Origin: Saccharopolyspora thermophila
GTDB taxonomy: Bacteria > Actinomycetota > Actinomycetes > Mycobacteriales > Pseudonocardiaceae
Direction of reading: 5' to 3'
DNA: 64,000 nucleotides
Assembly (NCBI RefSeq): GCF_014646075.1
Contig: NZ_BMMT01000002.1
Location: 186,001-250,000 of the forward strand
The position numbers were made by a program, and so were the translations under genes. Below are positions 1 to 64,000 of this stretch, piece by piece. Every line of letters begins with the position of its first letter. Position 1 is the first letter of the stretch. The notes under the pieces were generated by a model that was given only the letters and a program-made list of their open reading frames with translations, searched no databases and had not been told where the DNA came from.

Positions 1-1
1 G

Positions 2-700
2 GAACTACGGGACCGGTTGGTGCTGCACTACGCGCCGCTGGTCAAGTACGTGGCCGGTCGGGTGGGCACCGGGCTGCCCTCGCACGTCGAGGTCTCGGAC
101 CTGATCCAGTCGGGCATCTTCGGCCTGGTCGACGCGATCGAGAAGTTCGAGCCGGAACGCGGCCTGAAGTTCGAGACCTACGCGATGCAGCGCATCCGCG
201 GCGCGATCCTGGACGACCTGCGGGCCCAGGACTGGGTGCCGAGGTCGGTGCGCAGCCGCGCGCGCGACGTGGAGCGCGCCCTGGAGCGGCTGGAGGCGAA
301 GCTGCAGCGCACCGCCACGGACGCGGAGCTGGCCGCCGAGCTCGACCTCAGCGTCGACGAGCTGCGCGACCTGTTCGCGCAGCTGCAGATGACCAGCGTG
401 ATCGCGCTCGACGACCTCATCGGCGCCGGAACCGCGCAGGCGTCGCTGGCCGAGACGCTGCCCGACGAACGGGCGGAGGACCCGGTGGCCGCGCTGGTCG
501 ACCGGGACAGCCGGCGGCAGCTGGCCGAGGCGGTGGAGCGGCTCAGCGAGCGCGACCGCGTGGTCGTGACGCTCTACTACTTCGAGAACCTCACGCTCGC
601 CGAGATCGGCAAGGTGCTCGGCGTGACCGAGTCCCGCGTCTGCCAGCTGCACACCAGGGCCGTCCTGCGGCTGCGCGCGAAGCTCACCGAGCAGAACTGA
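2..700 (+). CDS. whiG: RNA polymerase sigma factor, FliA/WhiG family (5' partial)
   Basis: This is an alternative sigma factor of the sigma-28 class, which in sporulating actinomycetes starts the aerial-hypha to spore programme. The reading frame is open to the left edge, so the start codon and N-terminus lie outside the window and 232 residues are visible. Region 2 is clear (VSDLIQSGIFGLVDAIEKFE), followed by the region 2.4 stretch RIRGAILDDLRAQDWVPRSV. The C-terminal region 4.2 helix-turn-helix reads EIGKVLGVTESRVCQL. Adjacency to an M23 peptidase and rpsB-tsf matches the known whiG neighbourhood of streptomycetes. A general FliA-like sigma factor is the only alternative; no flagellar genes are present. 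Confidence 0.92.
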   Translation, partial: ELRDRLVLHYAPLVKYVAGRVGTGLPSHVEVSDLIQSGIFGLVDAIEKFEPERGLKFETYAMQRIRGAILDDLRAQDWVPRSVRSRARDVERALERLEAKLQRTATDAELAAELDLSVDELRDLFAQLQMTSVIALDDLIGAGTAQASLAETLPDERAEDPVAALVDRDSRRQLAEAVERLSERDRVVVTLYYFENLTLAEIGKVLGVTESRVCQLHTRAVLRLRAKLTEQN

Positions 701-707
701 CCGCGTG

Positions 708-728
708 GCGGTGCGGCGGCGGCACCGC
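708..728. terminator. hairpin between convergent whiG and M23 peptidase genes
   Basis: A 7-bp perfect stem (GCGGTGC / GCACCGC) with a 7-nt loop lies between two convergent stop codons. It has no T tract. It could terminate both genes; this rests on position only. Confidence 0.4.
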
Positions 729-736
729 GGTCCGGC

Positions 737-1282
737 TCAGTCGGGCGGGTCGGTCCAGGGCAGCAGCCGGACGTGGCCGCCGCCGAGCAGACGCAGCGGA
801 TCCAGGTAGTCCGCCCGTCGCCGGGCGCCCCAGTGCAGGCACGCCCGGGGCGGTGGTGCGGAGCAGCCCGGGTGCCCGGGGTCGAGGTGGCCGATCACCT
901 GGCCGCGGGCGACCTGGTCGCCGACCGTCACCAGCGGGGTGACCGGCTCGTAGGTGGTCCGCAGGCCACCCGGGTGCTCGATCGACACCAGATTGCGCTC
1001 GGCCAGCCACCCCGCGTAAAGCACCCGCCCCTCGCCGGCCGCCAGCACCTCCTGTCCCACGTCGCCGATCAGGTCGACACCGCGGTGACCAGGGCCGAAC
1101 GTGTGTTCCGGCGCTTCGAACGGCCGAGCGACCCCAGGCGGCGGCGTCATCGGCCAATCGAACCGGGGCGGCACGCGCACAGCGGCGGGCGTCGTCGGGA
1201 CGACGGCAGCCGGGGCGGTCGCCCCGAGCAACGTCGAGGCGGCGGCCAGGCCGCCGAGCAGCGCGGAAATCAACAGTCGCAT
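737..1282 (-). CDS. M23-family metallopeptidase, secreted
   Basis: A predicted exported peptidoglycan endopeptidase of 181 residues. The chosen ATG opens a signal peptide (MRLLISALLGGLAAASTLLG...) and gives a compact protein. A longer frame upstream has no signal and no plausible start. The M23/LytM core is recognisable from GHRGVDLIG, the first zinc-ligand region with His and Asp, and CLHWGARR near residue 158, which corresponds to the HxH motif of the family. Several M23 proteins are activators of amidases rather than enzymes, but both ligand motifs are present. The gene is convergent with whiG and divergent from rpsB, as in other actinomycetes. No good ribosome-binding site is visible at this start. 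Confidence 0.8.
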   Translation of the reverse strand: MRLLISALLGGLAAASTLLGATAPAAVVPTTPAAVRVPPRFDWPMTPPPGVARPFEAPEHTFGPGHRGVDLIGDVGQEVLAAGEGRVLYAGWLAERNLVSIEHPGGLRTTYEPVTPLVTVGDQVARGQVIGHLDPGHPGCSAPPPRACLHWGARRRADYLDPLRLLGGGHVRLLPWTDPPD

Positions 1283-1689
1283 GGTGGAAGGGGACCGCAG
1301 CCGTCGCGCCGTGACCAGGGGCTTGCGGGAATCTGTGGACAAACCGGGTGGCTGTGGACAACTCGCGGTCCACGATCGAGTGGTCGGTCGCGTCCAGTAC
1401 ACTGTCAGCGCGGTTTCGTGTCCGCGCGGACCGACTTCGCGTATCCGCACGCCACACCTGCGCAGGTCGACCGGCCACCGGCCGGCCACCGGGAACAGCA
1501 CCGAGTTCACAACCTCGGGCAGTGCTGCGCCCAGCGGAGTGGGCCGGCGTCCTCGTGGTCCCGCACTCGTCATCGAGTCCGGGTGGGGGCGGCCGGAGCG
1601 GGTACCAGGGCGGCGGGTCACCCGGCTCGTCGCGGCAACCGAATCGCGCGCCACCCGGCGCGCCCGACCCACGAGGTGCGAACCAGGCC
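1283..1689 (+). promoter_or_regulatory. 407-nt non-coding region upstream of rpsB
   Basis: The region between the divergent M23 gene and rpsB holds no convincing gene. It should contain the rpsB promoter and a long 5' leader. TACACT, at about position 1427, could serve as a -10 element, but no clear -35 pairs with it. Two DnaA-box-like nonamers lie near the peptidase end and are listed separately. Confidence 0.4.
1334..1361 (-). promoter_or_regulatory. pair of DnaA-box-like nonamers
   Basis: TTGTCCACA, the high-GC actinomycete form of the DnaA box, occurs twice on the minus strand (1353-1361 and 1334-1342). Both copies have the same orientation and are 19 bp apart, close to two helical turns. 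No dnaA, dnaN or recognisable origin is nearby, so a regulatory or DnaA-titration role is the likelier reading. Only the two exact matches are seen; function is inferred. Confidence 0.4.
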
Positions 1690-2508
1690 ATGGCCGTCGT
1701 CACCATGAAGCAGCTGCTCGACAGCGGCGTGCACTTCGGGCACCAGACCCGGCGCTGGAACCCGAAGATGAAGCGCTACATCTTCACCGAGCGCAACGGC
1801 ATCTACATCATCGACCTGCAGCAGACCCTGTCCTACATCGACGCGGCCTTCGACTTCGTCAAGCAGACGGTCGCGCACGGCGGGACGATCCTGTTCGTCG
1901 GCACCAAGAAGCAGGCCCAGGAGGCCATCGCCGAGCAGGCCCAGCGGGTCGGCATGCCGTACGTCAACCAGCGCTGGCTGGGCGGCATGCTCACCAACTT
2001 CCAGACCGTGCACAAGCGTCTGCAGCGTCTCAAGGAACTCGAGACCATGGAGCAGACCGGGGGCTTCGAGGGTCGCACCAAGAAGGAGATCTTGATGCTG
2101 ACCCGCGAGAAGGACAAGCTCGAGAAGACCCTCGGCGGTATCCGCGACATGAACAAGGTGCCGAGCGCCGTGTGGATCGTGGACACCAAGAAGGAGCACA
2201 TCGCCGTTGGCGAGGCCCGCAAGCTGGGCATCCCGGTGGTGGCGATCCTGGACACCAACTGTGATCCGGACGAGGTCGACTACCCGATCCCGGGCAACGA
2301 CGACGCCATCCGCTCCGCCGCCCTGCTGACCCGCGTGGTCGCCGACGGTGTCGCCGAGGGTCTGATGGCCCGCAGCGGCCGCGCCAACGGTGCCCCGGAG
2401 GGCGAGGAGAAGCCGGCCGGCGGCGAGCCGCTGGCCGAGTGGGAGAAGGAGCTGCTGGCCGGTTCCGGCCAGGCCGCCGAGGGCGGCGAGCAGTCCGCGC
2501 AGTCCTGA
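1690..2508 (+). CDS. rpsB: 30S ribosomal protein uS2
   Basis: Small-subunit protein S2, 272 residues, needed for assembly of the 30S platform. The N-terminus [20 protein letters not shown] is the classic S2 opening and fixes the start at this ATG, with GAGGTG about 10 nt upstream; a longer open frame upstream is not coding. The internal block [13 protein letters not shown] and the [18 protein letters not shown] segment are family hallmarks. The C-terminus carries an acidic, Ala/Gly-rich extension after about residue 230, common in actinobacterial S2. It is followed by tsf, the usual rpsB-tsf pairing. Confidence 0.98.
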
Positions 2509-2518
2509 GTCCGCCTGC

Positions 2519-2549
2519 TTTCGCGCCCGCCCGGTCGGCGGGCGCGAAA
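2519..2549 (+). terminator. perfect 13-bp hairpin between rpsB and tsf
   Basis: A 13-bp perfect inverted repeat (TTTCGCGCCCGCC) with a 5-nt loop starts 11 nt after the rpsB stop. It is G/C-rich and lacks a downstream T run. It probably acts as a partial terminator or RNA-processing point separating rpsB from tsf. Confidence 0.6.
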
Positions 2550-2696
2550 GCGCGGTCCGGCTGCCCGCTTGTCACACTTGCAGCTGTGACACCCGAGCCG
2601 GGCATGCACCCCCGTTGAGCTGGCCGAACGCCACCCGGGGCTGCCCGTGGAGCACGACCTTCGAAGCTGGGTACGAAGAGAGACGGATAACGCACG

Positions 2697-3512
2697 ATGG
2701 CGAACTTCAGTGCGGCCGACGTCAAGCGTCTGCGCGACCTGACCGGCGCCGGCATGATGGACTGCAAAAAGGCTCTTGAGCAGACCGACGGCGACTTCGA
2801 CAAGGCCGTCGAGAACCTGCGCATCAAGGGCGCCAAGGACGTGGGCAAGCGCGCCGAGCGAGCCACCGCCGAGGGCCTGGTCGCCGCCGAGGGCGGCGTG
2901 CTCATCGAGCTGAACAGCGAGACGGACTTCGTCGCCAAGAACGAGGAGTTCATCGAGCTGGCCAACAAGGTCGTCGCCGCGGTCAAGGCCGCCGGTGCCG
3001 GTGACCTGGAGTCCGCGCTGGCCGCGCCGCTGGACGGCAAGACGGTCTCCGAGGTCATCCAGGAGCTGTCGGCGAAGATCGGCGAGAAGCTGGAGCTGCG
3101 CCGGGTCGCCAAGTTCGACGGCACGGTGGCCACCTACCTGCACCGCCGCTCGGCGGACCTGCCCCCGGCGGTCGGCGTGCTGGTCGAGTACACCGGTGAC
3201 AACGCCGAGGCCGCGCGCGCCGCCGCGATGCAGGTGGCCGCGCTCAAGCCGAAGTACCTCAGCCGCGACGACGTCCCGGAGGACATCGTCGCCAACGAGC
3301 GGCGCATCGCCGAGGAGACCGCCAAGGCCGAGGGCAAGCCGGAGAAGGCGCTGCCGAAGATCGTCGAGGGTCGCCTGAACGGGTTCTTCAAGGAGAACGC
3401 GCTGCTGGACCAGCCCTCGGTGCAGGACAACAAGAAGACCGTCAAGGCCCTGCTGGACGAGGCCGGCGTGACGGTCACCGGCTTCGTCCGGTTCGAGGTC
3501 GGCCAGCCCTGA
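2697..3512 (+). CDS. tsf: translation elongation factor Ts
   Basis: Guanine-nucleotide exchange factor for EF-Tu, 271 residues, cytosolic. The N-terminal UBA-like domain opens with [20 protein letters not shown] followed by [13 protein letters not shown], where the first signature of the family sits. The second signature, [15 protein letters not shown], lies near residue 78 and contains the TDFV contact residues for EF-Tu. Length is typical. It lies 188 nt downstream of rpsB, beyond a strong hairpin, so it may be read through or have its own promoter. Confidence 0.98.
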
Positions 3513-3529
3513 CCGGCTGCGGAGGCGTC

Positions 3530-3557
3530 ATGAGCGGCACTGTCGTGCCATGCTCAT
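3530..3557 (+). terminator. hairpin just downstream of tsf
   Basis: ATGAGC plus GGCAC pairs with GTGCC plus GCTCAT across a 4-nt loop and a 2-nt bulge, 17 nt after the tsf stop. It is a candidate terminator or processing hairpin without a T tract. Confidence 0.45.
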
Positions 3558-3672
3558 GCGAGCCGACCGGGTAACACCGTTCGGCGGCCGGCCGGGCCGG
3601 GCACCGGTGGGTGGTGCGTCCGGTCCCCGACTCGGGGATCGGTCGGCCCGGCGGCCGCGGACCGCGGCTTCG

Positions 3673-3706
3673 GCGCCCCGCCTGCGCATGCAGGGCGGGG
3701 CGCTTT
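3673..3706 (+). terminator. strong G/C hairpin with short T tail before pyrH
   Basis: A 13-bp stem with one bulged G and a GCAT tetraloop is followed directly by TTT. It lies in the 370-nt gap between tsf and pyrH and probably ends the rpsB-tsf transcript. The rest of the gap shows no gene. Confidence 0.65.
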
Positions 3707-3882
3707 CGCGAGGATTGCGATGTCGTTGTCGGCAACCAGCAATCTGTCTCGGGTCGCGCAGAATGGGAAAGCCGACCGGACGCCGCCGGGCGACCCCCGG
3801 TGCCCCTACGGCGGTGGTGCACCCACCGGGCGACCAGCCAAGCAAACCGATCGAGAACTGTAGAAGATCGCGGGAGGAATCC

Positions 3883-4632
3883 GTGACCGACGACGGCCCA
3901 TCGCAGCGTGGATATGGCCGGGTGCTGCTCAAACTCGGCGGGGAGATGTTCGGCGGGGGCAGTGTCGGGATCGACCCGGACGTGGTCGGCACGGTCGCCC
4001 GGCAGATCGCCGAGGTCGTCGCCGACGGGGTCGAGGTGGCCATCGTGATCGGCGGCGGGAACTTCTTCCGCGGTGCCGAACTGCAGCAGCGCGGCATGGA
4101 ACGCGCGCGCGGTGACTACATGGCGATGCTGGGCACCGTGATGAACTGTCTGGCCCTGCAGGACTTCCTGGAGCGCGAGCACGGCATCGACACCCGGGTG
4201 ATGACGGCGATCACCATGGGCCAGGTCGCCGAGCCCTACATCCCGCGGCGCGCCATGCGCCACATGGAGAAGGGACGCGTGGTCATCTTCGGCGCCGGTA
4301 CCGGCATGCCGTACTTCTCCACCGACACCACCGCGGCGCAGCGCGCCCTGGAGATCGGTTGCGAGGTGGTGCTCATGGCCAAGGCGGTCGACGGCGTCTA
4401 CTCCGCCGACCCGAGGACCACCCCGGACGCCAAGCTGTTCGAGAGCATCACGCACCGCGAGGTACTGGAACGGGGGCTGAAGGTCGCCGACGCGACCGCC
4501 TTCAGCCTCTGCATGGACAACAACATGCCGATCCTGGTGTTCAACCTGCTGCAGGAAGGCAACATCGCGCGCGCGGTGGGTGGTGAGAAGATCGGCACGC
4601 TGGTCAGCACCCCGGCCACCCCGTCGGCCTGA
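3883..4632 (+). CDS. pyrH: UMP kinase
   Basis: Converts UMP to UDP with ATP in pyrimidine nucleotide synthesis; 249 residues, hexameric amino-acid-kinase fold. GTG is taken as start because GGGAGGA lies 5 nt upstream and the protein then begins just before the first beta strand ([16 protein letters not shown]). The glycine-rich [11 protein letters not shown] segment and the [17 protein letters not shown] block are typical of bacterial PyrH, as is DGVYSADPR near residue 170. It is followed at 100 nt by frr, the standard pairing. Confidence 0.97.
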
Positions 4633-4732
4633 GCATGCTGGATGCTGATCCGTGGTGGGCCCGACCTGGGGCCGCGCCGCGTAGCAGGCGACACTTGCAA
4701 TGTCCACCGGTCGGCAGACTTAAGGAGCAGCC

Positions 4733-5290
4733 GTGATCGACGAAGCTCTTCTCGAAGGCGAGGAGAAGATGCAAAAGGCGGTGGAGGTGACCAAGGAGGA
4801 GCTGGCCACCGTTCGCACCGGCCGCGCGAACCCCGCGATGTTCTCTGGCATCCTCGTCGAGTACTACGGTTCACCGACGCCGTTGAACCAGCTGGCCAGC
4901 ATCACCGTGCCCGAGGCGCGGCTGGTGGTCATCAAGCCGTATGACAGCAGCCAGCTCGCGGCGATGGAGAAGGCCATCCGGGACTCGGATCTCGGCGTGA
5001 ACCCCTCCAACGACGGCCAGCTCATCCGGGTGGCGATCCCGCAGATGACCGAGGAGCGCCGTAAGGAGATGGTCAAGCTCGCCAAGCACAAGGGCGAGGA
5101 AGGCAAGATCAGCGTGCGGGGCATCCGCCGCAAGGTCAAGGAGGAGATCGACCGGATCGTCAAGGACGGCGAGGCCGGCGAGGACGAGGGCACCCGCGGT
5201 GAGAAGGAACTGGAGAACCTCACCCACCGCTACGTCGCCCAGATCGACGAGCTGGTCAAGCACAAGGAAGCAGAGCTGCTCGAGGTCTGA
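4733..5290 (+). CDS. frr: ribosome recycling factor
   Basis: Splits post-termination ribosomes together with EF-G; 185 residues, the family's exact length. A GTG start is set by AAGGAG five nucleotides upstream and by the N-terminus [18 protein letters not shown]. The segment [12 protein letters not shown] near residue 27 and the basic [20 protein letters not shown] region are diagnostic. The stop codon is followed closely by cdsA, so the two are probably cotranscribed. Confidence 0.97.
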
Positions 5291-5326
5291 GTGGTGACGG
5301 CCGGCCAGTGCGAAGGTGAGTCCAGG

Positions 5327-6172
5327 ATGCCCGCTGACAGCCCGGACCCGCCTTCGCCTCCTTCCCGGGCCGGACGCGACCTCCGTGCCGCCATCGGCGT
5401 CGGGGTGGTGCTCGGTGCCGCGATCATCCTGTCGCTGCTGATGGTGCGGTTCGTGTTCATCGGCATCGTGGCCGCCGCCGTGGCGGTGTCGTCGGTGGAG
5501 CTGGCCAATGCGCTGCGGCGCGGTGCCGGGATCCGGGTCTCGCTGGTGCCGGTGCTGCTCGGCGGCCAGGCGATGGTGTGGTTGTCCTGGCTGTTCGGGC
5601 TGCGCGGCATCCTGGTGGCGTTCGCGATCACCGTGCTGGCCTGCCTGGCGTGGCGGTTCCGGCACGGCGTGGACGGCTACCTGCGGGACGTCACGGCCTC
5701 GGTGTTCACCGCGGCGTACGTGCCGTTGTTCGCCGCGTTCGCGGCGATGCTGGTGCGCCCGGAGGACGGCGCGTACCGCGCGTTGTGCTTCATGATCGGC
5801 GTGGTCGCCTCGGACACCGGTGGTTACGCGTTCGGGGTGCTGTTTGGCAGGCATCCGATGGCGCCGACGGTGAGCCCGAAGAAGTCCTGGGAGGGTTTCG
5901 CCGGGTCGATGCTGGTCGGTGTGGTCGCCGGGGTCCTGTCGGTGACGTTGATGCTGGACGGCCAGTGGTGGCAGGGGGCGCTGTTCGGGGCGGCGCTGGT
6001 GGTCAGCGCGACGCTGGGCGACCTCATGGAGTCGTTGATCAAGCGCGATCTCGGCATCAAGGACATGGGGAACCTGCTGCCCGGTCACGGCGGCCTGATG
6101 GACCGGATGGATTCGCTGCTGCCGTCGGCGGCGGTGGCGTGGATGATGCTGTTCTGGCTGCTCCCGAGCTGA
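5327..6172 (+). CDS. cdsA: phosphatidate cytidylyltransferase
   Basis: Makes CDP-diacylglycerol from phosphatidic acid and CTP, the branch point of phospholipid synthesis. It is an integral membrane enzyme of 281 residues with about seven to eight hydrophobic segments. The C-terminal CDS signature is visible as SPKKSWEGFAGSM followed by GDLMESLIKRDLGIKDMGNL and LPGHGGLMDRMDS, holding the catalytic Asp residues. The ATG is preferred because AAGGTGAG precedes it. An in-frame GTG abutting the frr stop (5291) would add 12 residues. The stop overlaps the next gene's ATG. Confidence 0.94.
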   Translation: MPADSPDPPSPPSRAGRDLRAAIGVGVVLGAAIILSLLMVRFVFIGIVAAAVAVSSVELANALRRGAGIRVSLVPVLLGGQAMVWLSWLFGLRGILVAFAITVLACLAWRFRHGVDGYLRDVTASVFTAAYVPLFAAFAAMLVRPEDGAYRALCFMIGVVASDTGGYAFGVLFGRHPMAPTVSPKKSWEGFAGSMLVGVVAGVLSVTLMLDGQWWQGALFGAALVVSATLGDLMESLIKRDLGIKDMGNLLPGHGGLMDRMDSLLPSAAVAWMMLFWLLPS

Positions 6173-6900
6173 TGCGCACCTGGCGGAAGCGGGCTGGTCA
6201 GCAGGTCACGCCGAGCCCCAACATCTGGAACTGGCCGGAGCTCTACGAGAAGGAGAACCGTGCCCAGGACGTGACCGGCGCCGTGTGGCGCGCGCTGCGC
6301 GAGCGCTGCGACTGGAGCGGGAAGGACGTCGTCGACGTCGGTTGCGGGGACGGCTTCCACCTGCCGCTGTTCGCCTCGACGGCGGGCACGGTGATCGGTG
6401 TCGAGCCGCATCCGCCGCTGGCCGAGCGCGCGCGGCGGCGGATGGCGGGCACGCCCGGGGTGGATGTCCGGGTCGCGCCCGCGCAGCAGCTGCCGCTGCC
6501 GGATTCCAGCGTCGACCTGGTGCACGCGCGCACGGCGTACTTCTTCGGGCCGGGCTGCGAGCCGGGACTGGCCGAGGCGGAGCGGGTGCTGCGCCCGGGC
6601 GGCGTGATCGCGATCGTCGACCTGGACACGGCCCGGGCCCCCTATGGCGAGTGGATGCGCGCGGACGCGCCGCAGATCGATCCCGCCGGGATCGAGGCGT
6701 TCTTCCAGCGCCACGGCTTCGAGAGCACCTCGGTGGACACGCTGTGGCGCTTCGACGACCGGGAGACGCTCGAAGCGGTCCTGGGCATCGAGTTCTCCGC
6801 GAAGGTCGCGGCCCGGGCGGCCCGCGAGACGCCTGGCCGCACGATTCCCGTCGCCTACCGCCTTCGGACGCGCACCAAACCGGCCGGGCTGGTGCTCTGA
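6172..6900 (+). CDS. class I SAM-dependent methyltransferase
   Basis: A 242-residue Methyltransf_11-type enzyme of unknown substrate. SAM-binding motif I reads VVDVGCGDGFHLPLF at about residue 52, followed by the acidic motif VIGVEPH. The later motif RVLRPGGVIAIVDLD is also present. Its start overlaps the cdsA stop (TGATG), so translation is probably coupled to cdsA. That placement could suggest a lipid substrate, but nothing in the sequence fixes it. Confidence 0.82.
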   Translation: MRTWRKRAGQQVTPSPNIWNWPELYEKENRAQDVTGAVWRALRERCDWSGKDVVDVGCGDGFHLPLFASTAGTVIGVEPHPPLAERARRRMAGTPGVDVRVAPAQQLPLPDSSVDLVHARTAYFFGPGCEPGLAEAERVLRPGGVIAIVDLDTARAPYGEWMRADAPQIDPAGIEAFFQRHGFESTSVDTLWRFDDRETLEAVLGIEFSAKVAARAARETPGRTIPVAYRLRTRTKPAGLVL

Positions 6901-6982
6901 CGGGGGCGGACCATGAACGCCGACGTGCCCGGCGCGAGCCCGGTGTGGCCGCCGGTCCCGGTGTCCGCCGGGCTCGGCACCC

Positions 6983-7747
6983 TCATTCCCCGGTGCGCTG
7001 GCTGGTGTCGATGACGAAGAAGGTGGCGCCCGCGACGTCCCGCACCAGGGACAGGCGGCCGTGCGGGGAGTCCGATGGCTCGCGGAGCACCGCACCGCCC
7101 AGCTCCGCGGCCTTGGCCGCGGTCGCGTCGGTGCCCACGGCAGGATCGACCTGGAAGTACAGCTGCCAGTGCGCCGGGACGTCCTCGGGCAGCGCCGAGC
7201 TTGTCTCGAACCGCCCCACGGTCGGCAGGTCGTCGACGTACCAGACGGTGTAGTCGAAACCCTCGCCCGGCTCGCCGATCTGCTCCTGGCGGTAGCCCAG
7301 CAGCTCCGCATAGAACGGATCGGCCGAGGAACTGTCGCGGGTGTGCAGCTCCGCCCAGCACAACATGCCCGGGTGGTCCCGGCCGAACGCGGCGTTGGGC
7401 GGCGACTCCCACAACCCGATCGGCGCCCCCGACGGGTCCTCGGCGACCAGGAACGTCTCGTCGGCGGGTGTCTCCGTCGGCGGGACCAGCACCTTGCCGC
7501 CGAGTGCGCGGATCCGCTCCACCGCACGGCGTGCCGACCCGCACTCCAGATACAGCATCCACGCCGCTGGTGCGTCGGTCTCCGGTGGCATCACCCCGGC
7601 CACCGGCGTGGAGTCCTTCAGGGCGATGTTGTAGTCCGGTCGCTTGATCCACCGCCACCCGAACAGCTCGGTGTAGAAGTCCCGGACCTCGGCGATCTGC
7701 TCCGCCGCCAGGTCCACCCAGGCGGGCGCGCCCACGGGAATGGCCAT
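6983..7747 (-). CDS. tandem VOC (glyoxalase/bleomycin-resistance) protein
   Basis: A 254-residue protein made of two vicinal-oxygen-chelate modules, the first from residue 8 (PAWVDLAAEQIAEVRDFYTELFGW), the second from about residue 127 (MLCWAELHTRDSSSADPFYAELLGY). The start is the ATG preceded by GAGGAGGGA. Two-domain proteins of this type in actinomycetes are usually annotated as glyoxalase-like or as a 27-kDa antigen Cfp30B relative. Metal-ligand positions look incomplete, so a binding role is as likely as catalysis. The gene stands alone, facing cdsA and the methyltransferase. Confidence 0.75.
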   Translation of the reverse strand: MAIPVGAPAWVDLAAEQIAEVRDFYTELFGWRWIKRPDYNIALKDSTPVAGVMPPETDAPAAWMLYLECGSARRAVERIRALGGKVLVPPTETPADETFLVAEDPSGAPIGLWESPPNAAFGRDHPGMLCWAELHTRDSSSADPFYAELLGYRQEQIGEPGEGFDYTVWYVDDLPTVGRFETSSALPEDVPAHWQLYFQVDPAVGTDATAAKAAELGGAVLREPSDSPHGRLSLVRDVAGATFFVIDTSQRTGE

Positions 7748-8028
7748 CGCTCCCTCCTCGCGCAAGCGGTCCGGCGGTCCCAGCACCGGACCCGGCTCTC
7801 ACAGGGTGACCGCAGCCCCCGGGGCAAAAACCCGGGTGGCCGATCAAGGTCGGCGGAACAGCCCTCCGGTGGCGTTACTGTTCGGTGCCTTTTCCGCAAC
7901 GCGAACGCCCCCGAATGACGCCTTGATACCCACCCGGTGCTCGTGATCGACTAGTACTGGTCACGCGGTGTGCGTACGCGCATGCCGTCGCCCCGGAAGT
8001 GCAAGCCACCACGGTTACAGGAGCAGCG

Positions 8029-8505
8029 ATGGCGCACCGCGCGGCGGAGCCGGTCACCGCGGGCCTGAGTCGGCTTGCTCAGCTGGACCGGTGCGAACGG
8101 GCCCGCATCATCCGGCAGCTGTGCCACCAGTACCCGGCGTTCCGGGCGCTGCTCAAGCAGGTCACCATCGCCCGCGGCGTGGCCTTCGCGTCCGGGTTGA
8201 TGCTGGCCCTCGCGGTGATGGTGCTCGTCCATGGTGGTTCCGTGTGGTGGGTGTCCGGCATGGTCTTCGCCGGCCTGGCCGGGTTCTGCTACGTGGCGGT
8301 GGCCCTCACCGACAGCCGCTTCGACCTGCTGCTCGCGGTGCTGGGCGCACACCGCACCGACGAACTGCACGCCCGACTGGTGACCGAGCAGATCTACGGC
8401 GACGACCCCACGCCGGACCCGCTGGAAAGGCCGGTGGTGACCTCCCGCGCGGTGAGCTCGCGGCTCACCGGCGAGAAGCACTCACCCGTGCACGCTGATC
8501 GATAG
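8029..8505 (+). CDS. small two-helix membrane protein of unknown function
   Basis: A 158-residue protein I do not recognise. The start is set by CAGGAG six nucleotides upstream; an upstream in-frame start would add ten residues. Residues about 45-65 and 72-92 are hydrophobic (ARGVAFASGLMLALAVMVLV; WVSGMVFAGLAGFCYVAVAL), with charged N- and C-terminal domains, so both ends probably face the cytoplasm. Its last 24 nt overlap the end of the convergent DtxR-family regulator gene. Confidence 0.6.
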   Translation: MAHRAAEPVTAGLSRLAQLDRCERARIIRQLCHQYPAFRALLKQVTIARGVAFASGLMLALAVMVLVHGGSVWWVSGMVFAGLAGFCYVAVALTDSRFDLLLAVLGAHRTDELHARLVTEQIYGDDPTPDPLERPVVTSRAVSSRLTGEKHSPVHADR

Positions 8506-9168
8506 CGCGGTGGCGATCTCGCCGCCCACGAACTCCGTCTCGGTGTTCGGCGGCTCCCCGACCCGCACCACCAGCGGCCCGCCGAAGGGCTTGCGTTCCA
8601 CCACCTCGATCCGGGCGCCGAGTGTCATGCCGTGCTGGGTGAGGTAGCGCAGCAGCTCCGAGTCGGTGTCCCACACCCGCGCGATGGTGCCCACCGTGCC
8701 GGGCTCGACGTGGTCCAGCAGTTTCGTGGCCGGGTGCTCCACGGTGCCGTCCGCGGTCGGGATCGGGTCACCGTGCGGGTCGTGGGTGGGGTTACCGAGC
8801 TTGGCGGCGATGTGCGCGATGAGTTCGTCGGACACCGCGTGCTCCAGCACGTCGGCCTCCCGGTGCACCTCGTCCCAGCTGTAGTTCAGCTCCTCCACCA
8901 GGAACAGCTCGATCAGGCGGTGGCGGCGCAGCACGTCGTAGGCCAGGCGGCGCCCCTCCGGGGTCAGTTCGACGCTGCGGTAGCGGACGTGCGTGACCAG
9001 GCCGAGCTGCGCGAGCTTGTTGATCATCCCGGACACCGAGGACGGGCTCAGGCCGAGCCGCTGGGTCAGGGTGGCGTTGGTGACGGGCACGCCTCGTTCG
9101 CTGAGCCCGTAGATCGCCCGGAGGTAGTCCTCCACCGACGGCGAGGGGCGCTCGGCCATACTCGTCAT
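8482..9168 (-). CDS. mntR: DtxR/MntR-family metal-dependent transcriptional regulator
   Basis: A 228-residue metal-activated repressor. It has an N-terminal winged helix (SVEDYLRAIYGLSERG, then RLGLSPSSVSGMINKLA as recognition helix), a dimerisation/metal domain (HRLIELFLVEELNYSWDEVHREADVLEHAVSDEL) and a C-terminal FeoA-like SH3 domain from about residue 150. In iron-sensing DtxR/IdeR the metal domain reads EACRWEH. Here the Cys position is Asp (EADVLEH), a carboxylate as in MntR, which favours manganese sensing. It is the last gene of a metal ABC transporter operon, 4 nt behind the permease. A second possible start is 9 nt downstream. Confidence 0.85.
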   Translation of the reverse strand: MTSMAERPSPSVEDYLRAIYGLSERGVPVTNATLTQRLGLSPSSVSGMINKLAQLGLVTHVRYRSVELTPEGRRLAYDVLRRHRLIELFLVEELNYSWDEVHREADVLEHAVSDELIAHIAAKLGNPTHDPHGDPIPTADGTVEHPATKLLDHVEPGTVGTIARVWDTDSELLRYLTQHGMTLGARIEVVERKPFGGPLVVRVGEPPNTETEFVGGEIATALSISVHG

Positions 9169-9172
9169 GCTT

Positions 9173-10066
9173 TCACGATACGGCCGCGACGGAACCGGGT
9201 GATGCGCGCCCGCGAGCGGCGGCCCGCCGCCGCAGCGCCCGCGGGATCAGACCCTGCCGCGGTGCGCCGAGATAGGCGAGGGCGAACACGCCGCTCTGGC
9301 AGAGCACGATCATGCCGCCCGTCGAGGTGTCCAGGTGGAAGCTCAGGTAGGTGCCCAGCACGCTGCTGAGCACCGACAGCGCCGCGGCCACCGCGAGCAT
9401 CCGCGGGAACCGCCTGGTCAGCAGGAACGCCGTCGCGCCGGGCGTGATGAGCATCGCGGTGACCAGAATGACGCCGACGGCCTGCAGCGCCACGACCACG
9501 GTCAGGGCCAGCATCGTCAGCAGCAGCGCGCTGATCCGCCGCGGGTTGAGCCCGATGGCGTGCGCGTGGGTGGGGTCGAAGGCGTAGAGGGTGAGGTCGC
9601 GCCGTTTGAGCAGCGCCACCGCGAGCACGATCGCGCCGATCGCCAGCACCTGCAGGATGTCGGAGTCGGTGACGCCGAGCACGTTGCCGAACAGGATGTG
9701 GTTCAGGTCGACCTGGCTGGGGATGCGCGAGACCAGCACCAGTCCCAGTGCGAACAACCCGGTGAACACCACGCCGATCGCGGCGTCGCCCTTCAACCGG
9801 GTGCTGCTGCGCACCGCGGCGATCAGCCCGACGGCGAGGCTGCCGAACAGGAAGGCGCCGACCGAGAAGGGCACCGCCAGCACGTAGGCCAGCACGACGC
9901 CGGGCAGCACCGCGTGCGAGACGGCGTCGCCCAGCAGCGACCAGCCGATCAGGGTGACCCAGCAGGACAGCACGGCGCACACGACACCGGCGACCAGGCT
10001 CACCAGCAGCGCCCGCTGCATGAAGCCGAACTGCACCGGCTCCACCAACCACTGGATGACGTCGTT
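9173..10066 (-). CDS. metal ABC transporter permease (ABC-3 family)
   Basis: The membrane subunit of a manganese/zinc/iron-chelate importer, 297 residues with about eight or nine transmembrane segments. The family core GWSLLGDAVSHAVLPGVVLAY near residue 42 and the later ALLLTMLALTVVVALQAVGV segment are typical. The GTG start has GAGGAG upstream and begins MNDVIQWLVEPVQFGFMQRAL, a common N-terminus of this family. It lies between the ATPase and the MntR-like regulator in one operon. Confidence 0.9.
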   Translation of the reverse strand, partial: NDVIQWLVEPVQFGFMQRALLVSLVAGVVCAVLSCWVTLIGWSLLGDAVSHAVLPGVVLAYVLAVPFSVGAFLFGSLAVGLIAAVRSSTRLKGDAAIGVVFTGLFALGLVLVSRIPSQVDLNHILFGNVLGVTDSDILQVLAIGAIVLAVALLKRRDLTLYAFDPTHAHAIGLNPRRISALLLTMLALTVVVALQAVGVILVTAMLITPGATAFLLTRRFPRMLAVAAALSVLSSVLGTYLSFHLDTSTGGMIVLCQSGVFALAYLGAPRQGLIPRALRRRAAARGRASPGSVAAVS

Positions 10067-10085
10067 CACGGGCTCTCCTCGGTGA

Positions 10086-10820
10086 TCATGACGGTTCCGC
10101 GGCGGTCTCGACACCGAACGTGCGGGCCAGGTTGGCGGGTGCCAGGACCTCCTCGACCGGGCCGTGCGCGATGACGCGTTGCTGCAGCAGCACCGCCTCG
10201 TCGCACAGCTCCGGGACGCTGGAAAGGTCGTGCGTGGAGATGACGATCGTGCGGCCTTCGGCGCGCAGGGACCGCAGCAGGTCGCTGATCGTCGCCTCCG
10301 ACCTGCGGTCCACGCCGGCGAACGGCTCGTCGAGGAACAGCAGCTGCGCTTCCTGCGCGATGCCGCGGGCGACGAAGGCCCGCTTGCGCTGCCCGCCGGA
10401 CAGCTCGCCGATCGGCCTCCCGGCGAGGTCGGTGAGGCCCACCCGCTCCAGAGCGGCGTGGACGGCGGCCCGGTCGGCGCGGCGGGGTCGCCGGGTGAAT
10501 CCGAGGTGCCCGTAGCGGCCCATCATGACCACGTCGGCGACGGTGACCGGGAACGTCCAGTCGACGGCCTCGGACTGCGGGACGTAGGCGACGAGGCCCT
10601 CCTGGCGGGCCTGCTGCTGGTCGCGGCCGAGCAGCCGGATCTCGCCGTGGTCCGGCCGGACCAGTCCGGTCAGCGCCTTGAACAGCGTCGACTTGCCGGA
10701 GCCGTTCATGCCGAGCAGCCCGCAGACACGGGCGGTGCCGATCTCCACCGACACGTCGTCGAGGGCCAGGGTCTCGCCGTAGCGGACCGTGACGTGGTGG
10801 GCGTTGACGGCCTGGGTCAC
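10086..10820 (-). CDS. metal ABC transporter ATP-binding protein
   Basis: The nucleotide-binding subunit of the importer, 244 residues. The Walker A motif GMNGSGKST lies near residue 35, the ABC signature LSGGQRKRAFVAR near 136 and Walker B LLFLDEPFAGVD near 157, with the switch His in VISTHD. The GTG start overlaps the substrate-binding protein stop as GTGA, so translation is coupled. The FPVTVADVVMMGRYGHLGF stretch matches the manganese/zinc subgroup. Confidence 0.92.
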   Translation of the reverse strand: MTQAVNAHHVTVRYGETLALDDVSVEIGTARVCGLLGMNGSGKSTLFKALTGLVRPDHGEIRLLGRDQQQARQEGLVAYVPQSEAVDWTFPVTVADVVMMGRYGHLGFTRRPRRADRAAVHAALERVGLTDLAGRPIGELSGGQRKRAFVARGIAQEAQLLFLDEPFAGVDRRSEATISDLLRSLRAEGRTIVISTHDLSSVPELCDEAVLLQQRVIAHGPVEEVLAPANLARTFGVETAAEPS

Positions 10821-11746
10821 CGGGCACCTCCGCGCAGGCCCTCGACGATCGCCCGGGCGTCGTGGCGGAGCAGGTCGAGGTAGGTCGGGACCGGACCGTC
10901 GGGCCCGGACAGCGAGTCGACGTAGAGCGTCGCGCCCAGCCGTGCACCGGTCTCCCGGGCGACCTGCTGCTGCGCCTTGTCGTTGACGGTGGATTCGCAG
11001 AACACCGCGGGCACCCCGTGCTCGCGGACGAACTGCGTGGTGGCCCGGATCTGCTGCGGGGTGCCTTCCGAGTCGCTGTTGACCGGCCACAGGTACGCCT
11101 CCTGCAGCCCGGCGTCGCGGGCCAGGTAGGAGAACGCGCCTTCGCAGGTCACCAGCGCCCGGTGCGACTCGGGCAGGGTGGCGAGCTCGTCGCGCAGGTA
11201 GCGGTCGATCTCGTCGAGCTGCCGCAGGTACGCCTCGGCGTTGGCGCGGAACACGTGGGCCCCGGCCGGGTCGAGTCGGACGAACGCGTCGCGGATGTTG
11301 GTGACGTAGGTCCGCGCGGTGCGCGGCGACATCCACGCGTGCGGGTTGGCCTTGCCCCGGTACTCGCCGCTGCGGATGGGCATCGGCGGCACGCCCTCGG
11401 TCACGGTCACGTGCCGGGCCTCGCTGCGCTGCACGAACCTGTCGAACCAGCGCTCCAGACCGAGCCCGTTGTCCAGCACCAGGTCGGCCTTGGCGGCCCG
11501 CAGCATGTCGCTGGGTGTGGGTTCGTACTCGTGGATCTCGGCGCCGGGTTTGGTGATCGATTCGACGGCGATGCGGTCACCGGCGACGGCGCGCGCCATG
11601 TCGGCGATCACGGTGAAGGTGGTGACGACTCGCTTGCGCTCGTCGTCGGGTTGGCTGAGGCCCGTTGCGCACGCCGCGGTGAGGGCCAGCGCGGCCACCA
11701 CGACGAGAGACATGTTTCGGTGACGTGCAGAGCGGACTTTCGCCAC
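10817..11746 (-). CDS. metal-binding lipoprotein of ABC transporter (Mn/Zn/Fe type)
   Basis: An extracytoplasmic cluster A-I substrate-binding protein, 309 residues. The GTG start gives a basic n-region ([10 protein letters not shown]), a hydrophobic stretch and the lipobox LTAAC with Cys near residue 26. The four predicted metal ligands read His ([10 protein letters not shown]), His (ANPHAWMS), Glu ([15 protein letters not shown]) and Asp ([11 protein letters not shown]). The Glu in third place, where zinc proteins have His, is the manganese/iron pattern. It is the first gene of the operon and is divergent from rlmN. No clear MntR box was found in the 109-bp promoter gap. Confidence 0.9.
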
Positions 11747-11855
11747 GACGAAAACTGTACCGCGTGCGGTGGCCGCCCCCAAGGTGAGGTGGATCTCGCG
11801 GTGTGCCCGGGTGCGGGCTGCCCGCTGCTTGCCGCGTGGGACACTGGACGGCGCT

Positions 11856-12980
11856 ATGTCTGCGACTTCCCTTCCGCTGGTCTTCAACGCGCCGCGCCGG
11901 CAAGGCAGGAACAGCATGCCCCCGCGGCACCTCGCCGATCTCTCCGCCGACGAACGGCGGGTCGCGGTGACCGAGCTGGGGGAGAAGCCGTTCCGCGCCA
12001 AGCAACTCGCGCACCACTACTTCGGTCGGCTTACCGCGGACGTCGAGTCGATGACCGACATCCCGGCGGCCAGCCGCGCCAGGCTGGCCGAGAAGCTGCT
12101 GCCGCCACTGCTGACCCCGGTCCGTCACCTGGACACCGACAAGGGAGCGACCCGCAAGACCCTCTGGCGGGCGCACGACGGCACGCTGCTGGAGAGCGTG
12201 CTGATGCGCTACCCGGACCGCGCCACGGTGTGCATCTCCAGCCAGGCCGGGTGCGGGATGGCCTGCCCGTTCTGCGCGACCGGGCAGGGCGGCCTGCAGC
12301 GGAACCTGTCGACCGCGGAGATCGTCGACCAGGTGCGGTCGGCGGCGGCGATGATGCGCGACGGCGAGATCCCGGGCGGGCCGGGCCGGTTGTCCAACGT
12401 CGTGTTCATGGGCATGGGTGAGCCGCTGGCGAACTACCGCCGGGTGATCGACGCGGTGCACCGGATCTGCGACCCGGTGCCGAACGGGCTGGGTCTCTCG
12501 CAGCGCTCGGTGACGGTGTCCACGGTGGGGCTGGTCCCGGCGATCCGGAAGCTGACCGAGGAGGGGCTGCAGGTCACCTTGGCGGTGTCGCTGCACACCC
12601 CGGACGACGAGCTGCGCGACACGCTGGTGCCGGTGAACAACCGCTGGAAGGTCAGCGAGGTGCTGCAGGCGGCCCGCGGCTATGCGGAACGGACCGGCCG
12701 CCGCGTGTCGATCGAGTACGCGCTGATCCGCGACGTCAACGACCAGCCGTGGCGGGCCGACCTGCTGGGCCGCAAGCTGCACCAGCATCTCGGCCAGTAC
12801 GCGCACGTCAACCTGATCCCGCTGAACCCGACGCCGGGCAGCGAGTGGGACGCGAGCCCGAAGCCGGTGGAGCGCGAGTTCGTCCGCCGCGTCCGCGAAG
12901 CGGGCGTGCCGTGCACGGTCCGCGACACGAGGGGCCAGGAGATCGCGGCGGCCTGCGGCCAGCTCGCCGCCGAAGGCTGA
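11856..12980 (+). CDS. rlmN: 23S rRNA (adenine2503-C2) / tRNA methyltransferase, radical SAM
   Basis: Methylates C2 of A2503 in 23S rRNA and A37 in some tRNAs; 374 residues. The radical-SAM [4Fe-4S] motif CGMACPFC is near residue 131, inside [19 protein letters not shown]. The later GMGEPLANY motif and the C-terminal catalytic Cys region [20 protein letters not shown], which holds the methyl-carrying Cys, are all present. The start is the ATG giving [15 protein letters not shown]; upstream sequence is the promoter region shared with the manganese operon. Confidence 0.95.
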
Positions 12981-13147
12981 CCCGGTTGATGCCGGACGCC
13001 CCGGTTCCGCTGTCGGGTGGATCACGGAATCGGGCGGGAACCGGAGCGGGGTCGTCCGCGACCTGACCGCAATCGTGGGTGGAATGTCCCTTTTTTCCGT
13101 GGTGGCGGCGGGCTTCGGCGGGTGCGCGGTGAGTAGCGTGCAAAGTT

Positions 13148-13699
13148 ATGGATCATTCCGCGGCCGACGACGCCCGGCTCACCGAGTTGGCGCTCGTCGC
13201 GGGTCGGGGCGACCGGGGTGCGCTGGACGCGTTCATCCGCGCCACGCAGCGCGATGTGTGGCGGTTCCTCGCCCACCTGCTGGACGCCCGGCGGGCCGAT
13301 GACCTCGCACAGGAGACCTACCTGCGGGCGCTTCGGAGCCTGCCGCGCTTCGCAGGCCGGTCCTCGGCCCGCACCTGGTTGCTGTCGATCGCTCGGCGGG
13401 TCGCCGCCGACCACCTCCGGCGGGAGCGGACCCGGCACGTCACGTCGCCGGTCGACGCCCTGGAGGAGCACCGGGTGCAGCGGCCCGGGTTCGAGGACAT
13501 CGTCGAGCTGAACCTGCTGCTCGACGGGCTCGACCCGGAGCGTCGCGAGGCGCTGCTGCTCACCCAGGTGCTCGGGCTTTCCTACCAGGAGACCGCCGAG
13601 GTGTGCGGCTGCCCGATCGGGACCGTCCGCTCCCGGGTGGCGCGGGCGCGCGACGCGCTGCTCGGGGAGGAGCGGCGCCGGTCGGCGGGTGCCGGATGA
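13148..13699 (+). CDS. ECF-subfamily RNA polymerase sigma factor
   Basis: A 183-residue group 4 sigma factor with region 2 (FIRATQRDVWRFLAHLLDA, then ADDLAQETYLRALRSLPRF) and region 4 (RREALLLTQVLGLSYQETAE, then CPIGTVRSRVARARDAL) and no extra domain. Length and the WRFLAHLLDARRADDLAQET pattern resemble actinobacterial SigC-type factors. It overlaps the next gene, a membrane zinc-finger protein, by ATGA, the usual sigma/anti-sigma arrangement. The inducing signal is not known. Confidence 0.9.
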   Translation: MDHSAADDARLTELALVAGRGDRGALDAFIRATQRDVWRFLAHLLDARRADDLAQETYLRALRSLPRFAGRSSARTWLLSIARRVAADHLRRERTRHVTSPVDALEEHRVQRPGFEDIVELNLLLDGLDPERREALLLTQVLGLSYQETAEVCGCPIGTVRSRVARARDALLGEERRRSAGAG

Positions 13700-14394
13700 G
13701 CGGCGAGCGAAACGCCATGGACTGCATGGCCTTCCGGGAGGCGCTGTCGGCTCGCCTGGACGGCGAGGGACTTCCGGTGCCGGAACGGGACCTGGAGCGG
13801 CACCTGGCGGGATGCTCCGAGTGCCGGGACTGGGAGCACCGCGCCGTCGAGCTGTCCCGGTGGCTGCGGGTCCGCCCGATCGTGCCGATCCCGGACGTGC
13901 GGATCGCGCCGCCGGTGGGGTGGCCGCGGCGGCTGCTCGCCGGGGTGGCGGTGTGCCAGCTCCTGCTGGGGCTCGCGCAGGTGGCCGGGATCGGGCACGC
14001 GCACCACGGCGGCGAGTCCATGAGCACCCACCTGTTCAACGAGAGCACCGCGTGGAACCTGGCGTTGGGGCTGGGGTTGCTGGTCAGCGCGGTGCGGACG
14101 CGCACGGCCGCCGGGCTGGTGCCGGTGCTGGCCGCGTTCCTGCTGGTGCTGACCGGGTTCAGCGTGCTCGACCTGGTGCACGGCGCGGTGCCGGTGAGCC
14201 GCCTGCTCTCCCACGTGTTCCTGGTGGCCGGACTGGTGCTGTTGCTACTCGTGCAGCGCGGTGAGCGTCGGTGGTCGCCCCGGGAAGTGCTGGGCGATCA
14301 CTGGGCGACGACGTCGGGGCCGCCCGCCGAACCGGCGCGGCGGCACGTCGGTCACCGGCACCTGCGGCCGGTGAACTACCGGCGAGCGGCGTGA
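13696..14394 (+). CDS. membrane anti-sigma factor with zinc finger and His-rich loop
   Basis: A predicted regulator of the overlapping sigma factor, 232 residues. The N-terminal cytoplasmic zf-HC2/ZAS domain has HLAGCSEC, the His-x3-Cys-x2-Cys motif, near residues 35-42. Four hydrophobic segments follow at roughly 77-99, 117-134, 139-160 and 170-187. The first loop, which this topology places outside the cell, carries GHAHHGGESMSTHLFNEST with four His and one Met. That is a plausible ligand site for copper, another metal or heme. The sensing role is inferred. The basic, His-containing C-terminus would be cytoplasmic. Confidence 0.75.
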   Translation: MSGERNAMDCMAFREALSARLDGEGLPVPERDLERHLAGCSECRDWEHRAVELSRWLRVRPIVPIPDVRIAPPVGWPRRLLAGVAVCQLLLGLAQVAGIGHAHHGGESMSTHLFNESTAWNLALGLGLLVSAVRTRTAAGLVPVLAAFLLVLTGFSVLDLVHGAVPVSRLLSHVFLVAGLVLLLLVQRGERRWSPREVLGDHWATTSGPPAEPARRHVGHRHLRPVNYRRAA

Positions 14395-14398
14395 GGGT

Positions 14399-14440
14399 GG
14401 GCCGCGGGCGCGGAGAACCCGGCAGGACCACCCGCGGCCC
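14399..14440. terminator. hairpin between convergent anti-sigma and gabT genes
   Basis: GGGCCGCGGG pairs perfectly with CCCGCGGCCC across a 22-nt loop in the gap between two convergent stop codons. A bidirectional terminator is likely; there is no T run. Confidence 0.5.
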
Positions 14441-14446
14441 GGCCCG

Positions 14447-15784
14447 TCACCGCGCGTGCTCGCGGACGGCCGACTCCAGCACGGCCAGGCCCTCGTCGAG
14501 CAGCGGGTGGCTGATCACCAGCGGAGGCAGCAGTCGGATCACGTTGCCGTAGGTGCCGCAGGTGAGGATCACGACGCCCTGGGCGTGGCAGGCCCGGGCG
14601 ATGCGCGCGGTCAGCTCCGGGTCCGGTTCGGCCGTCCCGGGTTTGGTGAACTCGATGCCGATCATGGCGCCGCGACCGCGCACGTCGAAGATCACGCCGG
14701 TCTCCTCGGCGAGCGCGCGCAGGCGCGGGAACGCGAGGTCGCCGATCGCCCGCGCGGCGGCGGCCAGGTCGCGGTCGCGCATCGCGCGGATCGAACCGAG
14801 CGCCGCCGCGCAGGCGACCGGGTTGCCGCCGTAGGTGCCGCCGAGGCTGCCCGGCGGCATCGCGTCCATCAGCTCCGCGCGCCCGGTGACCGCGGCCAGC
14901 GGCAGCCCACCCGCGATGCCCTTGGCGGTGGTGATCAGGTCGGGCACCACGTCCTCGTGCTCGCAGGCGAACCAGGCGCCGGTGCGGCAGAACCCGGTCT
15001 GGATCTCGTCGGCGACAAACAGCACCCCGTTGTCGCGGCACCAGTCGGCGATCGCGGGCAAAAAGCCCCGGGCCGGTTCGATGAACCCACCCTCACCCTG
15101 GATCGGTTCGATCAGCACGGCCGCGACCGAGTCGGCACCCAGCTGTTTCTCGATGCGGTCCACGGCGTCCCGCGCCGCCTCGGCACCGCTGCGCCGGTCC
15201 CGCGCCGGATAGGACATCGGCACCCGGTAGATCTCCGGTGCGAAGGGCCCGAAACCGTGCTTGTACGGCACGGACTTCGCGGTGAGCGCCATGGTGAGGT
15301 TGGTGCGGCCGTGGTAGGCGTGGTCGAACACCACGATCGCCTGCCGCCCGGTGGCCCGCCGCGCGATCTTCACCGCGTTCTCCACGGCCTCGGCCCCGGA
15401 GTTGAACAGTGCGCTGCGCTTGTCGTGTGAGCCCGGTGTCAGCGCCGCCAGCTCCTCGCAGACCTGCAGGTAGTTCTCGTAGGGCGTGACCATGAAGCAG
15501 GTGTGGGTGAACTCGGCGACCTGGCGGCGCACCGGGTCGACGACCTCCGGCGCGGAGTTGCCCACGTTGGTCACCGCGATGCCCGAGCCCAGGTCGATCA
15601 GCGAGTTGCCGTCCACGTCGTGCAGCACGCCACCGGACGCCTCGGCGACGTAGATCGGCAGGACGCTGGACACGCCGGCCGCCACCGCCGTGGCGCGCCG
15701 CTGGTGCAGCTCGCGGGAGCGCGGCCCGGGGATCTCGGTGCGGAGCACGCGGGCCTGCGGGCGGGAAACCTGGGGGGCTGTCAC
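14447..15784 (-). CDS. gabT: 4-aminobutyrate--2-oxoglutarate aminotransferase
   Basis: A PLP-dependent class III aminotransferase, 445 residues, converting GABA and 2-oxoglutarate to succinate semialdehyde and glutamate. The start is a GTG with GGAGGT 5 nt upstream. The frame extends further upstream but into the regulator promoter. Visible features are the PLP-site FDHAYHGRTNLTMALTAK, the VADEIQTGFCRTG segment with the cofactor Asp, and the Schiff-base Lys at about 288 (TTAKGIAGGLPLAAV). Proximity to a PucR-type regulator and an aldehyde dehydrogenase supports GABA rather than ornithine as substrate. Confidence 0.9.
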   Translation of the reverse strand: MTAPQVSRPQARVLRTEIPGPRSRELHQRRATAVAAGVSSVLPIYVAEASGGVLHDVDGNSLIDLGSGIAVTNVGNSAPEVVDPVRRQVAEFTHTCFMVTPYENYLQVCEELAALTPGSHDKRSALFNSGAEAVENAVKIARRATGRQAIVVFDHAYHGRTNLTMALTAKSVPYKHGFGPFAPEIYRVPMSYPARDRRSGAEAARDAVDRIEKQLGADSVAAVLIEPIQGEGGFIEPARGFLPAIADWCRDNGVLFVADEIQTGFCRTGAWFACEHEDVVPDLITTAKGIAGGLPLAAVTGRAELMDAMPPGSLGGTYGGNPVACAAALGSIRAMRDRDLAAAARAIGDLAFPRLRALAEETGVIFDVRGRGAMIGIEFTKPGTAEPDPELTARIARACHAQGVVILTCGTYGNVIRLLPPLVISHPLLDEGLAVLESAVREHAR

Positions 15785-15806
15785 GGGGACCTCCGGGAGG
15801 ACTGCG

Positions 15807-15823
15807 CTGGTCGTCGCGACCAG
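15807..15823. promoter_or_regulatory. palindrome in the gabT / PucR divergent promoter
   Basis: CTGGTCG-TCG-CGACCAG is a perfect 7-3-7 palindrome, 22 bp upstream of gabT, in the 125-bp gap to the divergent regulator. It is a candidate operator for the PucR-family protein; the binding is inferred from position and symmetry. Confidence 0.45.
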
Positions 15824-15909
15824 GTTCGCCGCCGCAGCCCCTCGGACGGGAGTGGACGATCTGGTTAACTCTGAGGTGCTGATTCGCCACAGTGTCAGGA
15901 GGTTGACCG

Positions 15910-17367
15910 GTGCCACTGACGCTGCGCGACCTGGTCGCCGACGCTGCGCTCGGGCTCGTCGCGCACGCCGACCCGGCGGCGCTGGACCGGCCGGTCTCGT
16001 GGGTGCACACCAGCGAGCTGGCCGATCCGACGCCGTTTCTGGAGGGCGGCGAACTGCTGCTGACCACCGGCCTGGCGCTGCGTGCCGAGCATCCGGCGAC
16101 CTTCGTCGAGCGGCTGGCCGAGGCCGGGGTCGCCGGGCTGGGGTTCGGCGTGGGGCTGAGCCACCACGACGTGCCGGCCGACCTGCTGGCGGCTGCCAGG
16201 TCGGCCGGGCTGCCGCTGCTGGAGGTGCCGCGCCCGACCCCGTTCATCGCGATCAGCAAGGCGGTGTCGCGCGCCATCGCGGCCGACGAGTACGCGAGCC
16301 TGCGGCGGACCAGCCAGGCGCAGCACGAGCTGGCGCAGGCGGCCGGTACCAGCAACGGCGTGGCCGCTCTGGTGCGCAAGCTGGCACGGCTGCTGGACGC
16401 GTGGGTGCTGCTGCTCGACGCGGGCGGTCGGCTCCTGCACAGCGCGCCCGTCGCGGCCGGTTCCCGGGTCGCGCAGATCGAGCCCGAAGTGGACAGACTG
16501 CGGGCGCGGCGCGGGCTCGCGGCCGCCGGGTTCTCGCTCGGCGACCAGGAAGTCAGCATGCAGGCGCTGGGCGGCCGGGCCCGCGGCTTCCTGGTGGTCG
16601 GTCGCGGTGGGCCGTTCGCCACCACCGACCACCACGTGATCAACTCGGCGGCCTCGCTGCTGACCCTCGCGCTGGAGCAGGTCGAGGCGCTCGGTGCCGT
16701 CCGCCGCCGGTTGCGGTCGGGTTTCTTCGCACTGATGCTGCGCGGCGAACCGGTGGGCGACGTGCTTGGCGACCTGCGCGCCGACCTGCCGCCCGAACCG
16801 TTCCGGGTGGTCGTGCTGGCCGGGGCCCACGACGCCGATGAGGCGGTGGCCCGGCTCGCGACGGAGCAGCCGGGCGCGCCGGTGTACCTGGCCGAGTACG
16901 ACGGCGCCGTGGTCGGCCTGGTGGCCGACGGCCCCGGCCTCGACTGGCTCACCGGCCAGCCGGGCCTGGCCGTCGGCGTGTCCGAGCCGTGCGAGCTCAC
17001 CGACCTGCCCGAGGGTCTGCGGCAGGCCCAGCAGGCGGCGCGGACCGCCGCGCGCGGCGACGTCGTCGTGTACTTCGCGGACCTGGCCGGGCACGGGCTG
17101 CTCAACCTGATCCCCGACGACGATGCGCGGGCGTTCGCCGAAGCGATCCTGGCGCCCCTGCGCGGGCAGGACGTCCTCGTGGAGTCGTTGCGGATATGGC
17201 TGGCACACCACGGGCAGTGGGACCCCGCGGCGAACCGGTTGGGCGTGCACCGGCACACGCTGCGCAACCGGGTGCACAAGGCCGCTGACCTGCTCGGCCG
17301 CAACCTCGACCACCCCGGCGTGCGCGCCGAGCTGTGGCTGGCCCTGCAGGTCCTCGACCGCGGGTGA
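15910..17367 (+). CDS. PucR-family transcriptional regulator of GABA catabolism
   Basis: A 485-residue regulator. An N-terminal PucR ligand-binding domain (MPLTLRDLVADAALGLVA..., with SWVHTSELADPTPFLEGGELLLTTG) spans about 1-120, a GGDEF-like middle region follows, and the C-terminal helix-turn-helix (HTH_30) reads LRIWLAHHGQWDPAANRLGVHRHTLRNRV. A GTG start is supported by CAGGAGG upstream. It sits divergently from gabT and ahead of the aldehyde dehydrogenase gene, the arrangement of PucR-type GABA activators described in corynebacteria, so it probably activates both when GABA is present. Confidence 0.85.
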   Translation: MPLTLRDLVADAALGLVAHADPAALDRPVSWVHTSELADPTPFLEGGELLLTTGLALRAEHPATFVERLAEAGVAGLGFGVGLSHHDVPADLLAAARSAGLPLLEVPRPTPFIAISKAVSRAIAADEYASLRRTSQAQHELAQAAGTSNGVAALVRKLARLLDAWVLLLDAGGRLLHSAPVAAGSRVAQIEPEVDRLRARRGLAAAGFSLGDQEVSMQALGGRARGFLVVGRGGPFATTDHHVINSAASLLTLALEQVEALGAVRRRLRSGFFALMLRGEPVGDVLGDLRADLPPEPFRVVVLAGAHDADEAVARLATEQPGAPVYLAEYDGAVVGLVADGPGLDWLTGQPGLAVGVSEPCELTDLPEGLRQAQQAARTAARGDVVVYFADLAGHGLLNLIPDDDARAFAEAILAPLRGQDVLVESLRIWLAHHGQWDPAANRLGVHRHTLRNRVHKAADLLGRNLDHPGVRAELWLALQVLDRG

Positions 17368-17503
17368 CGGAGACGGCACCGCGCACCGCTCGGGGTGCCG
17401 GACAGGACAGTGGCGATCCCCACGGTTGGACGGATTGGCAGTCCCGGTGGGCCGGGTGTGTCCGTAGCGTCACGGCAGGAGTTCTTCGCACAGGAGGTAG
17501 GCG

Positions 17504-18934
17504 ATGTCGGTTTCCGGGAACTGGATTGCCGGGCAGCGAGTCACCAGCGACGAGACGTTCGAGGTTCGGCACCCCCACGACGGCGCGCTGGTCGCCACCG
17601 CGTGCTACGCGAGCGACGCCGACGTGGAGCGCGCCGTCGCTGCCGCGCACGCCGTGCGGCGCGAGTTCGCCGCGTCGCCCGCCCACGCGCGCGCTGCGGC
17701 GCTGGACCACGTCAGCCGGCGGATCGCCGAGCGCGCCGAGGAGATCGCACAGCTCATCACCGCCGAGAACGGCAAGCCGATCACCTGGGCCCGCGCCGAG
17801 GTCGGCCGCGCCGTCTCGACCTTCCGCTGGGGCGCCGAGGAGGCCCGCCGCTTCTCCGGCGAGCTGCAGCGGCTGGACACCGACCCGGCCGCCACCGGCC
17901 GGATGGCGCTGGTCCGGCGCGTGCCGCGCGGTCCCGTGCTGGGCATCTCGCCGTTCAACTTCCCGCTCAACCTGGTGGCGCACAAGGTCGCCCCGGCGCT
18001 GGCCGTCGGCGCGCCGATCGTGCTCAAGCCCGCCCCGAAGACACCGCTGTCCCCGCTGCTGCTCGGTGAGATCCTCGCCGAGACGGACCTGCCCACCGGG
18101 TCCTGGTCGGTGCTGACCACCACCAACGACAAGGCCGCCGAGCTGGTGCGGGACCCGCGGCTGCCGGTGGTGTCGTTCACCGGCTCCGGGCCGGTCGGCT
18201 GGAGCATCCGCGACGCGGCGCCGCGCAAGCACGTCACCCTCGAACTCGGCGGAAACGCCGCGGTGATCGTCAACGACGACTGGACCGACCTGGACTACGC
18301 GGCGGAGCGCATCGCCACCTTCGCGATGTACCAGGCGGGTCAGTCGTGCATCTCGGTGCAGCGCGTGTACGCCCACCGCGCCATCCACGACGACCTGGTC
18401 GGCCGCGTCGTCAAGGCGGTGCAGGCGCAGGGCACCGGGGACCCGAAGGACCCGGCCACCAGGGTCGGGCCGCTGATCGACGTGGCCGCCGCCGAGCGGG
18501 TGGAGCAGTGGGTCACGGAAGCCGTCGCCGCCGGTGCCCGGGTGCTCACCGGCGGCAGCCGCGACGGCGCCACCTACGCGCCCACGGTGCTGGCGGACGT
18601 GCCGGCGGACGCCAAGGTCTCCTGCGAGGAGGTCTTCGGGCCGGTGCTCACCGTCGCGCCGGTCGACTCGATCGACCAGGCATTCGACGAGGTCAACACC
18701 TCCCGCTTCGGCCTGCAGGCCGGGATTTTCACCCGCGACCTGCAGGTGGCGTTCCGCGCGTCCGCGGAACTGGAGGTGGGCGGCGTGGTGATCGGCGACG
18801 TGCCGAGCTTCCGCGCTGACCAGATGCCCTACGGCGGGGTCAAGGAGTCCGGTATCGGCCGGGAGGGCGTGCACGCGGCGATGCTGGACCTCACCGAGGA
18901 GAAGGTCACCGTCCTCACCGGCATCGCCGTGTGA
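17504..18934 (+). CDS. gabD: NAD(P)-dependent aldehyde dehydrogenase, probable succinate-semialdehyde dehydrogenase
   Basis: Second step of GABA catabolism by context, oxidising succinate semialdehyde to succinate; 476 residues. The catalytic Cys is about residue 282 in MYQAGQSCISVQRV and the general-base Glu about 247 in LELGGNAAV. The cofactor-binding ISPFNFPLNLVAHKVAPAL and FTGSGPVGWSI segments are typical. CAGGAGG precedes the ATG. The sequence resembles the aldehyde dehydrogenases often annotated broadly in actinomycetes, so the exact substrate rests on linkage to gabT and the PucR gene. Confidence 0.82.
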   Translation: MSVSGNWIAGQRVTSDETFEVRHPHDGALVATACYASDADVERAVAAAHAVRREFAASPAHARAAALDHVSRRIAERAEEIAQLITAENGKPITWARAEVGRAVSTFRWGAEEARRFSGELQRLDTDPAATGRMALVRRVPRGPVLGISPFNFPLNLVAHKVAPALAVGAPIVLKPAPKTPLSPLLLGEILAETDLPTGSWSVLTTTNDKAAELVRDPRLPVVSFTGSGPVGWSIRDAAPRKHVTLELGGNAAVIVNDDWTDLDYAAERIATFAMYQAGQSCISVQRVYAHRAIHDDLVGRVVKAVQAQGTGDPKDPATRVGPLIDVAAAERVEQWVTEAVAAGARVLTGGSRDGATYAPTVLADVPADAKVSCEEVFGPVLTVAPVDSIDQAFDEVNTSRFGLQAGIFTRDLQVAFRASAELEVGGVVIGDVPSFRADQMPYGGVKESGIGREGVHAAMLDLTEEKVTVLTGIAV

Positions 18935-18961
18935 CGACCGCGGCACCGCCGCGCGCGGGCC

Positions 18962-18991
18962 GGACCGCGGTTCGACCGGGAACCGCGGTCC
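18962..18991 (+). terminator. perfect 12-bp hairpin after the aldehyde dehydrogenase gene
   Basis: GGACCGCGGTTC pairs with GAACCGCGGTCC across a 6-nt loop, 28 nt past the stop codon. It is a strong candidate terminator for the aldehyde dehydrogenase transcript. Confidence 0.65.
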
Positions 18992-19008
18992 ACGACGCTG
19001 GACACCCG

Positions 19009-19047
19009 GGCGGTTGCGGTGGAGATCGGATGTCCACCGCAACCGCC
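19009..19047. repeat. perfect 15-bp inverted repeat in the gap
   Basis: GGCGGTTGCGGTGGA pairs with TCCACCGCAACCGCC across a 9-nt loop. It is the second of three hairpins in a 197-nt gap between convergent genes and is stronger than a terminator needs to be. It may back up termination or be a stable 3' RNA structure. Confidence 0.6.
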
Positions 19048-19081
19048 GTCCGGGGCGACGCGGCAGCCGCCGGGCATGCGA

Positions 19082-19115
19082 AACGCCGCCCCGCCGAGTG
19101 TGCGGGAGCGGCGTT
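19082..19115 (-). terminator. hairpin terminator of the DUF2631 gene
   Basis: An 8-bp plus 5-bp stem with one bulged base and a TTT on the minus-strand 3' side lies 17 nt beyond the stop of the minus-strand gene. A factor-independent terminator is likely. Confidence 0.6.
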
Positions 19116-19131
19116 CGGTCAACTCAGCGCT

Positions 19132-19416
19132 TCAGCGGCGCCAGGCGGTCCTGCGGCGACGCAGGTCGATCAGCAGGCCGACGGCCAGGATCACCGCGGT
19201 CAGGATCAGGTAGGCGTCCTCGGTCTTGAAGTGCTCGCCGCCGCTGAGGATGCCCTGGTGGTTGCCGATGAGCATGGCCAGGACCGCGATCACGGAGAAC
19301 CACCCGGCGATCTGCGTCCCCTTCGGGAAACCGCCGTGCCAGCCCCACTCGACCGACGGTTCCTCGGCCGGGTCGATGGCCTGGCTGGGCTTCTTCTCCA
19401 GCTCGGTGCTCGCCAC
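19132..19416 (-). CDS. DUF2631-family small membrane protein
   Basis: A 94-residue protein of unknown function. GTG with AGGAGGGG upstream is preferred to a longer ATG start. The acidic N-terminal part (EEPSVEWGWHGGFPKG) is followed by two hydrophobic segments (QIAGWFSVIAVLAMLIGNH; AYLILTAVILAVGLLID) and an Arg-rich cytoplasmic end RRRRTAWRR. The WGWHG motif and layout match the actinobacterial DUF2631 family, which lies near the MEP-pathway genes in mycobacteria too. Confidence 0.75.
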   Translation of the reverse strand: MASTELEKKPSQAIDPAEEPSVEWGWHGGFPKGTQIAGWFSVIAVLAMLIGNHQGILSGGEHFKTEDAYLILTAVILAVGLLIDLRRRRTAWRR

Positions 19417-19548
19417 GTTCCCCTCCTGTGCCACGCCCGCCGCGCGGGCCCGCCAAGACTGCTGCCGGACCGCCACGAGTTCGGTCCGCGCCCCCATCCT
19501 CGCACACGCCGTCCGGCGCCGATCCGCCGCATCCGGGCGCGAACAGCG

Positions 19549-19583
19549 AAAAAAGGTGCCGCGGAGCCGGTTTCCGCGGCACC
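19549..19583 (-). terminator. intrinsic terminator with T6 run after the GlsB-like gene
   Basis: On the minus strand a perfect 11-bp stem (GGTGCCGCGGA, 7-nt loop) is followed immediately by six T residues, 14 nt past the stop codon. This is the most canonical factor-independent terminator in the window. Confidence 0.85.
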
Positions 19584-19597
19584 CCGGCGGCGGTCGG

Positions 19598-19867
19598 CTA
19601 GCCGCCGACCTGCCTGCGGCCGACGATCGCGCGGTAGACGCCGAGCACGATGACCGCGCCGATGACGGCCAGCACCCAGGTGCTCACTGACCAGAACTGG
19701 TCGATGCCCACCCCGAAGAGCGAGTTCCCGAGCAGCCCGCCGACGAACGCGCCGACCACGCCGAGCAGCATGGTGGCGACAATTCCGCTCCCGTCCTCGC
19801 CGGGCATGACGGCCTTGGCGACGGCTCCCACGATCAGCCCGAGAACGATCCATCCGATGATGCCCAT
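19598..19867 (-). CDS. GlsB/YeaQ/YmgE-family stress membrane protein
   Basis: An 89-residue, Gly-rich, three-segment transmembrane protein of the transglycosylase-associated family; the molecular role is unknown. GAGGAG precedes the ATG. The N-terminus [20 protein letters not shown] and the middle [20 protein letters not shown] are the family signature. It is transcribed alone, ending in its own terminator. Confidence 0.88.
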
Positions 19868-20009
19868 GGCAGCACTCCTCGCGTCGGTGGCCTCCAGGCG
19901 CGGGGCCCGCTCGGCAGCAGCGATCCACCGGGCCTCGTACGCGCTGATCGTGACCGTCGGCGGTGGTTCCCGCACCGCGAGCGAAAGCGGCTCACCTTCT
20001 TCGGGGACA

Positions 20010-21257
20010 ATGGCGGCGATGCACGCCGACAAGCCGAACCACAGCGACGCCGGTCCGCGCACCGTCCTGGTGCTCGGTTCGACCGGTTCCATCGGAACCC
20101 AGGCCCTGGACGTGATCCGGCGCAACCCGGACCGGTTCCGGGTGGCCGGGCTGGCCGCGGGCGGCAGCGACCCGCGGGCCCTGGCCGCGCAGGCGCTGGA
20201 GTTCGACGTCCCCGTCGTCGCGGTCGCCCGCGGCACCGCGGTGGAGGACGTCCAGCTCGCCCTGTACGCGGAGGCGCAGCAGCGCGGTTACGCGACCGGC
20301 GAGTTCCGCATGCCGCGCCTGCTGGCCGGCCCGGACGCGGTGGTGGAACTTATCGAATGCACGCCGGCCGACGTGATCCTCAACGGTGTGGACGGCTCCC
20401 GCGGCCTCAAACCCACCCTCGCGGCCCTGGCCACCGGCGCCCAACTGGCGCTGGCGAACAAGGAGTCGCTGATCGCGGGCGGCCCGCTGGTGCTGAACCA
20501 GGCCGCGCCCGGGCAGATCGTGCCGGTGGACTCCGAGCACTCGGCGCTGGCGCAGTGCCTGCGCGGCGGGCGCGCCGACGAGGTCGCGCGGCTGGTGCTG
20601 ACCGCATCCGGCGGCCCGTTCCGCGGCCGCAAGCGCGACGAGCTGGTCGATGTCACGGTGCAGCAGGCGCTGGCGCATCCGACCTGGTCGATGGGCAACG
20701 TGGTGACCATCAACTCCGCGACCCTGGTCAACAAGGGCCTGGAGCTGATCGAGGCGCACCTGCTGTTCGGCATCGGCTACGACCGCATCGACGTGGTGGT
20801 GCACCCGCAGTCGATCGTGCACTCCATGGTCACGTTCGTGGACGGCTCCACGATCGCCCAGGCCAGCCCGCCGAACATGCGGATCCCGATCGCGCTGGGC
20901 ATGGACTGGCCGAGCCGGGTCCCCGGGGCCGCCCAGGCACTGGACTTCAGCCAGGCCCAGGAGTGGACCTTCGAACCCGTCGACGACGAGGCGTTCCCGG
21001 CCGTCGAGCTGGCCCGCGCGGCCGGCAGCGGCGGCGGGTGCCTCCCGGCGATCTACAACGCGGCCAACGAGGAGGCGCTCGCCGCGTTCGTCGACGGGCG
21101 GCTGCGCTTCACCGGGATCGTGCACACTGTGGGTGAGGTGCTCGCCGCGGCCGACCAGTGGCGGCGCGATCCGGCGGGCCTGGACGAGGTGTTCGCCGCC
21201 GAGGAGTGGGCGCGAACCCGGGCTCGCGAGCTGGTTGCCGAGGGGAAGGCGGAGTAG
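20010..21257 (+). CDS. dxr: 1-deoxy-D-xylulose-5-phosphate reductoisomerase
   Basis: Second enzyme of the MEP isoprenoid pathway, turning DXP into 2-C-methylerythritol 4-phosphate with NADPH; 415 residues. The NADPH-binding [16 protein letters not shown], the substrate-site NKESLIAGG and [15 protein letters not shown] with the metal-binding residues, and the GMDWP and [11 protein letters not shown] segments are clear. Two close starts exist (MAAMHAD and MHAD), and neither has a strong ribosome-binding site. The stop directly abuts the ATG of the site-2 protease, as in mycobacteria. Confidence 0.96.
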
Positions 21258-22541
21258 ATGCTGGTCGTCGTGGGCATCGTGATCTTCTTCCTCGGCCTGC
21301 TGTTCTCCATCGCCTGGCACGAGCTGGGGCACCTGGCGGCCGCCAAGCTGTTCGGGATCAAGGTCACCCAGTACATGGTGGGCTTCGGTCGCACCATCTG
21401 GTCCCGCAGGAAGGGCGACACCGAGTACGGCCTCAAACTCATCCCGTTCGGCGGCTACATCCGGATGATCGGCATGTTCCCGCCGAAGAAGGACGAGAAG
21501 TACGGCCGCACCGCGTCCTCGGCGCCGTGGCGGGCGATGATCGAGGACGCCCGGCAGATGTCCGCCGAGGAGGTCGCGCCCGAGGACGCGCACCGGCAGT
21601 TCTACCAGCGCAGCCCGTGGAAGCGGATCATCGTGATGGTGGCTGGGCCGGTGATGAACCTCATCCTGGCGGTTTCCATCTTCACCGCGATCCTGATGGG
21701 CCATGGCCTGAACACCCCGACCCTGACGGTGTCCTCGGTCAGCGCCTGCGTGCTGCCGGCAACCGCCCCGGACACCGAGCACTGCCCGCCCGACGCGCTG
21801 CCGTCCCCGGCCGCGGCGGCCGGCTTCCGGCCCGGCGACCGGATCGTGGAGTTCAACGGCCGGCACTACGGGTCGTGGGAGGAGCTGCAGCTGGCCATCC
21901 GGGGTTCGGCGGGCACGGTGCCGGTGGTCGTCGAGCGCGACGGCCAGCGCGTCACCCTGCAGGCCACCCTGATGCAGACCGACCGGCCGAAGCTGGACTC
22001 GCCGCGTGAGTTCGAGAAGGTCGGCTTCCTCGGCCTGACCCCGACCACCGAGCTGGTCAAGCAGGACTTCGCCGGGGTGGCGAGGACCATCGGCGGTTTC
22101 GTGACGCTGACCGCGCAGAAGGTCATCGAGCTGCCCGAGCGGGTGCCGGACCTGGTGGACGCGATCTTCGGTGGGGAGCGCCACCAGGACTCGCCGGTGG
22201 GCATCGTGGGCGCGAGCCGGTTGGGCGGTGAGGTGCTGGCCTCGGACGGCGTCGGCGTGGACGACCGCATCATGATGATGTTCAACCTGCTGGCGGGCGT
22301 GAACCTCTCGCTGTTCGTGTTCAACATGCTGCCGGTCCTGCCGCTGGACGGCGGGCACATCGCGGGCGCGTTGTGGGAGTCGATCCGCCGCCGGTTCGCC
22401 AGGCTGGTGCGGCGGCCGGACCCGGGCCCCTTCGACACCGCGCGGCTGATGCCGCTGGCGTACGCGGTGAGCCTGGTGTTCATCGCCTACTCGCTGCTGG
22501 TCCTGGTGGCCGACATCGTGAACCCGGTGACGCTGTTCTGA
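21258..22541 (+). CDS. rseP: M50 site-2 protease (RseP/Rip1 type)
   Basis: An intramembrane zinc metalloprotease that cleaves membrane anti-sigma factors and related substrates; 427 residues. The zinc motif HELGH is at residues 21-25 in the first helix, the third ligand Asp is in [10 protein letters not shown] near residue 361, and a PDZ domain spans about 140-240. An insertion after the first helix resembles other actinobacterial Rip proteins. Start and dxr stop are contiguous. The membrane anti-sigma protein at 13.7 kb is a conceivable substrate, but that is speculation. Confidence 0.95.
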
Positions 22542-22803
22542 GGAATTCACCCGGACGGCTGATCGGTGCCGTGCGCGCGGGAGTGTCGTCGGCGGCTTCG
22601 GGCGGGCGTTGGCGGGCTCTGCTCCGATGGGGCCAGGCCGGTCTGCGGCGGTGGGGCGAACGCGCGGTGAATCCGCAATGGCGATCACGCGGCGTGAGGG
22701 CGTCGGGGACCGCGACGTCCAGCCGGATGACGCTGCGCCGGTATCGTGGTGCGCGGGCGGTGGCAGCCGTCCGAAGATCACCAGAAGAGGTGGAGAGGTG
22801 TCG

Positions 22804-23955
22804 ATGACCGTCGATCTGGGCATGCCCGCGGCTCCGGCTCCGGTGCTGGCGGAACGGCGTAAGACCCGGCAGTTGCAGGTCGGATCGGTCGGAGTGGGCA
22901 GTGAGCACCCCATCTCCGTGCAGAGCATGACGACGACCGTGACCGCGGACGTCAACAGCACGTTGCAGCAGATCGCGGAGCTGACCGCAGCCGGGTGTGA
23001 CATCGTCCGGGTGGCGTGCCCGAGCGCGGACGACGCCGAGGCCCTCCCGGCGATCGCGAAGAAGTCGCAGATCCCGGTCATCGCCGACATCCACTTCCAG
23101 CCGAAGTACGTCTTCGCCGCCATCGAGGCCGGCTGCGCGGCGGTGCGGGTCAACCCCGGCAACATCAAGAAGTTCGACGACAAGGTCAAGGAGATCGCGC
23201 AGGCCGCGAAGGACCACGGCACGCCGATCCGGATCGGCGTCAACGCCGGTTCGCTGGACCCGCGGCTGCTGCAGAAGTACGGCAAGGCCACGCCGGAGGC
23301 GCTGGCGGAGTCGGCGCTGTGGGAGGCGAGCCTGTTCGCCGAGCACGACTTCCACGACCTGAAGATCTCGGTGAAGCACAACGACCCGGTCGTGATGGTG
23401 CGCGCCTACGAGATCCTGGCCGAGCAGTGCGACTACCCGCTGCACCTCGGTGTCACCGAGGCGGGCCCGGCGTTCCAGGGCACGATCAAGTCCGCGGTGG
23501 CGTTCGGCGCGCTGCTGCGGCAGGGCATCGGAGACACCATCCGAGTGTCGCTGTCGGCGCCGCCGGTCGAGGAGATCAAGGTCGGCACCCAGATCCTGCA
23601 GTCGCTGAACCTGCGGCCGCGCAAGCTGGAGATCGTCTCGTGTCCGTCGTGCGGCCGGGCCCAGGTGGACGTCTACAAGCTGGCCGATGAGGTCACCGCC
23701 GGGCTGGAGGACATGGAGGTGCCGCTGCGGGTGGCCGTGATGGGCTGCGTGGTCAACGGGCCGGGGGAGGCCCGGGAGGCGGACCTGGGGGTGGCCTCGG
23801 GCAACGGCAAGGGGCAGATCTTCGTCAAGGGCGAGGTCATCAAGACCGTGCCCGAGCACAAGATCGTGGAGACCCTCATCGAGGAGGCCATGCGGATCGC
23901 CGAGGACATGGAGCCCGGCGAGTCCGGCGGCTCCCCGATCGTCACGGTTGGTTGA
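22804..23955 (+). CDS. ispG: (E)-4-hydroxy-3-methylbut-2-enyl-diphosphate synthase
   Basis: MEP-pathway iron-sulfur enzyme that opens the cyclic diphosphate to HMBPP; 383 residues. The N-terminal TIM-barrel includes [15 protein letters not shown] and VRVNPGNI. The three cluster Cys residues lie in [10 protein letters not shown] and [13 protein letters not shown] in the C-terminal domain. The ATG gives the usual actinomycete N-terminus [15 protein letters not shown]; a GTG two codons upstream also has a good ribosome-binding site. The 262-nt gap behind the site-2 protease gene shows no gene. Confidence 0.96.
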
Positions 23956-24147
23956 TCTGGCGCCACCGGCTGTCCCGGTTGTGGGTGCGGCCGGTGGTCG
24001 CTGTGGGCGTCCCCGACGCGGTGCGGCGCAACGGCGCGCGGTCGTCCATCCGACTGGGGTACTCCGTTCGGGTGAGTGAGGTCGGGGTGCGTGTGGTGCG
24101 TCCCGGTCAGAAGGCTCTCCGGTCCCTCTTTCTGGCAGTCTTGGCAG

Positions 24148-24984
24148 GTGCTCAAGCTCGCCGGTGCACGGCTGTTGGAGGAACGGGATTCGCTGCTGGT
24201 CCGTTCCGTGCTCGATTCCGCCCCGGTCGCGGCCTGCATGGTGGCCGCGCGCGTCGAGGAGGCGGGCCTCCACCCGCTCCGCCTCGGCGGTGAGTTGTGG
24301 GGCTACGGCAGCAGGTTGACCGGGTTGTGCTTCTCCGGCGTGAACCTCATCCCGCTGCGCGGTGGCCCGGACGCCATCCGCGCCTTCGCCGACCGGGCGC
24401 TGCGCCGCCGCCGGGTGTGCTCGTCCCTGGTCGGCCCGGCCGAGCAGGTGCTCGCCCTGTGGGACGAGGTGGCGCGGGAGTGGGGACCGGCCCGGGAGAT
24501 CCGCGCCGACCAGCCGCTCATGGTGCTGTCCGAGGCACCGCATGTCCCACCGGACCCCCTGGTGCGCACGGTGCGGACGGACGAACTGGACCGCTACCTG
24601 CCCGCGGCGGTGGCGATGTTCACCGAGGAGGTCGGGATCGACCCGTCCCGCGACGGCGGTGCGGCCAGCTACCGGGCGCGGGTGGCGGATCTGATCGCCA
24701 GCGGCCGCGCGTTCGCCCGCTTCGAGGACGGCGAGGTGGTGTTCAAGGCGGAGATCGGGGCGCTGTCGCGCACCGTCGGCCAGATCCAGGGCGTGTGGGT
24801 GCATCCGGACCGGCGCAGCACCGGGCTGGGCACGGCCGGCACCGCCGCGGTCGCGGACCGGCTGGTGCGGGGCCTGGGGCGCACCGCGAGCCTGTACGTC
24901 AACGACTACAACATCGCCGCGCGACTGGCGTACCGCAAGGTCGGGTTCCGCCAGGTCGGGACGTTCGGCACCGTCCTGCTCTGA
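24148..24984 (+). CDS. GNAT acetyltransferase with DUF4081 N-terminal domain
   Basis: A 278-residue protein whose substrate is unknown. The N-terminal half (DUF4081-like; VLKLAGARLLEERDSLLVRSVLD...) precedes a GNAT domain from about residue 150. The acetyl-CoA loop reads GVWVHPDRRSTGLGTAGTAA and the closing strand LYVNDYNIAARLAYRKVGF. GTG is the most likely start. The same gene follows ispG in mycobacteria, so the linkage is old. Confidence 0.82.
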   Translation: MLKLAGARLLEERDSLLVRSVLDSAPVAACMVAARVEEAGLHPLRLGGELWGYGSRLTGLCFSGVNLIPLRGGPDAIRAFADRALRRRRVCSSLVGPAEQVLALWDEVAREWGPAREIRADQPLMVLSEAPHVPPDPLVRTVRTDELDRYLPAAVAMFTEEVGIDPSRDGGAASYRARVADLIASGRAFARFEDGEVVFKAEIGALSRTVGQIQGVWVHPDRRSTGLGTAGTAAVADRLVRGLGRTASLYVNDYNIAARLAYRKVGFRQVGTFGTVLL

Positions 24985-25142
24985 GGCGTCCACCTCGTAT
25001 CCACTGTGGACGCCGCGGCGGCGCGCGCCGCGGGGTGCCCGTCGGTCATGTCATGTCAGCTGGTGCAGGAGGCCCGCCACCCCGCGTGCTGGTGCGGGAA
25101 AAGAGGTGTGGCGGGCGCGGGGGTTTCGGCATACTCGCGGGC

Positions 25143-26930
25143 ATGGTTTCCTCGCGGATCTTGGGCGCGCTGGCCGCCCTCCTGCTCGTTCCGGTCGCGG
25201 CCTGCGGCACCGGACCCTCGGAGGAGGACGTCGCCCGGTCCTTCGTGAACGCCGTGGCGGCCGGTGACGCCGTGGGCGCGGCGAACCTCACCGACGCCCC
25301 CGGACCGGCGCGGCAGCTGATCGAGGACACCCGGCGGAATCTGTCCCCGGCCGCCGTGTGCGGGACGGTCCGCGAGGTCGTCGAGGACGCGCAGGGCGTG
25401 CCCACCGCGAAGTACGACCTGTCGTGGGACTTCGGCAGCGGTCGGGTGTGGGCCTACCCGGCTGAGCTGCGGCTGGTGGAGCAGGAGCAGGGCTGGAAGG
25501 TCCACTGGGCGCCCGCGGTCCTGCACCCGCGGCTCGGCGCCGCGCACTCCCTGGCCTTCCGCGAGCAGCGGCCTGACCCGGGGCCGGTGCTGGATCGTGA
25601 CGGCCGGCAGGTCATGGGGCCGGAGCAGCTGATCACCGTGAGCCTCAACCCGGCCGAAGCCGGTGACGTGCGGGGCGTGGCGGCCGCGCTGGCCGGGGCG
25701 TTGCGCAGCATCGACCCGCAGATCACCCAGCAGTCCATTGTGGATGGAGTGGGCCGCACGCCGCCGGGCCGGCCCTACGCGGTCGTCACCCTGCGGCGGG
25801 GCGACTACGAGCGGGTGAAGTCGCAGATCTACGACCTGCCCGGCGTGCGTTTCCCGGCCCAGACCAGGTTGGTCACCGCCGAACGCGGCTACGGCTCGCA
25901 GGTGCTGGCCGGGGTGGCGCGGGTGATCGACCAGCAGGTCGCCGCCAACGCGGGGTGGCGGGTCGTCGCACTCGACGCGGCGGGCAACGAGACCGCCGAG
26001 CTGCACAGCGTCGCCGCGAAGCCGGTCGCGCCCACCACCGTGACCCTCTCCGACGCCACCCAGCGGGCCGCCGAACAGGCCGTGGACCCCGTGCCGCAGG
26101 CCGCGATGCTGGTCGCGATCCAGCCCTCCACCGGCGAGCTGCTGGCCGTCGCCCAGAACGCACCGGCCGACGCCCAGGGGCCGGTGGCGCTGTCCGGGCG
26201 GTACCCGCCCGGCTCGACGTTCAAGACGGTGACCGCGACCGCCGCGCTGGAAGGCGGCGCGGTCACCGTCGACACCCCCGTGCAGTGCCCCGGGCGGAAG
26301 ACCTTCGACGGCCGCGTGCTGCCGAACGACCACGAGTTCGACCTGGGCACGGTGCCGCTGCACACCGCGTTCGCCCAGTCGTGCAACACCACGTTCGCGC
26401 AGCTCGCCGTCGATCTTCCCGCGCAGGCGCTGACCGACGCCGGGCGGCGGCTCGGTATCGGCGTGGACTTCGAGATGCCCGGCGCGACCACGATCACCGG
26501 CACGGCGCCGCCGGCGGACTCCGTGGTGCAACGCGTGGAGAACGGTATCGGCCAGGGCACGATCCTGGCCAGCCCGTTCGGCATGGCGCTGGTCACCGCG
26601 TCGGTGGCCCGCGGGCAACTGCCGGTGCCGACGCTGATCCGCGGCATGCAGACCAGGGCCGACGCCACGCCGCAGCCGCCGTCGCCGCGCACCCTGGACC
26701 AGCTCCGCACGATGATGCGCGAGGTCGTCACGGGCGGGACCGCGACCGCGCTGGCCGGGTCGGGCGACGTCCGCGGCAAGACCGGCACCGCGCAGTTCGG
26801 CGACGGCACGCACTCCCACGGCTGGTTCGTCGGCTACCGCGGTGACGTGGCGTTCGCGGTGCTGGTGACGGATGCCGGCTCGTCGGGTCCGGCGGTGGAG
26901 GTGGCGCGCCGGTTCCTGGCCGGCTCCTGA
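25143..26930 (+). CDS. penicillin-binding lipoprotein (D,D-transpeptidase with NTF2-like domain)
   Basis: A 595-residue class B-type penicillin-binding protein. A lipoprotein signal peptide (lipobox VAAC, Cys 21) is followed by an NTF2-like MecA_N domain (about 25-145), a dimerisation region and the transpeptidase. The active-site Ser is about residue 358 in GSTFK, the SxN motif SCN is at 413-415 and the KTG motif at 546-548 in RGKTGTAQF. A multi-pass membrane anchor is absent, so attachment is by lipid. The MecA_N domain is shared with low-affinity PBPs, so reduced beta-lactam binding is possible, though not shown. Confidence 0.93.
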   Translation: MVSSRILGALAALLLVPVAACGTGPSEEDVARSFVNAVAAGDAVGAANLTDAPGPARQLIEDTRRNLSPAAVCGTVREVVEDAQGVPTAKYDLSWDFGSGRVWAYPAELRLVEQEQGWKVHWAPAVLHPRLGAAHSLAFREQRPDPGPVLDRDGRQVMGPEQLITVSLNPAEAGDVRGVAAALAGALRSIDPQITQQSIVDGVGRTPPGRPYAVVTLRRGDYERVKSQIYDLPGVRFPAQTRLVTAERGYGSQVLAGVARVIDQQVAANAGWRVVALDAAGNETAELHSVAAKPVAPTTVTLSDATQRAAEQAVDPVPQAAMLVAIQPSTGELLAVAQNAPADAQGPVALSGRYPPGSTFKTVTATAALEGGAVTVDTPVQCPGRKTFDGRVLPNDHEFDLGTVPLHTAFAQSCNTTFAQLAVDLPAQALTDAGRRLGIGVDFEMPGATTITGTAPPADSVVQRVENGIGQGTILASPFGMALVTASVARGQLPVPTLIRGMQTRADATPQPPSPRTLDQLRTMMREVVTGGTATALAGSGDVRGKTGTAQFGDGTHSHGWFVGYRGDVAFAVLVTDAGSSGPAVEVARRFLAGS

Positions 26931-26934
26931 TCGC

Positions 26935-26984
26935 ATCACGTGATCGGGTGATCACCGACAGTCAGCTTCGTGCTACGTTGTAGC
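26935..26984 (+). promoter_or_regulatory. three palindromes in the toxin-antitoxin promoter
   Basis: ATCACGTGAT (26935-26944), GGTGATCACC (26947-26956) and GCTAC-GTT-GTAGC (26972-26984) follow one another immediately upstream of the antitoxin gene. The last overlaps a TACGTT element that could be the -10. This is the layout expected for autoregulation by an antitoxin or toxin-antitoxin complex. Confidence 0.5.
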
Positions 26985-26986
26985 TC

Positions 26987-27259
26987 ATGGAGCGGATCGG
27001 AGTCCGTGAGTTGCGGCAGCACGCCAGTCGCTACCTGAGGCGGGTCGTGGCCGGGGAGTCGATCCTGGTGACCGACCGCGGTCGGACCGTCGCGGTGCTC
27101 TGTCCGCCCACCCGCGACCAGACCCTCTACGACGAGCTCATCGCGTCCGGCGACCTCGTGCCGGGCGACGGTGGCGAGTTCCCCGACCCGTTGCCCGCGG
27201 CGCCGACCCCGAACGTCTCCGACCGGCTGCTGCGCAGGCGTGAACAGGAGCGGCTTTGA
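26987..27259 (+). CDS. Phd/YefM-family antitoxin
   Basis: A 90-residue type II antitoxin. The N-terminal DNA-binding part is typical ([20 protein letters not shown], then [16 protein letters not shown]), with a Pro-rich C-terminal segment that would wrap the toxin. It overlaps the toxin start by 4 nt. The dense palindromes upstream fit autorepression. Confidence 0.85.
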
Positions 27260-27651
27260 TCTACTTCGATTCCTCCGCGCTGATCAAGCTGATCGCCCCC
27301 GAACCGGAGAGCAGAGCGCTGAGCCAGTGGATCCGCGAGCGCTGGGAGCATCCGCGGGTCACCAGCGCGCTGTCGAAGGTCGACGTGCTGCGCAGCTTCC
27401 GCGACGTCGGCCCGGCGGCCGAGGACCTCGCCTCGATCATCGTGTCGAAGATCGACCAGCTGCCGGTGAAGCAGGACGTGCTGGACGCGGCGACCGAGCT
27501 ACGCGCCAAGGTCGGCCCGGTGGACGCGATCCACCTGGCCTCGGCCTGCAAGATCAAGAGCGGCCTGGTGGCCTACGTCTCCTACGACCCGGCGCTGCTG
27601 GCGGCGGCCGAGGAGGTGGGGCTGGCAACCGCCTCGCCCGGGGCGAACTGA
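27256..27651 (+). CDS. PIN-domain ribonuclease toxin (VapC family)
   Basis: A 131-residue predicted toxin RNase. It starts at a TTG overlapping the antitoxin stop, with AGGAG inside the antitoxin gene. PIN acidic residues are seen as Asp in YFDSSALIK, Asp in [12 protein letters not shown] and Asp in YVSYDPALL. The second conserved acidic site, usually Glu (for example RVEVLR), is Asp here (SKVDVLRSF). The substitution is conservative, so activity is likely. Confidence 0.85.
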
Positions 27652-27734
27652 CCTGCCGCCTTCCGCAGGAGGAAGCGGTGGTTCAGCGGTCACCGCCCAG
27701 AGTCCGGGGCGGCAGCGCGGTTACAGTGGGGGAC

Positions 27735-28592
27735 ATGCCGGTTCGAGCCCCGTTGAAGCCAGGCGTGCAGACGCCGCGTCGCCCAGTCCCCGCGCACATC
27801 GAGCGTCCCGAGTACGTCGACAAACCGGCCCCGAAGCGCAACACCGACCCCTACGTGCAGCCGCCCGAGGTCATCGAGGCGATGCGGGTGGCGGGCAAGC
27901 TCGCGGCCCAGGCTCTGGTCGAGGCGGGCAAGGCGGTGCGGCCCGGTGCCACCACCGACGACATCGACGCGGTGGTGCATGAGTTCTTCTGCGACCACGG
28001 CGTGTACCCGTCGACGCTCGGTTACCGCGGGTTCCCGAAGTCGTCCTGCACCTCGCTCAACGAGGTGATCTGCCACGGCATCCCGGACTCGACGGTGATC
28101 GAGGACGGTGACATCGTCAATGTCGACGTCACCGGCTACATCGGCGGCGTGCACGGCGACACCAACGCGACCTTCCTCGCGGGCGACGTCTCCGAGGAGG
28201 CGCGGCTGTTGGTGGAGCGCACCCACGAGGCGATGATGCGTGGCATCAGGGCCGCCAAGCCGGGGCGGCAGCTCAACGTGATCGGCCGCGTGATCGAGTC
28301 CTACGCCAAGCGCTTCGGCTACGGGGTGGTCCGCGACTTCACCGGCCACGGCATCGGCCGCTCCTTCCACAGTGGACTGGTCATCCTGCACTACGACGAC
28401 CCGTCGGTGCAGACCGTCCTGGAGCCGGGCATGACCTTCACCATCGAGCCGATGATCACCCTCGGCACCCACGAGTACGACATCTGGGACGACGGCTGGA
28501 CGGTGACCACGAAGGACAAGAGCTGGACCGCCCAGTTCGAGCACACCATTCTGATCACCGAGGACGGCAACGAGATCCTCACCCTGCCCTGA
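27735..28592 (+). CDS. map: type I methionine aminopeptidase
   Basis: Removes the initiator Met from nascent proteins; 285 residues. An N-terminal extension of about 40 residues with a Pro-rich segment ([18 protein letters not shown]) precedes the catalytic domain, as in mycobacterial MapB. The metal ligands appear in order: Asp ([19 protein letters not shown]), His ([12 protein letters not shown]), Glu (FTIEPMI) and Glu ([10 protein letters not shown]). The ATG is taken as start; a GTG three codons upstream is possible. Confidence 0.95.
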
Positions 28593-28660
28593 GCGCACCC
28601 GCTGATCACGTGCGCCAGGGGCGCGCCGGGCCGGGCGATCTGGTGCGGTAGGACTGGGGT

Positions 28661-30232
28661 GTGAACGCTCTGCTGGTGGCTGGGACCACGTCGGATGCCG
28701 GGAAGAGCGTGGTGACCGCCGGGATCTGCCGGTGGTTGGCCCGCGGCGGGGCCCGGGTCGCGCCGTTCAAGGCGCAGAACATGTCCAACAACTCGGTGGT
28801 CACCCCGGATGGCGGCGAGATCGGTCGGGCGCAGGCGCTGCAGGCCGCCGCGTGCGGTGTCGAGCCGTCGGTCCGGTTCAACCCGGTGCTGCTCAAGCCG
28901 GGCAGCGATCGCCGGTCGCAGGTCGTGGTGCTGGGGCAGGTCTGGGGCGAGGTCACCGCGATGTCCTACCGGGCCCGCAAGGCCGCCCTGCTGGACACCG
29001 CGGTGTCGACGCTCGAAGGTCTGCGCGCGGAGTACGACTACGTGATCTGCGAGGGCGCCGGGTCACCCGCCGAGATCAACCTGCGCGCCAACGACATCGC
29101 CAACATGGGCCTGGCGCAGGCGGCGCGGCTGCCGGTGCTGGTGGTCGGCGACATCGACCGGGGCGGGGTGTTCGCGCAGCTGTTCGGCACGCTCGCGCTG
29201 CTGGACGCCGCTGACCAGGCGCTGGTGGCCGGGTTCGTGGTCAACAAGTTTCGCGGTGATCCCGCGCTGCTGGAACCGGGCCTGGATCAGCTGCGGGCGT
29301 TGACCGGGCGGCCGGTGCACGGCGTGCTGCCGTGGGCCGAGGAGCTGTGGCTGGACGCCGAGGACTCGCTGTCCTACGTGGCGGACGGGGTGGTCGGGCG
29401 GCCGGCGCCGCCGCGCGGTGCGCAGTGGCTACGGGTGGCGGTGCCGCGGCTGCCGCGGATCTCCAACGCCACTGACGTCGAGGCGCTGGCCGCCGAGCCG
29501 GGAGTCGCGGTGCGGTTCGTCACCGAGCCGTCGCGGCTGGCCGACGCCGATCTCGTCGTGCTGCCCGGTTCCAAATCCACGGCCGCCGACCTGGACTGGT
29601 TGCGCCGCACCGGGCTGGCCGACGCCGTGCTCGGGCACGCCCGCGCGGGTCTGCCGGTGGTTGGCATCTGCGGGGGTTTCCAGATGCTGACCCGGCGCAT
29701 TCACGACGAGGTGGAGTCCGGTGCCGGGGTGGTCGACGGGCTCGGTCTGCTGGACCTGGAGATCGAGTTCGCGCCGCGCAAGACACTGGCTCGCCCCAGC
29801 GGGCGGTCGTTCGGGGAGCTGGTGACGGGCTACGAGATCCACCACGGCGTCGCGGTCCGGCGGGGCGGGGCGGCGCCGCTGGTGGAGCTGCCGGACGGCG
29901 CAGCCGAGGGCGCGGTCTCCGGTTCGGTGGTGGGCACGCACTGGCACGGCCTGTTCGAAAACGACGGGTTCCGGCGGGCGTTCCTGCGCTGGGCGGCGCA
30001 GCGCGCGGGGCGGGACGGCTTCGAACCGGCGGCGGACACGGTGTTCGCCGAGGTGCGGGCGGCGCAGCTGGACCTGCTCGGCGACCTGGTGGAGAAGTAC
30101 CTGGACACCGACGCCCTGCGCAGGCTGCTCGACGGCGGAGTGCCCGGCGGACTTCCGGTCCTGTCCGCGGGAATGGTGGGATGCGGTGCCGTCGGCGATG
30201 CCCGTGGGGAATCGCCGACACGACGAGTGTGA
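28661..30232 (+). CDS. cobQ: cobyric acid synthase
   Basis: Amidates four side chains of adenosylcobyrinic acid a,c-diamide using glutamine and ATP; 523 residues. The N-terminal P-loop-like domain opens [20 protein letters not shown] and contains the [11 protein letters not shown] motif. The C-terminal class I glutamine amidotransferase domain has the nucleophile in [11 protein letters not shown] and the catalytic His in [10 protein letters not shown]. It stands 8 kb upstream of the other cob genes and has no cobalamin riboswitch. The last roughly 25 residues are unconserved-looking tail. Confidence 0.95.
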
Positions 30233-30251
30233 TGCGGGTAACGTCGTCCCC

Positions 30252-30503
30252 ATGGCTGTCGAATTCTCCGTTGACGAAGCCCGCGAGCGGCTGGTGGAGC
30301 TGCTGGACCGCGCCGAATCGGGGGAGGAGATCGTGATCACCCGGTTCGGTGCGCCGTCGGTCCGGTTGGCCCCGGTGCAGGCGGGTGCGTCCCGCGGGTT
30401 CGGCACGGGTGTGATCGCGGCCGCGTGGGTGGCACCGGCGGCCGGTGACGCGTTCGACGTGGGAACCGACTACTGGCCCGAATCCGGGGTCCCCTCGGCC
30501 TGA
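30252..30503 (+). CDS. orphan Phd/YefM-like antitoxin
   Basis: An 83-residue protein with the Phd-fold N-terminus AVEFSVDEARERLVELLDRA and GEEIVITRFGAPSVRLAPV, followed by an unusual C-terminal part without the expected toxin-binding pattern. No toxin gene follows. Instead its last 34 nt overlap the end of the convergent GntR gene. It may be a lone DNA-binding protein or a remnant of a toxin-antitoxin pair. Confidence 0.65.
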   Translation: MAVEFSVDEARERLVELLDRAESGEEIVITRFGAPSVRLAPVQAGASRGFGTGVIAAAWVAPAAGDAFDVGTDYWPESGVPSA

Positions 30504-31174
30504 TTCCTGCGCTGGGCGAGCAGCTCGTCCAGGAATGCTCCCGCTTCGTCCGCGGCACGCCGCGGGTCGCCGTCGCGCACCGCCGCCAGCAGCGCGGTAT
30601 GCGAGATGTGCTGCTCCGGCGGGATTTCCGGGTTGAAGGTCGTCGCGACGCTGGAGGCGACCGCCTCGATGATGCCCTCGTAGAGCGAAATCAGCACCGG
30701 GTTGTGCGAGGCGGCGACGAGCCTGCGGTGGAACTCGGCGTCGGTGGCGACCACGCGGGCCGGGTCCAACTGCTGCACCGCCTCGTCGCGCTCGGCGAGC
30801 TGCTCCTGTAGTTCGCGCAGGTCCTCCTCGGTGCGGGCCTCGGCGGCCAGGCGGGCGCCCTCCACCTCCAGCGCGCGCCGGACCTCGAGCACATGGCGGA
30901 GTTCGGGTCCGCACAGCTTGCGGACCGCTCCGGAGATCTCGTTGGTGGCGCGGACGAAGGTGCCGTCGCCCTGGCGCACCTCCAGTAGCCCGGCGTGGGA
31001 GAGGGCGCGTACCGCCTCGCGGACGGTGTTGCGCCCGACGCCGAGTGCCGACACGAGCTCGGTCTCGGGCGGGATCCTGCCGCCCAGCGGCCATTCCCCG
31101 GACGCGACGAGCTCGCGGATCTGGGCGATGACCTGGTCGACCAGCCCGGTCCGTTTGGCAGTGACCAAAGGCAC
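30470..31174 (-). CDS. GntR/FadR-family transcriptional regulator
   Basis: A 234-residue regulator with an N-terminal winged helix (LVDQVIAQIRELVASGEWPLGG, ..., VGRNTVREAVRALSHAGLLEV) and a helical FCD ligand domain (FadR subgroup). The FCD metal-binding pattern is visible in DAEFHRRLVAASHNP and the later ISHTALLAAVRDGD. The GTG start has AAAGGA upstream. An ATG 24 nt upstream falls inside a palindrome and would be leaderless. It is divergent from an MFS transporter it probably controls. Confidence 0.88.
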   Translation of the reverse strand: MPLVTAKRTGLVDQVIAQIRELVASGEWPLGGRIPPETELVSALGVGRNTVREAVRALSHAGLLEVRQGDGTFVRATNEISGAVRKLCGPELRHVLEVRRALEVEGARLAAEARTEEDLRELQEQLAERDEAVQQLDPARVVATDAEFHRRLVAASHNPVLISLYEGIIEAVASSVATTFNPEIPPEQHISHTALLAAVRDGDPRRAADEAGAFLDELLAQRRNQAEGTPDSGQ

Positions 31175-31192
31175 TGACAGGTCCTTTCGTCC

Positions 31193-31207
31193 AAACATCC
31201 TATGTTT
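31193..31207. promoter_or_regulatory. GntR operator candidate
   Basis: AAACAT-CCT-ATGTTT is a perfect 6-3-6 palindrome between the divergent GntR and MFS genes. It stands out as A/T-rich in this genome and runs straight into TTGACA, a possible -35 element for the transporter. Binding by the adjacent regulator would repress both genes. Confidence 0.55.
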
Positions 31208-31262
31208 GACATACTAGGTCGCGATGTCTCCCGAGTCACGGTCCCAGTACGTCTCTGGCCAT

Positions 31263-32519
31263 ATGGCTGACCAGCATGCCATCCGTTTGTCCCGAGCTGG
31301 GCACCCGGACGCCTTTACCCGGGAGAACGCCGGTGCCACCGTTCCTCCGAACCGGGGCGCCGCCGCGGCCGGCGGCGGGTTGCTGCTCGCCGGTGTGGCG
31401 CTCGCGGCGGCGAACATGCGCCCCGCGGTCACCAGCCTGGCCTCGGTGCTCGGTGAGGTTCGCGACTCCCTCGGCGCGTCGAGCACGTGGGCGAGCGTGG
31501 TGACGTCGGTGCCCACGCTGTGCTTCGGGCTCGCCGGTATCGCGGCACCGGTGCTGGCGCGGCGGTTGGGCATCAACAAGGTCATCGGCGTGTCGCTGGC
31601 CGTGCTGACGGCCGCGATGCTGCTGCGCGTCGTCGACGGTCCGTGGACGGTGCTGGGCGGCACCGTCCTGGTGTGCGCCGCGATCGCGATGTGCAACGTG
31701 CTCATCCCGGTGGTGGTCAAGGAGTCGTTCCCGACGCGCGTCGGCATGGCCACCGCCCTCTACACCACGGCGATGGCCGCGGGCGGGTCGACGGGGTCGG
31801 CGCTCACGCCGTACCTGAACACCGCCACCGGCAGCTGGCGGCTCGCGCTGGCCACCTGGGCCGTGGTGGCGCTGGCCGCGCTGCTGGTCTGGATCCCGGG
31901 CACGGCTCGACGGGCCTCGACGCGCGAGGTGTCCGGGACGAACGGGCCGCGGCGTTCGCTGGCCCGCAGCCCGCTCGCCTGGGTGATCACCGGCTATTTC
32001 GGGCTGCAGTCGCTGGTCGCCTACGTGGTGATGGGCTGGCTGCCGGAGGTCTACAAGGGCGCCGGGATGGACAGCACCACCGCTGGCATGCTGCTGGGCC
32101 TGCTGCTGTTGATCGGCGTGCCGATCAACATGATCCTGCCGCCGCTGGTGACCAGGACCCGCAGCCAGTCCGGCTGGGCCATCGGCCTCGCGGTGCTCAC
32201 CCTCGTCGGCGTGTTCGGGTTGATGTTCGCGCCGTTGAGCCTGCCGGTGGTGTGGGCGCTGGCGATCGGCATCGGGATGAGCGCGTTCCCGCTGGCGCTG
32301 GTGCTCATCCCGCTGCGGACGACCAACGCGGCCGACACCGGGTCGCTGTCGGCGATGTCGCAGAGCCTCGGCTACCTGATCGCTTCGTTCGGCCCGTTCC
32401 TGTTCGGTGTCCTGCACGACGTGACCGGCGCCTGGTCGGCGTCGCTGGTCGCGATTGTGGTGATCGTCATGATCCAGGCGGTCTTCGGCGTCATCGCCGG
32501 ACGCCCCCGCACCATCTGA
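31263..32519 (+). CDS. MFS transporter, CynX/NimT (cyanate permease) family
   Basis: A 418-residue, 12-helix transporter. The first helix AGGGLLLAGVALAAANMRPAVTS with the ANMRPAVT motif and the later LARRLGINKVIGVSLAVLTA are typical of the CynX/NimT group, which moves cyanate, nitroimidazole-type or other small anions. No cyanase gene is nearby, so the substrate is unknown. An in-frame ATG 13 codons upstream is possible. Regulation by the divergent GntR protein is likely. Confidence 0.82.
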   Translation: MADQHAIRLSRAGHPDAFTRENAGATVPPNRGAAAAGGGLLLAGVALAAANMRPAVTSLASVLGEVRDSLGASSTWASVVTSVPTLCFGLAGIAAPVLARRLGINKVIGVSLAVLTAAMLLRVVDGPWTVLGGTVLVCAAIAMCNVLIPVVVKESFPTRVGMATALYTTAMAAGGSTGSALTPYLNTATGSWRLALATWAVVALAALLVWIPGTARRASTREVSGTNGPRRSLARSPLAWVITGYFGLQSLVAYVVMGWLPEVYKGAGMDSTTAGMLLGLLLLIGVPINMILPPLVTRTRSQSGWAIGLAVLTLVGVFGLMFAPLSLPVVWALAIGIGMSAFPLALVLIPLRTTNAADTGSLSAMSQSLGYLIASFGPFLFGVLHDVTGAWSASLVAIVVIVMIQAVFGVIAGRPRTI

Positions 32520-32525
32520 CCCCAC

Positions 32526-32567
32526 CCCCGACTCGGGGCCCTCCCACGGCCCTTTATCAAGGGGCCG
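32526..32567. terminator. two hairpins between convergent MFS and mycothione reductase genes
   Basis: CCCCGA-C-TCGGGG (32526-32538) and CGGCCCTT-TATC-AAGGGGCCG (32547-32567, one bulge) lie just past the transporter stop. They probably terminate both convergent transcripts. Confidence 0.5.
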
Positions 32568-32628
32568 GAAGATGGTGCGGCGGGGTGGCTCGCGTTGCTC
32601 GGAGAGTCGCGGCCACCCCGGGGCGGGG

Positions 32629-34026
32629 TCAGTCCAGGGGGAGGTTGAGGAGGGCGTTCTCGATCAGTTCCGGCATGCCCGGGTGGATCCAGTACTGGCC
32701 GCGGGCCATGGTCCGGGCGTCCAGGCCGAACTGCATCGCCTGGATCAGCGGCTGCAGCAGGGTCGGGGCCTGCGGTCCGATGATGTGCGCGCCGAGCAGT
32801 CGGCCGGTGCCGGGGTCCGCGAGGAGCTTGGCGAACCCGGTGGTGTCCTCCATCGCCCAGCCGTAGGCGATGCCCGCGTACTCCTGGACCGAGATCACGT
32901 GCTCGATCCCGCGCTGCTGCGCCTCCTGCTCCGTGAGGCCCACCGAGGCGATCTGCGGGGCGGAGAACACCGCGTGCGGCACGAACCGGTGGTCGGATTC
33001 GATCGGTTTCTCCGGGTGCAGCAGGTTGTGCTGCACGACGCGCATCTCGTGGTTGGCCACGTGCTTGAGCTCGTAGTCGGAGCTGATGTCGCCCAACGCC
33101 CACACCCCGTCGACGGAGGTCCGCTGCGTCGCGTCGACCTTGATCTTGCCGCCCTCGGTGAGCTCCAGGCCGCCCGCCGCGGCGTCGATCAGGTCGGTGT
33201 TCGGCACCCGGCCGACGGCGATCAGCAGTGCCTCGGCTTCCACCACCTCGGCGCCCTCCGGGCCCTCCAGGTGCAGGCGCACCAGCTCGCCGTCCTGCTC
33301 GACGGCGATCTCCTTGCGGTTCAGCCGCAGGTCCCAGCGCTGCCCGGCGAGCTCGGTGAACCGGGCCGAGATGTCGACGTCCTCGGAGCGCAGCACCCGG
33401 CCGGAGCGGCCGATCATGGTGACCTCGACGCCCAGCGTGGAGAACACGTGCGCGAACTCCGCGCCCACGAACCCGGTGCCCATGATGATCATGCGTCGAG
33501 GCAGTTCGGGCAGCCGCATCACCGTGTCGCTGGTGTGGTAGCGGACCTTGTCCAGCCCCGGGATGTCCGGGATCGCCGGCCGGCCGCCGGCGGCCACCAC
33601 GATGCGGTCGGCGGTGATCTCCTCCGCCCTGTCGGCGGTGTCCACGACCAGCCGCTTCACCCCGGTGAACCGGGCAACGCCCTCGTGGAGCGTGACGTTC
33701 GGGTTGTCCTCGGCGCGGTAGCGGCGACCTCCGGATGCGATCGCGTCGATGCGGCCGAAGATCCGGTCCCGGATGTCGGTCCAGCGCACGCCCCGCAGGT
33801 CCAGATCGACGCCGAGCCGGGCGCCGCCGGACGGGGCGGCGGCCACGTCCGCGGTGTGCACGAACATCTTCGTCGGGATGCAGCCGACGTTGAGGCAGGT
33901 GCCGCCGTAGGCGTCGTTGGGTCCGATGCCCTTCTCGACGATGGCGACGTCCCAGTCGGCGAACCGATCGTCGAGGATCGAGTTGCCGGAGCCGGAACCG
34001 ATGATGACCAGATCGAAGTGCCGCAC
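32629..34026 (-). CDS. mtr: mycothione reductase
   Basis: A flavoprotein disulfide reductase that regenerates mycothiol from mycothione with NADPH; 465 residues. The FAD site IIGSGSGNSI is at the N-terminus, the redox pair is C44 and C49 in GGTCLNVGCIPTK, the NAD(P) site is IIMGTGFVGAEFAHVF, and the C-terminal His-Glu pair is in YWIHPGMPELIENALL. Those features and length match Mtr better than lipoamide or mercuric reductase. The GTG start aligns with the first beta strand. Confidence 0.92.
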   Translation of the reverse strand: MRHFDLVIIGSGSGNSILDDRFADWDVAIVEKGIGPNDAYGGTCLNVGCIPTKMFVHTADVAAAPSGGARLGVDLDLRGVRWTDIRDRIFGRIDAIASGGRRYRAEDNPNVTLHEGVARFTGVKRLVVDTADRAEEITADRIVVAAGGRPAIPDIPGLDKVRYHTSDTVMRLPELPRRMIIMGTGFVGAEFAHVFSTLGVEVTMIGRSGRVLRSEDVDISARFTELAGQRWDLRLNRKEIAVEQDGELVRLHLEGPEGAEVVEAEALLIAVGRVPNTDLIDAAAGGLELTEGGKIKVDATQRTSVDGVWALGDISSDYELKHVANHEMRVVQHNLLHPEKPIESDHRFVPHAVFSAPQIASVGLTEQEAQQRGIEHVISVQEYAGIAYGWAMEDTTGFAKLLADPGTGRLLGAHIIGPQAPTLLQPLIQAMQFGLDARTMARGQYWIHPGMPELIENALLNLPLD

Positions 34027-34040
34027 GGGTCCATCCTGCC

Positions 34041-35057
34041 TCAGGTCGAGCGCGCCGTGGTCGGTGCGCGCTGGCTTTGTCGGGCGTCGATCGTGTCCAA
34101 CCCGGCGGCGCGGCCGGTGATTCCCCGGTGATCTCGGCCGCTGGTCACGCCCCAGGCGTGCGCGGCGCACCACAGCAGCGCCACCGCGATGCTCGGGTGC
34201 CCCGTCGTGACCTCGAGCGCTCCCTGCCCGATCGCCAACCCGCCGCAGCCAACCGCCCAGCGGACGAAGGCCGCCGGGACGGGGCGGCGGTTCGGGGCGC
34301 GCGCCCGCAGCAGCACGGCGTGTTGCCCCGGCGAGGTACCGCGCGCGGTGACCGTCGCGAGCAGCAGCAGGGCGGCCGGGGCGAACCACAGTGCTGTCGC
34401 CTGCCACCAGCGGGTCGGTTCGGTGCGGGTGAGGTGCAGTACCACCTCGGCGAGGCGGGCGCAGCACAGGCCGAGCCACCACAGCAGCAGTGCGTCGCAG
34501 CACATGCCCAGCAGTCGTCGTGTTGCCGTGACCGGTCTGGGTTCGCTGGCGGGACGGCCGCTGCCGCCGGTGGGCAGGTGCCGCAACCGCGGGGCGAGCA
34601 GGCCGCCCAGCGCGGCGCCGATGGTGTTGGCGATGATGTCGTCGATGTCGAAGACCCGGTGCGGGCACGGGTGGACGAACCAGGTTCCGGTGAGTTGCGT
34701 CAGCTCGATCACCGCCGACACCCCGGCCCCGACCATCACGGCCGCCGCGACCCCGCGCCGCACGAGCGCGCCCAGCGGGACGAACAGCGCGATGTTGCAG
34801 GCGAACTGCGCCAGCATGGCCCCGCTGGTCAGCGCTGTGAGCGGAATCCACTGCGGCGCAAGGCACTCGGCCGTCGACGGGAACAGTACGTAGGCCGCCA
34901 GACCGAGCGCGTAGAGCAGCACCACGAAGCGCAGCACCGCCGTGCCCAGGCGGAATTCGCCGTGGCGGCGGTGCTCCGCGGCGACGAAGGACGCGAACAG
35001 CAGCGCGGCCAGGCCGGTGGCGACCAGCGCGGCGTAGCAGCCGGGCAACGCGCTCAT
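34041..35057 (-). CDS. VanZ-family membrane protein
   Basis: A 338-residue membrane protein. The VanZ domain covers about residues 35-160 and includes FACNIALFVPLGALVRRG, SAVIELTQLTG and the hallmark FDIDDIIANTIGAALGG. A second hydrophobic region from about 180 (LGMCCDALLLWWLGL..., AVLLRARAPNRRPVPAAF) resembles an RDD-type domain. VanZ proteins are linked to glycopeptide tolerance in enterococci, but most family members have no known role. It ends 15 nt upstream of mtr on the same strand and may be cotranscribed with it. Confidence 0.8.
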   Translation of the reverse strand: MSALPGCYAALVATGLAALLFASFVAAEHRRHGEFRLGTAVLRFVVLLYALGLAAYVLFPSTAECLAPQWIPLTALTSGAMLAQFACNIALFVPLGALVRRGVAAAVMVGAGVSAVIELTQLTGTWFVHPCPHRVFDIDDIIANTIGAALGGLLAPRLRHLPTGGSGRPASEPRPVTATRRLLGMCCDALLLWWLGLCCARLAEVVLHLTRTEPTRWWQATALWFAPAALLLLATVTARGTSPGQHAVLLRARAPNRRPVPAAFVRWAVGCGGLAIGQGALEVTTGHPSIAVALLWCAAHAWGVTSGRDHRGITGRAAGLDTIDARQSQRAPTTARST

Positions 35058-35158
35058 GCGAACCCCTCTCGTCGTCGGCGGAAAACCTCCCGCTCATCAA
35101 GAGGTGCGAAGGGCCAATCTGGATACATCTCGATCAGGGGATGCTCGCCCGGAACGGC

Positions 35159-35193
35159 GAAGCGCCCCGGCCCTGATGCGGGCGGGGCGCTTC
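35159..35193 (-). terminator. hairpin downstream of the PEBP-family gene
   Basis: GAAGCGCCCC pairs with GGGGCGCTTC over a 15-nt loop in the gap between two minus-strand genes, 13 nt past the PEBP stop. It has no long T run but is symmetrical and strong. Confidence 0.6.
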
Positions 35194-35205
35194 TCGCGCG
35201 GGACG

Positions 35206-35751
35206 TCAGCGCTGGTAGGTCGGGGTGATCACGGCCCGGGCCACGGTGTGGAACGCCAGGTTGAAGCTCACCACCGCGGGGGTGGCCTTCTCATCCACGC
35301 CGAGCTTCTCGGTGTCCACCGCGTGCACCGCGAAGTAGTAGCGGTGCGGCCGGTCACCGGGCGGCGGGGCGGCGCCGCCGAAGGCCCGCTCGCCGAAGTC
35401 GTTGCCCACGTGGAAGGAACCGGCCGGGATGCCGCTGCCGTCGCGGTTGCCCGCGTCGGTGGGCAGTTCGGTGACGTCGGCGGGCACGTCGACCAGCACC
35501 CAGTGCCAGAAGCCGCCGGGGATCGGCGCGTCCGGGTCGAAGCAGGTCACCACGAAGCTCTTGGTGGTTTCCGGGAAGCCCTCCCAGCGCAGGTGCGGCG
35601 AGCGGTTCTGGCCGTCGGCGCCCATGCCGTCGAAGGCGTGCGCCTGCGGCATCGGCTGGCCGTCGGCCACGTCGTCGGAGGTGACCGTGAACGCCGGGAC
35701 CGCGGGTAGCAGCGAGTACGGGTCCGGATCGATCGGGCGCTCCAAGCTCAT
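35206..35751 (-). CDS. YbhB/YbcL-family PEBP (Raf kinase inhibitor-like) protein
   Basis: A 181-residue cytosolic phosphatidylethanolamine-binding-protein fold. The conserved pocket motifs are [19 protein letters not shown] and the [20 protein letters not shown] segment. GAGAGG precedes the ATG. The biochemical role of bacterial members is unknown. Confidence 0.9.
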
Positions 35752-35878
35752 CGAGCATCCTCTCTTCCTGAAGGGCAGGCGTGCGGTGACTGATCACCGC
35801 GTGACCCAGCCTAGAGGTCGCCGGGCTCCCGGCCAGTCAGCGCACGCCGGGTGGACGTGGTGAACACCGCAACGCTTA

Positions 35879-35893
35879 TTGCACATCGTGCAA
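35879..35893. promoter_or_regulatory. operator-like palindrome upstream of the sugar kinase gene
   Basis: TTGCAC-ATC-GTGCAA is a perfect 6-3-6 palindrome about 67 nt before the kinase start. A related, weaker element (TTTCGCAGCGCAA) lies 30 nt downstream. This is the sort of site used by IclR- or LacI-family sugar-acid regulators, none of which is encoded next to it. Confidence 0.5.
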
Positions 35894-35960
35894 CAGAATG
35901 GTGTATTTCGCAGCGCAATCCGGTTAGGCTCTGCGGCGACGGCGAGGCGAGGAGGCGGAC

Positions 35961-36932
35961 GTGGCGGAGCCGAGCAGCGGCTTGGAAGTGCTGTGTCTGG
36001 GGGAGACGATGTCGCTGGTCGCCCCGGCCGCGCCGGTGCCCCTGGAGCAGGCCCCGGCGTTCACCCTCTCCGCCGGTGGCGCGGAGTCCAACGTGGCCGT
36101 CCACCTGGCCGCGCTGGGCCACCGGGTCGGCTGGGCCAGCCGCGTCGGCGACGACCCGCTCGGCCGCCGCATGGTCGCCTCCCTCGCCGCGGCCGGAGTC
36201 GACACCGGGCTGGTCGAGGTGTGCGCCGACGCCCCGACCGGCGTCTATTTCAAGGACCCCGGCCCGGCCGGAACCGCGGTGTATTACTACCGATCCGGGT
36301 CCGCGGCGTCCACGATGGACGAAAACTTCCTCACCGACGAGCAGCTCGACGCGCCGCGGCTGCTGCACGTCAGCGGCATCACCCCGGCGCTGTCCGACGG
36401 CTGCGACCGGCTGATCCGCCACCTGCTGACCCGCCCCCGCCGCTGCCGCGTCACCTTCGACGTCAACTACCGGCCCGCCCTGTGGCCGGTCGCGGAGGCC
36501 GCGCCGCGGCTGCGCGAGCTCGCCCAGTTCGCCGACGTGGTCTTCGTCGGGCTGGACGAGGCGGCCACTCTGTGGGGCGTGGAAACCCCTGATGGCGTGC
36601 GGAAAATGCTGGACCGGCCGGACACCGTGGTGGTCAAGGACGGGGCCAACGCCGCCTACGCCCTCGGTGCGGACACCGTGGCGGTGCCCGCACCGGAGGT
36701 GGCCGTGGTCGAGCCCGTGGGAGCGGGCGACGCCTTCGCCGCCGGATACCTTTCGGGTCTGCTGCGCGGCGAGGACCGCGTCCGTTGCCTGCGCCTCGGG
36801 CACATCCTGGCCGCGCACAGCCTGCTCAGCACCGAGGACCACATGCCCTTGCCGGACCGCGACGCGGTGGCGGGCTGGCTCGGCTGCGACGACCAGCAGT
36901 GGCGCTGCCTGCGCTTCGGCAGAAATCGGTGA
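35961..36932 (+). CDS. PfkB-family sugar kinase, probable 2-keto-3-deoxygluconate kinase
   Basis: A 323-residue ribokinase-fold enzyme. The N-terminal motif AGGAESNVAVHLAALGH, substrate-side FDVNYRPALW and the C-terminal PVGAGDAFAAGYLSG, with catalytic Asp near residue 257, are clear. The FDVNYRP segment and the KDPG-aldolase remnant directly downstream point to 2-keto-3-deoxygluconate. GTG is the start. The downstream aldolase remnant suggests the gene was once part of a KDG-KDPG operon. Confidence 0.82.
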   Translation: MAEPSSGLEVLCLGETMSLVAPAAPVPLEQAPAFTLSAGGAESNVAVHLAALGHRVGWASRVGDDPLGRRMVASLAAAGVDTGLVEVCADAPTGVYFKDPGPAGTAVYYYRSGSAASTMDENFLTDEQLDAPRLLHVSGITPALSDGCDRLIRHLLTRPRRCRVTFDVNYRPALWPVAEAAPRLRELAQFADVVFVGLDEAATLWGVETPDGVRKMLDRPDTVVVKDGANAAYALGADTVAVPAPEVAVVEPVGAGDAFAAGYLSGLLRGEDRVRCLRLGHILAAHSLLSTEDHMPLPDRDAVAGWLGCDDQQWRCLRFGRNR

Positions 36933-36938
36933 TGGTGG

Positions 36939-37061
36939 GTTTCTCCCGACGAGCTGTTCACCGGCCCGGTCATGGCGATCCTGCGCGGCATGGACCCGCA
37001 GCGCACCGTCGAACTCGCCATGCGGGCCTGGGACCTGGGCATCGACGCCGTGGAGGTGCCG
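36939..37061 (+). pseudogene. truncated KDPG / 4-hydroxy-2-oxoglutarate aldolase
   Basis: Right behind the kinase, the frame reads DELFTGPVMAILRGMDPQRT and then VELAMRAWDLGIDAVEVP. This is the N-terminal approximately 37 residues of a KDPG aldolase, including the first strand and helix. After VEVP the similarity stops, and the active-site Glu and Lys regions and most of the roughly 200-residue protein are missing. The sequence then runs into the cobN riboswitch. The remaining short open frame continues with no recognisable content. A deletion that fused the kinase operon to the cob locus would explain this. Confidence 0.7.
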
Positions 37062-37184
37062 GCCCCCACCGCCCGCAGCGACGGCTCGGCCCGGTGCGTC
37101 TCGTCCTTGCCGCCGGCCGGTGGATCACGCCGGGTGAGCCTGGTCATCGCCCGGGGGTGGCGGGTTGATCTGTCGTTAGGATGG

Positions 37185-37345
37185 CGCGAGCCAGACGGCG
37201 GTGACGCGGAGGAACCCGGTGCGAGTCCGGGGCGGTCGCGCCACTGTGACCGGGGAGCAGCCCCCAACGCGCCACGGCCCGAGCGGGCGGGAAGGCGGGG
37301 ACCTGCGGTGATCCGGGAGCCAGGACACTCCGGCCGCCGTGACCG
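37185..37345 (+). promoter_or_regulatory. cobalamin riboswitch upstream of cobN
   Basis: The conserved core is visible in order: GGAACCCGGTGCGAGTCCGGG (37210-37230), GCCACTGTGACCGGGGAG (from about 37240) and the B12 box GGGAGCCAGGACAC (37315-37328). Downstream, CGGGG (37349-37353) can pair with CCCCG (37360-37364) just before the ribosome-binding site GAGAGAGG. Control is therefore probably by hiding the start region when adenosylcobalamin is bound, lowering CobN synthesis. Confidence 0.93.
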
Positions 37346-37378
37346 ACCCGGGGCGCGCACCCCGAGAGAGGACCACCC

Positions 37379-40300
37379 GTGAGCGAGCCTGCCCACACCG
37401 GCACCCGGATCCTGCTGCTGTCCACTGCGGACACCGACCTGCTGGCCGCGCGCGCCGCCGACGCCGGCTACCGGGTCGCCAACCCCGCCCGCGTCGCCGC
37501 CGAGGAGGTGCCGGACCTGCTTACCGGCGTGGACCTGGTGGTGGTCCGGCTGCTGGGCGGTCGGCGGGCCTGGGAGGAGGGGCTGGACGCGGTGCTCGCC
37601 TCGGGCGTCCCCACCGTCGCGCTGGGTGGTGAGGCCACCCCGGACGCCGAGCTGATGGCCCTGTCCACGGTGCCCGCCGGGGTCGCCACGCAGGCGCTGG
37701 CCTACCTGGTGGAGGGCGGGCCACGGAACCTGGCGCAGCTGGCCCGGTTCCTGTCCGACACGGTGCTTCTCACCGGGGAGGGCTTCGCCGAGCCGGAGAA
37801 GACCCCGGAGTTCGGCCGCCATGGTTCCCGGCCGCACGACCCGTCGCGGCCCACGGTCGGCATCGTCTTCTACCGCGCGCACGCGCTGGCGGGCAACACC
37901 GCCTTCGTCGACTCCCTCGCCGATGCGGTCGAGGCCGCCGGGGCCAACGCCGTTCCGGTGTTCTGCGGTTCGCTGCGCGGCCTCTCGGACGTCGCGGGCC
38001 TGCGCGAGCTGCTCAGCGGGTGCGACGCGCTGGTCGCGACCGTGCTGGCGGCCGGCGGTGCGGTGGCTGCGGACGCCAGCGCGGGCGGTGACGAGGACTC
38101 CTGGGACGCGGGCGCGCTGGCGGAGCTGGACATCCCCGTGCTGCAGGGTTTGTGCCTGACCACCAGCCGCGCGGCGTGGGCGGACAGCGATGCCGCGCTG
38201 TCGCCGATGGACGCCGCGATGCAGGTGGCGGTGCCGGAGTTCGACGGGCGCCTGATCGGCGTGCCGTTCTCGTTCAAGGAGACCGGCCCGGACGGCATCC
38301 CGGTGTACGTCGCGGACCCGGAGCGCGCCCGCCGGGTGGCGGGGATTGCGGTGTCGCTGGCCCGGCTGCGCCACGTCGACAACAAGGACAAGAAGCTCGG
38401 CATCGTGCTGTCGTCGTATCCGACGAAGCACTCCCGGGTGGGCAACGCCGTCGGCCTGGACACCCCGGCCTCGGCGGTGGTGCTGCTGCGCGCGCTGGCG
38501 GCCGCGGGCTACGACCTCGGCAGCCTGGACGTGTCTCAGCTGGACGGCGACACGCTGATCCACCGGCTGATCGCCGCCGGTGGCCACGACGTGGAGTGGC
38601 TGACCGAGGACCAGATGGCGCAGGCGGTGATCAGCATCCCGGCGCCGCGCTACCGCGAGTGGTTCGACGCGCTGCCGGAGCCGTTACGTGAGGCGATGAC
38701 CGAGCACTGGGGCGCCCCACCGGGCAGCCTCTACGTCGACGACGAGGGCTCGGTCTACGTCGCGGCGCTGCGCTTCGGCAACGTGGTGCTGATGATCCAG
38801 CCGCCGCGCGGCTTCGGCGAGAACCCGATCGCCATCTACCATGACCCCGATCTGCCGCCGTCGCACCAGTACCTGGCCGCGTACCGGTGGCTGGCCGAGG
38901 ACTTCGGCGCGCACGCGGTGGTCCACCTGGGCAAGCACGGCACGCTGGAGTGGTTGCCGGGCAAGGGCCTGGGGCTGGCCGCCGACTGCGCGCCCGACGC
39001 GGTGCTGGGGGATCTGCCGCTGGTCTACCCGTTCATCGTCAACGATCCGGGCGAGGGGACCCAGGCCAAGCGCCGCGGACACGCGGTGGTGGTCGACCAC
39101 ATGATCCCGCCGATGGCGCGCGCGGACAGCTACGGCGACATCGCCAGGCTGGAGCAGCTGCTCGACGAGTACGCCGTCGTCAGCGACCTCGACCCGGACA
39201 AGAAACCCACGCTGCGCAACCAGATCTGGGAGCTGGTCACCTCCGCGCAGCTGCACCACGACCTGCACCAGGAGGAACAGCCGGACGCGGAGTCCTTCGA
39301 CGATTTCGTGATGCACATCGACGGCTACCTGTGCGAGATCAAGGACGTGCAGATCCGCGACGGCCTGCACGTGCTGGGGCGGGCCCCGCGGGACGAGGAG
39401 CTGGTCAACGACGTGCTGGCGATCCTGCGGGCGCGCCAGGTCTTCGGCGGCACCGTCGGCGCGCTGCCGGGTCTGCGCGCCGCACTGGCCGTCCACTTCG
39501 GACTCGATGAGCAGGCGCTGTTGGCCGAGCCCGGAGCCCGGGTCGCCGTTCCGCGGGCGCTGACGCGGCTCGTCGAGGGCCCGGCCGTGTCCGCCTCCGA
39601 CGCCGTGGATCTGCTGGAAGCCGTCGCCCGCAGGCTGGTCGTGGCGCTCGCCGACGCCGAGTGGCAGGTCGACCGGGCCGTGGCGGTCGTCGCGGACGTG
39701 CTCGGCGAACCGGGGGACTCCGTGGTGCGGGTGCTGCGCTTCGCGTGCACCGAGGTCGTGCCCCGGCTGGCGCGCACCACCGACGAGGTCGAGCACGTCC
39801 TGCACGCCCTCGACGGCGGTTTCGTCCCCGCCGGGCCGTCCGGGTCGCCGACCCGCGGGCTGATCTCGGTGCTGCCCACCGGCCGCAACTTCTACTCCGT
39901 GGACCCCAAGGCGATCCCGTCCCGCAACGCCTTCGACGTCGGCTCCGCGCTGGCCGAGTCGCTGCTGGCGCGGCACCGCGAGGACACCGGCGCGTACCCG
40001 CGCTCGGTCGGTCTGACCGTGTGGGGGACCTCGGCGATGCGCACCCAGGGCGACGACATCGGCGAGATCCTGTGGCTGCTGGGCTGCCGCCCGGTGTGGG
40101 ACGACGCCTCGCGCCGGGTCACCGGCTTCGAGGTCGTGCCGCTGGGCGAGCTGGGCCGCCCGCGCATCGACGTGGTGGTGCGCATCTCCGGCTTCTTCCG
40201 GGACGCCTTCCCGCACGTGGTGGCGCTGGTCGACGACGCGGTGCGCACCGTCGCCGAGCTCGACGAGCCGGACGAGGACAATTTCGTCGCCGCCCACTAC

Positions 40301-41059
40301 CGGGCCGACCTGCGTGAACATGGCGACAGCAGGCGCGCCTCGACCCGTGTCTTCGGTTCCAAGCCGGGGGCCTACGGCGCGGGGCTGTTGCCGCTGATCG
40401 ACGCCCGGAACTGGCGCAGCGATGCCGACCTCGCCGAGGTCTACGCGACGTGGGGCGGGTACGCCTACGGCCGCGGCCTGGACGGCCGCGAGGCGCGCAC
40501 CGACATGGAGACGGCGTTCCGGCGCATCCAGGTGGCGGCCAAGAACGTCGACACCCGCGAGCACGACATCGCCGACTCCGACGACTACTTCCAGTACCAC
40601 GGCGGCATGGTGGCCATGGTGCGGGCGCTGTCCGGGCGGAACCCGGCGGCGTACGTGGGGGATTCGGCCGTGCCGCACGCGGTGCGGACGCGCACCCTGG
40701 GGGAGGAGACCAAGCGGGTCTTCCGGGCCCGCGTGGTGAACCCGAAGTGGATCTCGGCCATGCAGCGCCACGGGTACAAGGGCGCGTTCGAACTGGCGGC
40801 CACAGTGGACTACCTGTTCGGCTTCGACGCGACGGCCGGGGTGGTGGACGACTGGATGTACGCGAAGCTGGCCGAGTCCTACGTGTTCGACGAGCAGGTC
40901 CAGCAGTTCCTGCGGCAGTCGAACCCGTGGGCGCTGCGCGGCATGGCGGAGCGGCTGCTGGAGGCGGCGGACCGCGGTCTGTGGGCCGAACCGGACCCCT
41001 CGACGCTCGACGAACTGCGTTCGGTGTACCTCGAGCTGGAGGGGGAGCTGGAGGACTGA
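37379..41059 (+). CDS. cobN: cobaltochelatase subunit CobN
   Basis: The large subunit of the ATP-dependent cobaltochelatase, which inserts Co(II) into hydrogenobyrinic acid a,c-diamide; 1226 residues, the normal size. The CobN/magnesium-chelatase-H domain is recognisable from HLGKHGTLEWLPGKGLGLA and IYHDPDLPPSHQYLAAYRW in the middle and FRDAFPHVVALVDDAVR and DDYFQYHGGMVAMVRAL near the C-terminus. The GTG start follows the riboswitch with GAGAGAGG upstream. Its ATPase partner is probably the AAA+/VWA protein 4 kb downstream. Confidence 0.96.
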   Translation: MSEPAHTGTRILLLSTADTDLLAARAADAGYRVANPARVAAEEVPDLLTGVDLVVVRLLGGRRAWEEGLDAVLASGVPTVALGGEATPDAELMALSTVPAGVATQALAYLVEGGPRNLAQLARFLSDTVLLTGEGFAEPEKTPEFGRHGSRPHDPSRPTVGIVFYRAHALAGNTAFVDSLADAVEAAGANAVPVFCGSLRGLSDVAGLRELLSGCDALVATVLAAGGAVAADASAGGDEDSWDAGALAELDIPVLQGLCLTTSRAAWADSDAALSPMDAAMQVAVPEFDGRLIGVPFSFKETGPDGIPVYVADPERARRVAGIAVSLARLRHVDNKDKKLGIVLSSYPTKHSRVGNAVGLDTPASAVVLLRALAAAGYDLGSLDVSQLDGDTLIHRLIAAGGHDVEWLTEDQMAQAVISIPAPRYREWFDALPEPLREAMTEHWGAPPGSLYVDDEGSVYVAALRFGNVVLMIQPPRGFGENPIAIYHDPDLPPSHQYLAAYRWLAEDFGAHAVVHLGKHGTLEWLPGKGLGLAADCAPDAVLGDLPLVYPFIVNDPGEGTQAKRRGHAVVVDHMIPPMARADSYGDIARLEQLLDEYAVVSDLDPDKKPTLRNQIWELVTSAQLHHDLHQEEQPDAESFDDFVMHIDGYLCEIKDVQIRDGLHVLGRAPRDEELVNDVLAILRARQVFGGTVGALPGLRAALAVHFGLDEQALLAEPGARVAVPRALTRLVEGPAVSASDAVDLLEAVARRLVVALADAEWQVDRAVAVVADVLGEPGDSVVRVLRFACTEVVPRLARTTDEVEHVLHALDGGFVPAGPSGSPTRGLISVLPTGRNFYSVDPKAIPSRNAFDVGSALAESLLARHREDTGAYPRSVGLTVWGTSAMRTQGDDIGEILWLLGCRPVWDDASRRVTGFEVVPLGELGRPRIDVVVRISGFFRDAFPHVVALVDDAVRTVAELDEPDEDNFVAAHYRADLREHGDSRRASTRVFGSKPGAYGAGLLPLIDARNWRSDADLAEVYATWGGYAYGRGLDGREARTDMETAFRRIQVAAKNVDTREHDIADSDDYFQYHGGMVAMVRALSGRNPAAYVGDSAVPHAVRTRTLGEETKRVFRARVVNPKWISAMQRHGYKGAFELAATVDYLFGFDATAGVVDDWMYAKLAESYVFDEQVQQFLRQSNPWALRGMAERLLEAADRGLWAEPDPSTLDELRSVYLELEGELED

Positions 41060-41091
41060 CCTGTCTGTCTCCTTAGGACACTTCACTCCTC

Positions 41092-41130
41092 CGAACGGGT
41101 GGTAATCCGGGGGAATCTTCCACCCATTCG
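41092..41130 (+). terminator. imperfect inverted repeat after cobN
   Basis: CGAACGGGTGG pairs with CCACCCATTCG (one G-T position) over a 17-nt loop, 32 nt past the cobN stop. It could end the cobN transcript or be part of the protease promoter region. Confidence 0.4.
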
Positions 41131-41261
41131 TGTGGCTGCGTGTGGTCCGCCTGTATCCGAAAACGGGTTTCCGCCCTCTTTCTCATGGACACTCGAGTTG
41201 AGCCGGACGTGGCAACTGGCGCTCGCAAGGCGTGCCGGGTGCCCCGGGGGAGGAGGCAACG

Positions 41262-42068
41262 ATGGCTGGAACACGGCGTGGATGGCGGTCGTTGGTCGGG
41301 ATGCTTGCGGCGGCGGCGCTGTCGTCGGGGTTGCTGGCGGCGACGGCGCACGCGAGCCAACCGGACTGGCTTTCGGCGAAGGTGCCGCCCATCGTGGGCG
41401 GTCAGGCCGCGAAGATCACCGAGTTCCCGTGGGTCGTGTACCTCACGGACCTGCAGGGCAACCAGTTCTGCGGTGGCACGATCGCGAAGGCGAACAAGAT
41501 CGTCACCGCGGCCCACTGCGTCTCCGGTGAGGAGCCGGAGGGCGTGCAGGTGATCGCTGGGCGCGAGAGCAAGCAGAGCAACGACGGCACGGTCGCGAAG
41601 GTGACACGGATCTGGGTGCATCCCGGCTACCACAACGCCAACAGCGGCTCGGACATCGCGGTGCTCACGCTCGACCAGGAGCTCCAGCAGCAACCGCTCG
41701 AGGTCGCCTCGAAGGCCGATGAGCAGCTCTACCAACCGGGCAAGAACAGTACGGTGCTCGGCTGGGGCGCGACCGCCGAAGGCGGCCAGGCGTCGGAGAA
41801 CCTGCAGAAGGCGGAGGTGCCACTGGTCAGCGACCAGGACTGCCAGCGGGCGTATCCGCAGTACCGGGCGGACGCCATGGTCTGCGCTGGGCTGCCGCAG
41901 GGCGGCGTGGACAGCTGCCAGGGCGACTCAGGCGGACCGCTGGTGGTGGACGGCAAGCTGGCCGGGATCGTCTCCACGGGAAACGGGTGCGCGCGGCCGA
42001 ACGCGCCGGGCATCTACACCCGCGTGGCGACCTACCACGATGACGTCCAGGCGCAGCTGGGCGCCTGA
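41262..42068 (+). CDS. secreted trypsin-like serine protease (S1A)
   Basis: A 268-residue chymotrypsin-fold protease. A signal peptide (RRGWRSLVGMLAAAALSSGLLAATAHA) and short propeptide end at IVGG, the usual activation point. The catalytic triad is His 85 (TAAHC), Asp 131 (SDIAVL) and Ser 223 (GDSGGP), with Asp six residues before the Ser (DSCQGDS) giving trypsin specificity. GGAGGAGG precedes the ATG. It and a paralogue flank a LysE exporter inside the cobalamin locus. Confidence 0.93.
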   Translation: MAGTRRGWRSLVGMLAAAALSSGLLAATAHASQPDWLSAKVPPIVGGQAAKITEFPWVVYLTDLQGNQFCGGTIAKANKIVTAAHCVSGEEPEGVQVIAGRESKQSNDGTVAKVTRIWVHPGYHNANSGSDIAVLTLDQELQQQPLEVASKADEQLYQPGKNSTVLGWGATAEGGQASENLQKAEVPLVSDQDCQRAYPQYRADAMVCAGLPQGGVDSCQGDSGGPLVVDGKLAGIVSTGNGCARPNAPGIYTRVATYHDDVQAQLGA

Positions 42069-42273
42069 GGTGGATCGGTGCGGCCGCGGCGCCACGCGCG
42101 CCCCGGCCGCACCGTCGCTCGGAGAACGTGGGGTCGTTGCGCGTGGCGGTGTGGCTGGCGCGCGGTCTCCACAGTGGACGCATGTGCTCGGGCAGGGCAG
42201 GCCCAGCAGCCTGTTGTCCGCCCTCACGGCCCCACCGCTGGTGATGGCCGGGCGGCGGACCTGCGCCTCGGTG

Positions 42274-42900
42274 TCAGCCCGCCACCAGTCCGACCGAGAT
42301 GGTCACGAACGCCGCGGCGCTGACCACGTCCAGCGACCTGGCGACGCGGGGGTGCCGGAGGCGGTCGGTGATACGCGCGGCGCCGAGCACGATGGTGAGC
42401 TCCCATGCGGCGGCCAGCAGCAGGAACACCGCGCCCAGCAGCACGAGCTGGAGGGCGGGTTGCGCCGCGGCACCGACGAACTGCGGGAGGAAGGCCAGGC
42501 TGAACAGCAGCATCTTCGGGTTGGTGAGGTTACTGAGCAGGCCGCGCAGGTAGGGGCTGGCCGGATCCGCGGGCGGCGCGGTGAGCGCGCCGGATTCCCG
42601 CCTGGCCAGCCAGAGTCCGCGCAGGATCGTCGCGGCCAGGTACACCAGGTAGGCCGCGCCGATCCACTTCAGCACCGACAGCACCGCCGGGTGGCTGGTG
42701 ATCAGCGCGCCCAGCCCGGAGATCACCAGCGCCACCTGGATCACGCTGGCGGTGTGGATGCCGGCGAGCGCGAGGAGTCCCGCCCGCCGCCCCGCGGTCA
42801 GCGAGGTGCGCAGCAACAGGAAGGCGTCCACGCCGGGGGTGAGGACCACCACCGCGCTGGCAAGCAGGAAGGCGGGCAACGGGGTCAGGTCCAGCAGCAC
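42274..42900 (-). CDS. LysE/RhtB-family exporter
   Basis: A 208-residue, six-helix amino-acid or metabolite efflux protein. The LysE core is seen in LTPGVDAFLLLRTSLTAGRRAGLLALAGIH and YLRGLLSNLTNPKMLLFSLAFLPQF. A GTG start has GGAGGAA upstream. It lies opposite to the two flanking proteases; the substrate cannot be inferred. Confidence 0.88.
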   Translation of the reverse strand: MLLDLTPLPAFLLASAVVVLTPGVDAFLLLRTSLTAGRRAGLLALAGIHTASVIQVALVISGLGALITSHPAVLSVLKWIGAAYLVYLAATILRGLWLARRESGALTAPPADPASPYLRGLLSNLTNPKMLLFSLAFLPQFVGAAAQPALQLVLLGAVFLLLAAAWELTIVLGAARITDRLRHPRVARSLDVVSAAAFVTISVGLVAG

Positions 42901-43183
42901 GGGCGTGTTCCTCCTTCGGGGCAGTGGTGATCACTGGATCGGGGGTGGATCTGTCACCTGTTCAGGCGGAATACGCGGAACCGTCGCGATGCGCGCTTCG
43001 GGGCCGCTCCGGATCGAGAAGGATGAGAAGCGGCTGAACACCACCTGATCCGTAAGATTTCCCGCTGATGTCCATTTTAACGAGAGATTTTCCCGCCATC
43101 GTGTGAGTTGCGCCTCGTGATGTTCCGGTGTCGGCGTGGCTACGGTGTGCGGTCGGCAAGATCGGCGACCGGTGGAGGCGACG

Positions 43184-44008
43184 TTGGGGCGTGGCAGGAA
43201 GACCGGAGCGACTCGCGGCGGCACGCTGCGGCGGCTCGCGATCGGCGGCGCGGCGACCGTGCTGGCCGGAGTGCACCCCTGGGTGGCCAGCGCGGCCGAA
43301 TGGCCCGAGGCGCGGGTGCTCGACGGTTCGCCGGCCACGACCGACGAGGCCCCGTGGGTGGTGGCGCTGACCGATGAGCACGGCCGCCAGTTCTGCGGCG
43401 GCACGCTGGTCACCCCGATCAAGGTCGTCACCGCCGCGCACTGCGCGACCAACCTGCTCGACGGCGCGATGCGGCAGCCCGAGGAGCTGCGCGCCATCGC
43501 CGGCCGGACCGACCTGCGCACCCAGCAGGGCGTGGTCAGCGAGGTGGAGCGGATCTGGGTGCACCCGGCCTACCGCGGTTACACCAGCGGTGACGACCTG
43601 GCGGTCCTCACGCTGCGCGCGCCGCTGCCGCAACCACCGCTTCCCCTGGTGGGGCGCGGGGAAACCGCGCCGTACCGGCCGGGCGTGGTCGGTCGCGTCT
43701 ACGGCTGGGGCCGCACCAGCGAATCCGGCCCGCCGTCGGACACCCTGCGGTCGGTGGACGTGCCGGTGGTCGGCGACGAGACCTGCCGCACCGCCTACCC
43801 GAACTTCGACGCGCACAGCATGTACTGCGCCGGCATCCCGGAAGGCGGCCGGGACGCCTGCGCCGGGGACTCCGGCGGCCCGATGGTCGCTGACGGGCGG
43901 CTGATCGGTGTGGTTTCCTACGGCACGGGCTGCGGGCGGCCCAACACGCCCGGCGTGTACACCCGGCTGGCCAACTACGCCGACGAGCTGGACCAGCAGC
44001 TGCGGTAG
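43184..44008 (+). CDS. secreted trypsin-like serine protease (S1A), paralogue
   Basis: A 274-residue protease similar to the one at 41.3 kb, sharing QFCGGT, the TAAHC block and the CAG-GDSGGP-CxRPN-PG-YTR C-terminus. Triad: His 86, Asp 138, Ser 230, with Asp at the S1 base (DACAGDS). The TTG start has GGTGGAGG five nucleotides upstream and gives a basic signal peptide with RR (TLRRLAIGGAATVLAG). The mature N-terminus would be near VLDG, not IVGG, so the activation pair differs. The upstream 180 nt are unusually A/T-rich and probably hold its promoter. Confidence 0.85.
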   Translation: MGRGRKTGATRGGTLRRLAIGGAATVLAGVHPWVASAAEWPEARVLDGSPATTDEAPWVVALTDEHGRQFCGGTLVTPIKVVTAAHCATNLLDGAMRQPEELRAIAGRTDLRTQQGVVSEVERIWVHPAYRGYTSGDDLAVLTLRAPLPQPPLPLVGRGETAPYRPGVVGRVYGWGRTSESGPPSDTLRSVDVPVVGDETCRTAYPNFDAHSMYCAGIPEGGRDACAGDSGGPMVADGRLIGVVSYGTGCGRPNTPGVYTRLANYADELDQQLR

Positions 44009-44089
44009 CGGGCCGCCGCTGCGTGGCGTCGGCTACTTCCCCGCTGCTGGATGGGGTTGCCGCGACCGTGCTGTGCTATCCAGGTAAGG

Positions 44090-44557
44090 GTGACCCTCCA
44101 GCCGCTCGCGGCCGCCGTCCACCGCGCCTACACCGCGGACCTCGACGCCGGCGACTTCTACCGGATGCTGCGCCTACGCGTCGACGTGTTCGTCGTCGAG
44201 CAGGAGTGTCCCTACCCCGAGCTGGACGGTCGCGACCTCGAACCGACCACCCGGCACTTCTGGATCGACTCCGCCGACGGCCACGTGCTGGGCTACCTCC
44301 GGCTGCTGGAGGACCCCGACGGCACCTACCGGATCGGCCGGGTCTGCACCGCCAAGGCGGCGCGCGGCCTGGGCCTGGCGCGCAAGCTGATGAATGCTGC
44401 CGTCGCCGAGGCCCAGCACTCGCCCGTGGTGCTCGCCGCGCAGACCTACGCCAAGGAGTTCTACCGCTCCTTCGGTTTCCAGGAGGTTGGCGACGAGTAC
44501 CTGGAGGACGGCATCCCCCACGTCAACATGCGCCGCGAACCCCGGATCTCCAGATAG
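44090..44557 (+). CDS. ElaA-family GNAT acetyltransferase
   Basis: A 155-residue GNAT protein of the ElaA group. Features are FYRMLRLRVDVFVVEQECPYPELDGRD at the N-terminus, the acetyl-CoA loop RVCTAKAARGLGLARKLMN and FYRSFGFQEVGDEYLEDGIPH at the end. The GTG start is supported by AGGTAAG upstream. The substrate is unknown. The same gene precedes the chelatase and cobO in mycobacteria, so the linkage is conserved. Confidence 0.85.
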   Translation: MTLQPLAAAVHRAYTADLDAGDFYRMLRLRVDVFVVEQECPYPELDGRDLEPTTRHFWIDSADGHVLGYLRLLEDPDGTYRIGRVCTAKAARGLGLARKLMNAAVAEAQHSPVVLAAQTYAKEFYRSFGFQEVGDEYLEDGIPHVNMRREPRISR

Positions 44558-44761
44558 CCGCAGTCGTTGTCGAGGGCGGGTCGACCGGCTCGCGCCGCGT
44601 GCCGACACCTCTGCCGTAGGGTCTCGTCGTCGTTGCCGGCGAAAGCGGCCGCTTGCCTGACGGTCTGGTGCGGTCGCACGTCCCCGTGTCCTTCCCGAAC
44701 ACGTGGTGCGGATCTCGTCGTGATGGTGGTCGGTTGGTTCGCTGATCCCGTTCTGCGACGA

Positions 44762-44922
44762 TGCACGTGATCCGCACGCAAGGGGTGCGCCAGGAAGCCG
44801 GTGCGAGTCCGGCACGGTCGGCGCCACTGTGACCGGGGAGTGGACCTCCCGCGCGAGCCACCGGGGGACGACCTGGGAAGGCCGGAGGGACGCGGCGATC
44901 CGGGAGTCAGGACACTGCCGCC
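44762..44922 (+). promoter_or_regulatory. cobalamin riboswitch upstream of the chelatase subunit
   Basis: The core elements are GGAAGCCGGTGCGAGTCCGGC, GCGCCACTGTGACCGGGGAG and the B12 box GGGAGTCAGGACAC (44902-44915). CGGGG (44938-44942) can pair with CCCCG (44951-44955), which runs into the ribosome-binding site GAGGAAGGA. This is the same translational design as at cobN. The surrounding 415-nt gap holds no gene. Confidence 0.93.
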
Positions 44923-44972
44923 CCTTGGTCCCGCCACCGGGGCGTCCGAACCCCGAGGAAGGAACGTCACGC

Positions 44973-46982
44973 ATGACCGCTTCCCCGCGCTTCCCCTTCT
45001 CCGCCGTGGTCGGCCACGACGACCTCCGGCTCGCCCTGCTGCTCAACGCCGTGCACCCGCGCATCGGCGGGGTGCTGGTGCGGGGCGAGAAGGGCACCGC
45101 GAAGTCGACCGTGGTGCGGGCGCTGGCCTCGCTGCTGCCGTCGCTGGACGTGGTGGCGGACTGCCGCTTCGGCTGCGACCCGGGCGCCCCCGACCCGCAG
45201 TGCCCGGACGGGCCGCACGACGGTGCCGTGGTGCAACGCCCGGCCCGCCTCGTGGAACTGCCGGTGGGCGCCACCGAGGACCGGTTGGTCGGCTCGCTGG
45301 ACCTGGAGCGCGCGCTCACCGAAGGGGTCCGTGCCTTCCAGCCGGGCCTGCTCGCCGCCGCCCACCGCGGGGTGCTCTACGTCGACGAGGTGAACCTGCT
45401 GCACGACCACCTCGTGGACCTGCTGCTGGACGCTGCAGCGATGGGCCGCGCGCACGTGGAGCGCGACGGTGTCTCGGTCTCGCACGCGGCGTCGTTCCTG
45501 CTGGTGGGCACCATGAACCCGGAGGAGGGCGAGCTGCGCCCGCAGCTGCTCGACAGGTTCGGGTTGACCGTGCACGTCGCGGCGTCGCGGGAGGTCGCCA
45601 CGCGCACCGAGGTCGTGCGGCGGCGCCTGGCCTTCGAGGCCGACCCGGTGGGTTTCGCCGCGCAGTGGGCGGAGGCGGACGCCGAGCTGGCCGCGCGGAT
45701 CGCCGCCGCGCGCGACCGCGTCGCCGAGGTCGTGCTGCCGGACGCGGAACTGCGCCGCATCTCCGCGCTGTGCGCGGCTTTCGACGTCGACGGCATGCGG
45801 GCGGACCTGGTGCTGGCGCGCACCGCGGTCGCGCACGCGGCCTGGCGCGGTGCCACGACGGTCGCCGAGCAGGACGTGGCAGCGGCAGCCCGGCTGGCGT
45901 TGCCGCACCGGCGGCGCCGCGACCCGTTCGACGAACCCGGCATCGCTGAGGACCAGCTGCAGCAGGCGCTGTCCGAGGCCGCGGAGCAGGCCGACGACGG
46001 CGACGAGCCGCCGGATGGCCCCGACGACGGCCCCGGCGGCGGGCAGCCGCCGGAGGAGCCGACCGAGCCCAGCGGCGGGGGCGGCGAGGAGCACAGCGAG
46101 GAGTCCGGTCGGGCGCCCGCCGACCGGCCGTCGGGGGAGCCGACGCCGGCGTTCCGGGCGCGGTTGCTGGAGGTCCCGGGGCTCGGGGAGGGTGCGCCGG
46201 GGCGGCGCTCGCGGGCCCGGTCGCGCAGCGGCCGGAGCGTTCGGTCGTCCACTGTGGAGGGAAGTGGGGTGCACCTCGCGGCCACGCTCGCCGCGGCCGC
46301 CCCGCACCAGGTCGCGCGCGGGCGCAGCGGCCCGGGGCTGGTGCTCCGGCGCGATGACCTGCGGCGCGCGGTGCGCGAGGGGCGTGAGGGCAACCTGGTG
46401 CTGTTCGCGGTCGACGCCTCCGGTTCGATGGCCGCCCGGGAGCGGATGTCCGCGGTCAGCGGGGCGGTGCTGTCGCTGCTGCGCGACGCCTACCAGCGGC
46501 GGGACAAGGTCGGCGTGGTCAGCTTCCGCGGCGATGGCGCGGAACTGGTGCTGCCGCCGACGTCCTCTGTGGACATCGCGGCGGCGAGGATGCGGCGGCT
46601 GCGCACCGGCGGCCGCACGCCGCTGGCCGACGGCCTGCTGCGGGTGCGGAAGGTGGTGCGGGTCGAACGGCTGCGAGACCCGCAACGCCGTGCCCTGGTC
46701 GTGGTGTTGACCGACGGAAAAGCCACCGTTCCGGTGAATCCGGAACTGCCCGGGCCGCGGTCCCGGCGCGCGGTCGACGACGCGCTGCGATCGGCCGGTC
46801 TGCTCGCCGCCGAGGGGGCCGCCTCCGTCGTGGTCGACTGCGAGAGCGGGCCGGTGCGGCTGGGGCTGCCCGGGCAGCTGGCCGCCGCGCTGGGGGCTCC
46901 GTGCCTGCGGCTGGAGGAGCTTTCCGCGGACAACGTGGCGGGTGTGGTCCGTGCGGCGCGCGATGCCGATCGGGCCGCTTGA
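44973..46982 (+). CDS. AAA+/VWA fusion chelatase subunit (putative cobaltochelatase partner of CobN)
   Basis: A 669-residue ChlI-ChlD-like fusion. The AAA+ module (about 1-320) has Walker [10 protein letters not shown] near residue 38, Walker [11 protein letters not shown] near 135 and [18 protein letters not shown]. It is followed by an acidic Pro/Gly-rich linker (about 330-400), an Arg-rich segment and a von Willebrand A domain from about 470 with the MIDAS motif DASGS. It is like a magnesium-chelatase I/D pair in one chain. In an organism with cobN and no chlorophyll genes it probably replaces CobS and CobT. It has its own cobalamin riboswitch. Confidence 0.88.
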
Positions 46983-47076
46983 TCTCGTTTTGATTACGAG
47001 ATTCTGCGTTCTCCCTTTGGACTCGGACGCAGAATTGGTACGGTAGCTGCCGTCCACCTGACCCCCAGGGGTGGAC
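46982..47076 (+). repeat. three consecutive hairpins at the chelatase 3' end
   Basis: ATCTCGT/ACGAGAT (46982-47002) starts at the last base of the stop codon. ATTCTGCGT/ACGCAGAAT (47001-47035) overlaps it by two bases, so the two could compete. GTCCACC/GGTGGAC (47052-47076) follows. All stems are perfect. The section is unusually A/T-rich for this chromosome. Confidence 0.7.
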
Positions 47077-47083
47077 TTTCAAG

Positions 47084-47136
47084 GCGCCCCCGCGCTCCCG
47101 GTGACCCCCAGGCCGGTTGAGCGCGGGGCGCTCTTT
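47084..47136 (+). terminator. long G/C hairpin with T-rich tail
   Basis: A 13-bp stem (GCGCCCCCGCGCTC / GAGCGCGGGGCGC, one bulge) is followed by CTCTTTG. A second small hairpin, CGAGAA/TTCTCG (47150-47167), follows a T6 run at 47144-47149. This is the probable end of the chelatase transcript. Confidence 0.6.
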
Positions 47137-47753
47137 GTTGCGCTTTTTTCGAGAAATCCTTTTCTCGCCGCAAGAATTCCGGCGGACGCACTGGATCGGT
47201 TCGGCAACGATCCCACCGAATGGGGGCATCCACTGTGCGATCTTCGCGTTTGGGCGTATTTCGCCGACCGGAATGTCCGGGTTCGGTTCCAGCGCCGAGG
47301 TTCCCGGACCTCGTGGCGGTGGCGCGCTGCGGCCGCCGCGGCGCGCAAGCAGCGTGCCTGCCGCGCGGTCACGCCCCATCCGGGGCTCCGATGGGACGCC
47401 CGTCCATGTTCGCCGAGCCGCTCCCGGGCAGCGCCGTGAAGGTGACCACTCTGGTCGATCTCCCGGGTGGTGATTCGCCGCCGCGGAGCAATTCCGCCGA
47501 GCGGGGCGCTCCGAGCCGCGGAATGCGGGAATGGGAGCACTGCCTCCCGGGTCGGCTTCGCGCATCTCGGCGAATGAGGAGGAATCTCGCTTATCGCGGC
47601 CGTTCCTCACCGGGGTGGTGTCGATCACGGGCGCGCAACCTTCCGCGCCCCGGGAAATCGCCGTGCGGCGCAGCGGAATCGGGCATTTCCGTGCATTGGA
47701 TCCTTCCGCTCTCAGTGACCGGGCGGCCGTGGTGGGTCCGTTAGGGTCGGGGC
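47137..47753. other. non-coding stretch before cobO
   Basis: Together with the hairpins before it, this makes a 771-nt gap without a credible gene. Open frames on both strands lack codon bias, ribosome-binding sites and any recognisable motif. A further hairpin (GGATCG ... CGATCC, 47193-47213) is present. Base composition is lower in G/C at the left end. The cobO promoter should be near the right end; no cobalamin-riboswitch core is present here. Confidence 0.55.
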
Positions 47754-48368
47754 ATGCCTCAGGGACAGCCTTCGACCGTGCCCGCTGACGGGCTGACCAC
47801 CCGCCAGCGGCGGAACCGTCCTCTCATCGTGGTGCACACCGGGGAGATGAAGGGCAAGTCGACCGCCGCCTTCGGGCTCGCGCTGCGCGGCTGGAACCAG
47901 GGCTGGTCCATCGGGGTGTTCCAGTTCGTCAAGTCCGCCAAGTGGCGGGTCGGCGAGGAGGCCGCGTTCCGCGCGCTGGGCCGGGTGCACGAGGAGACCG
48001 GCGAGGGCGGGCCCGTCGAGTGGCACAAGATGGGCGAGGGCTGGTCGTGGGCCCGCAAGAAGGGCACCGAGGAGGACCACGCCGCCGCCGCGCTGGAGGG
48101 CTGGCGCGAGATCGCCCGGCGTCTCCGCGAGCAGCGCCACCGCCTCTACGTCCTCGACGAGTTCACCTACCCGCTGCACTGGGGCTGGGTTGACGTCGAC
48201 GAGGTGGTCTCCGCGCTGCGCGACCGCCCCGGGTACCAGCACGTGGTGATCACCGGCCGCCACGCGCCGCAGGCGCTGGTCGACGCCGCCGATCTGGTCA
48301 TGGAGACCACCAAGGTCAAGCACCCGATGGACGCCGGGCAGAAGGGCCAGAAGGGCATCGAGTGGTGA
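47754..48368 (+). CDS. cobO: cob(I)yrinic acid a,c-diamide adenosyltransferase
   Basis: Adds the 5'-deoxyadenosyl group to Co(I) corrinoids; 204 residues, CobA/CobO/BtuR family. The P-loop GEMKGKST is at residues 30-37 near the N-terminus. The later FVKSAKWRVGEEAAF, LDEFTYPLHWGWVD and TGRHAPQALVDAADLVMETT blocks are typical. The first gene of a tightly overlapping operon, it ends by overlapping the cobB start. Confidence 0.96.
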   Translation: MPQGQPSTVPADGLTTRQRRNRPLIVVHTGEMKGKSTAAFGLALRGWNQGWSIGVFQFVKSAKWRVGEEAAFRALGRVHEETGEGGPVEWHKMGEGWSWARKKGTEEDHAAAALEGWREIARRLREQRHRLYVLDEFTYPLHWGWVDVDEVVSALRDRPGYQHVVITGRHAPQALVDAADLVMETTKVKHPMDAGQKGQKGIEW

Positions 48369-49714
48369 CCGGTTCCTCCGCGCGGGTCGTGGTGGCGGCG
48401 CCCGCGTCCGGGCAGGGCAAGACGACCGTGGCGACCGGGCTGCTGGCCGCGCTGCGGCGGCGCGGCACCCGCGTGGCGCCGTTCAAGGTCGGCCCGGACT
48501 ACATCGACCCCGGCTACCACCGGCTCGCCGCCGGACGTGCCGCGCGCAACCTCGACCCGGTGCTGGTCGGCGAGAAGCGCATCGCCCCGCTGTTCCGCTA
48601 CGGCTCGGCGGGGGCGGACCTGTCGGTGGTGGAAGGCGTGATGGGACTGTTCGACGGCCGCATCGGAGCCGGCGGCGAGCTCGCCCCCGGCTCCACCGCG
48701 CACGTCGCGCAGCTGCTCGACGCGCCGGTCGTGCTGGTCGTGGACGTCCGCGGCCAGAGCCACGGCCTGGCGGCCCTGCTGCACGGCTTCCGCAGCTACC
48801 GGCCGGCGATCCGGGTGGCCGGGGTGATCCTCAACCAGGTCGGGTCGTCGCGGCACGAGCAGGTGCTGCGCGAGGCCGCGGACGACGCGGGACTGCCGGT
48901 GCTGGGCGCCATCCCCCGCACCGACGACCTCGCCGTGCCCTCCCGGCACCTCGGCCTGGTCACCGCCGCCGAGCACGGCAGCGCCGCGACCCGTGCCGTC
49001 GAGGCGATGGGCGACGTCGTCGCCGCCGGGGTGGACCTGGACGTGGTGGTGGCGTTGGCCCGCTCCGCGCCGCCGCTGGACGGGCCGACCTGGAACCCGG
49101 CCGACGAGGTCGCACCACGCGGACGACCGCTGATCGCGGTGGCGGGCGGCCCGGCGTTCACCTTCGGCTACGCCGAACACGAGGAACTGCTGCGCGCGGC
49201 AGGCGCCGAGGTCGAAGTGCTGGACCCGCTGCGCGACGAAAAGCTCCCCGCGGGCACCGCCGGTCTCGTGCTGCCCGGCGGTTTCCCCGAGCAGCACGCC
49301 GCTGAGCTCTCGGCGAACACCCGGCTGCGCGCGGAGATCCGCGCCCTGGCCGCAACCGGCGCGCCAATCCAGGCCGAGTGCGGCGGACTGCTGTACCTGG
49401 CGGAGGAACTGGACGGTACCCCGCTGTGCGGTGTGCTGCCCGCGCGGGCGCGGATGTCGCCGCGGTTGGTTCTCGGCTACCGGGACGCCGTCGCGGCCGC
49501 TGATTCCCCGCTGTTCGCCGAGGGAACCCGGGTCAGCGGGCACGAATTCCACCGCACCGAACTGGAACCCGGCAGCGGCGGGCCGCCGGCCTGGTTCTGG
49601 CGCGGTGCCCGGGAGGGGTTCGTCCAGGGCGGCGTGCACGCCTCCTACCTGCACACCCATCCCGCCGGGCAACCCGGTGCGGTCGAACGATTCGTGGCGA
49701 GGTGCGCGCGATGA
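48362..49714 (+). CDS. cobB: cobyrinic acid a,c-diamide synthase
   Basis: Amidates the a and c side chains of hydrogenobyrinic acid (or cobyrinic acid) with glutamine and ATP; 450 residues. The N-terminal P-loop domain shows VVVAAPASGQGKTTVATGL and FKVGPDYIDPGYH. The C-terminal glutamine amidotransferase domain has the nucleophile Cys in IQAECGGLLYL and the PGGFPEQHAAEL segment. Two adjacent GTG codons are possible starts; the second makes a GTGA overlap with cobO. Confidence 0.95.
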   Translation: MVTGSSARVVVAAPASGQGKTTVATGLLAALRRRGTRVAPFKVGPDYIDPGYHRLAAGRAARNLDPVLVGEKRIAPLFRYGSAGADLSVVEGVMGLFDGRIGAGGELAPGSTAHVAQLLDAPVVLVVDVRGQSHGLAALLHGFRSYRPAIRVAGVILNQVGSSRHEQVLREAADDAGLPVLGAIPRTDDLAVPSRHLGLVTAAEHGSAATRAVEAMGDVVAAGVDLDVVVALARSAPPLDGPTWNPADEVAPRGRPLIAVAGGPAFTFGYAEHEELLRAAGAEVEVLDPLRDEKLPAGTAGLVLPGGFPEQHAAELSANTRLRAEIRALAATGAPIQAECGGLLYLAEELDGTPLCGVLPARARMSPRLVLGYRDAVAAADSPLFAEGTRVSGHEFHRTELEPGSGGPPAWFWRGAREGFVQGGVHASYLHTHPAGQPGAVERFVARCAR

Positions 49715-50448
49715 GACTCGTCGGAGTCGGGGTCGGCCCCGGCGACCCCGAACTGCTGACCCTGGCCGCGCTGCGCGAGATCCGCGCCGCGGGCACGGTT
49801 TTCGTCCCGGTCCTCGCGGCCGACGAGCAGGGCCGCGCGGAGGCCGTGGTGCGGGCGCACCTCGGCGACGACGCCCGGGTGCAGCGGTTGGTGTTCGCCC
49901 TCGCCGACCCGGTCGACGGTCCGCAGGAGCGGCGGCACCGGCACTGGGACGCCGCCGCCGAGACCGTCGCGCAGCGGTTGCGCGAGCGCGGCGGCAGCGT
50001 GGTCTTCGCCACGCTCGGGGATCCCACGGTGTACTCCACGTTCAGCTACCTGGCCGCCTCGGTCGCCGAGCTCCTGCCCGAGGTCGAGCTGGCCGCGGTG
50101 CCCGGGATCACCGCGATGCAGGCCACCGCGGCGCAGGCCGGGGTGGCGCTCACCGAGGGCGCCGAGTCACTGACCGTGGTTCCCGTGATGCGAGACGTGA
50201 CCGCCCTGCGGGAGGCGCTGCGGGCACGCGGTACGGTCGTGGCCTACAAAGGCGGCCGGCGGCTCGGCGAGCTGCGCGCCGCGATCGCGGAAAGCGGTGC
50301 CCTGGAACGCGCGGTGTACGCCGAACACCTGGGCACGCCGGACGCGCGGGTGCTGCCGCTGTCCGAAGTGTCCGAAGTGGACGATGCGCCGTACCTGTCC
50401 ACTGTGGTAGTACTTCCACCCCGAGGCGGAAGAGGAGAACAATGGTGA
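49711..50448 (+). CDS. cobI: precorrin-2 C20-methyltransferase
   Basis: SAM-dependent methylation of precorrin-2 at C20, giving precorrin-3A; 245 residues, tetrapyrrole methylase fold. Motifs: VGVGVGPGDPELLTLAAL at the N-terminus, ATLGDPTVYSTFSYL near residue 97 and AVPGITAMQATAA, all as in CobI/CbiL. ATGA overlap with cobB and overlap with cobM show tight coupling. Confidence 0.93.
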   Translation: MRLVGVGVGPGDPELLTLAALREIRAAGTVFVPVLAADEQGRAEAVVRAHLGDDARVQRLVFALADPVDGPQERRHRHWDAAAETVAQRLRERGGSVVFATLGDPTVYSTFSYLAASVAELLPEVELAAVPGITAMQATAAQAGVALTEGAESLTVVPVMRDVTALREALRARGTVVAYKGGRRLGELRAAIAESGALERAVYAEHLGTPDARVLPLSEVSEVDDAPYLSTVVVLPPRGGRGEQW

Positions 50449-51863
50449 CTGGCCGGATCTCGTTCATCGGCGCTGGGCCCGGCGCGGCCGACCTGATCAC
50501 GGTCCGCGGTGCCAGGCGCATCGCCGAGGCCGACATCGTGGTGTGGGCGGCGAGCCTGGTCACCCCGGAATGCATCCGGGAGCACGCGCGCGCCGACGCC
50601 GAACTGGTCGACTCCTCCCGTCTCACCCACGAGCAGGCCCTGGAGATCTACCGCCGCGCCGAGCGCGACAAGCTCAAGGTCGCCCGCGTGCACTCCGGCG
50701 ACCCGTCGCTGTGGGGCGCGGTCCAGGAGCAGTACGACGCGTGCGCCCGGATGAACCTCGAGGTGGAGATCGTGCCCGGCGTCCCGGCGTTCTCCGCCGC
50801 CGCGGCGGCCATCGGGCGGGAGCTGACCGTGCCGGAGGTCGCCCAGTCGCTGGTGCTGACCCGCCTGGAGGGCGGCAAGACGCCGATGCCCGAAGGCGAG
50901 AAGGTGCGCGAGTTCGCCAAACACGGCACCACGATGGCGCTGTTCCTCTCCGCGGCGCGCACCGGCCAGCTCGTCGAGGAGCTGCGCGCCGGGGGCTACC
51001 CCGAGGACACCCCGGTGCTGGTGGCCTACAAGGTGACCTGGCCCGACGAACTGCTGCTGCGCACCACGCTCGCCGAGCTGGAGAAGACCGTCAAGCAGCA
51101 CAAGCTGTGGCGGCACACGCTGTTCATCGTCGGCAGAAGCCTCACCAGCAGCGGTACCCGCTCACGCCTCTACCACGCCGGGCACTTCCACACCTACCGC
51201 CGCGCCGACCCGGCCGCGCGGCGCGCCCTGCGGGAGCGGTCGGGCACGGCCCGCCGCCGGGAGAGCACCACCCGCGGCGAGCCCGACGCCGGTGAACCGG
51301 CCCGGGTCCGCGAGTCCGATGTGGCGTGGTGGGCGGTGCGCGACTGGCAGGAGTCGGCGCGCGGCGCGGCGCGGGTGACAACCAGCCGCTCGACCCCGGC
51401 CCGGCGCGTCGACGCGGCGCAGTCCCCGCTGTTCACCGACGAGGCCGTCGCGGCACCAGCGGTTCCCGCTGAGCGCCCCGCTCACCCGGCCGAAAGTCCC
51501 ACTGTCCCCGAAGCCCCCGGCGTTCCGGACACGCGCAGCGCTGAGGCAGGCGAAAGTTCCGCTCAGGCGGAACCGGCTGCAGCCCCGGGTGAACAGGACG
51601 CTCACCCGGTCGAATCGGGTGGGAGTTCCGCTCGCTCCGATGCGGCGACCACACGGCGGACCTCGGCGGCACGCACCTCGACCACCCGGGCGACCGCGAA
51701 GGCCACTCCCGCGAAGCGGACCACCAAGTCTGCGGCCGCGGCGAAGACGACCACCGCGAAGCGGGCCAGGACGTCGACCGCGAAGACCACCACGGCCAAG
51801 AGCGCCGCCACCAGGGCCAGGAAGCGCAAGTCCCCGGCGAAGCAGGATGAGCAGGGCGAGTGA
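50442..51863 (+). CDS. cobM: precorrin-4 C11-methyltransferase with long basic C-terminal tail
   Basis: Residues 1 to about 255 are a complete CobM, with SFIGAGPGAADLITVRGAR, VHSGDPSLWGAVQEQ, EIVPGVPAFSAAAAAIGREL and the late VGRSLTSSGTRSRLYHAGHF. Unlike ordinary CobM, which ends there, the frame runs on for about 218 residues. An acidic/Pro-rich section (about 325-400) with short repeats is followed by a final 70 residues very rich in Lys, Ala, Thr and Arg (AAKTTTAKRARTSTAKTTTA), like histone H1 or HupB tails. GAGGAG precedes the ATG. The next gene starts inside the tail's last codons. Confidence 0.93.
   Translation: MVTGRISFIGAGPGAADLITVRGARRIAEADIVVWAASLVTPECIREHARADAELVDSSRLTHEQALEIYRRAERDKLKVARVHSGDPSLWGAVQEQYDACARMNLEVEIVPGVPAFSAAAAAIGRELTVPEVAQSLVLTRLEGGKTPMPEGEKVREFAKHGTTMALFLSAARTGQLVEELRAGGYPEDTPVLVAYKVTWPDELLLRTTLAELEKTVKQHKLWRHTLFIVGRSLTSSGTRSRLYHAGHFHTYRRADPAARRALRERSGTARRRESTTRGEPDAGEPARVRESDVAWWAVRDWQESARGAARVTTSRSTPARRVDAAQSPLFTDEAVAAPAVPAERPAHPAESPTVPEAPGVPDTRSAEAGESSAQAEPAAAPGEQDAHPVESGGSSARSDAATTRRTSAARTSTTRATAKATPAKRTTKSAAAAKTTTAKRARTSTAKTTTAKSAATRARKRKSPAKQDEQGE
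51480..51615 (+). repeat. 120-bp-spaced direct repeat in the cobM tail
   Basis: CGCTCACCCGGCCGAA (from 51480) recurs as CGCTCACCCGGTCGAA (from 51600), exactly 120 bp apart and in frame, encoding AHPAES and AHPVES. It suggests the tail grew by internal duplication; most of the unit has since diverged. Confidence 0.55.
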
Positions 51864-53010
51864 CGACGGCCCGCAGCTGCGGGAACCAGACCTGCCGCGC
51901 ACCGCGAAGGTGCGGCCGAAGGCGCTGCGCACCGGCTTCACCACCGGCGCCTGCTCCGCCGCGGCGGCCAAGGCCGCGGCGGAGCTGATGGTCACCGGGC
52001 ACCTCCCGGCGGTGGTGGACATCCCGTTCCCGGACGGCCGCCACCGGCGGTTCCAGGTCGACTCGGGCAGCGCCGACCCCGCGACCGCGGTCGTGGTCAA
52101 GGACGCGGGCGACGACCCGGACGTCACCCACGGCGCGCGGCTGACCGTCACGGTCACCGCCCGCGGGGACGGCCAGGTGGTGCTGCACGGCGGCGAGGGC
52201 GTCGGGGTGGTGACCAAGCCGGGCCTGGGGCTGGAGGTCGGCGGTCCGGCGATCAATCCGGTGCCTCGCGAGATGATCACCGCGGCGGTGCGCGAGGTGA
52301 TCGGCGACCGCGGCGCGGACGTCACGATCACCGTGCCCGGCGGCGAGAAGATGGCCTACAAGACCACCAACCGTCGGCTCGGCATCTACGGCGGGATCTC
52401 CATCCTGGGCACCACGGGCATCGTGCGCCCGTTCTCCACCGCGTCGTGGCGCTCCAGTGTCGAGCAGGCGATCTCGGTGCTGGCCGCGCAGGGCGGCCGG
52501 ACCGCGGTGCTGTCCACCGGCGGGCGCACCGAGAAGGCCGCGATGCGGCTGCTGCCCGACGAGCCCGAGGTGGCGTTCGTCGAGGTCGGTGACTTCACCG
52601 GGGCGGCGCTGCGCCGCGCGGTCGAGCACGGGCTGGACGGCGTGGTGTTCGTCGGCATGATCGGCAAGCTGACGAAGCTGGCGTCCGGCGTGGTGATGAC
52701 GCACTACACGAGGTCCAAGGTGGACACCGCGCTGCTCGGTCGGCTGACCGCCGAGTTCGGCGGGGACCCCGCGCAGGTCGCGGAGATCGAGCAGGCCGCC
52801 ACCGCCCGCCGCGCCTACGAGGTGTGGCGGGGCAGCGGGCTGCTCCCGGCGTGTGCGCACCGGCTCTGCGAGCTGGTGGCAGCAGTATTGGAGCGGTTCA
52901 GCGAGGAATGTGGCCGCCGGTTGCCGGCCCGGGTCGCGATGGTGGACTTCCAGGGCGAGCACGTGGTGGCGGCCACCGAGGCGAGGTGGGTGACGTGGCA
53001 GTCACGGTGA
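51847..53010 (+). CDS. cbiD: cobalt-precorrin-5B (C1)-methyltransferase
   Basis: Methylates C1 during the steps after ring opening of the lactone, the anaerobic-type alternative to CobF; 387 residues. The N-terminal LRTGFTTGACSAAAAKAAA and the NPVPREMI segment are CbiD hallmarks, as are ISILGTTGIVRPFS and VFVGMIGKLTKLASGVVMTH. It overlaps cobM by 17 nt and cobL by 16 nt. Confidence 0.95.
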   Translation: MSRASDDGPQLREPDLPRTAKVRPKALRTGFTTGACSAAAAKAAAELMVTGHLPAVVDIPFPDGRHRRFQVDSGSADPATAVVVKDAGDDPDVTHGARLTVTVTARGDGQVVLHGGEGVGVVTKPGLGLEVGGPAINPVPREMITAAVREVIGDRGADVTITVPGGEKMAYKTTNRRLGIYGGISILGTTGIVRPFSTASWRSSVEQAISVLAAQGGRTAVLSTGGRTEKAAMRLLPDEPEVAFVEVGDFTGAALRRAVEHGLDGVVFVGMIGKLTKLASGVVMTHYTRSKVDTALLGRLTAEFGGDPAQVAEIEQAATARRAYEVWRGSGLLPACAHRLCELVAAVLERFSEECGRRLPARVAMVDFQGEHVVAATEARWVTWQSR

Positions 53011-54197
53011 TCGGGGTCGACGGTGGCGGTCTGCCGAGGGGCAGCGCCGAGGTGCTGGCGTCGGCGCGGCTGGTGGTGGGCGGTCGGCGGCACCTCGAGG
53101 CGCACGCGCCCGAGCACGCGCGCAAGCTCGAACTCGGGCCGCTGGAACCGGCGCTGAACGCGTTGTCCGCCCTGACCGGCGAGGAGCACGGCGTCGTGCT
53201 GGCCTCCGGCGACCCCGGTTTCTTCGGCGCGGTGCGGGCGCTGCGCGAGCGCGGTATCCGCTGCTCGGTGCTGCCGTCGACGTCGAGCGTGCAGCAGCTG
53301 ATGGCACGCGTCGGCCGCTCCTGGGACGACGTCGTGGTGGTCAGCGCGCACGGCCGCGACCTGACGCGGGCGATCAACGTGTGCCGGGCGCGACCGGCCG
53401 TGGTGGTGCTGACCGCGCCGAAGGCCGGGCCCGCGCAGATCGGTTCCGGGCTGGTCGGCTGGCGGCGCACCATGGTGGTCGCCGAGGATCTGGGCGGCCC
53501 GAACGAGTCGGTGGTGACACTGGAACCGGCCGAGGCGGCCAAGCGCAGCTGGTACGAGCCGAACATCGTGCTGTGCCTGGCCGACCTCGACGACGTGCCG
53601 CCGCGCGGCTGGATCGCCGGCGGGGAACCGGTGCCCCCGGCCACCGGCTGGGCGTTGTCCGAGGACGAGTTCTCGCACCGCGACGGGATGATCACCAAGT
53701 CGGAGGTGCGCGCGGTGGCGCTGGCCAGGCTCGCGCCCCGGCCGGGCACCCTGGTGTGGGATGTGGGCGCCGGGTCCGGTTCGGTCGCGGTGGAGTGCGC
53801 CCGGCTGGGCGCGGCGACGATCGCGGTGGAGTCCGACGAGGCCCAGGTGGTGCGGCTGATCACGAACGCGGCGAGCCACGGCGTGGACGTGCGGGTGGAG
53901 GAGGGGGCGGCGCCGCAGGCGCTGCGCAACCTGCCCCGACCGGACGCGATCTTCGTCGGTGGCGGCGGCAGCGAGGTCGTGACGGCGTGCGCGCACGCCG
54001 GGGCGTCGCGCGTGGTGGTGGCGCTGGCGGCGCTGGACCGCGTCGGCCCGACCCGCGACGCGCTGCGCGCGGCGGGCTACGAGGTCGAGGGGGTGCAGCT
54101 GACGGCGGCCCGCCTCGCGGAACTGCCGGACGGCGCGTCGCGCCTGGAGGCGGCCAACCCGGTGGTGCTGATCTCGGGCCGCAAGAAGCCGTGGTGA
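52995..54197 (+). CDS. cobL: precorrin-6Y C5,15-methyltransferase (decarboxylating), CbiE-CbiT fusion
   Basis: Adds methyl groups at C5 and C15 and decarboxylates the acetate at C12; 400 residues. The CbiE-like half (about 1-200) has VVGGRRHLEAHAP and VVLASGDPGFFG. The CbiT-like half (from about 230) has MITKSEVRAVALARLAP and the SAM site LVWDVGAGSGSVAVE. The GTG start has GAGGTGGG upstream and lies inside the cbiD end. Confidence 0.94.
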   Translation: MAVTVIGVDGGGLPRGSAEVLASARLVVGGRRHLEAHAPEHARKLELGPLEPALNALSALTGEEHGVVLASGDPGFFGAVRALRERGIRCSVLPSTSSVQQLMARVGRSWDDVVVVSAHGRDLTRAINVCRARPAVVVLTAPKAGPAQIGSGLVGWRRTMVVAEDLGGPNESVVTLEPAEAAKRSWYEPNIVLCLADLDDVPPRGWIAGGEPVPPATGWALSEDEFSHRDGMITKSEVRAVALARLAPRPGTLVWDVGAGSGSVAVECARLGAATIAVESDEAQVVRLITNAASHGVDVRVEEGAAPQALRNLPRPDAIFVGGGGSEVVTACAHAGASRVVVALAALDRVGPTRDALRAAGYEVEGVQLTAARLAELPDGASRLEAANPVVLISGRKKPW

Positions 54198-54267
54198 CCT
54201 CGGCGAACGTGGCGACTGTGGACGGTTCCGGGCGCGGTGCCCGGCTGAAAACGAGCGAGGAGCAGCA

Positions 54268-56025
54268 GTGATCGGTCTGTTCGCGGTGACCGCGGCGGGG
54301 CGGCGGGCGGCCGCCGAGTTGGCCGCCCGGCTGGGACCGGACGCGGTGGTCGCCGACGGCCCGATCGGCCCCGCCGTCCGCCGTCTCTGGGACCACCTCG
54401 ACGCGGCGGTGTTCTTCCTGGCCAGCGGCGCCACCGTGCGGCTGGTCGCGCCGCTGCTGCGGGACAAGCACACCGACCCGGGCGTGGTGTGCGTCGACGA
54501 GGCGCAGCGCTTCGCCGTCGCGCTGACCGGCGGCCACGCCGGTGGGGCGAACGCGCTCGCCGAACAGGTCGCCGACCTGCTCGGCTGCACGCCGGTGGTC
54601 ACCACCGCCTCCGACAGCACGGGCGCCACCGCGCTGGACGAGCTCGTCGACCTGCTCGACGCCACTGTGGACGGTGACCTGGCGGGCTGCGGCGTGGCCG
54701 TGCTCGATGGCGCGCCGGTCCGCCTGGTCAACCCGCTCGGCTTCCCGCTGCCCGCGCTGCCGCCGAACGTCGGCCCGGACGTCGAGGACCCGGTGTGGAC
54801 GGTGGTCATCGACGACCGGCGCCCCGAGTCCCGTGACGAGGACTGGGTGCTGCGGTTGATCCCGCGCACCCTGGTGGTGGGCGTCGGTTCGGCGCGCGGC
54901 GTGTCGCGCACCGCGGTGACCGAGACGCTCGCCCGGCTGGACAGCGAGCACGGCCTGGACCCGCGGGCGATCCGCGCGTTCGCCAGCGTCGATCTCAAGG
55001 CGGACGAGGAAGGCATCCTGCACGCCGTGCAGGACCTGGGCTTCTGGCACTCCGCCGGGGGCGACGAGCTGCCGCTGCTGACGTTCCCGGCGCAGGTGCT
55101 CGCCGAGGTGGCGGTCCCGAACCCGAGCGAGGTGGTGCGCGCCGAGGTCGGCACGCCCAGCGTGGCCGAGGCGTCGGCGCTGCACGCGGCGGCCGAGCTG
55201 GCTCACGGCGCGCCGGTCGAGCTGGTCGCGCCGAAGATCAAGGGCGACAACGTGACCGTCGCGGCGGCCCGGATCCGGCCGCGGGGCAGGCTGGCGATCG
55301 TCGGCATCGGTCCCGGAGCCCCGGACCTGCGCACGCCGCGCGCCGAGGCAGAGCTGCGCCGCGCGTCCGTCGTCGTCGGCCTGGACCAGTACCTCGACCA
55401 GGTGCGCCACCTGCTGCGCCCGGGCACGGAGGAGCGCGCCACCGGGCTCGGGGCTGAGGAGGAGCGGGCCGCCGAGGCGATCGCCCTGGCTCGGCAGGGC
55501 CGCGCGGTGGCGTTGATCGGGTCCGGTGACGCCGGGGTGTACGCGATGGCGAGCCCGGCGCTGGAGAAGGCGGGCGTGGACATCGAGGTCATCGGGGTGC
55601 CAGGGGTGACCGCCGCACTGGCCGCGGCGGCCCTGCTCGGCGCGCCGCTCGGCCACGACCACGCCCTGATCAGCCTGTCCGACCTGCACACGCCGTGGGC
55701 GGTCATCGAACGCCGCATCCGCGCGGCGGCCGAGAGTGACCTGGTGGTGTGTTTCTACAACCCGCGTTCGGCGGAGCGGCACTGGCAGCTGGGCCGGGCC
55801 CTGGAGATCCTGGCCGAGCACCGCCCGGCGACCACCCCGGTCGGCGCGGTCCGCCAGGCCAGCCGCGCGGGCCAGCGCGTGTGGTGCGCCCCGATCGGCG
55901 ACTTCGACCCGGCGGAGGTGGACATGTTCACCACGGTCATCGTCGGATCCTCGCAGTCCGCGGTGATCGGGCAGCGCATGGTGACCCCGCGCGGCTACCG
56001 CTGGATGGCACCGGATGCCCGCTGA
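54268..56025 (+). CDS. cobJ: fusion of cobalt-precorrin-5A hydrolase (CbiG) and precorrin-3B C17-methyltransferase (CobJ)
   Basis: A 585-residue bifunctional protein. The N-terminal CbiG part (1 to about 335) has FFLASGATVRLVAPLL, VALTGGHAGGANALAEQVAD and a C-terminal subdomain with VVGVGSARGVSRTAV. The CobJ part (from about 340) has LAIVGIGPGAPDLRTPRA, ALIGSGDAGVYAMASPALE and VCFYNPRSAERHWQL, and contracts the corrin ring by methylating C17. GCGAGGAG precedes the GTG. The 70-nt gap after cobL is the largest inside the operon. The stop overlaps the ferredoxin gene. Confidence 0.93.
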   Translation: MIGLFAVTAAGRRAAAELAARLGPDAVVADGPIGPAVRRLWDHLDAAVFFLASGATVRLVAPLLRDKHTDPGVVCVDEAQRFAVALTGGHAGGANALAEQVADLLGCTPVVTTASDSTGATALDELVDLLDATVDGDLAGCGVAVLDGAPVRLVNPLGFPLPALPPNVGPDVEDPVWTVVIDDRRPESRDEDWVLRLIPRTLVVGVGSARGVSRTAVTETLARLDSEHGLDPRAIRAFASVDLKADEEGILHAVQDLGFWHSAGGDELPLLTFPAQVLAEVAVPNPSEVVRAEVGTPSVAEASALHAAAELAHGAPVELVAPKIKGDNVTVAAARIRPRGRLAIVGIGPGAPDLRTPRAEAELRRASVVVGLDQYLDQVRHLLRPGTEERATGLGAEEERAAEAIALARQGRAVALIGSGDAGVYAMASPALEKAGVDIEVIGVPGVTAALAAAALLGAPLGHDHALISLSDLHTPWAVIERRIRAAAESDLVVCFYNPRSAERHWQLGRALEILAEHRPATTPVGAVRQASRAGQRVWCAPIGDFDPAEVDMFTTVIVGSSQSAVIGQRMVTPRGYRWMAPDAR

Positions 56026-56197
56026 CCCGCTGACCATCTCGGCGGCCTGCACGGCCTGCGGTGCCTGCCTGCTGACCTGCCCGCAACACGCGCTGCGCCC
56101 GGCCCCGGGCCGCCCCCGGGTCCTCCGGGAATCCTGCACGTCCTGCGGCGAGTGCGTGGAGATCTGCCCGGCGGACGCCATCGAACTCACGCCCTGA
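56015..56197 (+). CDS. 2[4Fe-4S] ferredoxin coupled to CobJ
   Basis: A 60-residue ferredoxin with two CxxCxxCxxxCP clusters (CTACGACLLTCP and CTSCGECVEICP). Its start lies 11 nt inside the cobJ gene, so it is translated with it. Since CobG is not seen, it may supply electrons for, or a cluster near, the ring-contraction step; this is inference. Confidence 0.88.
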   Translation: MPADPLTISAACTACGACLLTCPQHALRPAPGRPRVLRESCTSCGECVEICPADAIELTP

Positions 56198-56269
56198 CGG
56201 TGCGGTGCGGCGTGATCGAGAGCCGCGGGTCGTTGGTCGGGGAGTGGCGGGCGTGGGAAGCTGGGTTCG

Positions 56270-57715
56270 ATGAGCGGGCACATGTCGCCGGAGGAGTTCC
56301 GGCGGTTCGGCAGGCAGGTCGTCGACTGGATCGCGGACTACTACGCCGGGATCGAGTCACATCCGGTCCGGTCGCAGGTGCGGCCGGGGCAGGTGCGGGC
56401 GCAGCTGCCCGCGCACCCGCCGGAGCGCGGCGAGCCGTTCGAGCAGGTGCTGCGGGACCTGGACGCCGTGCTGATGCCGGGGGTGACGCACTGGCAGCAC
56501 CCGAACTTCTTCGCCTACTTCCCGGCCAACGCCACCGGTCCGGCCATCCTCGGTGACCTGCTCTCCAGCGGCCTGGGCGTGCAGGGCATGGTGTGGGCGA
56601 CCAGCCCGGCCTGCACCGAGCTGGAGACCGTCGTGGTCGACTGGCTCGCCGAACTGCTGGGGCTGCCCGAGCACTTCCGCACCGACGCCGCCGGTGGGGG
56701 TGTCATCCAGGACTCGGCCTCCAGCGCCGCTCTGGTCGCCGCGCTGGCCGCGTTGCACCGGGCCAGCGGCGGCCGGGTCGCGCGCGAGGGCATCACCCGC
56801 CGCCACACCCTGTACGTGTCCGCGCACACCCACTCCTCGCTGGAACGGGCCGCCCGGATGGTCGGGGTGGGCGCGGACAACGTCCGCGTCGTCGACGTCG
56901 ACCCAGCCACCCTCGGTATGGACCCGGCGCACCTCGCCGCGCTGATCGCCGAGGACCTGGCCGCCGGGGCGGTGCCGACGATGGTGTGCGCGACCGTGGG
57001 CACCACGTCGACGACGGCGATCGACCCGGTGCGCGCGATCGGCGAGGTGTGCCGGGCGAGGGGGGTGTGGCTGCACGTGGACGCGGCGTACGCGGGCGTC
57101 GCGGCGGTGTGCCCGGAGCTGCGGTGGATCAACGACGGGGTGGCCGAGTTCGCCGACTCCTACTGCACCAACCCGCACAAGTGGCTGCTGACCAACTTCG
57201 ACTGCAGCGTGCTGTGGATGGCCGACCGCGCGCCCATGATCGACGCGTTGTCGATCCTGCCGGAGTACCTGCGCAACCCGGCGACGACGTCGGGCGAGGT
57301 GATCGACTACCGCGACTGGCAGGTGCCGCTGGGCCGCCGCTTCCGTTCGCTGAAGCTGTGGTCGGTGCTGCGCTGGTACGGCGCGGAAGGGCTGCGCGAG
57401 CACATCCGCGGCACGATCGGGCTGGCGCAGGAGTTCGCCTCGTGGGTCCGCGACGACCCGCGCTTCGAACTGCTGGAACCGCATCCGTTCGCGTTGGTCT
57501 GCTTCCGTCCGCGCTTCCCGGAGCTGTCCACCGAGGAGGCCGACGAGCGGATTTTCGCGATCATGGAGTCCCTCAACGAGTCCGGCGAGCTGTACCTGAC
57601 GCACACCAAGGTGGACGGTCGGATGCTGCTGCGCGTGGCGATCGGCTCGCCGCAGACGGAACAGCGTCACGTGCGGGCGGCGTGGAAACGCATCCAGGAG
57701 GCGTTCACCGCCTGA
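56270..57715 (+). CDS. PLP-dependent aromatic-L-amino-acid decarboxylase (group II)
   Basis: A 481-residue group II decarboxylase. The N-terminal EEFRRFGRQVVDWIADYYAG, TQ-like substrate segment ATSPACTELE, CATVGTTSTTAIDP, VDAAYAGVAAVCPELR and the Schiff-base Lys 304 in TNPHKWLLTNFDCS are as in DOPA/tryptophan/phenylalanine decarboxylases. Start could be either of two close ATGs. It lies on the same strand after the ferredoxin but without overlap, and no link to cobalamin is known. Confidence 0.9.
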   Translation: MSGHMSPEEFRRFGRQVVDWIADYYAGIESHPVRSQVRPGQVRAQLPAHPPERGEPFEQVLRDLDAVLMPGVTHWQHPNFFAYFPANATGPAILGDLLSSGLGVQGMVWATSPACTELETVVVDWLAELLGLPEHFRTDAAGGGVIQDSASSAALVAALAALHRASGGRVAREGITRRHTLYVSAHTHSSLERAARMVGVGADNVRVVDVDPATLGMDPAHLAALIAEDLAAGAVPTMVCATVGTTSTTAIDPVRAIGEVCRARGVWLHVDAAYAGVAAVCPELRWINDGVAEFADSYCTNPHKWLLTNFDCSVLWMADRAPMIDALSILPEYLRNPATTSGEVIDYRDWQVPLGRRFRSLKLWSVLRWYGAEGLREHIRGTIGLAQEFASWVRDDPRFELLEPHPFALVCFRPRFPELSTEEADERIFAIMESLNESGELYLTHTKVDGRMLLRVAIGSPQTEQRHVRAAWKRIQEAFTA

Positions 57716-57896
57716 CGGTCCGGCCCCCGCGCCGCGCCCGATTTCGCCTGAACTCGCGCGTTCCCCCGCCCGGGGTTTCCGAGTTCGCCCATAGTTGGGT
57801 TTTTGCCTTGCGCTCCGTGCGGAAGTGGGGTTTCCCCGTCCTTCTCGGTGAGTTGCCTTCGGTGTCCAGGATGGCTGGACTCGTGAGAATGGACGC

Positions 57897-58493
57897 ATGA
57901 GACGTTGGGCGTGGAGACGCGCTGTGACCGTGTGGCGCGGTGCGGCGCTGACCCTGCTGGCGGCGCTGCACCTGCCGGTCGCGGCGCTGTCTCTGGTCTT
58001 CGCCTGCGGGTTCGGCAAGGACGAATCCCGTCGCACCCTCGCCAAGCTCCGCGATCTCGTCCGCGACATTCGGCCTCCCGTGCCCACCGGACGCGGCCTG
58101 GCCGACGCGGTGCGCGCCCTGGCGCTGGAGATGGTGGTGGACATCGACGTCGACGTCGACCTGCCCGGCCGGTGCCCGCCGGCGGTGGAGGCCGCCGCCT
58201 ACGTCGCCACCCGCGAGCTGATCACGAACGCGATCAGGCACGCCGCCGCCGAAACCATCCGGGTCGAGATCGGCCACCGGCAGCGGTCGCTACAGATTGT
58301 GGTCACCGACGACGGCGGAGGCGGCGCGGACGAGTCCCGGGGCAGCGGACTGGTGGGCATCCGGCGCCGCCTCGGTACCGTTGGCGGAACCCTGCACCTC
58401 AGCAGCCCACCAGGCGGACCCACCCGGGCGACGATGGAGATCCCGTGCGCGTTGTCCGCGCCGACGACCCCGTTCTACCCGGAGACGGCCTGA
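57897..58493 (+). CDS. short histidine-kinase-like ATPase lacking the phospho-acceptor region
   Basis: A 198-residue protein. A basic N-terminus and one or two hydrophobic segments (AALTLLAALHLPVAALSLVFA) join directly to the end of a NarL-type dimerisation helix (RRTLAKLRDLVRDIRPPV, then GRGLADAVRAL) and a full HATPase domain: N box ELITNAIRHA, G1 DDGGGGADESRGSG, G2 LVGIRRRL. The phospho-accepting His helix and any sensor domain are missing. No response regulator is adjacent. It looks like an internally deleted sensor kinase, perhaps now an ATP-binding regulator or a decaying gene. Confidence 0.65.
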   Translation: MRRWAWRRAVTVWRGAALTLLAALHLPVAALSLVFACGFGKDESRRTLAKLRDLVRDIRPPVPTGRGLADAVRALALEMVVDIDVDVDLPGRCPPAVEAAAYVATRELITNAIRHAAAETIRVEIGHRQRSLQIVVTDDGGGGADESRGSGLVGIRRRLGTVGGTLHLSSPPGGPTRATMEIPCALSAPTTPFYPETA

Positions 58494-58534
58494 GCGCGCA
58501 CAAAACCGCCGGAGTACCCCAAGCGGAGCGCCAG

Positions 58535-58564
58535 CGGCCGCCGCGGCGGGTTCCGCGGCGGCCG
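58535..58564. terminator. perfect 12-bp bidirectional hairpin
   Basis: CGGCCGCCGCGG pairs with CCGCGGCGGCCG over a 6-nt loop, midway between two convergent genes. Likely a bidirectional terminator. Confidence 0.7.
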
Positions 58565-58576
58565 AACCGGGCCCGT

Positions 58577-58846
58577 TCAGGCGGGCAGGTGCACGCGGCG
58601 GTGCAGGCGCTCGCCGATGTCGCGCGCCGCGTGGTCCAGCAGCTTGTGCGCCAGTTCGAACAGGGCGCGCGCGATCGCGATCTCGTCGCCGATCTGCGGT
58701 ACCTCGGGGTCGTCCGGGTGGCGCCGCGCCGTGCCGTGTCCGTGCATCTGCTGACCGGACGGGGTGGTGAAGCCGACGTCCGCGGTGGTCTTCGCGCCCG
58801 CCTCCATGACCTGCATGTTCAGCGTGATCGTGTGCGTCTCGTTCAT
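58577..58846 (-). CDS. DUF1876-family small protein
   Basis: An 89-residue cytosolic protein. GGGAGG precedes the ATG. The double-stranded-RNA-binding-like alpha/beta fold of DUF1876 is suggested by TADVGFTTPSGQQMHGHGTARRHP and GDEIAIARALFELAHKLLDHAARDIGE. Function unknown; many copies occur in actinomycetes. Confidence 0.8.
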   Translation of the reverse strand: MNETHTITLNMQVMEAGAKTTADVGFTTPSGQQMHGHGTARRHPDDPEVPQIGDEIAIARALFELAHKLLDHAARDIGERLHRRVHLPA

Positions 58847-59017
58847 GGTGATCGCCTCCCGTACCGGCTGGCCTAGCCCCAGGATGCGCCGCGCCGCGGC
58901 GGCAGCGGAAGGGCCGACTTCACCCGTCCGAGTTGTCTCGGGTGACCGGTTCGGACCGCCGCGCGCCGGTTGGTGATCACACTCACCGGGTTTGACCAAG
59001 GACTGCGGGGCAGGCGA

Positions 59018-59170
59018 GGATACGTCGGCCGACAGGGCAGGAACCCGGTGTGAGTCCGGGACGGTCCCGCCACTGTGACCGGGGAGTGGCCCCCACCGCA
59101 CGCCACGGCCGAAAGGCTGGAAGGCAGGGGTGACCACGTCGATCCGGGAGTCAGGACACTGCGCGTCGGC
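59018..59170 (+). promoter_or_regulatory. cobalamin riboswitch upstream of the Co/Ni transporter
   Basis: Core elements are GGAACCCGGTGTGAGTCCGGG, CGCCACTGTGACCGGGGAG and the B12 box CGGGAGTCAGGACACTG (59144-59160). Short outer pairing is possible between GTCGGCCGAC near the left end and CGTCGGCC after the B12 box. Downstream, a G/C palindrome (CGCGCCGCGGCGCG) may be the expression platform; it differs from the CGGGG/CCCCG design of the other two. The 393-nt gap holds no gene. Confidence 0.93.
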
Positions 59171-59239
59171 CCCGCGCCGCGCCGCGGCGCGCGGACACCG
59201 AGCCCCTCGGGCGGGAGAACCCAGGAGGTCGGAGATCCC

Positions 59240-60292
59240 ATGTCTTGGGATGCCGAAGCAGGCCGGGCGCAGACCGGCTGGGGCGCCGCGGAGCGCCGGA
59301 AAGCAGCGGTCGTGCTGGCCGCGGTGGGCGTGCTGCACCTGGCGGGGTGGGGCGCCTACCTGCTGCAACAGGACGAGTTCGGCGTGGCGGGCGGTCTCGC
59401 CGCCGCGGGCACCACGGCGTACCTGCTGGGCCTGCGCCACGGATTCGACGCGGATCACGTCGCGGTGATCGACGACGCCACGCGGCTGCTGATGCAGCGC
59501 GGTCGCCGCCCGGTGTCGACCGGCATGTGGTTCGCGCTGGGCCATGCCAGCGTGGTGCTGTTCCTGGCCCTGGCGGTCGCCCTCGTCGCCGGGCCCGCGG
59601 CGCAGGAGTGGGCCGAGCAGGCCGGGGTGCAGGTCGCCACGGTCGTCGACATGGTGGTCATCGCGGTGCTGAGCACCCTGTCCGTGTTGAACGCCCTGGT
59701 GTTGCGGGACGCCCTGCGGCTGTTGCGGCGGGTCCGGCGGTGCGCCGTGGACGAGGCCGAGGTGGAACTGGTGCTGGGGCGGCGCGGGCTGCTCGCGCGC
59801 CTGCTGCGCGGTCGGATGCGCGCGGTGGGGCGGTCCTGGCACCTGTTCGGCATCGGCCTGCTGTTCGGGCTGGGCATGCAGACCGCGACCGAGATCACCG
59901 TGCTCGCCATGGTCTCGCCGACCGAGCGGCTGTCGGCGATCGCGGTGCTCAGCCTGCCGCTGCTGTTCGCCGCCGGAATGTGCACAGTGGACAGTGTGGA
60001 CGGGATGCTGATGTCGCGGGCCTACACCTGGTCGTTGGCCCGGCCGATCCGGCGGCTGTGGGTGAACATCATCACCACCGCGCTGACCGTCGGCCTGGCC
60101 GCGGTCGTCGCGTTCGTCGTCCTGAGTGGACTACTGGCCGAGCACGGTGTGTCCATTCTGGATGGTGTCGCCGCGCTGGACGAGCACTTCGAGCTGCTCG
60201 GCTACCTCACACTCGGGCTGTTCCTCGCCGTGTGGGGCGGCGCGGCCCTGTGGTGGAAGCTCACCACCCGCGGGGAACCGGAGGTCAGGTGA
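59240..60292 (+). CDS. NicO/NiCoT-family cobalt/nickel transporter
   Basis: A 350-residue membrane transporter with about eight helices. The NiCoT signature is clear: RHGFDADHVAVIDDATR at residues 66-82, with the HX4DH metal motif at 67-73, then LGHASVVLFLALAVAL and LFGLGMQTATEITVLAM. The cobalamin riboswitch in front argues for cobalt as physiological substrate. The stop overlaps the cobH start. Confidence 0.93.
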   Translation: MSWDAEAGRAQTGWGAAERRKAAVVLAAVGVLHLAGWGAYLLQQDEFGVAGGLAAAGTTAYLLGLRHGFDADHVAVIDDATRLLMQRGRRPVSTGMWFALGHASVVLFLALAVALVAGPAAQEWAEQAGVQVATVVDMVVIAVLSTLSVLNALVLRDALRLLRRVRRCAVDEAEVELVLGRRGLLARLLRGRMRAVGRSWHLFGIGLLFGLGMQTATEITVLAMVSPTERLSAIAVLSLPLLFAAGMCTVDSVDGMLMSRAYTWSLARPIRRLWVNIITTALTVGLAAVVAFVVLSGLLAEHGVSILDGVAALDEHFELLGYLTLGLFLAVWGGAALWWKLTTRGEPEVR

Positions 60293-60939
60293 GCGGCAGT
60301 ACGACAACAGGGGAAAAGGGCGGCCCGATGCGGCGTGCCGTGCACCCGATCGAAACCGAGTCCTACCGCATCATGCGGTCCCGGGCCGACTTCGCGCACT
60401 TCCCGCCGTTGACCAGAGCGGTCGTCGAACGCGTCGTGCACACCACCGCCGACCCCACCTGGACCGGTGAGGTCGCCGCCGACGAGGCGGCGTTGCGCGC
60501 GGGCCGCGCGGCGCTGCTCGCCGACGCCCCACTGATCACCGACGTGCGCATGGTCGCCGCCGGGATCACCGCCCGCCCCGCCGAGGTCGGCCTCGACCGC
60601 CCCGGCGTCGCCGAACTCGCCGCGGACGCCGGGCTGACCCGCTCCGCCGCCGGCATCCGGCTGGCCGCCGAGGCGCACCCCGACGGCGCGGTGTGGGCCA
60701 TCGGCAACGCCCCGACCGCGCTGTTCGAGCTGGTCCGTCTCGCCGCGGCCGGGCAGGTCCGGCCCGCGCTCGTCGTCGGCGTCCCGGTCGGCTTCGTCGG
60801 TGCCGTCGACGCCAAGGCCGCCCTGCGCCGAAGCGGCCTACCGGCCGCGAGCACCCTGACCGAACGCGGCGGTGCGGCGATCGCCGCGGCCGTGATCAAC
60901 GCCCTGCTCTACTGGGCAGAACCTGGAGGTGACCGGTGA
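60289..60939 (+). CDS. cobH: precorrin-8X methylmutase
   Basis: Moves the C11 methyl to C12, giving hydrogenobyrinic acid; 216 residues from the overlapping GTG, 203 from an internal ATG. Typical features are HPIETESYRIMRSRADFAHF with the catalytic-region His, DVRMVAAGI, AIGNAPTALFELVRL and VGVPVGFVGAVDAKAAL. It overlaps both neighbours by 4 nt. Confidence 0.95.
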   Translation: MSGSTTTGEKGGPMRRAVHPIETESYRIMRSRADFAHFPPLTRAVVERVVHTTADPTWTGEVAADEAALRAGRAALLADAPLITDVRMVAAGITARPAEVGLDRPGVAELAADAGLTRSAAGIRLAAEAHPDGAVWAIGNAPTALFELVRLAAAGQVRPALVVGVPVGFVGAVDAKAALRRSGLPAASTLTERGGAAIAAAVINALLYWAEPGGDR

Positions 60940-61841
60940 CCGAACCGCTGCTCGTCGTGGGCCACGGCACGGTGGACGACGGCGGCGTGGCCGAGTTCCA
61001 CGCCTTCCTCGACCGCCTCCGCGCCCGGATGGCGGCTGCCGGGGTCGACACCGAGGGCGGGTTCATCGAGCTGTCCGCGCCCGCGGTCACCGAGGCGTGG
61101 ACCCGGCTCGTCGAGCGCGGGCATCGCCGGATGGCCGCGGTGCCGCTGGTGCTGGTCGCGGCCGGGCACGGCAAGGGCGACATCCCGGCAGCCCTGGAGC
61201 GGGAGGTCCGCCGTCACCCCGGCACCTCGTTCGTGTACGGCCGTCCCCTCGGGCCGCACCCGGTGCTGCTGGAGCTGCTGGCCGAGCGGATCGACGCCGT
61301 GGTGCCGCGCGAGCAGTGGGCCGACACCGCGGTCGTGCTCGTCGGCCGCGGTTCCACCGACCCGGACGCCAACGCCGAAGTGTGCAAGGTCTCACGGCTC
61401 TTGCAGGAGACCTGCGGTTTCGACACGGTTGAGACCGCGTTCATCTCCCTGGCACCGCCGGACGTACCCGGTGGGCTGGAGCGGGCCCGCAGGCTCGGCG
61501 CGAAGCGCATCGTGGTCGCCCCGTACTTCCTGTTCGACGGCGTGCTGCCGCAACGCGTGGTCGCGCAAGCCCGCGAGTACGCGAGCTCCGCGCCGGACAT
61601 CGACGTCCGCGTCGCCGGATACCTGGGAGACTGCGATGCCCTGGCGGACCTCGTCGTGGAGCGCTACCACGAGGCGCTGCACGGCGACATCCGGATGAAC
61701 TGCGACACCTGCGCCTATCGGGTGCTGCTGCCGGGGTTCGAGGACAAGCTGGGCGCACCGCAGACACCGCACCACCACCCCGACGATCCGACCGGGCACG
61801 GTCACGGACACGGACACGCACATGGCCACTCAACCCGATAA
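60936..61841 (+). CDS. cbiX: sirohydrochlorin/cobalt chelatase CbiX, long form with His-rich tail
   Basis: A 301-residue class II chelatase with two repeated half-domains; each begins with the LLVVGHGT or VVLVGRGST strand. Active-site-like His occurs in LVAAGHGKGDIP, and the second half has APYFLFDGVLPQRV. The C-terminus has the sequence DTCAYRV and ends in GHGHGHGHAHGH, a metal-binding tail as described for bacillus CbiX. It could insert Co(II) into sirohydrochlorin (early route) or Fe(II) for siroheme. Confidence 0.92.
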   Translation: MTEPLLVVGHGTVDDGGVAEFHAFLDRLRARMAAAGVDTEGGFIELSAPAVTEAWTRLVERGHRRMAAVPLVLVAAGHGKGDIPAALEREVRRHPGTSFVYGRPLGPHPVLLELLAERIDAVVPREQWADTAVVLVGRGSTDPDANAEVCKVSRLLQETCGFDTVETAFISLAPPDVPGGLERARRLGAKRIVVAPYFLFDGVLPQRVVAQAREYASSAPDIDVRVAGYLGDCDALADLVVERYHEALHGDIRMNCDTCAYRVLLPGFEDKLGAPQTPHHHPDDPTGHGHGHGHAHGHSTR

Positions 61842-63036
61842 GCACTACCTCGCCGGGCTCGACCTCACCGGACGTCGAGTCGTGGTGATCGGCGCGGGCA
61901 CCGTCGCGCAGCGGCGACTGCCCCGCCTGATCAGCGCCGGGGCGGACGTCGAGGTGATCGCGCCCGCCGCGACCCCGGCGGTGGAGGCCCTGGCCGCGGC
62001 CGGGGAGATCACCTGGAGCCGCCGCGGCTACCGCGACGGTGACCTCGAAGGCGCCTGGTACGCCGTGGCCGCCACCTCCGACGCCGCGGTCAACGCCGCG
62101 GTCGGTGCGGAAGCGGAGCGCCGGCGGGTGTTCTGCGTCCGGTCCGACCGCGCCACCGAGGGCAGCGCGGTGACACCCGCGGTCGCCGAGCACGACGGGC
62201 TGCTGCTCGGCGTGCTCGCGGGCGGCATGCCGCGGCGCAGCGCGGCGGTCCGCGACGCGCTGCTGGAGGCGCTGCAGGCGGGCGTGGTCGACGAGCACGC
62301 CGAACCCCCGGCGCCCGGGGTGGCGCTGATCGGCGGTGGCCCCGGCGCACCGGACCTCATCACGGTGCGCGGGCGGCGGCTGCTCGCCAAGGCCGACGTG
62401 GTCATCACCGACCACCTGGCGCCGCGTGAACTGCTCGAGGAACTGGGGCCGCACGTCGAGGTCGTCGACGCGTCCAAGATTCCCTACGGGCGGGCGGCCA
62501 ACCAGGAGGTCATCAACCGCACGTTGATCGACAACGCCCGGGCGGGCAGGTTCGTGGTCCGGCTCAAGGGCGGCGACCCCTACGTCTTCGGCCGCGGTTT
62601 CGAGGAACTGCTGGCCTGCGCGGAAGCGGGCGTGCCCGTCACCGTCGTGCCCGGTGTGACCAGCGCGTTCGCCGCGCCCGCCGTGGCCGGCGTGCCGGTG
62701 ACGCACCGGGGTGTGGCGCACGAGGTGGTGGTCGTCTCCGGCCACGTCGCCCCGGACGACGAGCGGTCGCTGGTGGACTGGTCGGTGCTGGCCCGCCTGC
62801 GCGGCACGCTGGTGCTGCTGATGGCGGTGCAGCGCATCGCGGCCTTCGCCGAGGTGCTGGTCAGAAACGGCCGCCCCGGCGACACCCCGGTCGCGGTGGT
62901 CCAGGAGGGCACCACGAGCACCCAGCGGTCGCTGCGCACCACGCTCGCCGCGGTCGCCGACGACGTCCGCAGCCACGGCATCAAGCCGCCGGCCGTGATC
63001 GTCATCGGCCCGGTGGCGGGCCTGAAGGAGGACTGA
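61822..63036 (+). CDS. cysG: siroheme synthase-like fusion: precorrin-2 dehydrogenase and uroporphyrinogen-III C-methyltransferase
   Basis: A 404-residue two-domain protein. Residues about 1-155 are a precorrin-2 dehydrogenase (LTGRRVVVIGAGTVAQRRLPRL, VFCVRSDRATEGSAVTPAV). From about 165 it is a uroporphyrinogen-III methylase (VALIGGGPGAPDLITVRGRRLL, RLKGGDPYVFGRGFEEL, VVPGVTSAFAAPAVAGVPVTHRG). It feeds precorrin-2 to the cob pathway or, with CbiX, siroheme. Its start lies in the His-tail codons of cbiX. Confidence 0.94.
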   Translation: MATQPDKHYLAGLDLTGRRVVVIGAGTVAQRRLPRLISAGADVEVIAPAATPAVEALAAAGEITWSRRGYRDGDLEGAWYAVAATSDAAVNAAVGAEAERRRVFCVRSDRATEGSAVTPAVAEHDGLLLGVLAGGMPRRSAAVRDALLEALQAGVVDEHAEPPAPGVALIGGGPGAPDLITVRGRRLLAKADVVITDHLAPRELLEELGPHVEVVDASKIPYGRAANQEVINRTLIDNARAGRFVVRLKGGDPYVFGRGFEELLACAEAGVPVTVVPGVTSAFAAPAVAGVPVTHRGVAHEVVVVSGHVAPDDERSLVDWSVLARLRGTLVLLMAVQRIAAFAEVLVRNGRPGDTPVAVVQEGTTSTQRSLRTTLAAVADDVRSHGIKPPAVIVIGPVAGLKED

Positions 63037-63110
63037 CCGCGCGGCTCAGCGCCGGCCGGTGGGCGGTGCTGAGCCGCTGTTCACGCGGAACCGGTGAGGG
63101 CTGGGCAGCG

Positions 63111-63854
63111 TCAGGCGTCGACGACGACGCAGAGCTTGCGGGCCGCCTCGCGCTCCACCCGCAGACCCGCGTCGAGGGCGACGTCGATGAGGTCCTCCAC
63201 GGTCTCCGGCTCGTCCGGGCACTGCGCCAGGGCGCGGGCCAGCCTGCCCTTGTGGGACTTGTTGTGGTGGCTGACGACCTTGCGCCGACCCAGGGCGTCC
63301 TTCGACAACACGCGCACCTCGACAGCGTTCGGGATGCGGGCCAGCGCGGCGTAGGCACCGGACCGCAGATCCACCACGAGGTCGTCGACCTCGGCCAGCA
63401 CCGGCTCCAGCACCGGCCGCCACACGCTGCGCAGCGTGCCGAGCCCGGGCAGTGAGTTCCCGCCGGACAACCGGTAGGCCGGGATCGCGTCGGTACCGCG
63501 CACGACGCCGAACAGCGCCGACGCGACGGCGAGCCGGGCATCGGCCTGCTTGCGCTCCGCGGCCGACAATGACCGCACGTCGAGGGCGTCGTAGAGCACC
63601 CCGGTGTAGCGCTCCAGCGCCGGGGCGGTGGGGGAGTCCCACAACTCGGCGTTGCGCTGCACCTCCTCGACCTGCCGCTCGGACAACCCGAGCGCGGTGA
63701 GGCTCGCGGGCACATCATCGGCCAATGTGGACAGTGCCTCGATTAGCTTCCGCCTGGTGTCGGTCAACTCCGGGTATGACAGAGCGTCGAGCTGCAGCGG
63801 AGCACCGGCACCGCCCGTCGCCTTGGTCTCCGAAGGAGGAAGCAGAACCAACAC
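63111..63854 (-). CDS. yaaA: YaaA-family peroxide stress protein (DUF328)
   Basis: A 247-residue protein. The family N-terminus MLVLLPPSETKATGG, the mid-section YTGVLYDALDVRSL and LFGVVRGTDAIPAYRLS, and the C-terminal SHHNKSHKGRLARAL are clear. E. coli YaaA lowers free iron under peroxide stress. A GTG start fits the family N-terminus. It is convergent with cysG. The 146 nt beyond it to the window edge show no supported gene. Confidence 0.92.
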   Translation of the reverse strand: MLVLLPPSETKATGGAGAPLQLDALSYPELTDTRRKLIEALSTLADDVPASLTALGLSERQVEEVQRNAELWDSPTAPALERYTGVLYDALDVRSLSAAERKQADARLAVASALFGVVRGTDAIPAYRLSGGNSLPGLGTLRSVWRPVLEPVLAEVDDLVVDLRSGAYAALARIPNAVEVRVLSKDALGRRKVVSHHNKSHKGRLARALAQCPDEPETVEDLIDVALDAGLRVEREAARKLCVVVDA

Positions 63855-64000
63855 CCCACCACCCTAAGCGGTCCCCGAGCCCGCCCCCCACCACGCCCCC
63901 GACGGCGTTCCACGGCCGAACCGACCGTGGGCGTCGAACGCTGTTCCACTACATCGAAGGAGAAGCGAAGGAAACCAGCCACGCCCACCCAACCAATGCT

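Follow-up and report, generated by a model that had tools for sequence, protein, structure and literature searches.

A conserved C-terminal arm on the precorrin-4 methyltransferase CobM of Saccharopolyspora thermophila and its relatives, probably with a role independent of precorrin-4 methylation

The window analysed here is a 64-kb stretch of Saccharopolyspora thermophila, in which the genes of a B12 cluster follow each other in the order cobO, cobB, cobI, cobM, cbiD, a CbiE/CbiT fusion (cobL), the CbiT part of which scores just under its cut-off, and a cbiG-cobJ fusion (Table 1). One cobalamin riboswitch lies upstream of this cluster, and a second one is found downstream of it, at 59038-59161. 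The cobM gene is the sole CobM seen in this genome. Its residues are counted here from the ATG at 50442, a start that was chosen by homology; the frame stays open further 5' and would encode 810 residues if read from the GTG at 49431. The first part of the protein matches TIGR01465 (CobM/CbiF) over residues 6-253, with 312.4 bits for a cut-off of 259.65 and positions 1-247 of the model covered, and it is also matched by PF00590. At 52 positions that are invariant in canonical CobM/CbiF proteins, this core departs at 6, which are nearly those found in 16 untailed actinobacterial relatives. The whole core, the SAM pocket and the cluster context are shared with known CobM/CbiF proteins, and the N-terminal half would be a normal SAM-dependent precorrin-4 methyltransferase, presumably active as such. 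However, the five nearest solved chains (4e16, 2cbf, 1cbf, 3ndc and 3nei) are 234-285 residues long, and the corynebacterial CobM described in the available extracts of PMC6478909 has 272 residues, which in both cases leaves no room for the 218-residue arm that follows the core here.

Table 1. Features of the cobM locus in the window (residue numbers are those of CobM)
Feature	Position	Strand	Residues	Remarks
Cobalamin riboswitch upstream of the B12 cluster	44791..44917	+		RF00174, 63.4 bits
cobI, upstream neighbour of cobM	49711..50448	+		TIGR01467
CobM ORF	50442..51863	+	473 in all	ATG to stop; core plus about 218 extra residues
CobM core, precorrin-4 C11-methyltransferase	50442..51200	+	1-253	Tetrapyrrole methylase fold
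Variable linker	51201..51311	+	254-290	
WW helix motif	51312..51374	+	291-311	ESDVAWWAVRDWQESARGAAR
QSPLF	51420..51434	+	327-331	QxxLF peptide; looks like a sliding-clamp-binding motif
Acidic, Pro-rich spacer	51438..51653	+	333-404	Net -8 in the stretch scored
Basic K/A/T/R end	51654..51839	+	405-466	Starts with RRTSAARTSTTRATAK
cbiD	51847..53010	+		TIGR00312; proposed ATG inside the last cobM codons

The initial annotation had described an intact CobM core extended in frame by about 218 residues, with cbiD starting within the last codons of the tail, and both points are borne out by the 473-residue frame, the TIGR01465 match and the proposed cbiD start. It had also described a tail that turns from acidic and Pro-rich to histone-like with Lys, Ala, Thr and Arg, which agrees with the net charge of the spacer and with that of the last 65 residues (+15), but it overlooked the most constrained part of the tail, the WW helix, as well as the QxxLF peptide. 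In an AlphaFold2 model built on a 31-row alignment, the core is mostly ordered, the block pLDDT is 40-56 past residue 240, two helices (242-245 and 257-266) lie at the core boundary, and a helix at 295-308 (block pLDDT 51-55) is the sole one beyond residue 266. The mean pLDDT of 61.5 and the pTM of 0.38 are such that this model gives no docking place for the helix. The basic end falls on the disordered side of the charge-hydropathy boundary. A Pfam search with residues 292-473 retrieved no family at E values up to 10, within the speed filters of the tool, and a PDB search with the helix motif gave two weak matches only (an engineered protein at E 0.54 and pRLB-519 at 6.7), so that we rejected any known motif as the identity of the helix.

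A direct repeat spaced by 120 bp had initially been taken as a sign that the tail grew by duplication. This does not hold in the window, where the repeat amounts to a 16-nt match (51479 and 51599, 94%), the 120-nt units are identical at 54 of 120 positions, and in a self-comparison of the tail DNA the lags 60 and 69 outscore lag 120, while lag 129 ties it; a duplicated tail was therefore rejected, because the 16-nt repeat fails to extend. As a separate observation made by eye, the spacer of one relative (G280, locus L126) contains repeated units of about 25 residues of the ERPVDAVEVSEQSVRSD type, which are more diverged in another (G112, L127).

Searching genome contigs yielded 61 loci that contain CobM relatives, among which long tails are found in the Saccharopolyspora members and in many others; the Pseudonocardia CobM stops near residue 270. 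The tail alignment was made from 31 of the 33 long tails, L041 and L042 being omitted as near copies of L040; two tails (L014 and L046) have no clear helix, and that of L047 is degenerate. When a query composed from the helix was run against 297 genomes of the family, of which 281 have a CobM (TIGR01465 at E 1e-60), 59 were matched, each a single time, with all of the 22 genomes drawn from the genus among them. Three matches had no CobM ORF within 10 kb (G086, G294 and G067) and were dropped, which leaves, besides the window, 55 genomes with a helix match inside a CobM ORF, thus 56 in all. An in-frame tail in 55 other genomes rules out a frameshift or an assembly artefact. Among 394 genomes of the class, a draw in which the share of family members is only partly shown, the window's match alone was convincing; six others were weak (E 6e-4 to 5e-3) and were judged to be chance matches. 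No match was found in 72,556 plasmid records. Single matches in 59 of 297 family genomes and weak ones in the class led us to reject the helix as a mobile or shared domain. The comparison with relatives thus indicates that the tail is a non-random feature shared beyond the genome of the window. At the level of listings, the open-licence literature on CobM, precorrin-4 methyltransferases and Saccharopolyspora yielded no mention of it.

The helix is the best conserved element of this arm. It can be written as AWWAVRDWQESAR and is amphipathic; a regular expression for the motif matches 55 of the 56 tailed family proteins, the exception (G019) reading AWRAVHGWQ by eye. Its eight marked positions (295, 296, 298, 299, 302, 303, 306 and 307) fall within 180 degrees of a helical wheel, a face that the nearly invariant R300 broadens to 200 degrees, and W297 (27/31) and D301 (26/31) lie off it. 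Among 19 Saccharopolyspora-like sequences, the pairwise amino acid identity is 0.85 for the helix and 0.83 for the core, and only 0.28 for the linker (269-289) and 0.31 for the spacer. This is not due to a constraint on the DNA itself, which we rejected since synonymous codons vary: in the same sequences, codon identity at conserved residues is 0.66 in the helix and 0.77 in the core (it reaches 0.89 in the QxxLF stretch, which may be a matter of codon preference). Across 25 pairs of sequences, the helix shows a dN/dS of 0-0.40 and the basic end one of 0.16-0.84; for the linker (262-289), it is 0.18-1.40 in 22 of the 25 pairs, 0 in one and undefined in two. These pairs were picked by hand, as were the 26 pairs used below for the core and the neighbouring genes, and the Nei-Gojobori estimates are crude at high GC content. 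By these measures, the WW helix is under strong purifying selection.

The second short element is a QxxL(F or xL) peptide located 27-46 residues past the start of the helix in 39 of 57 tails, for an expectation of 0.13 by shuffling; as the tails are related, these 39 matches represent one conserved feature rather than 39 events. The peptide occurs as pentamers (QSQLF, QPDLF, QSDLF) and as hexamers (QVTLPV, QPMLEL, QGTLAL), and a hexamer class also exists among clamp-binding motifs. It is conceivable that this peptide binds the sliding clamp DnaN and that the basic end holds the nearby DNA, so that the protein would ride the replisome. The QxxLF spacing, the LF ending and the disordered context resemble those of sliding-clamp-binding peptides as presented in the available parts of PMC4549789, PMC3716654 and PMC8228993, and the C-terminus of NucS, which reads EYRLF in the genome of the window and EFRLF in three further genomes examined, resembles the actinobacterial form [E/K][L/Y][T/R]LF given in the latter. 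However, the consensus given in the parts seen of PMC4549789 and PMC3716654 (QLxLF or QL[S/D]LF) has a Leu at the second position, which is found in none of the 39 CobM matches, and 18 of the 57 tails have no match at all, including those of Actinopolyspora and g43, which do bear the helix. We thus regard a replisome rider of this kind as quite unlikely.

The last segment of the arm is its basic end. In the window, the last 65 residues of CobM contain 10 Lys for a net charge of +15, to be compared with -3 to +2 and 0-4 Lys in eight neighbouring proteins. The net charge of a single tail says little, because the +1 frame of the same stretch is even more basic (+22, against -8 in the +2 frame) and neither of these frames contains Lys; it is thus the Lys content and the constancy among relatives, rather than the charge alone, that exceed chance. 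This constancy is clear, as the last 65 residues are basic in all 56 tails (net +7 to +16, median +11, with 1-14 Lys), so that the position and the basic composition proposed in the initial annotation hold well beyond the window. The stretch that precedes is negative in 47 of the 56 tails (median -7); the other 9, most of which are nearly devoid of a spacer, have a charge of zero or above. Within the basic end, look-alikes of the opening RRTSAARTSTTRATAK block (51654-51701) can be seen by eye in other genera, in forms of the SAAATSTAGRVTARV type or of the RTTSSVSAKV type, and this block is possibly a third motif of the tail.

Lysine- and alanine-rich C-termini are known from the HU proteins HupB and HupS, and the CobM arm shares with them a disordered, Lys/Ala-rich basic C-terminus. 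The part that carries it is in HupB and HupS the folded, DNA-binding HU, while it is here a methyltransferase. The lysine-rich tails of these HU proteins are described as eukaryote-like in the portions available of PMC5676037 and PMC11229371. As judged from residues 292-473, for which no HU or H1 family was retrieved under the Pfam settings given above, the resemblance of the CobM tail is compositional. Actinobacterial topoisomerase I, which according to the available part of PMC7398561 has lysine repeats in a C-terminal extension, provides the case of another enzyme with such an extension, but one that acts on DNA, whereas CobM has no known nucleic-acid substrate. This likeness to the HupB and topoisomerase I tails points to nucleic acid as the partner of the polycation. 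Nucleic-acid binding is our best guess for the tail, and binding to the sliding clamp is a weaker lead.

We then consider what accompanies the tailed gene. The 56 tailed genomes comprise 12 in which it is the sole CobM, 40 in which it is redundant and 4 without CobI. In the 40 redundant genomes there is a second CobM devoid of the helix motif: 36 of them show two matches, and four (G097, G134, G150 and G177) a single match away from the tail (for G019, the places of the CobM matches are not among the matches listed). Next to the tailed gene of these 40 genomes, cobI, cbiD or both have been lost or have decayed. Overall, an intact cbiD adjoins the tailed gene in 12 of the 56 genomes, whereas in 44 this gene is absent or reduced to a short remnant, and cobI is intact in 13 (the same 12, which have both genes, and G019, which has it alone) and missing or decayed in 43, among which we counted G275, where 46% identity over 234 residues is found within 474 bp. 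This is particularly clear within the genus: in 22 genomes, all 12 that lack an intact pair have two CobMs and all 10 that have both genes have one, the helix motif being kept in the 22, whatever the copy number. On a midpoint-rooted CobO-CobB-CobL tree of 51 of the 56 genomes (those in which each of the three proteins was covered over 80%), the losses of cobI and cbiD form 11 clades, 6 of them in the genus; because the rooting matters and some groupings are poorly supported (0.375 for G262 with G248), there may have been fewer loss events. In loci L128-L144, which include the two-copy Saccharopolyspora genomes, fragments of cobI and cbiD of varied length lie at the cobB-cobM and cobM-cobL junctions and form a series of gene-decay stages within one genus.

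The loci of the second, short CobM were examined for 20 of the 40 redundant genomes. They hold ORFs of 250-260 residues, 40-46% identical to the core of the window, near which CobL is found in 20 of 20, CobI and CobJ in 18 and a CbiD-like gene in 16. These loci (L184-L203) contain a divergent second set, with cobL, the short cobM, mostly a cbiD-like gene, cobJ and cobI, which lies about 15-42 kb away from the tailed gene or in another part of the genome.

In four tailed genomes (G043, G076, G099 and G023), neither CobI (at E 1e-20) nor CobJ (at E 1e-15) was detected, and their CobM keeps WWAVRDWQ and the basic end, which is Arg-rich in G023. No cobalamin riboswitch at the gathering score was found in the 20 kb around these four genes, a weak sign since the two-copy genome L136 is also without one. 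Near the tailed gene of G043, G076 and G099, we found no cobO, cobB or cobL, and the adjoining ORF starts with what we take to be a siroheme-synthase-like sequence. At L159, L165, L168 and L175, loci of the tailed CobM in genomes without CobI and CobJ, a presumably siroheme-synthase-like ORF and a presumably P450-like ORF are nearby.

These neighbourhoods bear on two other explanations of the arm. As a fallback, it had been proposed initially that the tail is a disordered linker kept for translational coupling of cobM with cbiD, and one could extend this to a neutral extension. The linker and the spacer do evolve almost freely, and the last cobM codons overlap cbiD. However, the helix is under strong purifying selection, the end is basic throughout, tails persist in the 44 genomes without an intact neighbouring cbiD, and the untailed L016 does without a tail even though cobI and cbiD flank its cobM. 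We therefore hold a neutral or purely coupling tail to be highly improbable; together with the four genomes without CobI and CobJ, the absence of an intact cbiD in 44 of 56 makes a second function likely, and the broader part of the initial proposal, a role beyond corrin synthesis, thus fares better than its fallback. The other explanation is that the helix and the arm gather the B12 enzymes in a metabolon. CobL adjoins the tailed gene in 52 of the 55 loci fetched, and such amphipathic helices commonly dock on proteins. But the arm persists in the four genomes without a CobI or CobJ match, g43 has no cobO, cobB or cobL within 10 kb of the tailed gene, and a scaffold leaves the constant polycationic end unexplained, so that we find this arrangement decidedly unlikely. 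It should be added that, as CobL survives in nearly all of these loci, survival amid the decay is not special to CobM, and is suggestive rather than a proof.

The core itself also differs between these groups of genomes. The 52 invariant positions were defined from 11 distant CobM/CbiF (nine from other phyla and two from distant Actinomycetota) and the 20 short copies. The 16 untailed actinobacterial relatives and the 12 sole tailed copies are changed at 6-7 of them, the 40 redundant copies at 6-20, with 39 of the 40 at 9 or more, and the four copies without CobI at 18-19; the redundant copy of G241, changed at 6 sites, shows no drift. In contrast, all 56 tailed proteins have the same residues at nine positions of the SAM pocket. 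Over ten positions on the precorrin side, the sole and untailed copies have an identity to the window of 1.00, the redundant ones of 0.66 and those without CobI of 0.75; since two control sets that are both presumably active reach only 0.79 (short copies) and 0.85 (distant set), the redundant value is low, that of the copies without CobI hardly so, and the measure is a weak one. We chose both sets of positions ourselves, from conservation and from the GAGPGD/SAM description in the available part of PMC6478909. For the core, dN/dS lies at 0.05-0.13 among 7 sole pairs and at 0.12-0.62 among 17 redundant ones. Being higher in the latter and always below 1, it indicates a core that is relaxed where redundant, yet still under selection. 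For the neighbouring genes, the values of sole and redundant pairs are similar for CobO and CobB, 0.09-0.23 and 0.07-0.36, respectively, for CobL, and 0.06-0.21 and 0.14-0.34 for CbiG-CobJ, so that these last two also show a slight increase in redundant pairs. The two pairs without CobI have a core dN/dS of 0.04 and 0.16, and are thus constrained rather than decaying.

The retained SAM pocket allows for a new methyltransferase or for a SAM-binding anchor. In the first case, the core of the two-copy genomes would methylate another substrate, nucleic acid or protein, to which the arm would guide it. RsmI and diphthine synthase, which have the tetrapyrrole methylase fold and are not CobM orthologues, have moved to substrates other than tetrapyrroles. 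The constant SAM pocket amid changes at other canonical residues, and the constraint on the copies without CobI, would fit such a shift. However, SAM may be bound for sensing or stability alone, and much of the precorrin loop persists in the copies without CobI. We consider a new substrate to be rather unlikely.

The reading that we prefer is that the tail is a conserved arm and that CobM probably has a role independent of precorrin-4 methylation. As far as sequence comparison can tell, the C-terminal half would be a disordered arm in which an amphipathic helix that binds a partner is followed, in most cases, by a QxxLF-type peptide and an acidic spacer, and then by a polycationic end; this layout is conserved, and the arm would act by binding. 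We see the chances as evenly balanced that CobM is a protein with two functions, in which the most likely task of the arm is to tether the SAM-binding core to nucleic acid, be it the nucleoid or RNA, while the helix docks on a protein partner. Where a second CobM is present, the canonical residues of the core erode but neither the SAM pocket nor the arm does, possibly because the short copy takes over corrin synthesis. More specifically, and only tentatively, one lineage of the family may have converted a B12 methyltransferase into a SAM-binding protein attached to the nucleoid or the replisome. The arm that it gained would comprise the docking helix, the clamp-type peptide and the histone-like end, and once a second CobM had released the protein from corrin synthesis, its SAM pocket and arm would have lasted, even in bacteria that apparently make the corrin ring no more.

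If this is true, the tailed CobM would show, in steps that can be traced, how a metabolic enzyme gains a second role through a disordered arm, with intermediate stages that are still alive: the sole copy, the redundant copy with a drifting core and the copy found without CobI and CobJ. The natural two-copy strains would make the second role separable from B12 synthesis, and genes that are annotated as CobM in such genomes may act otherwise.
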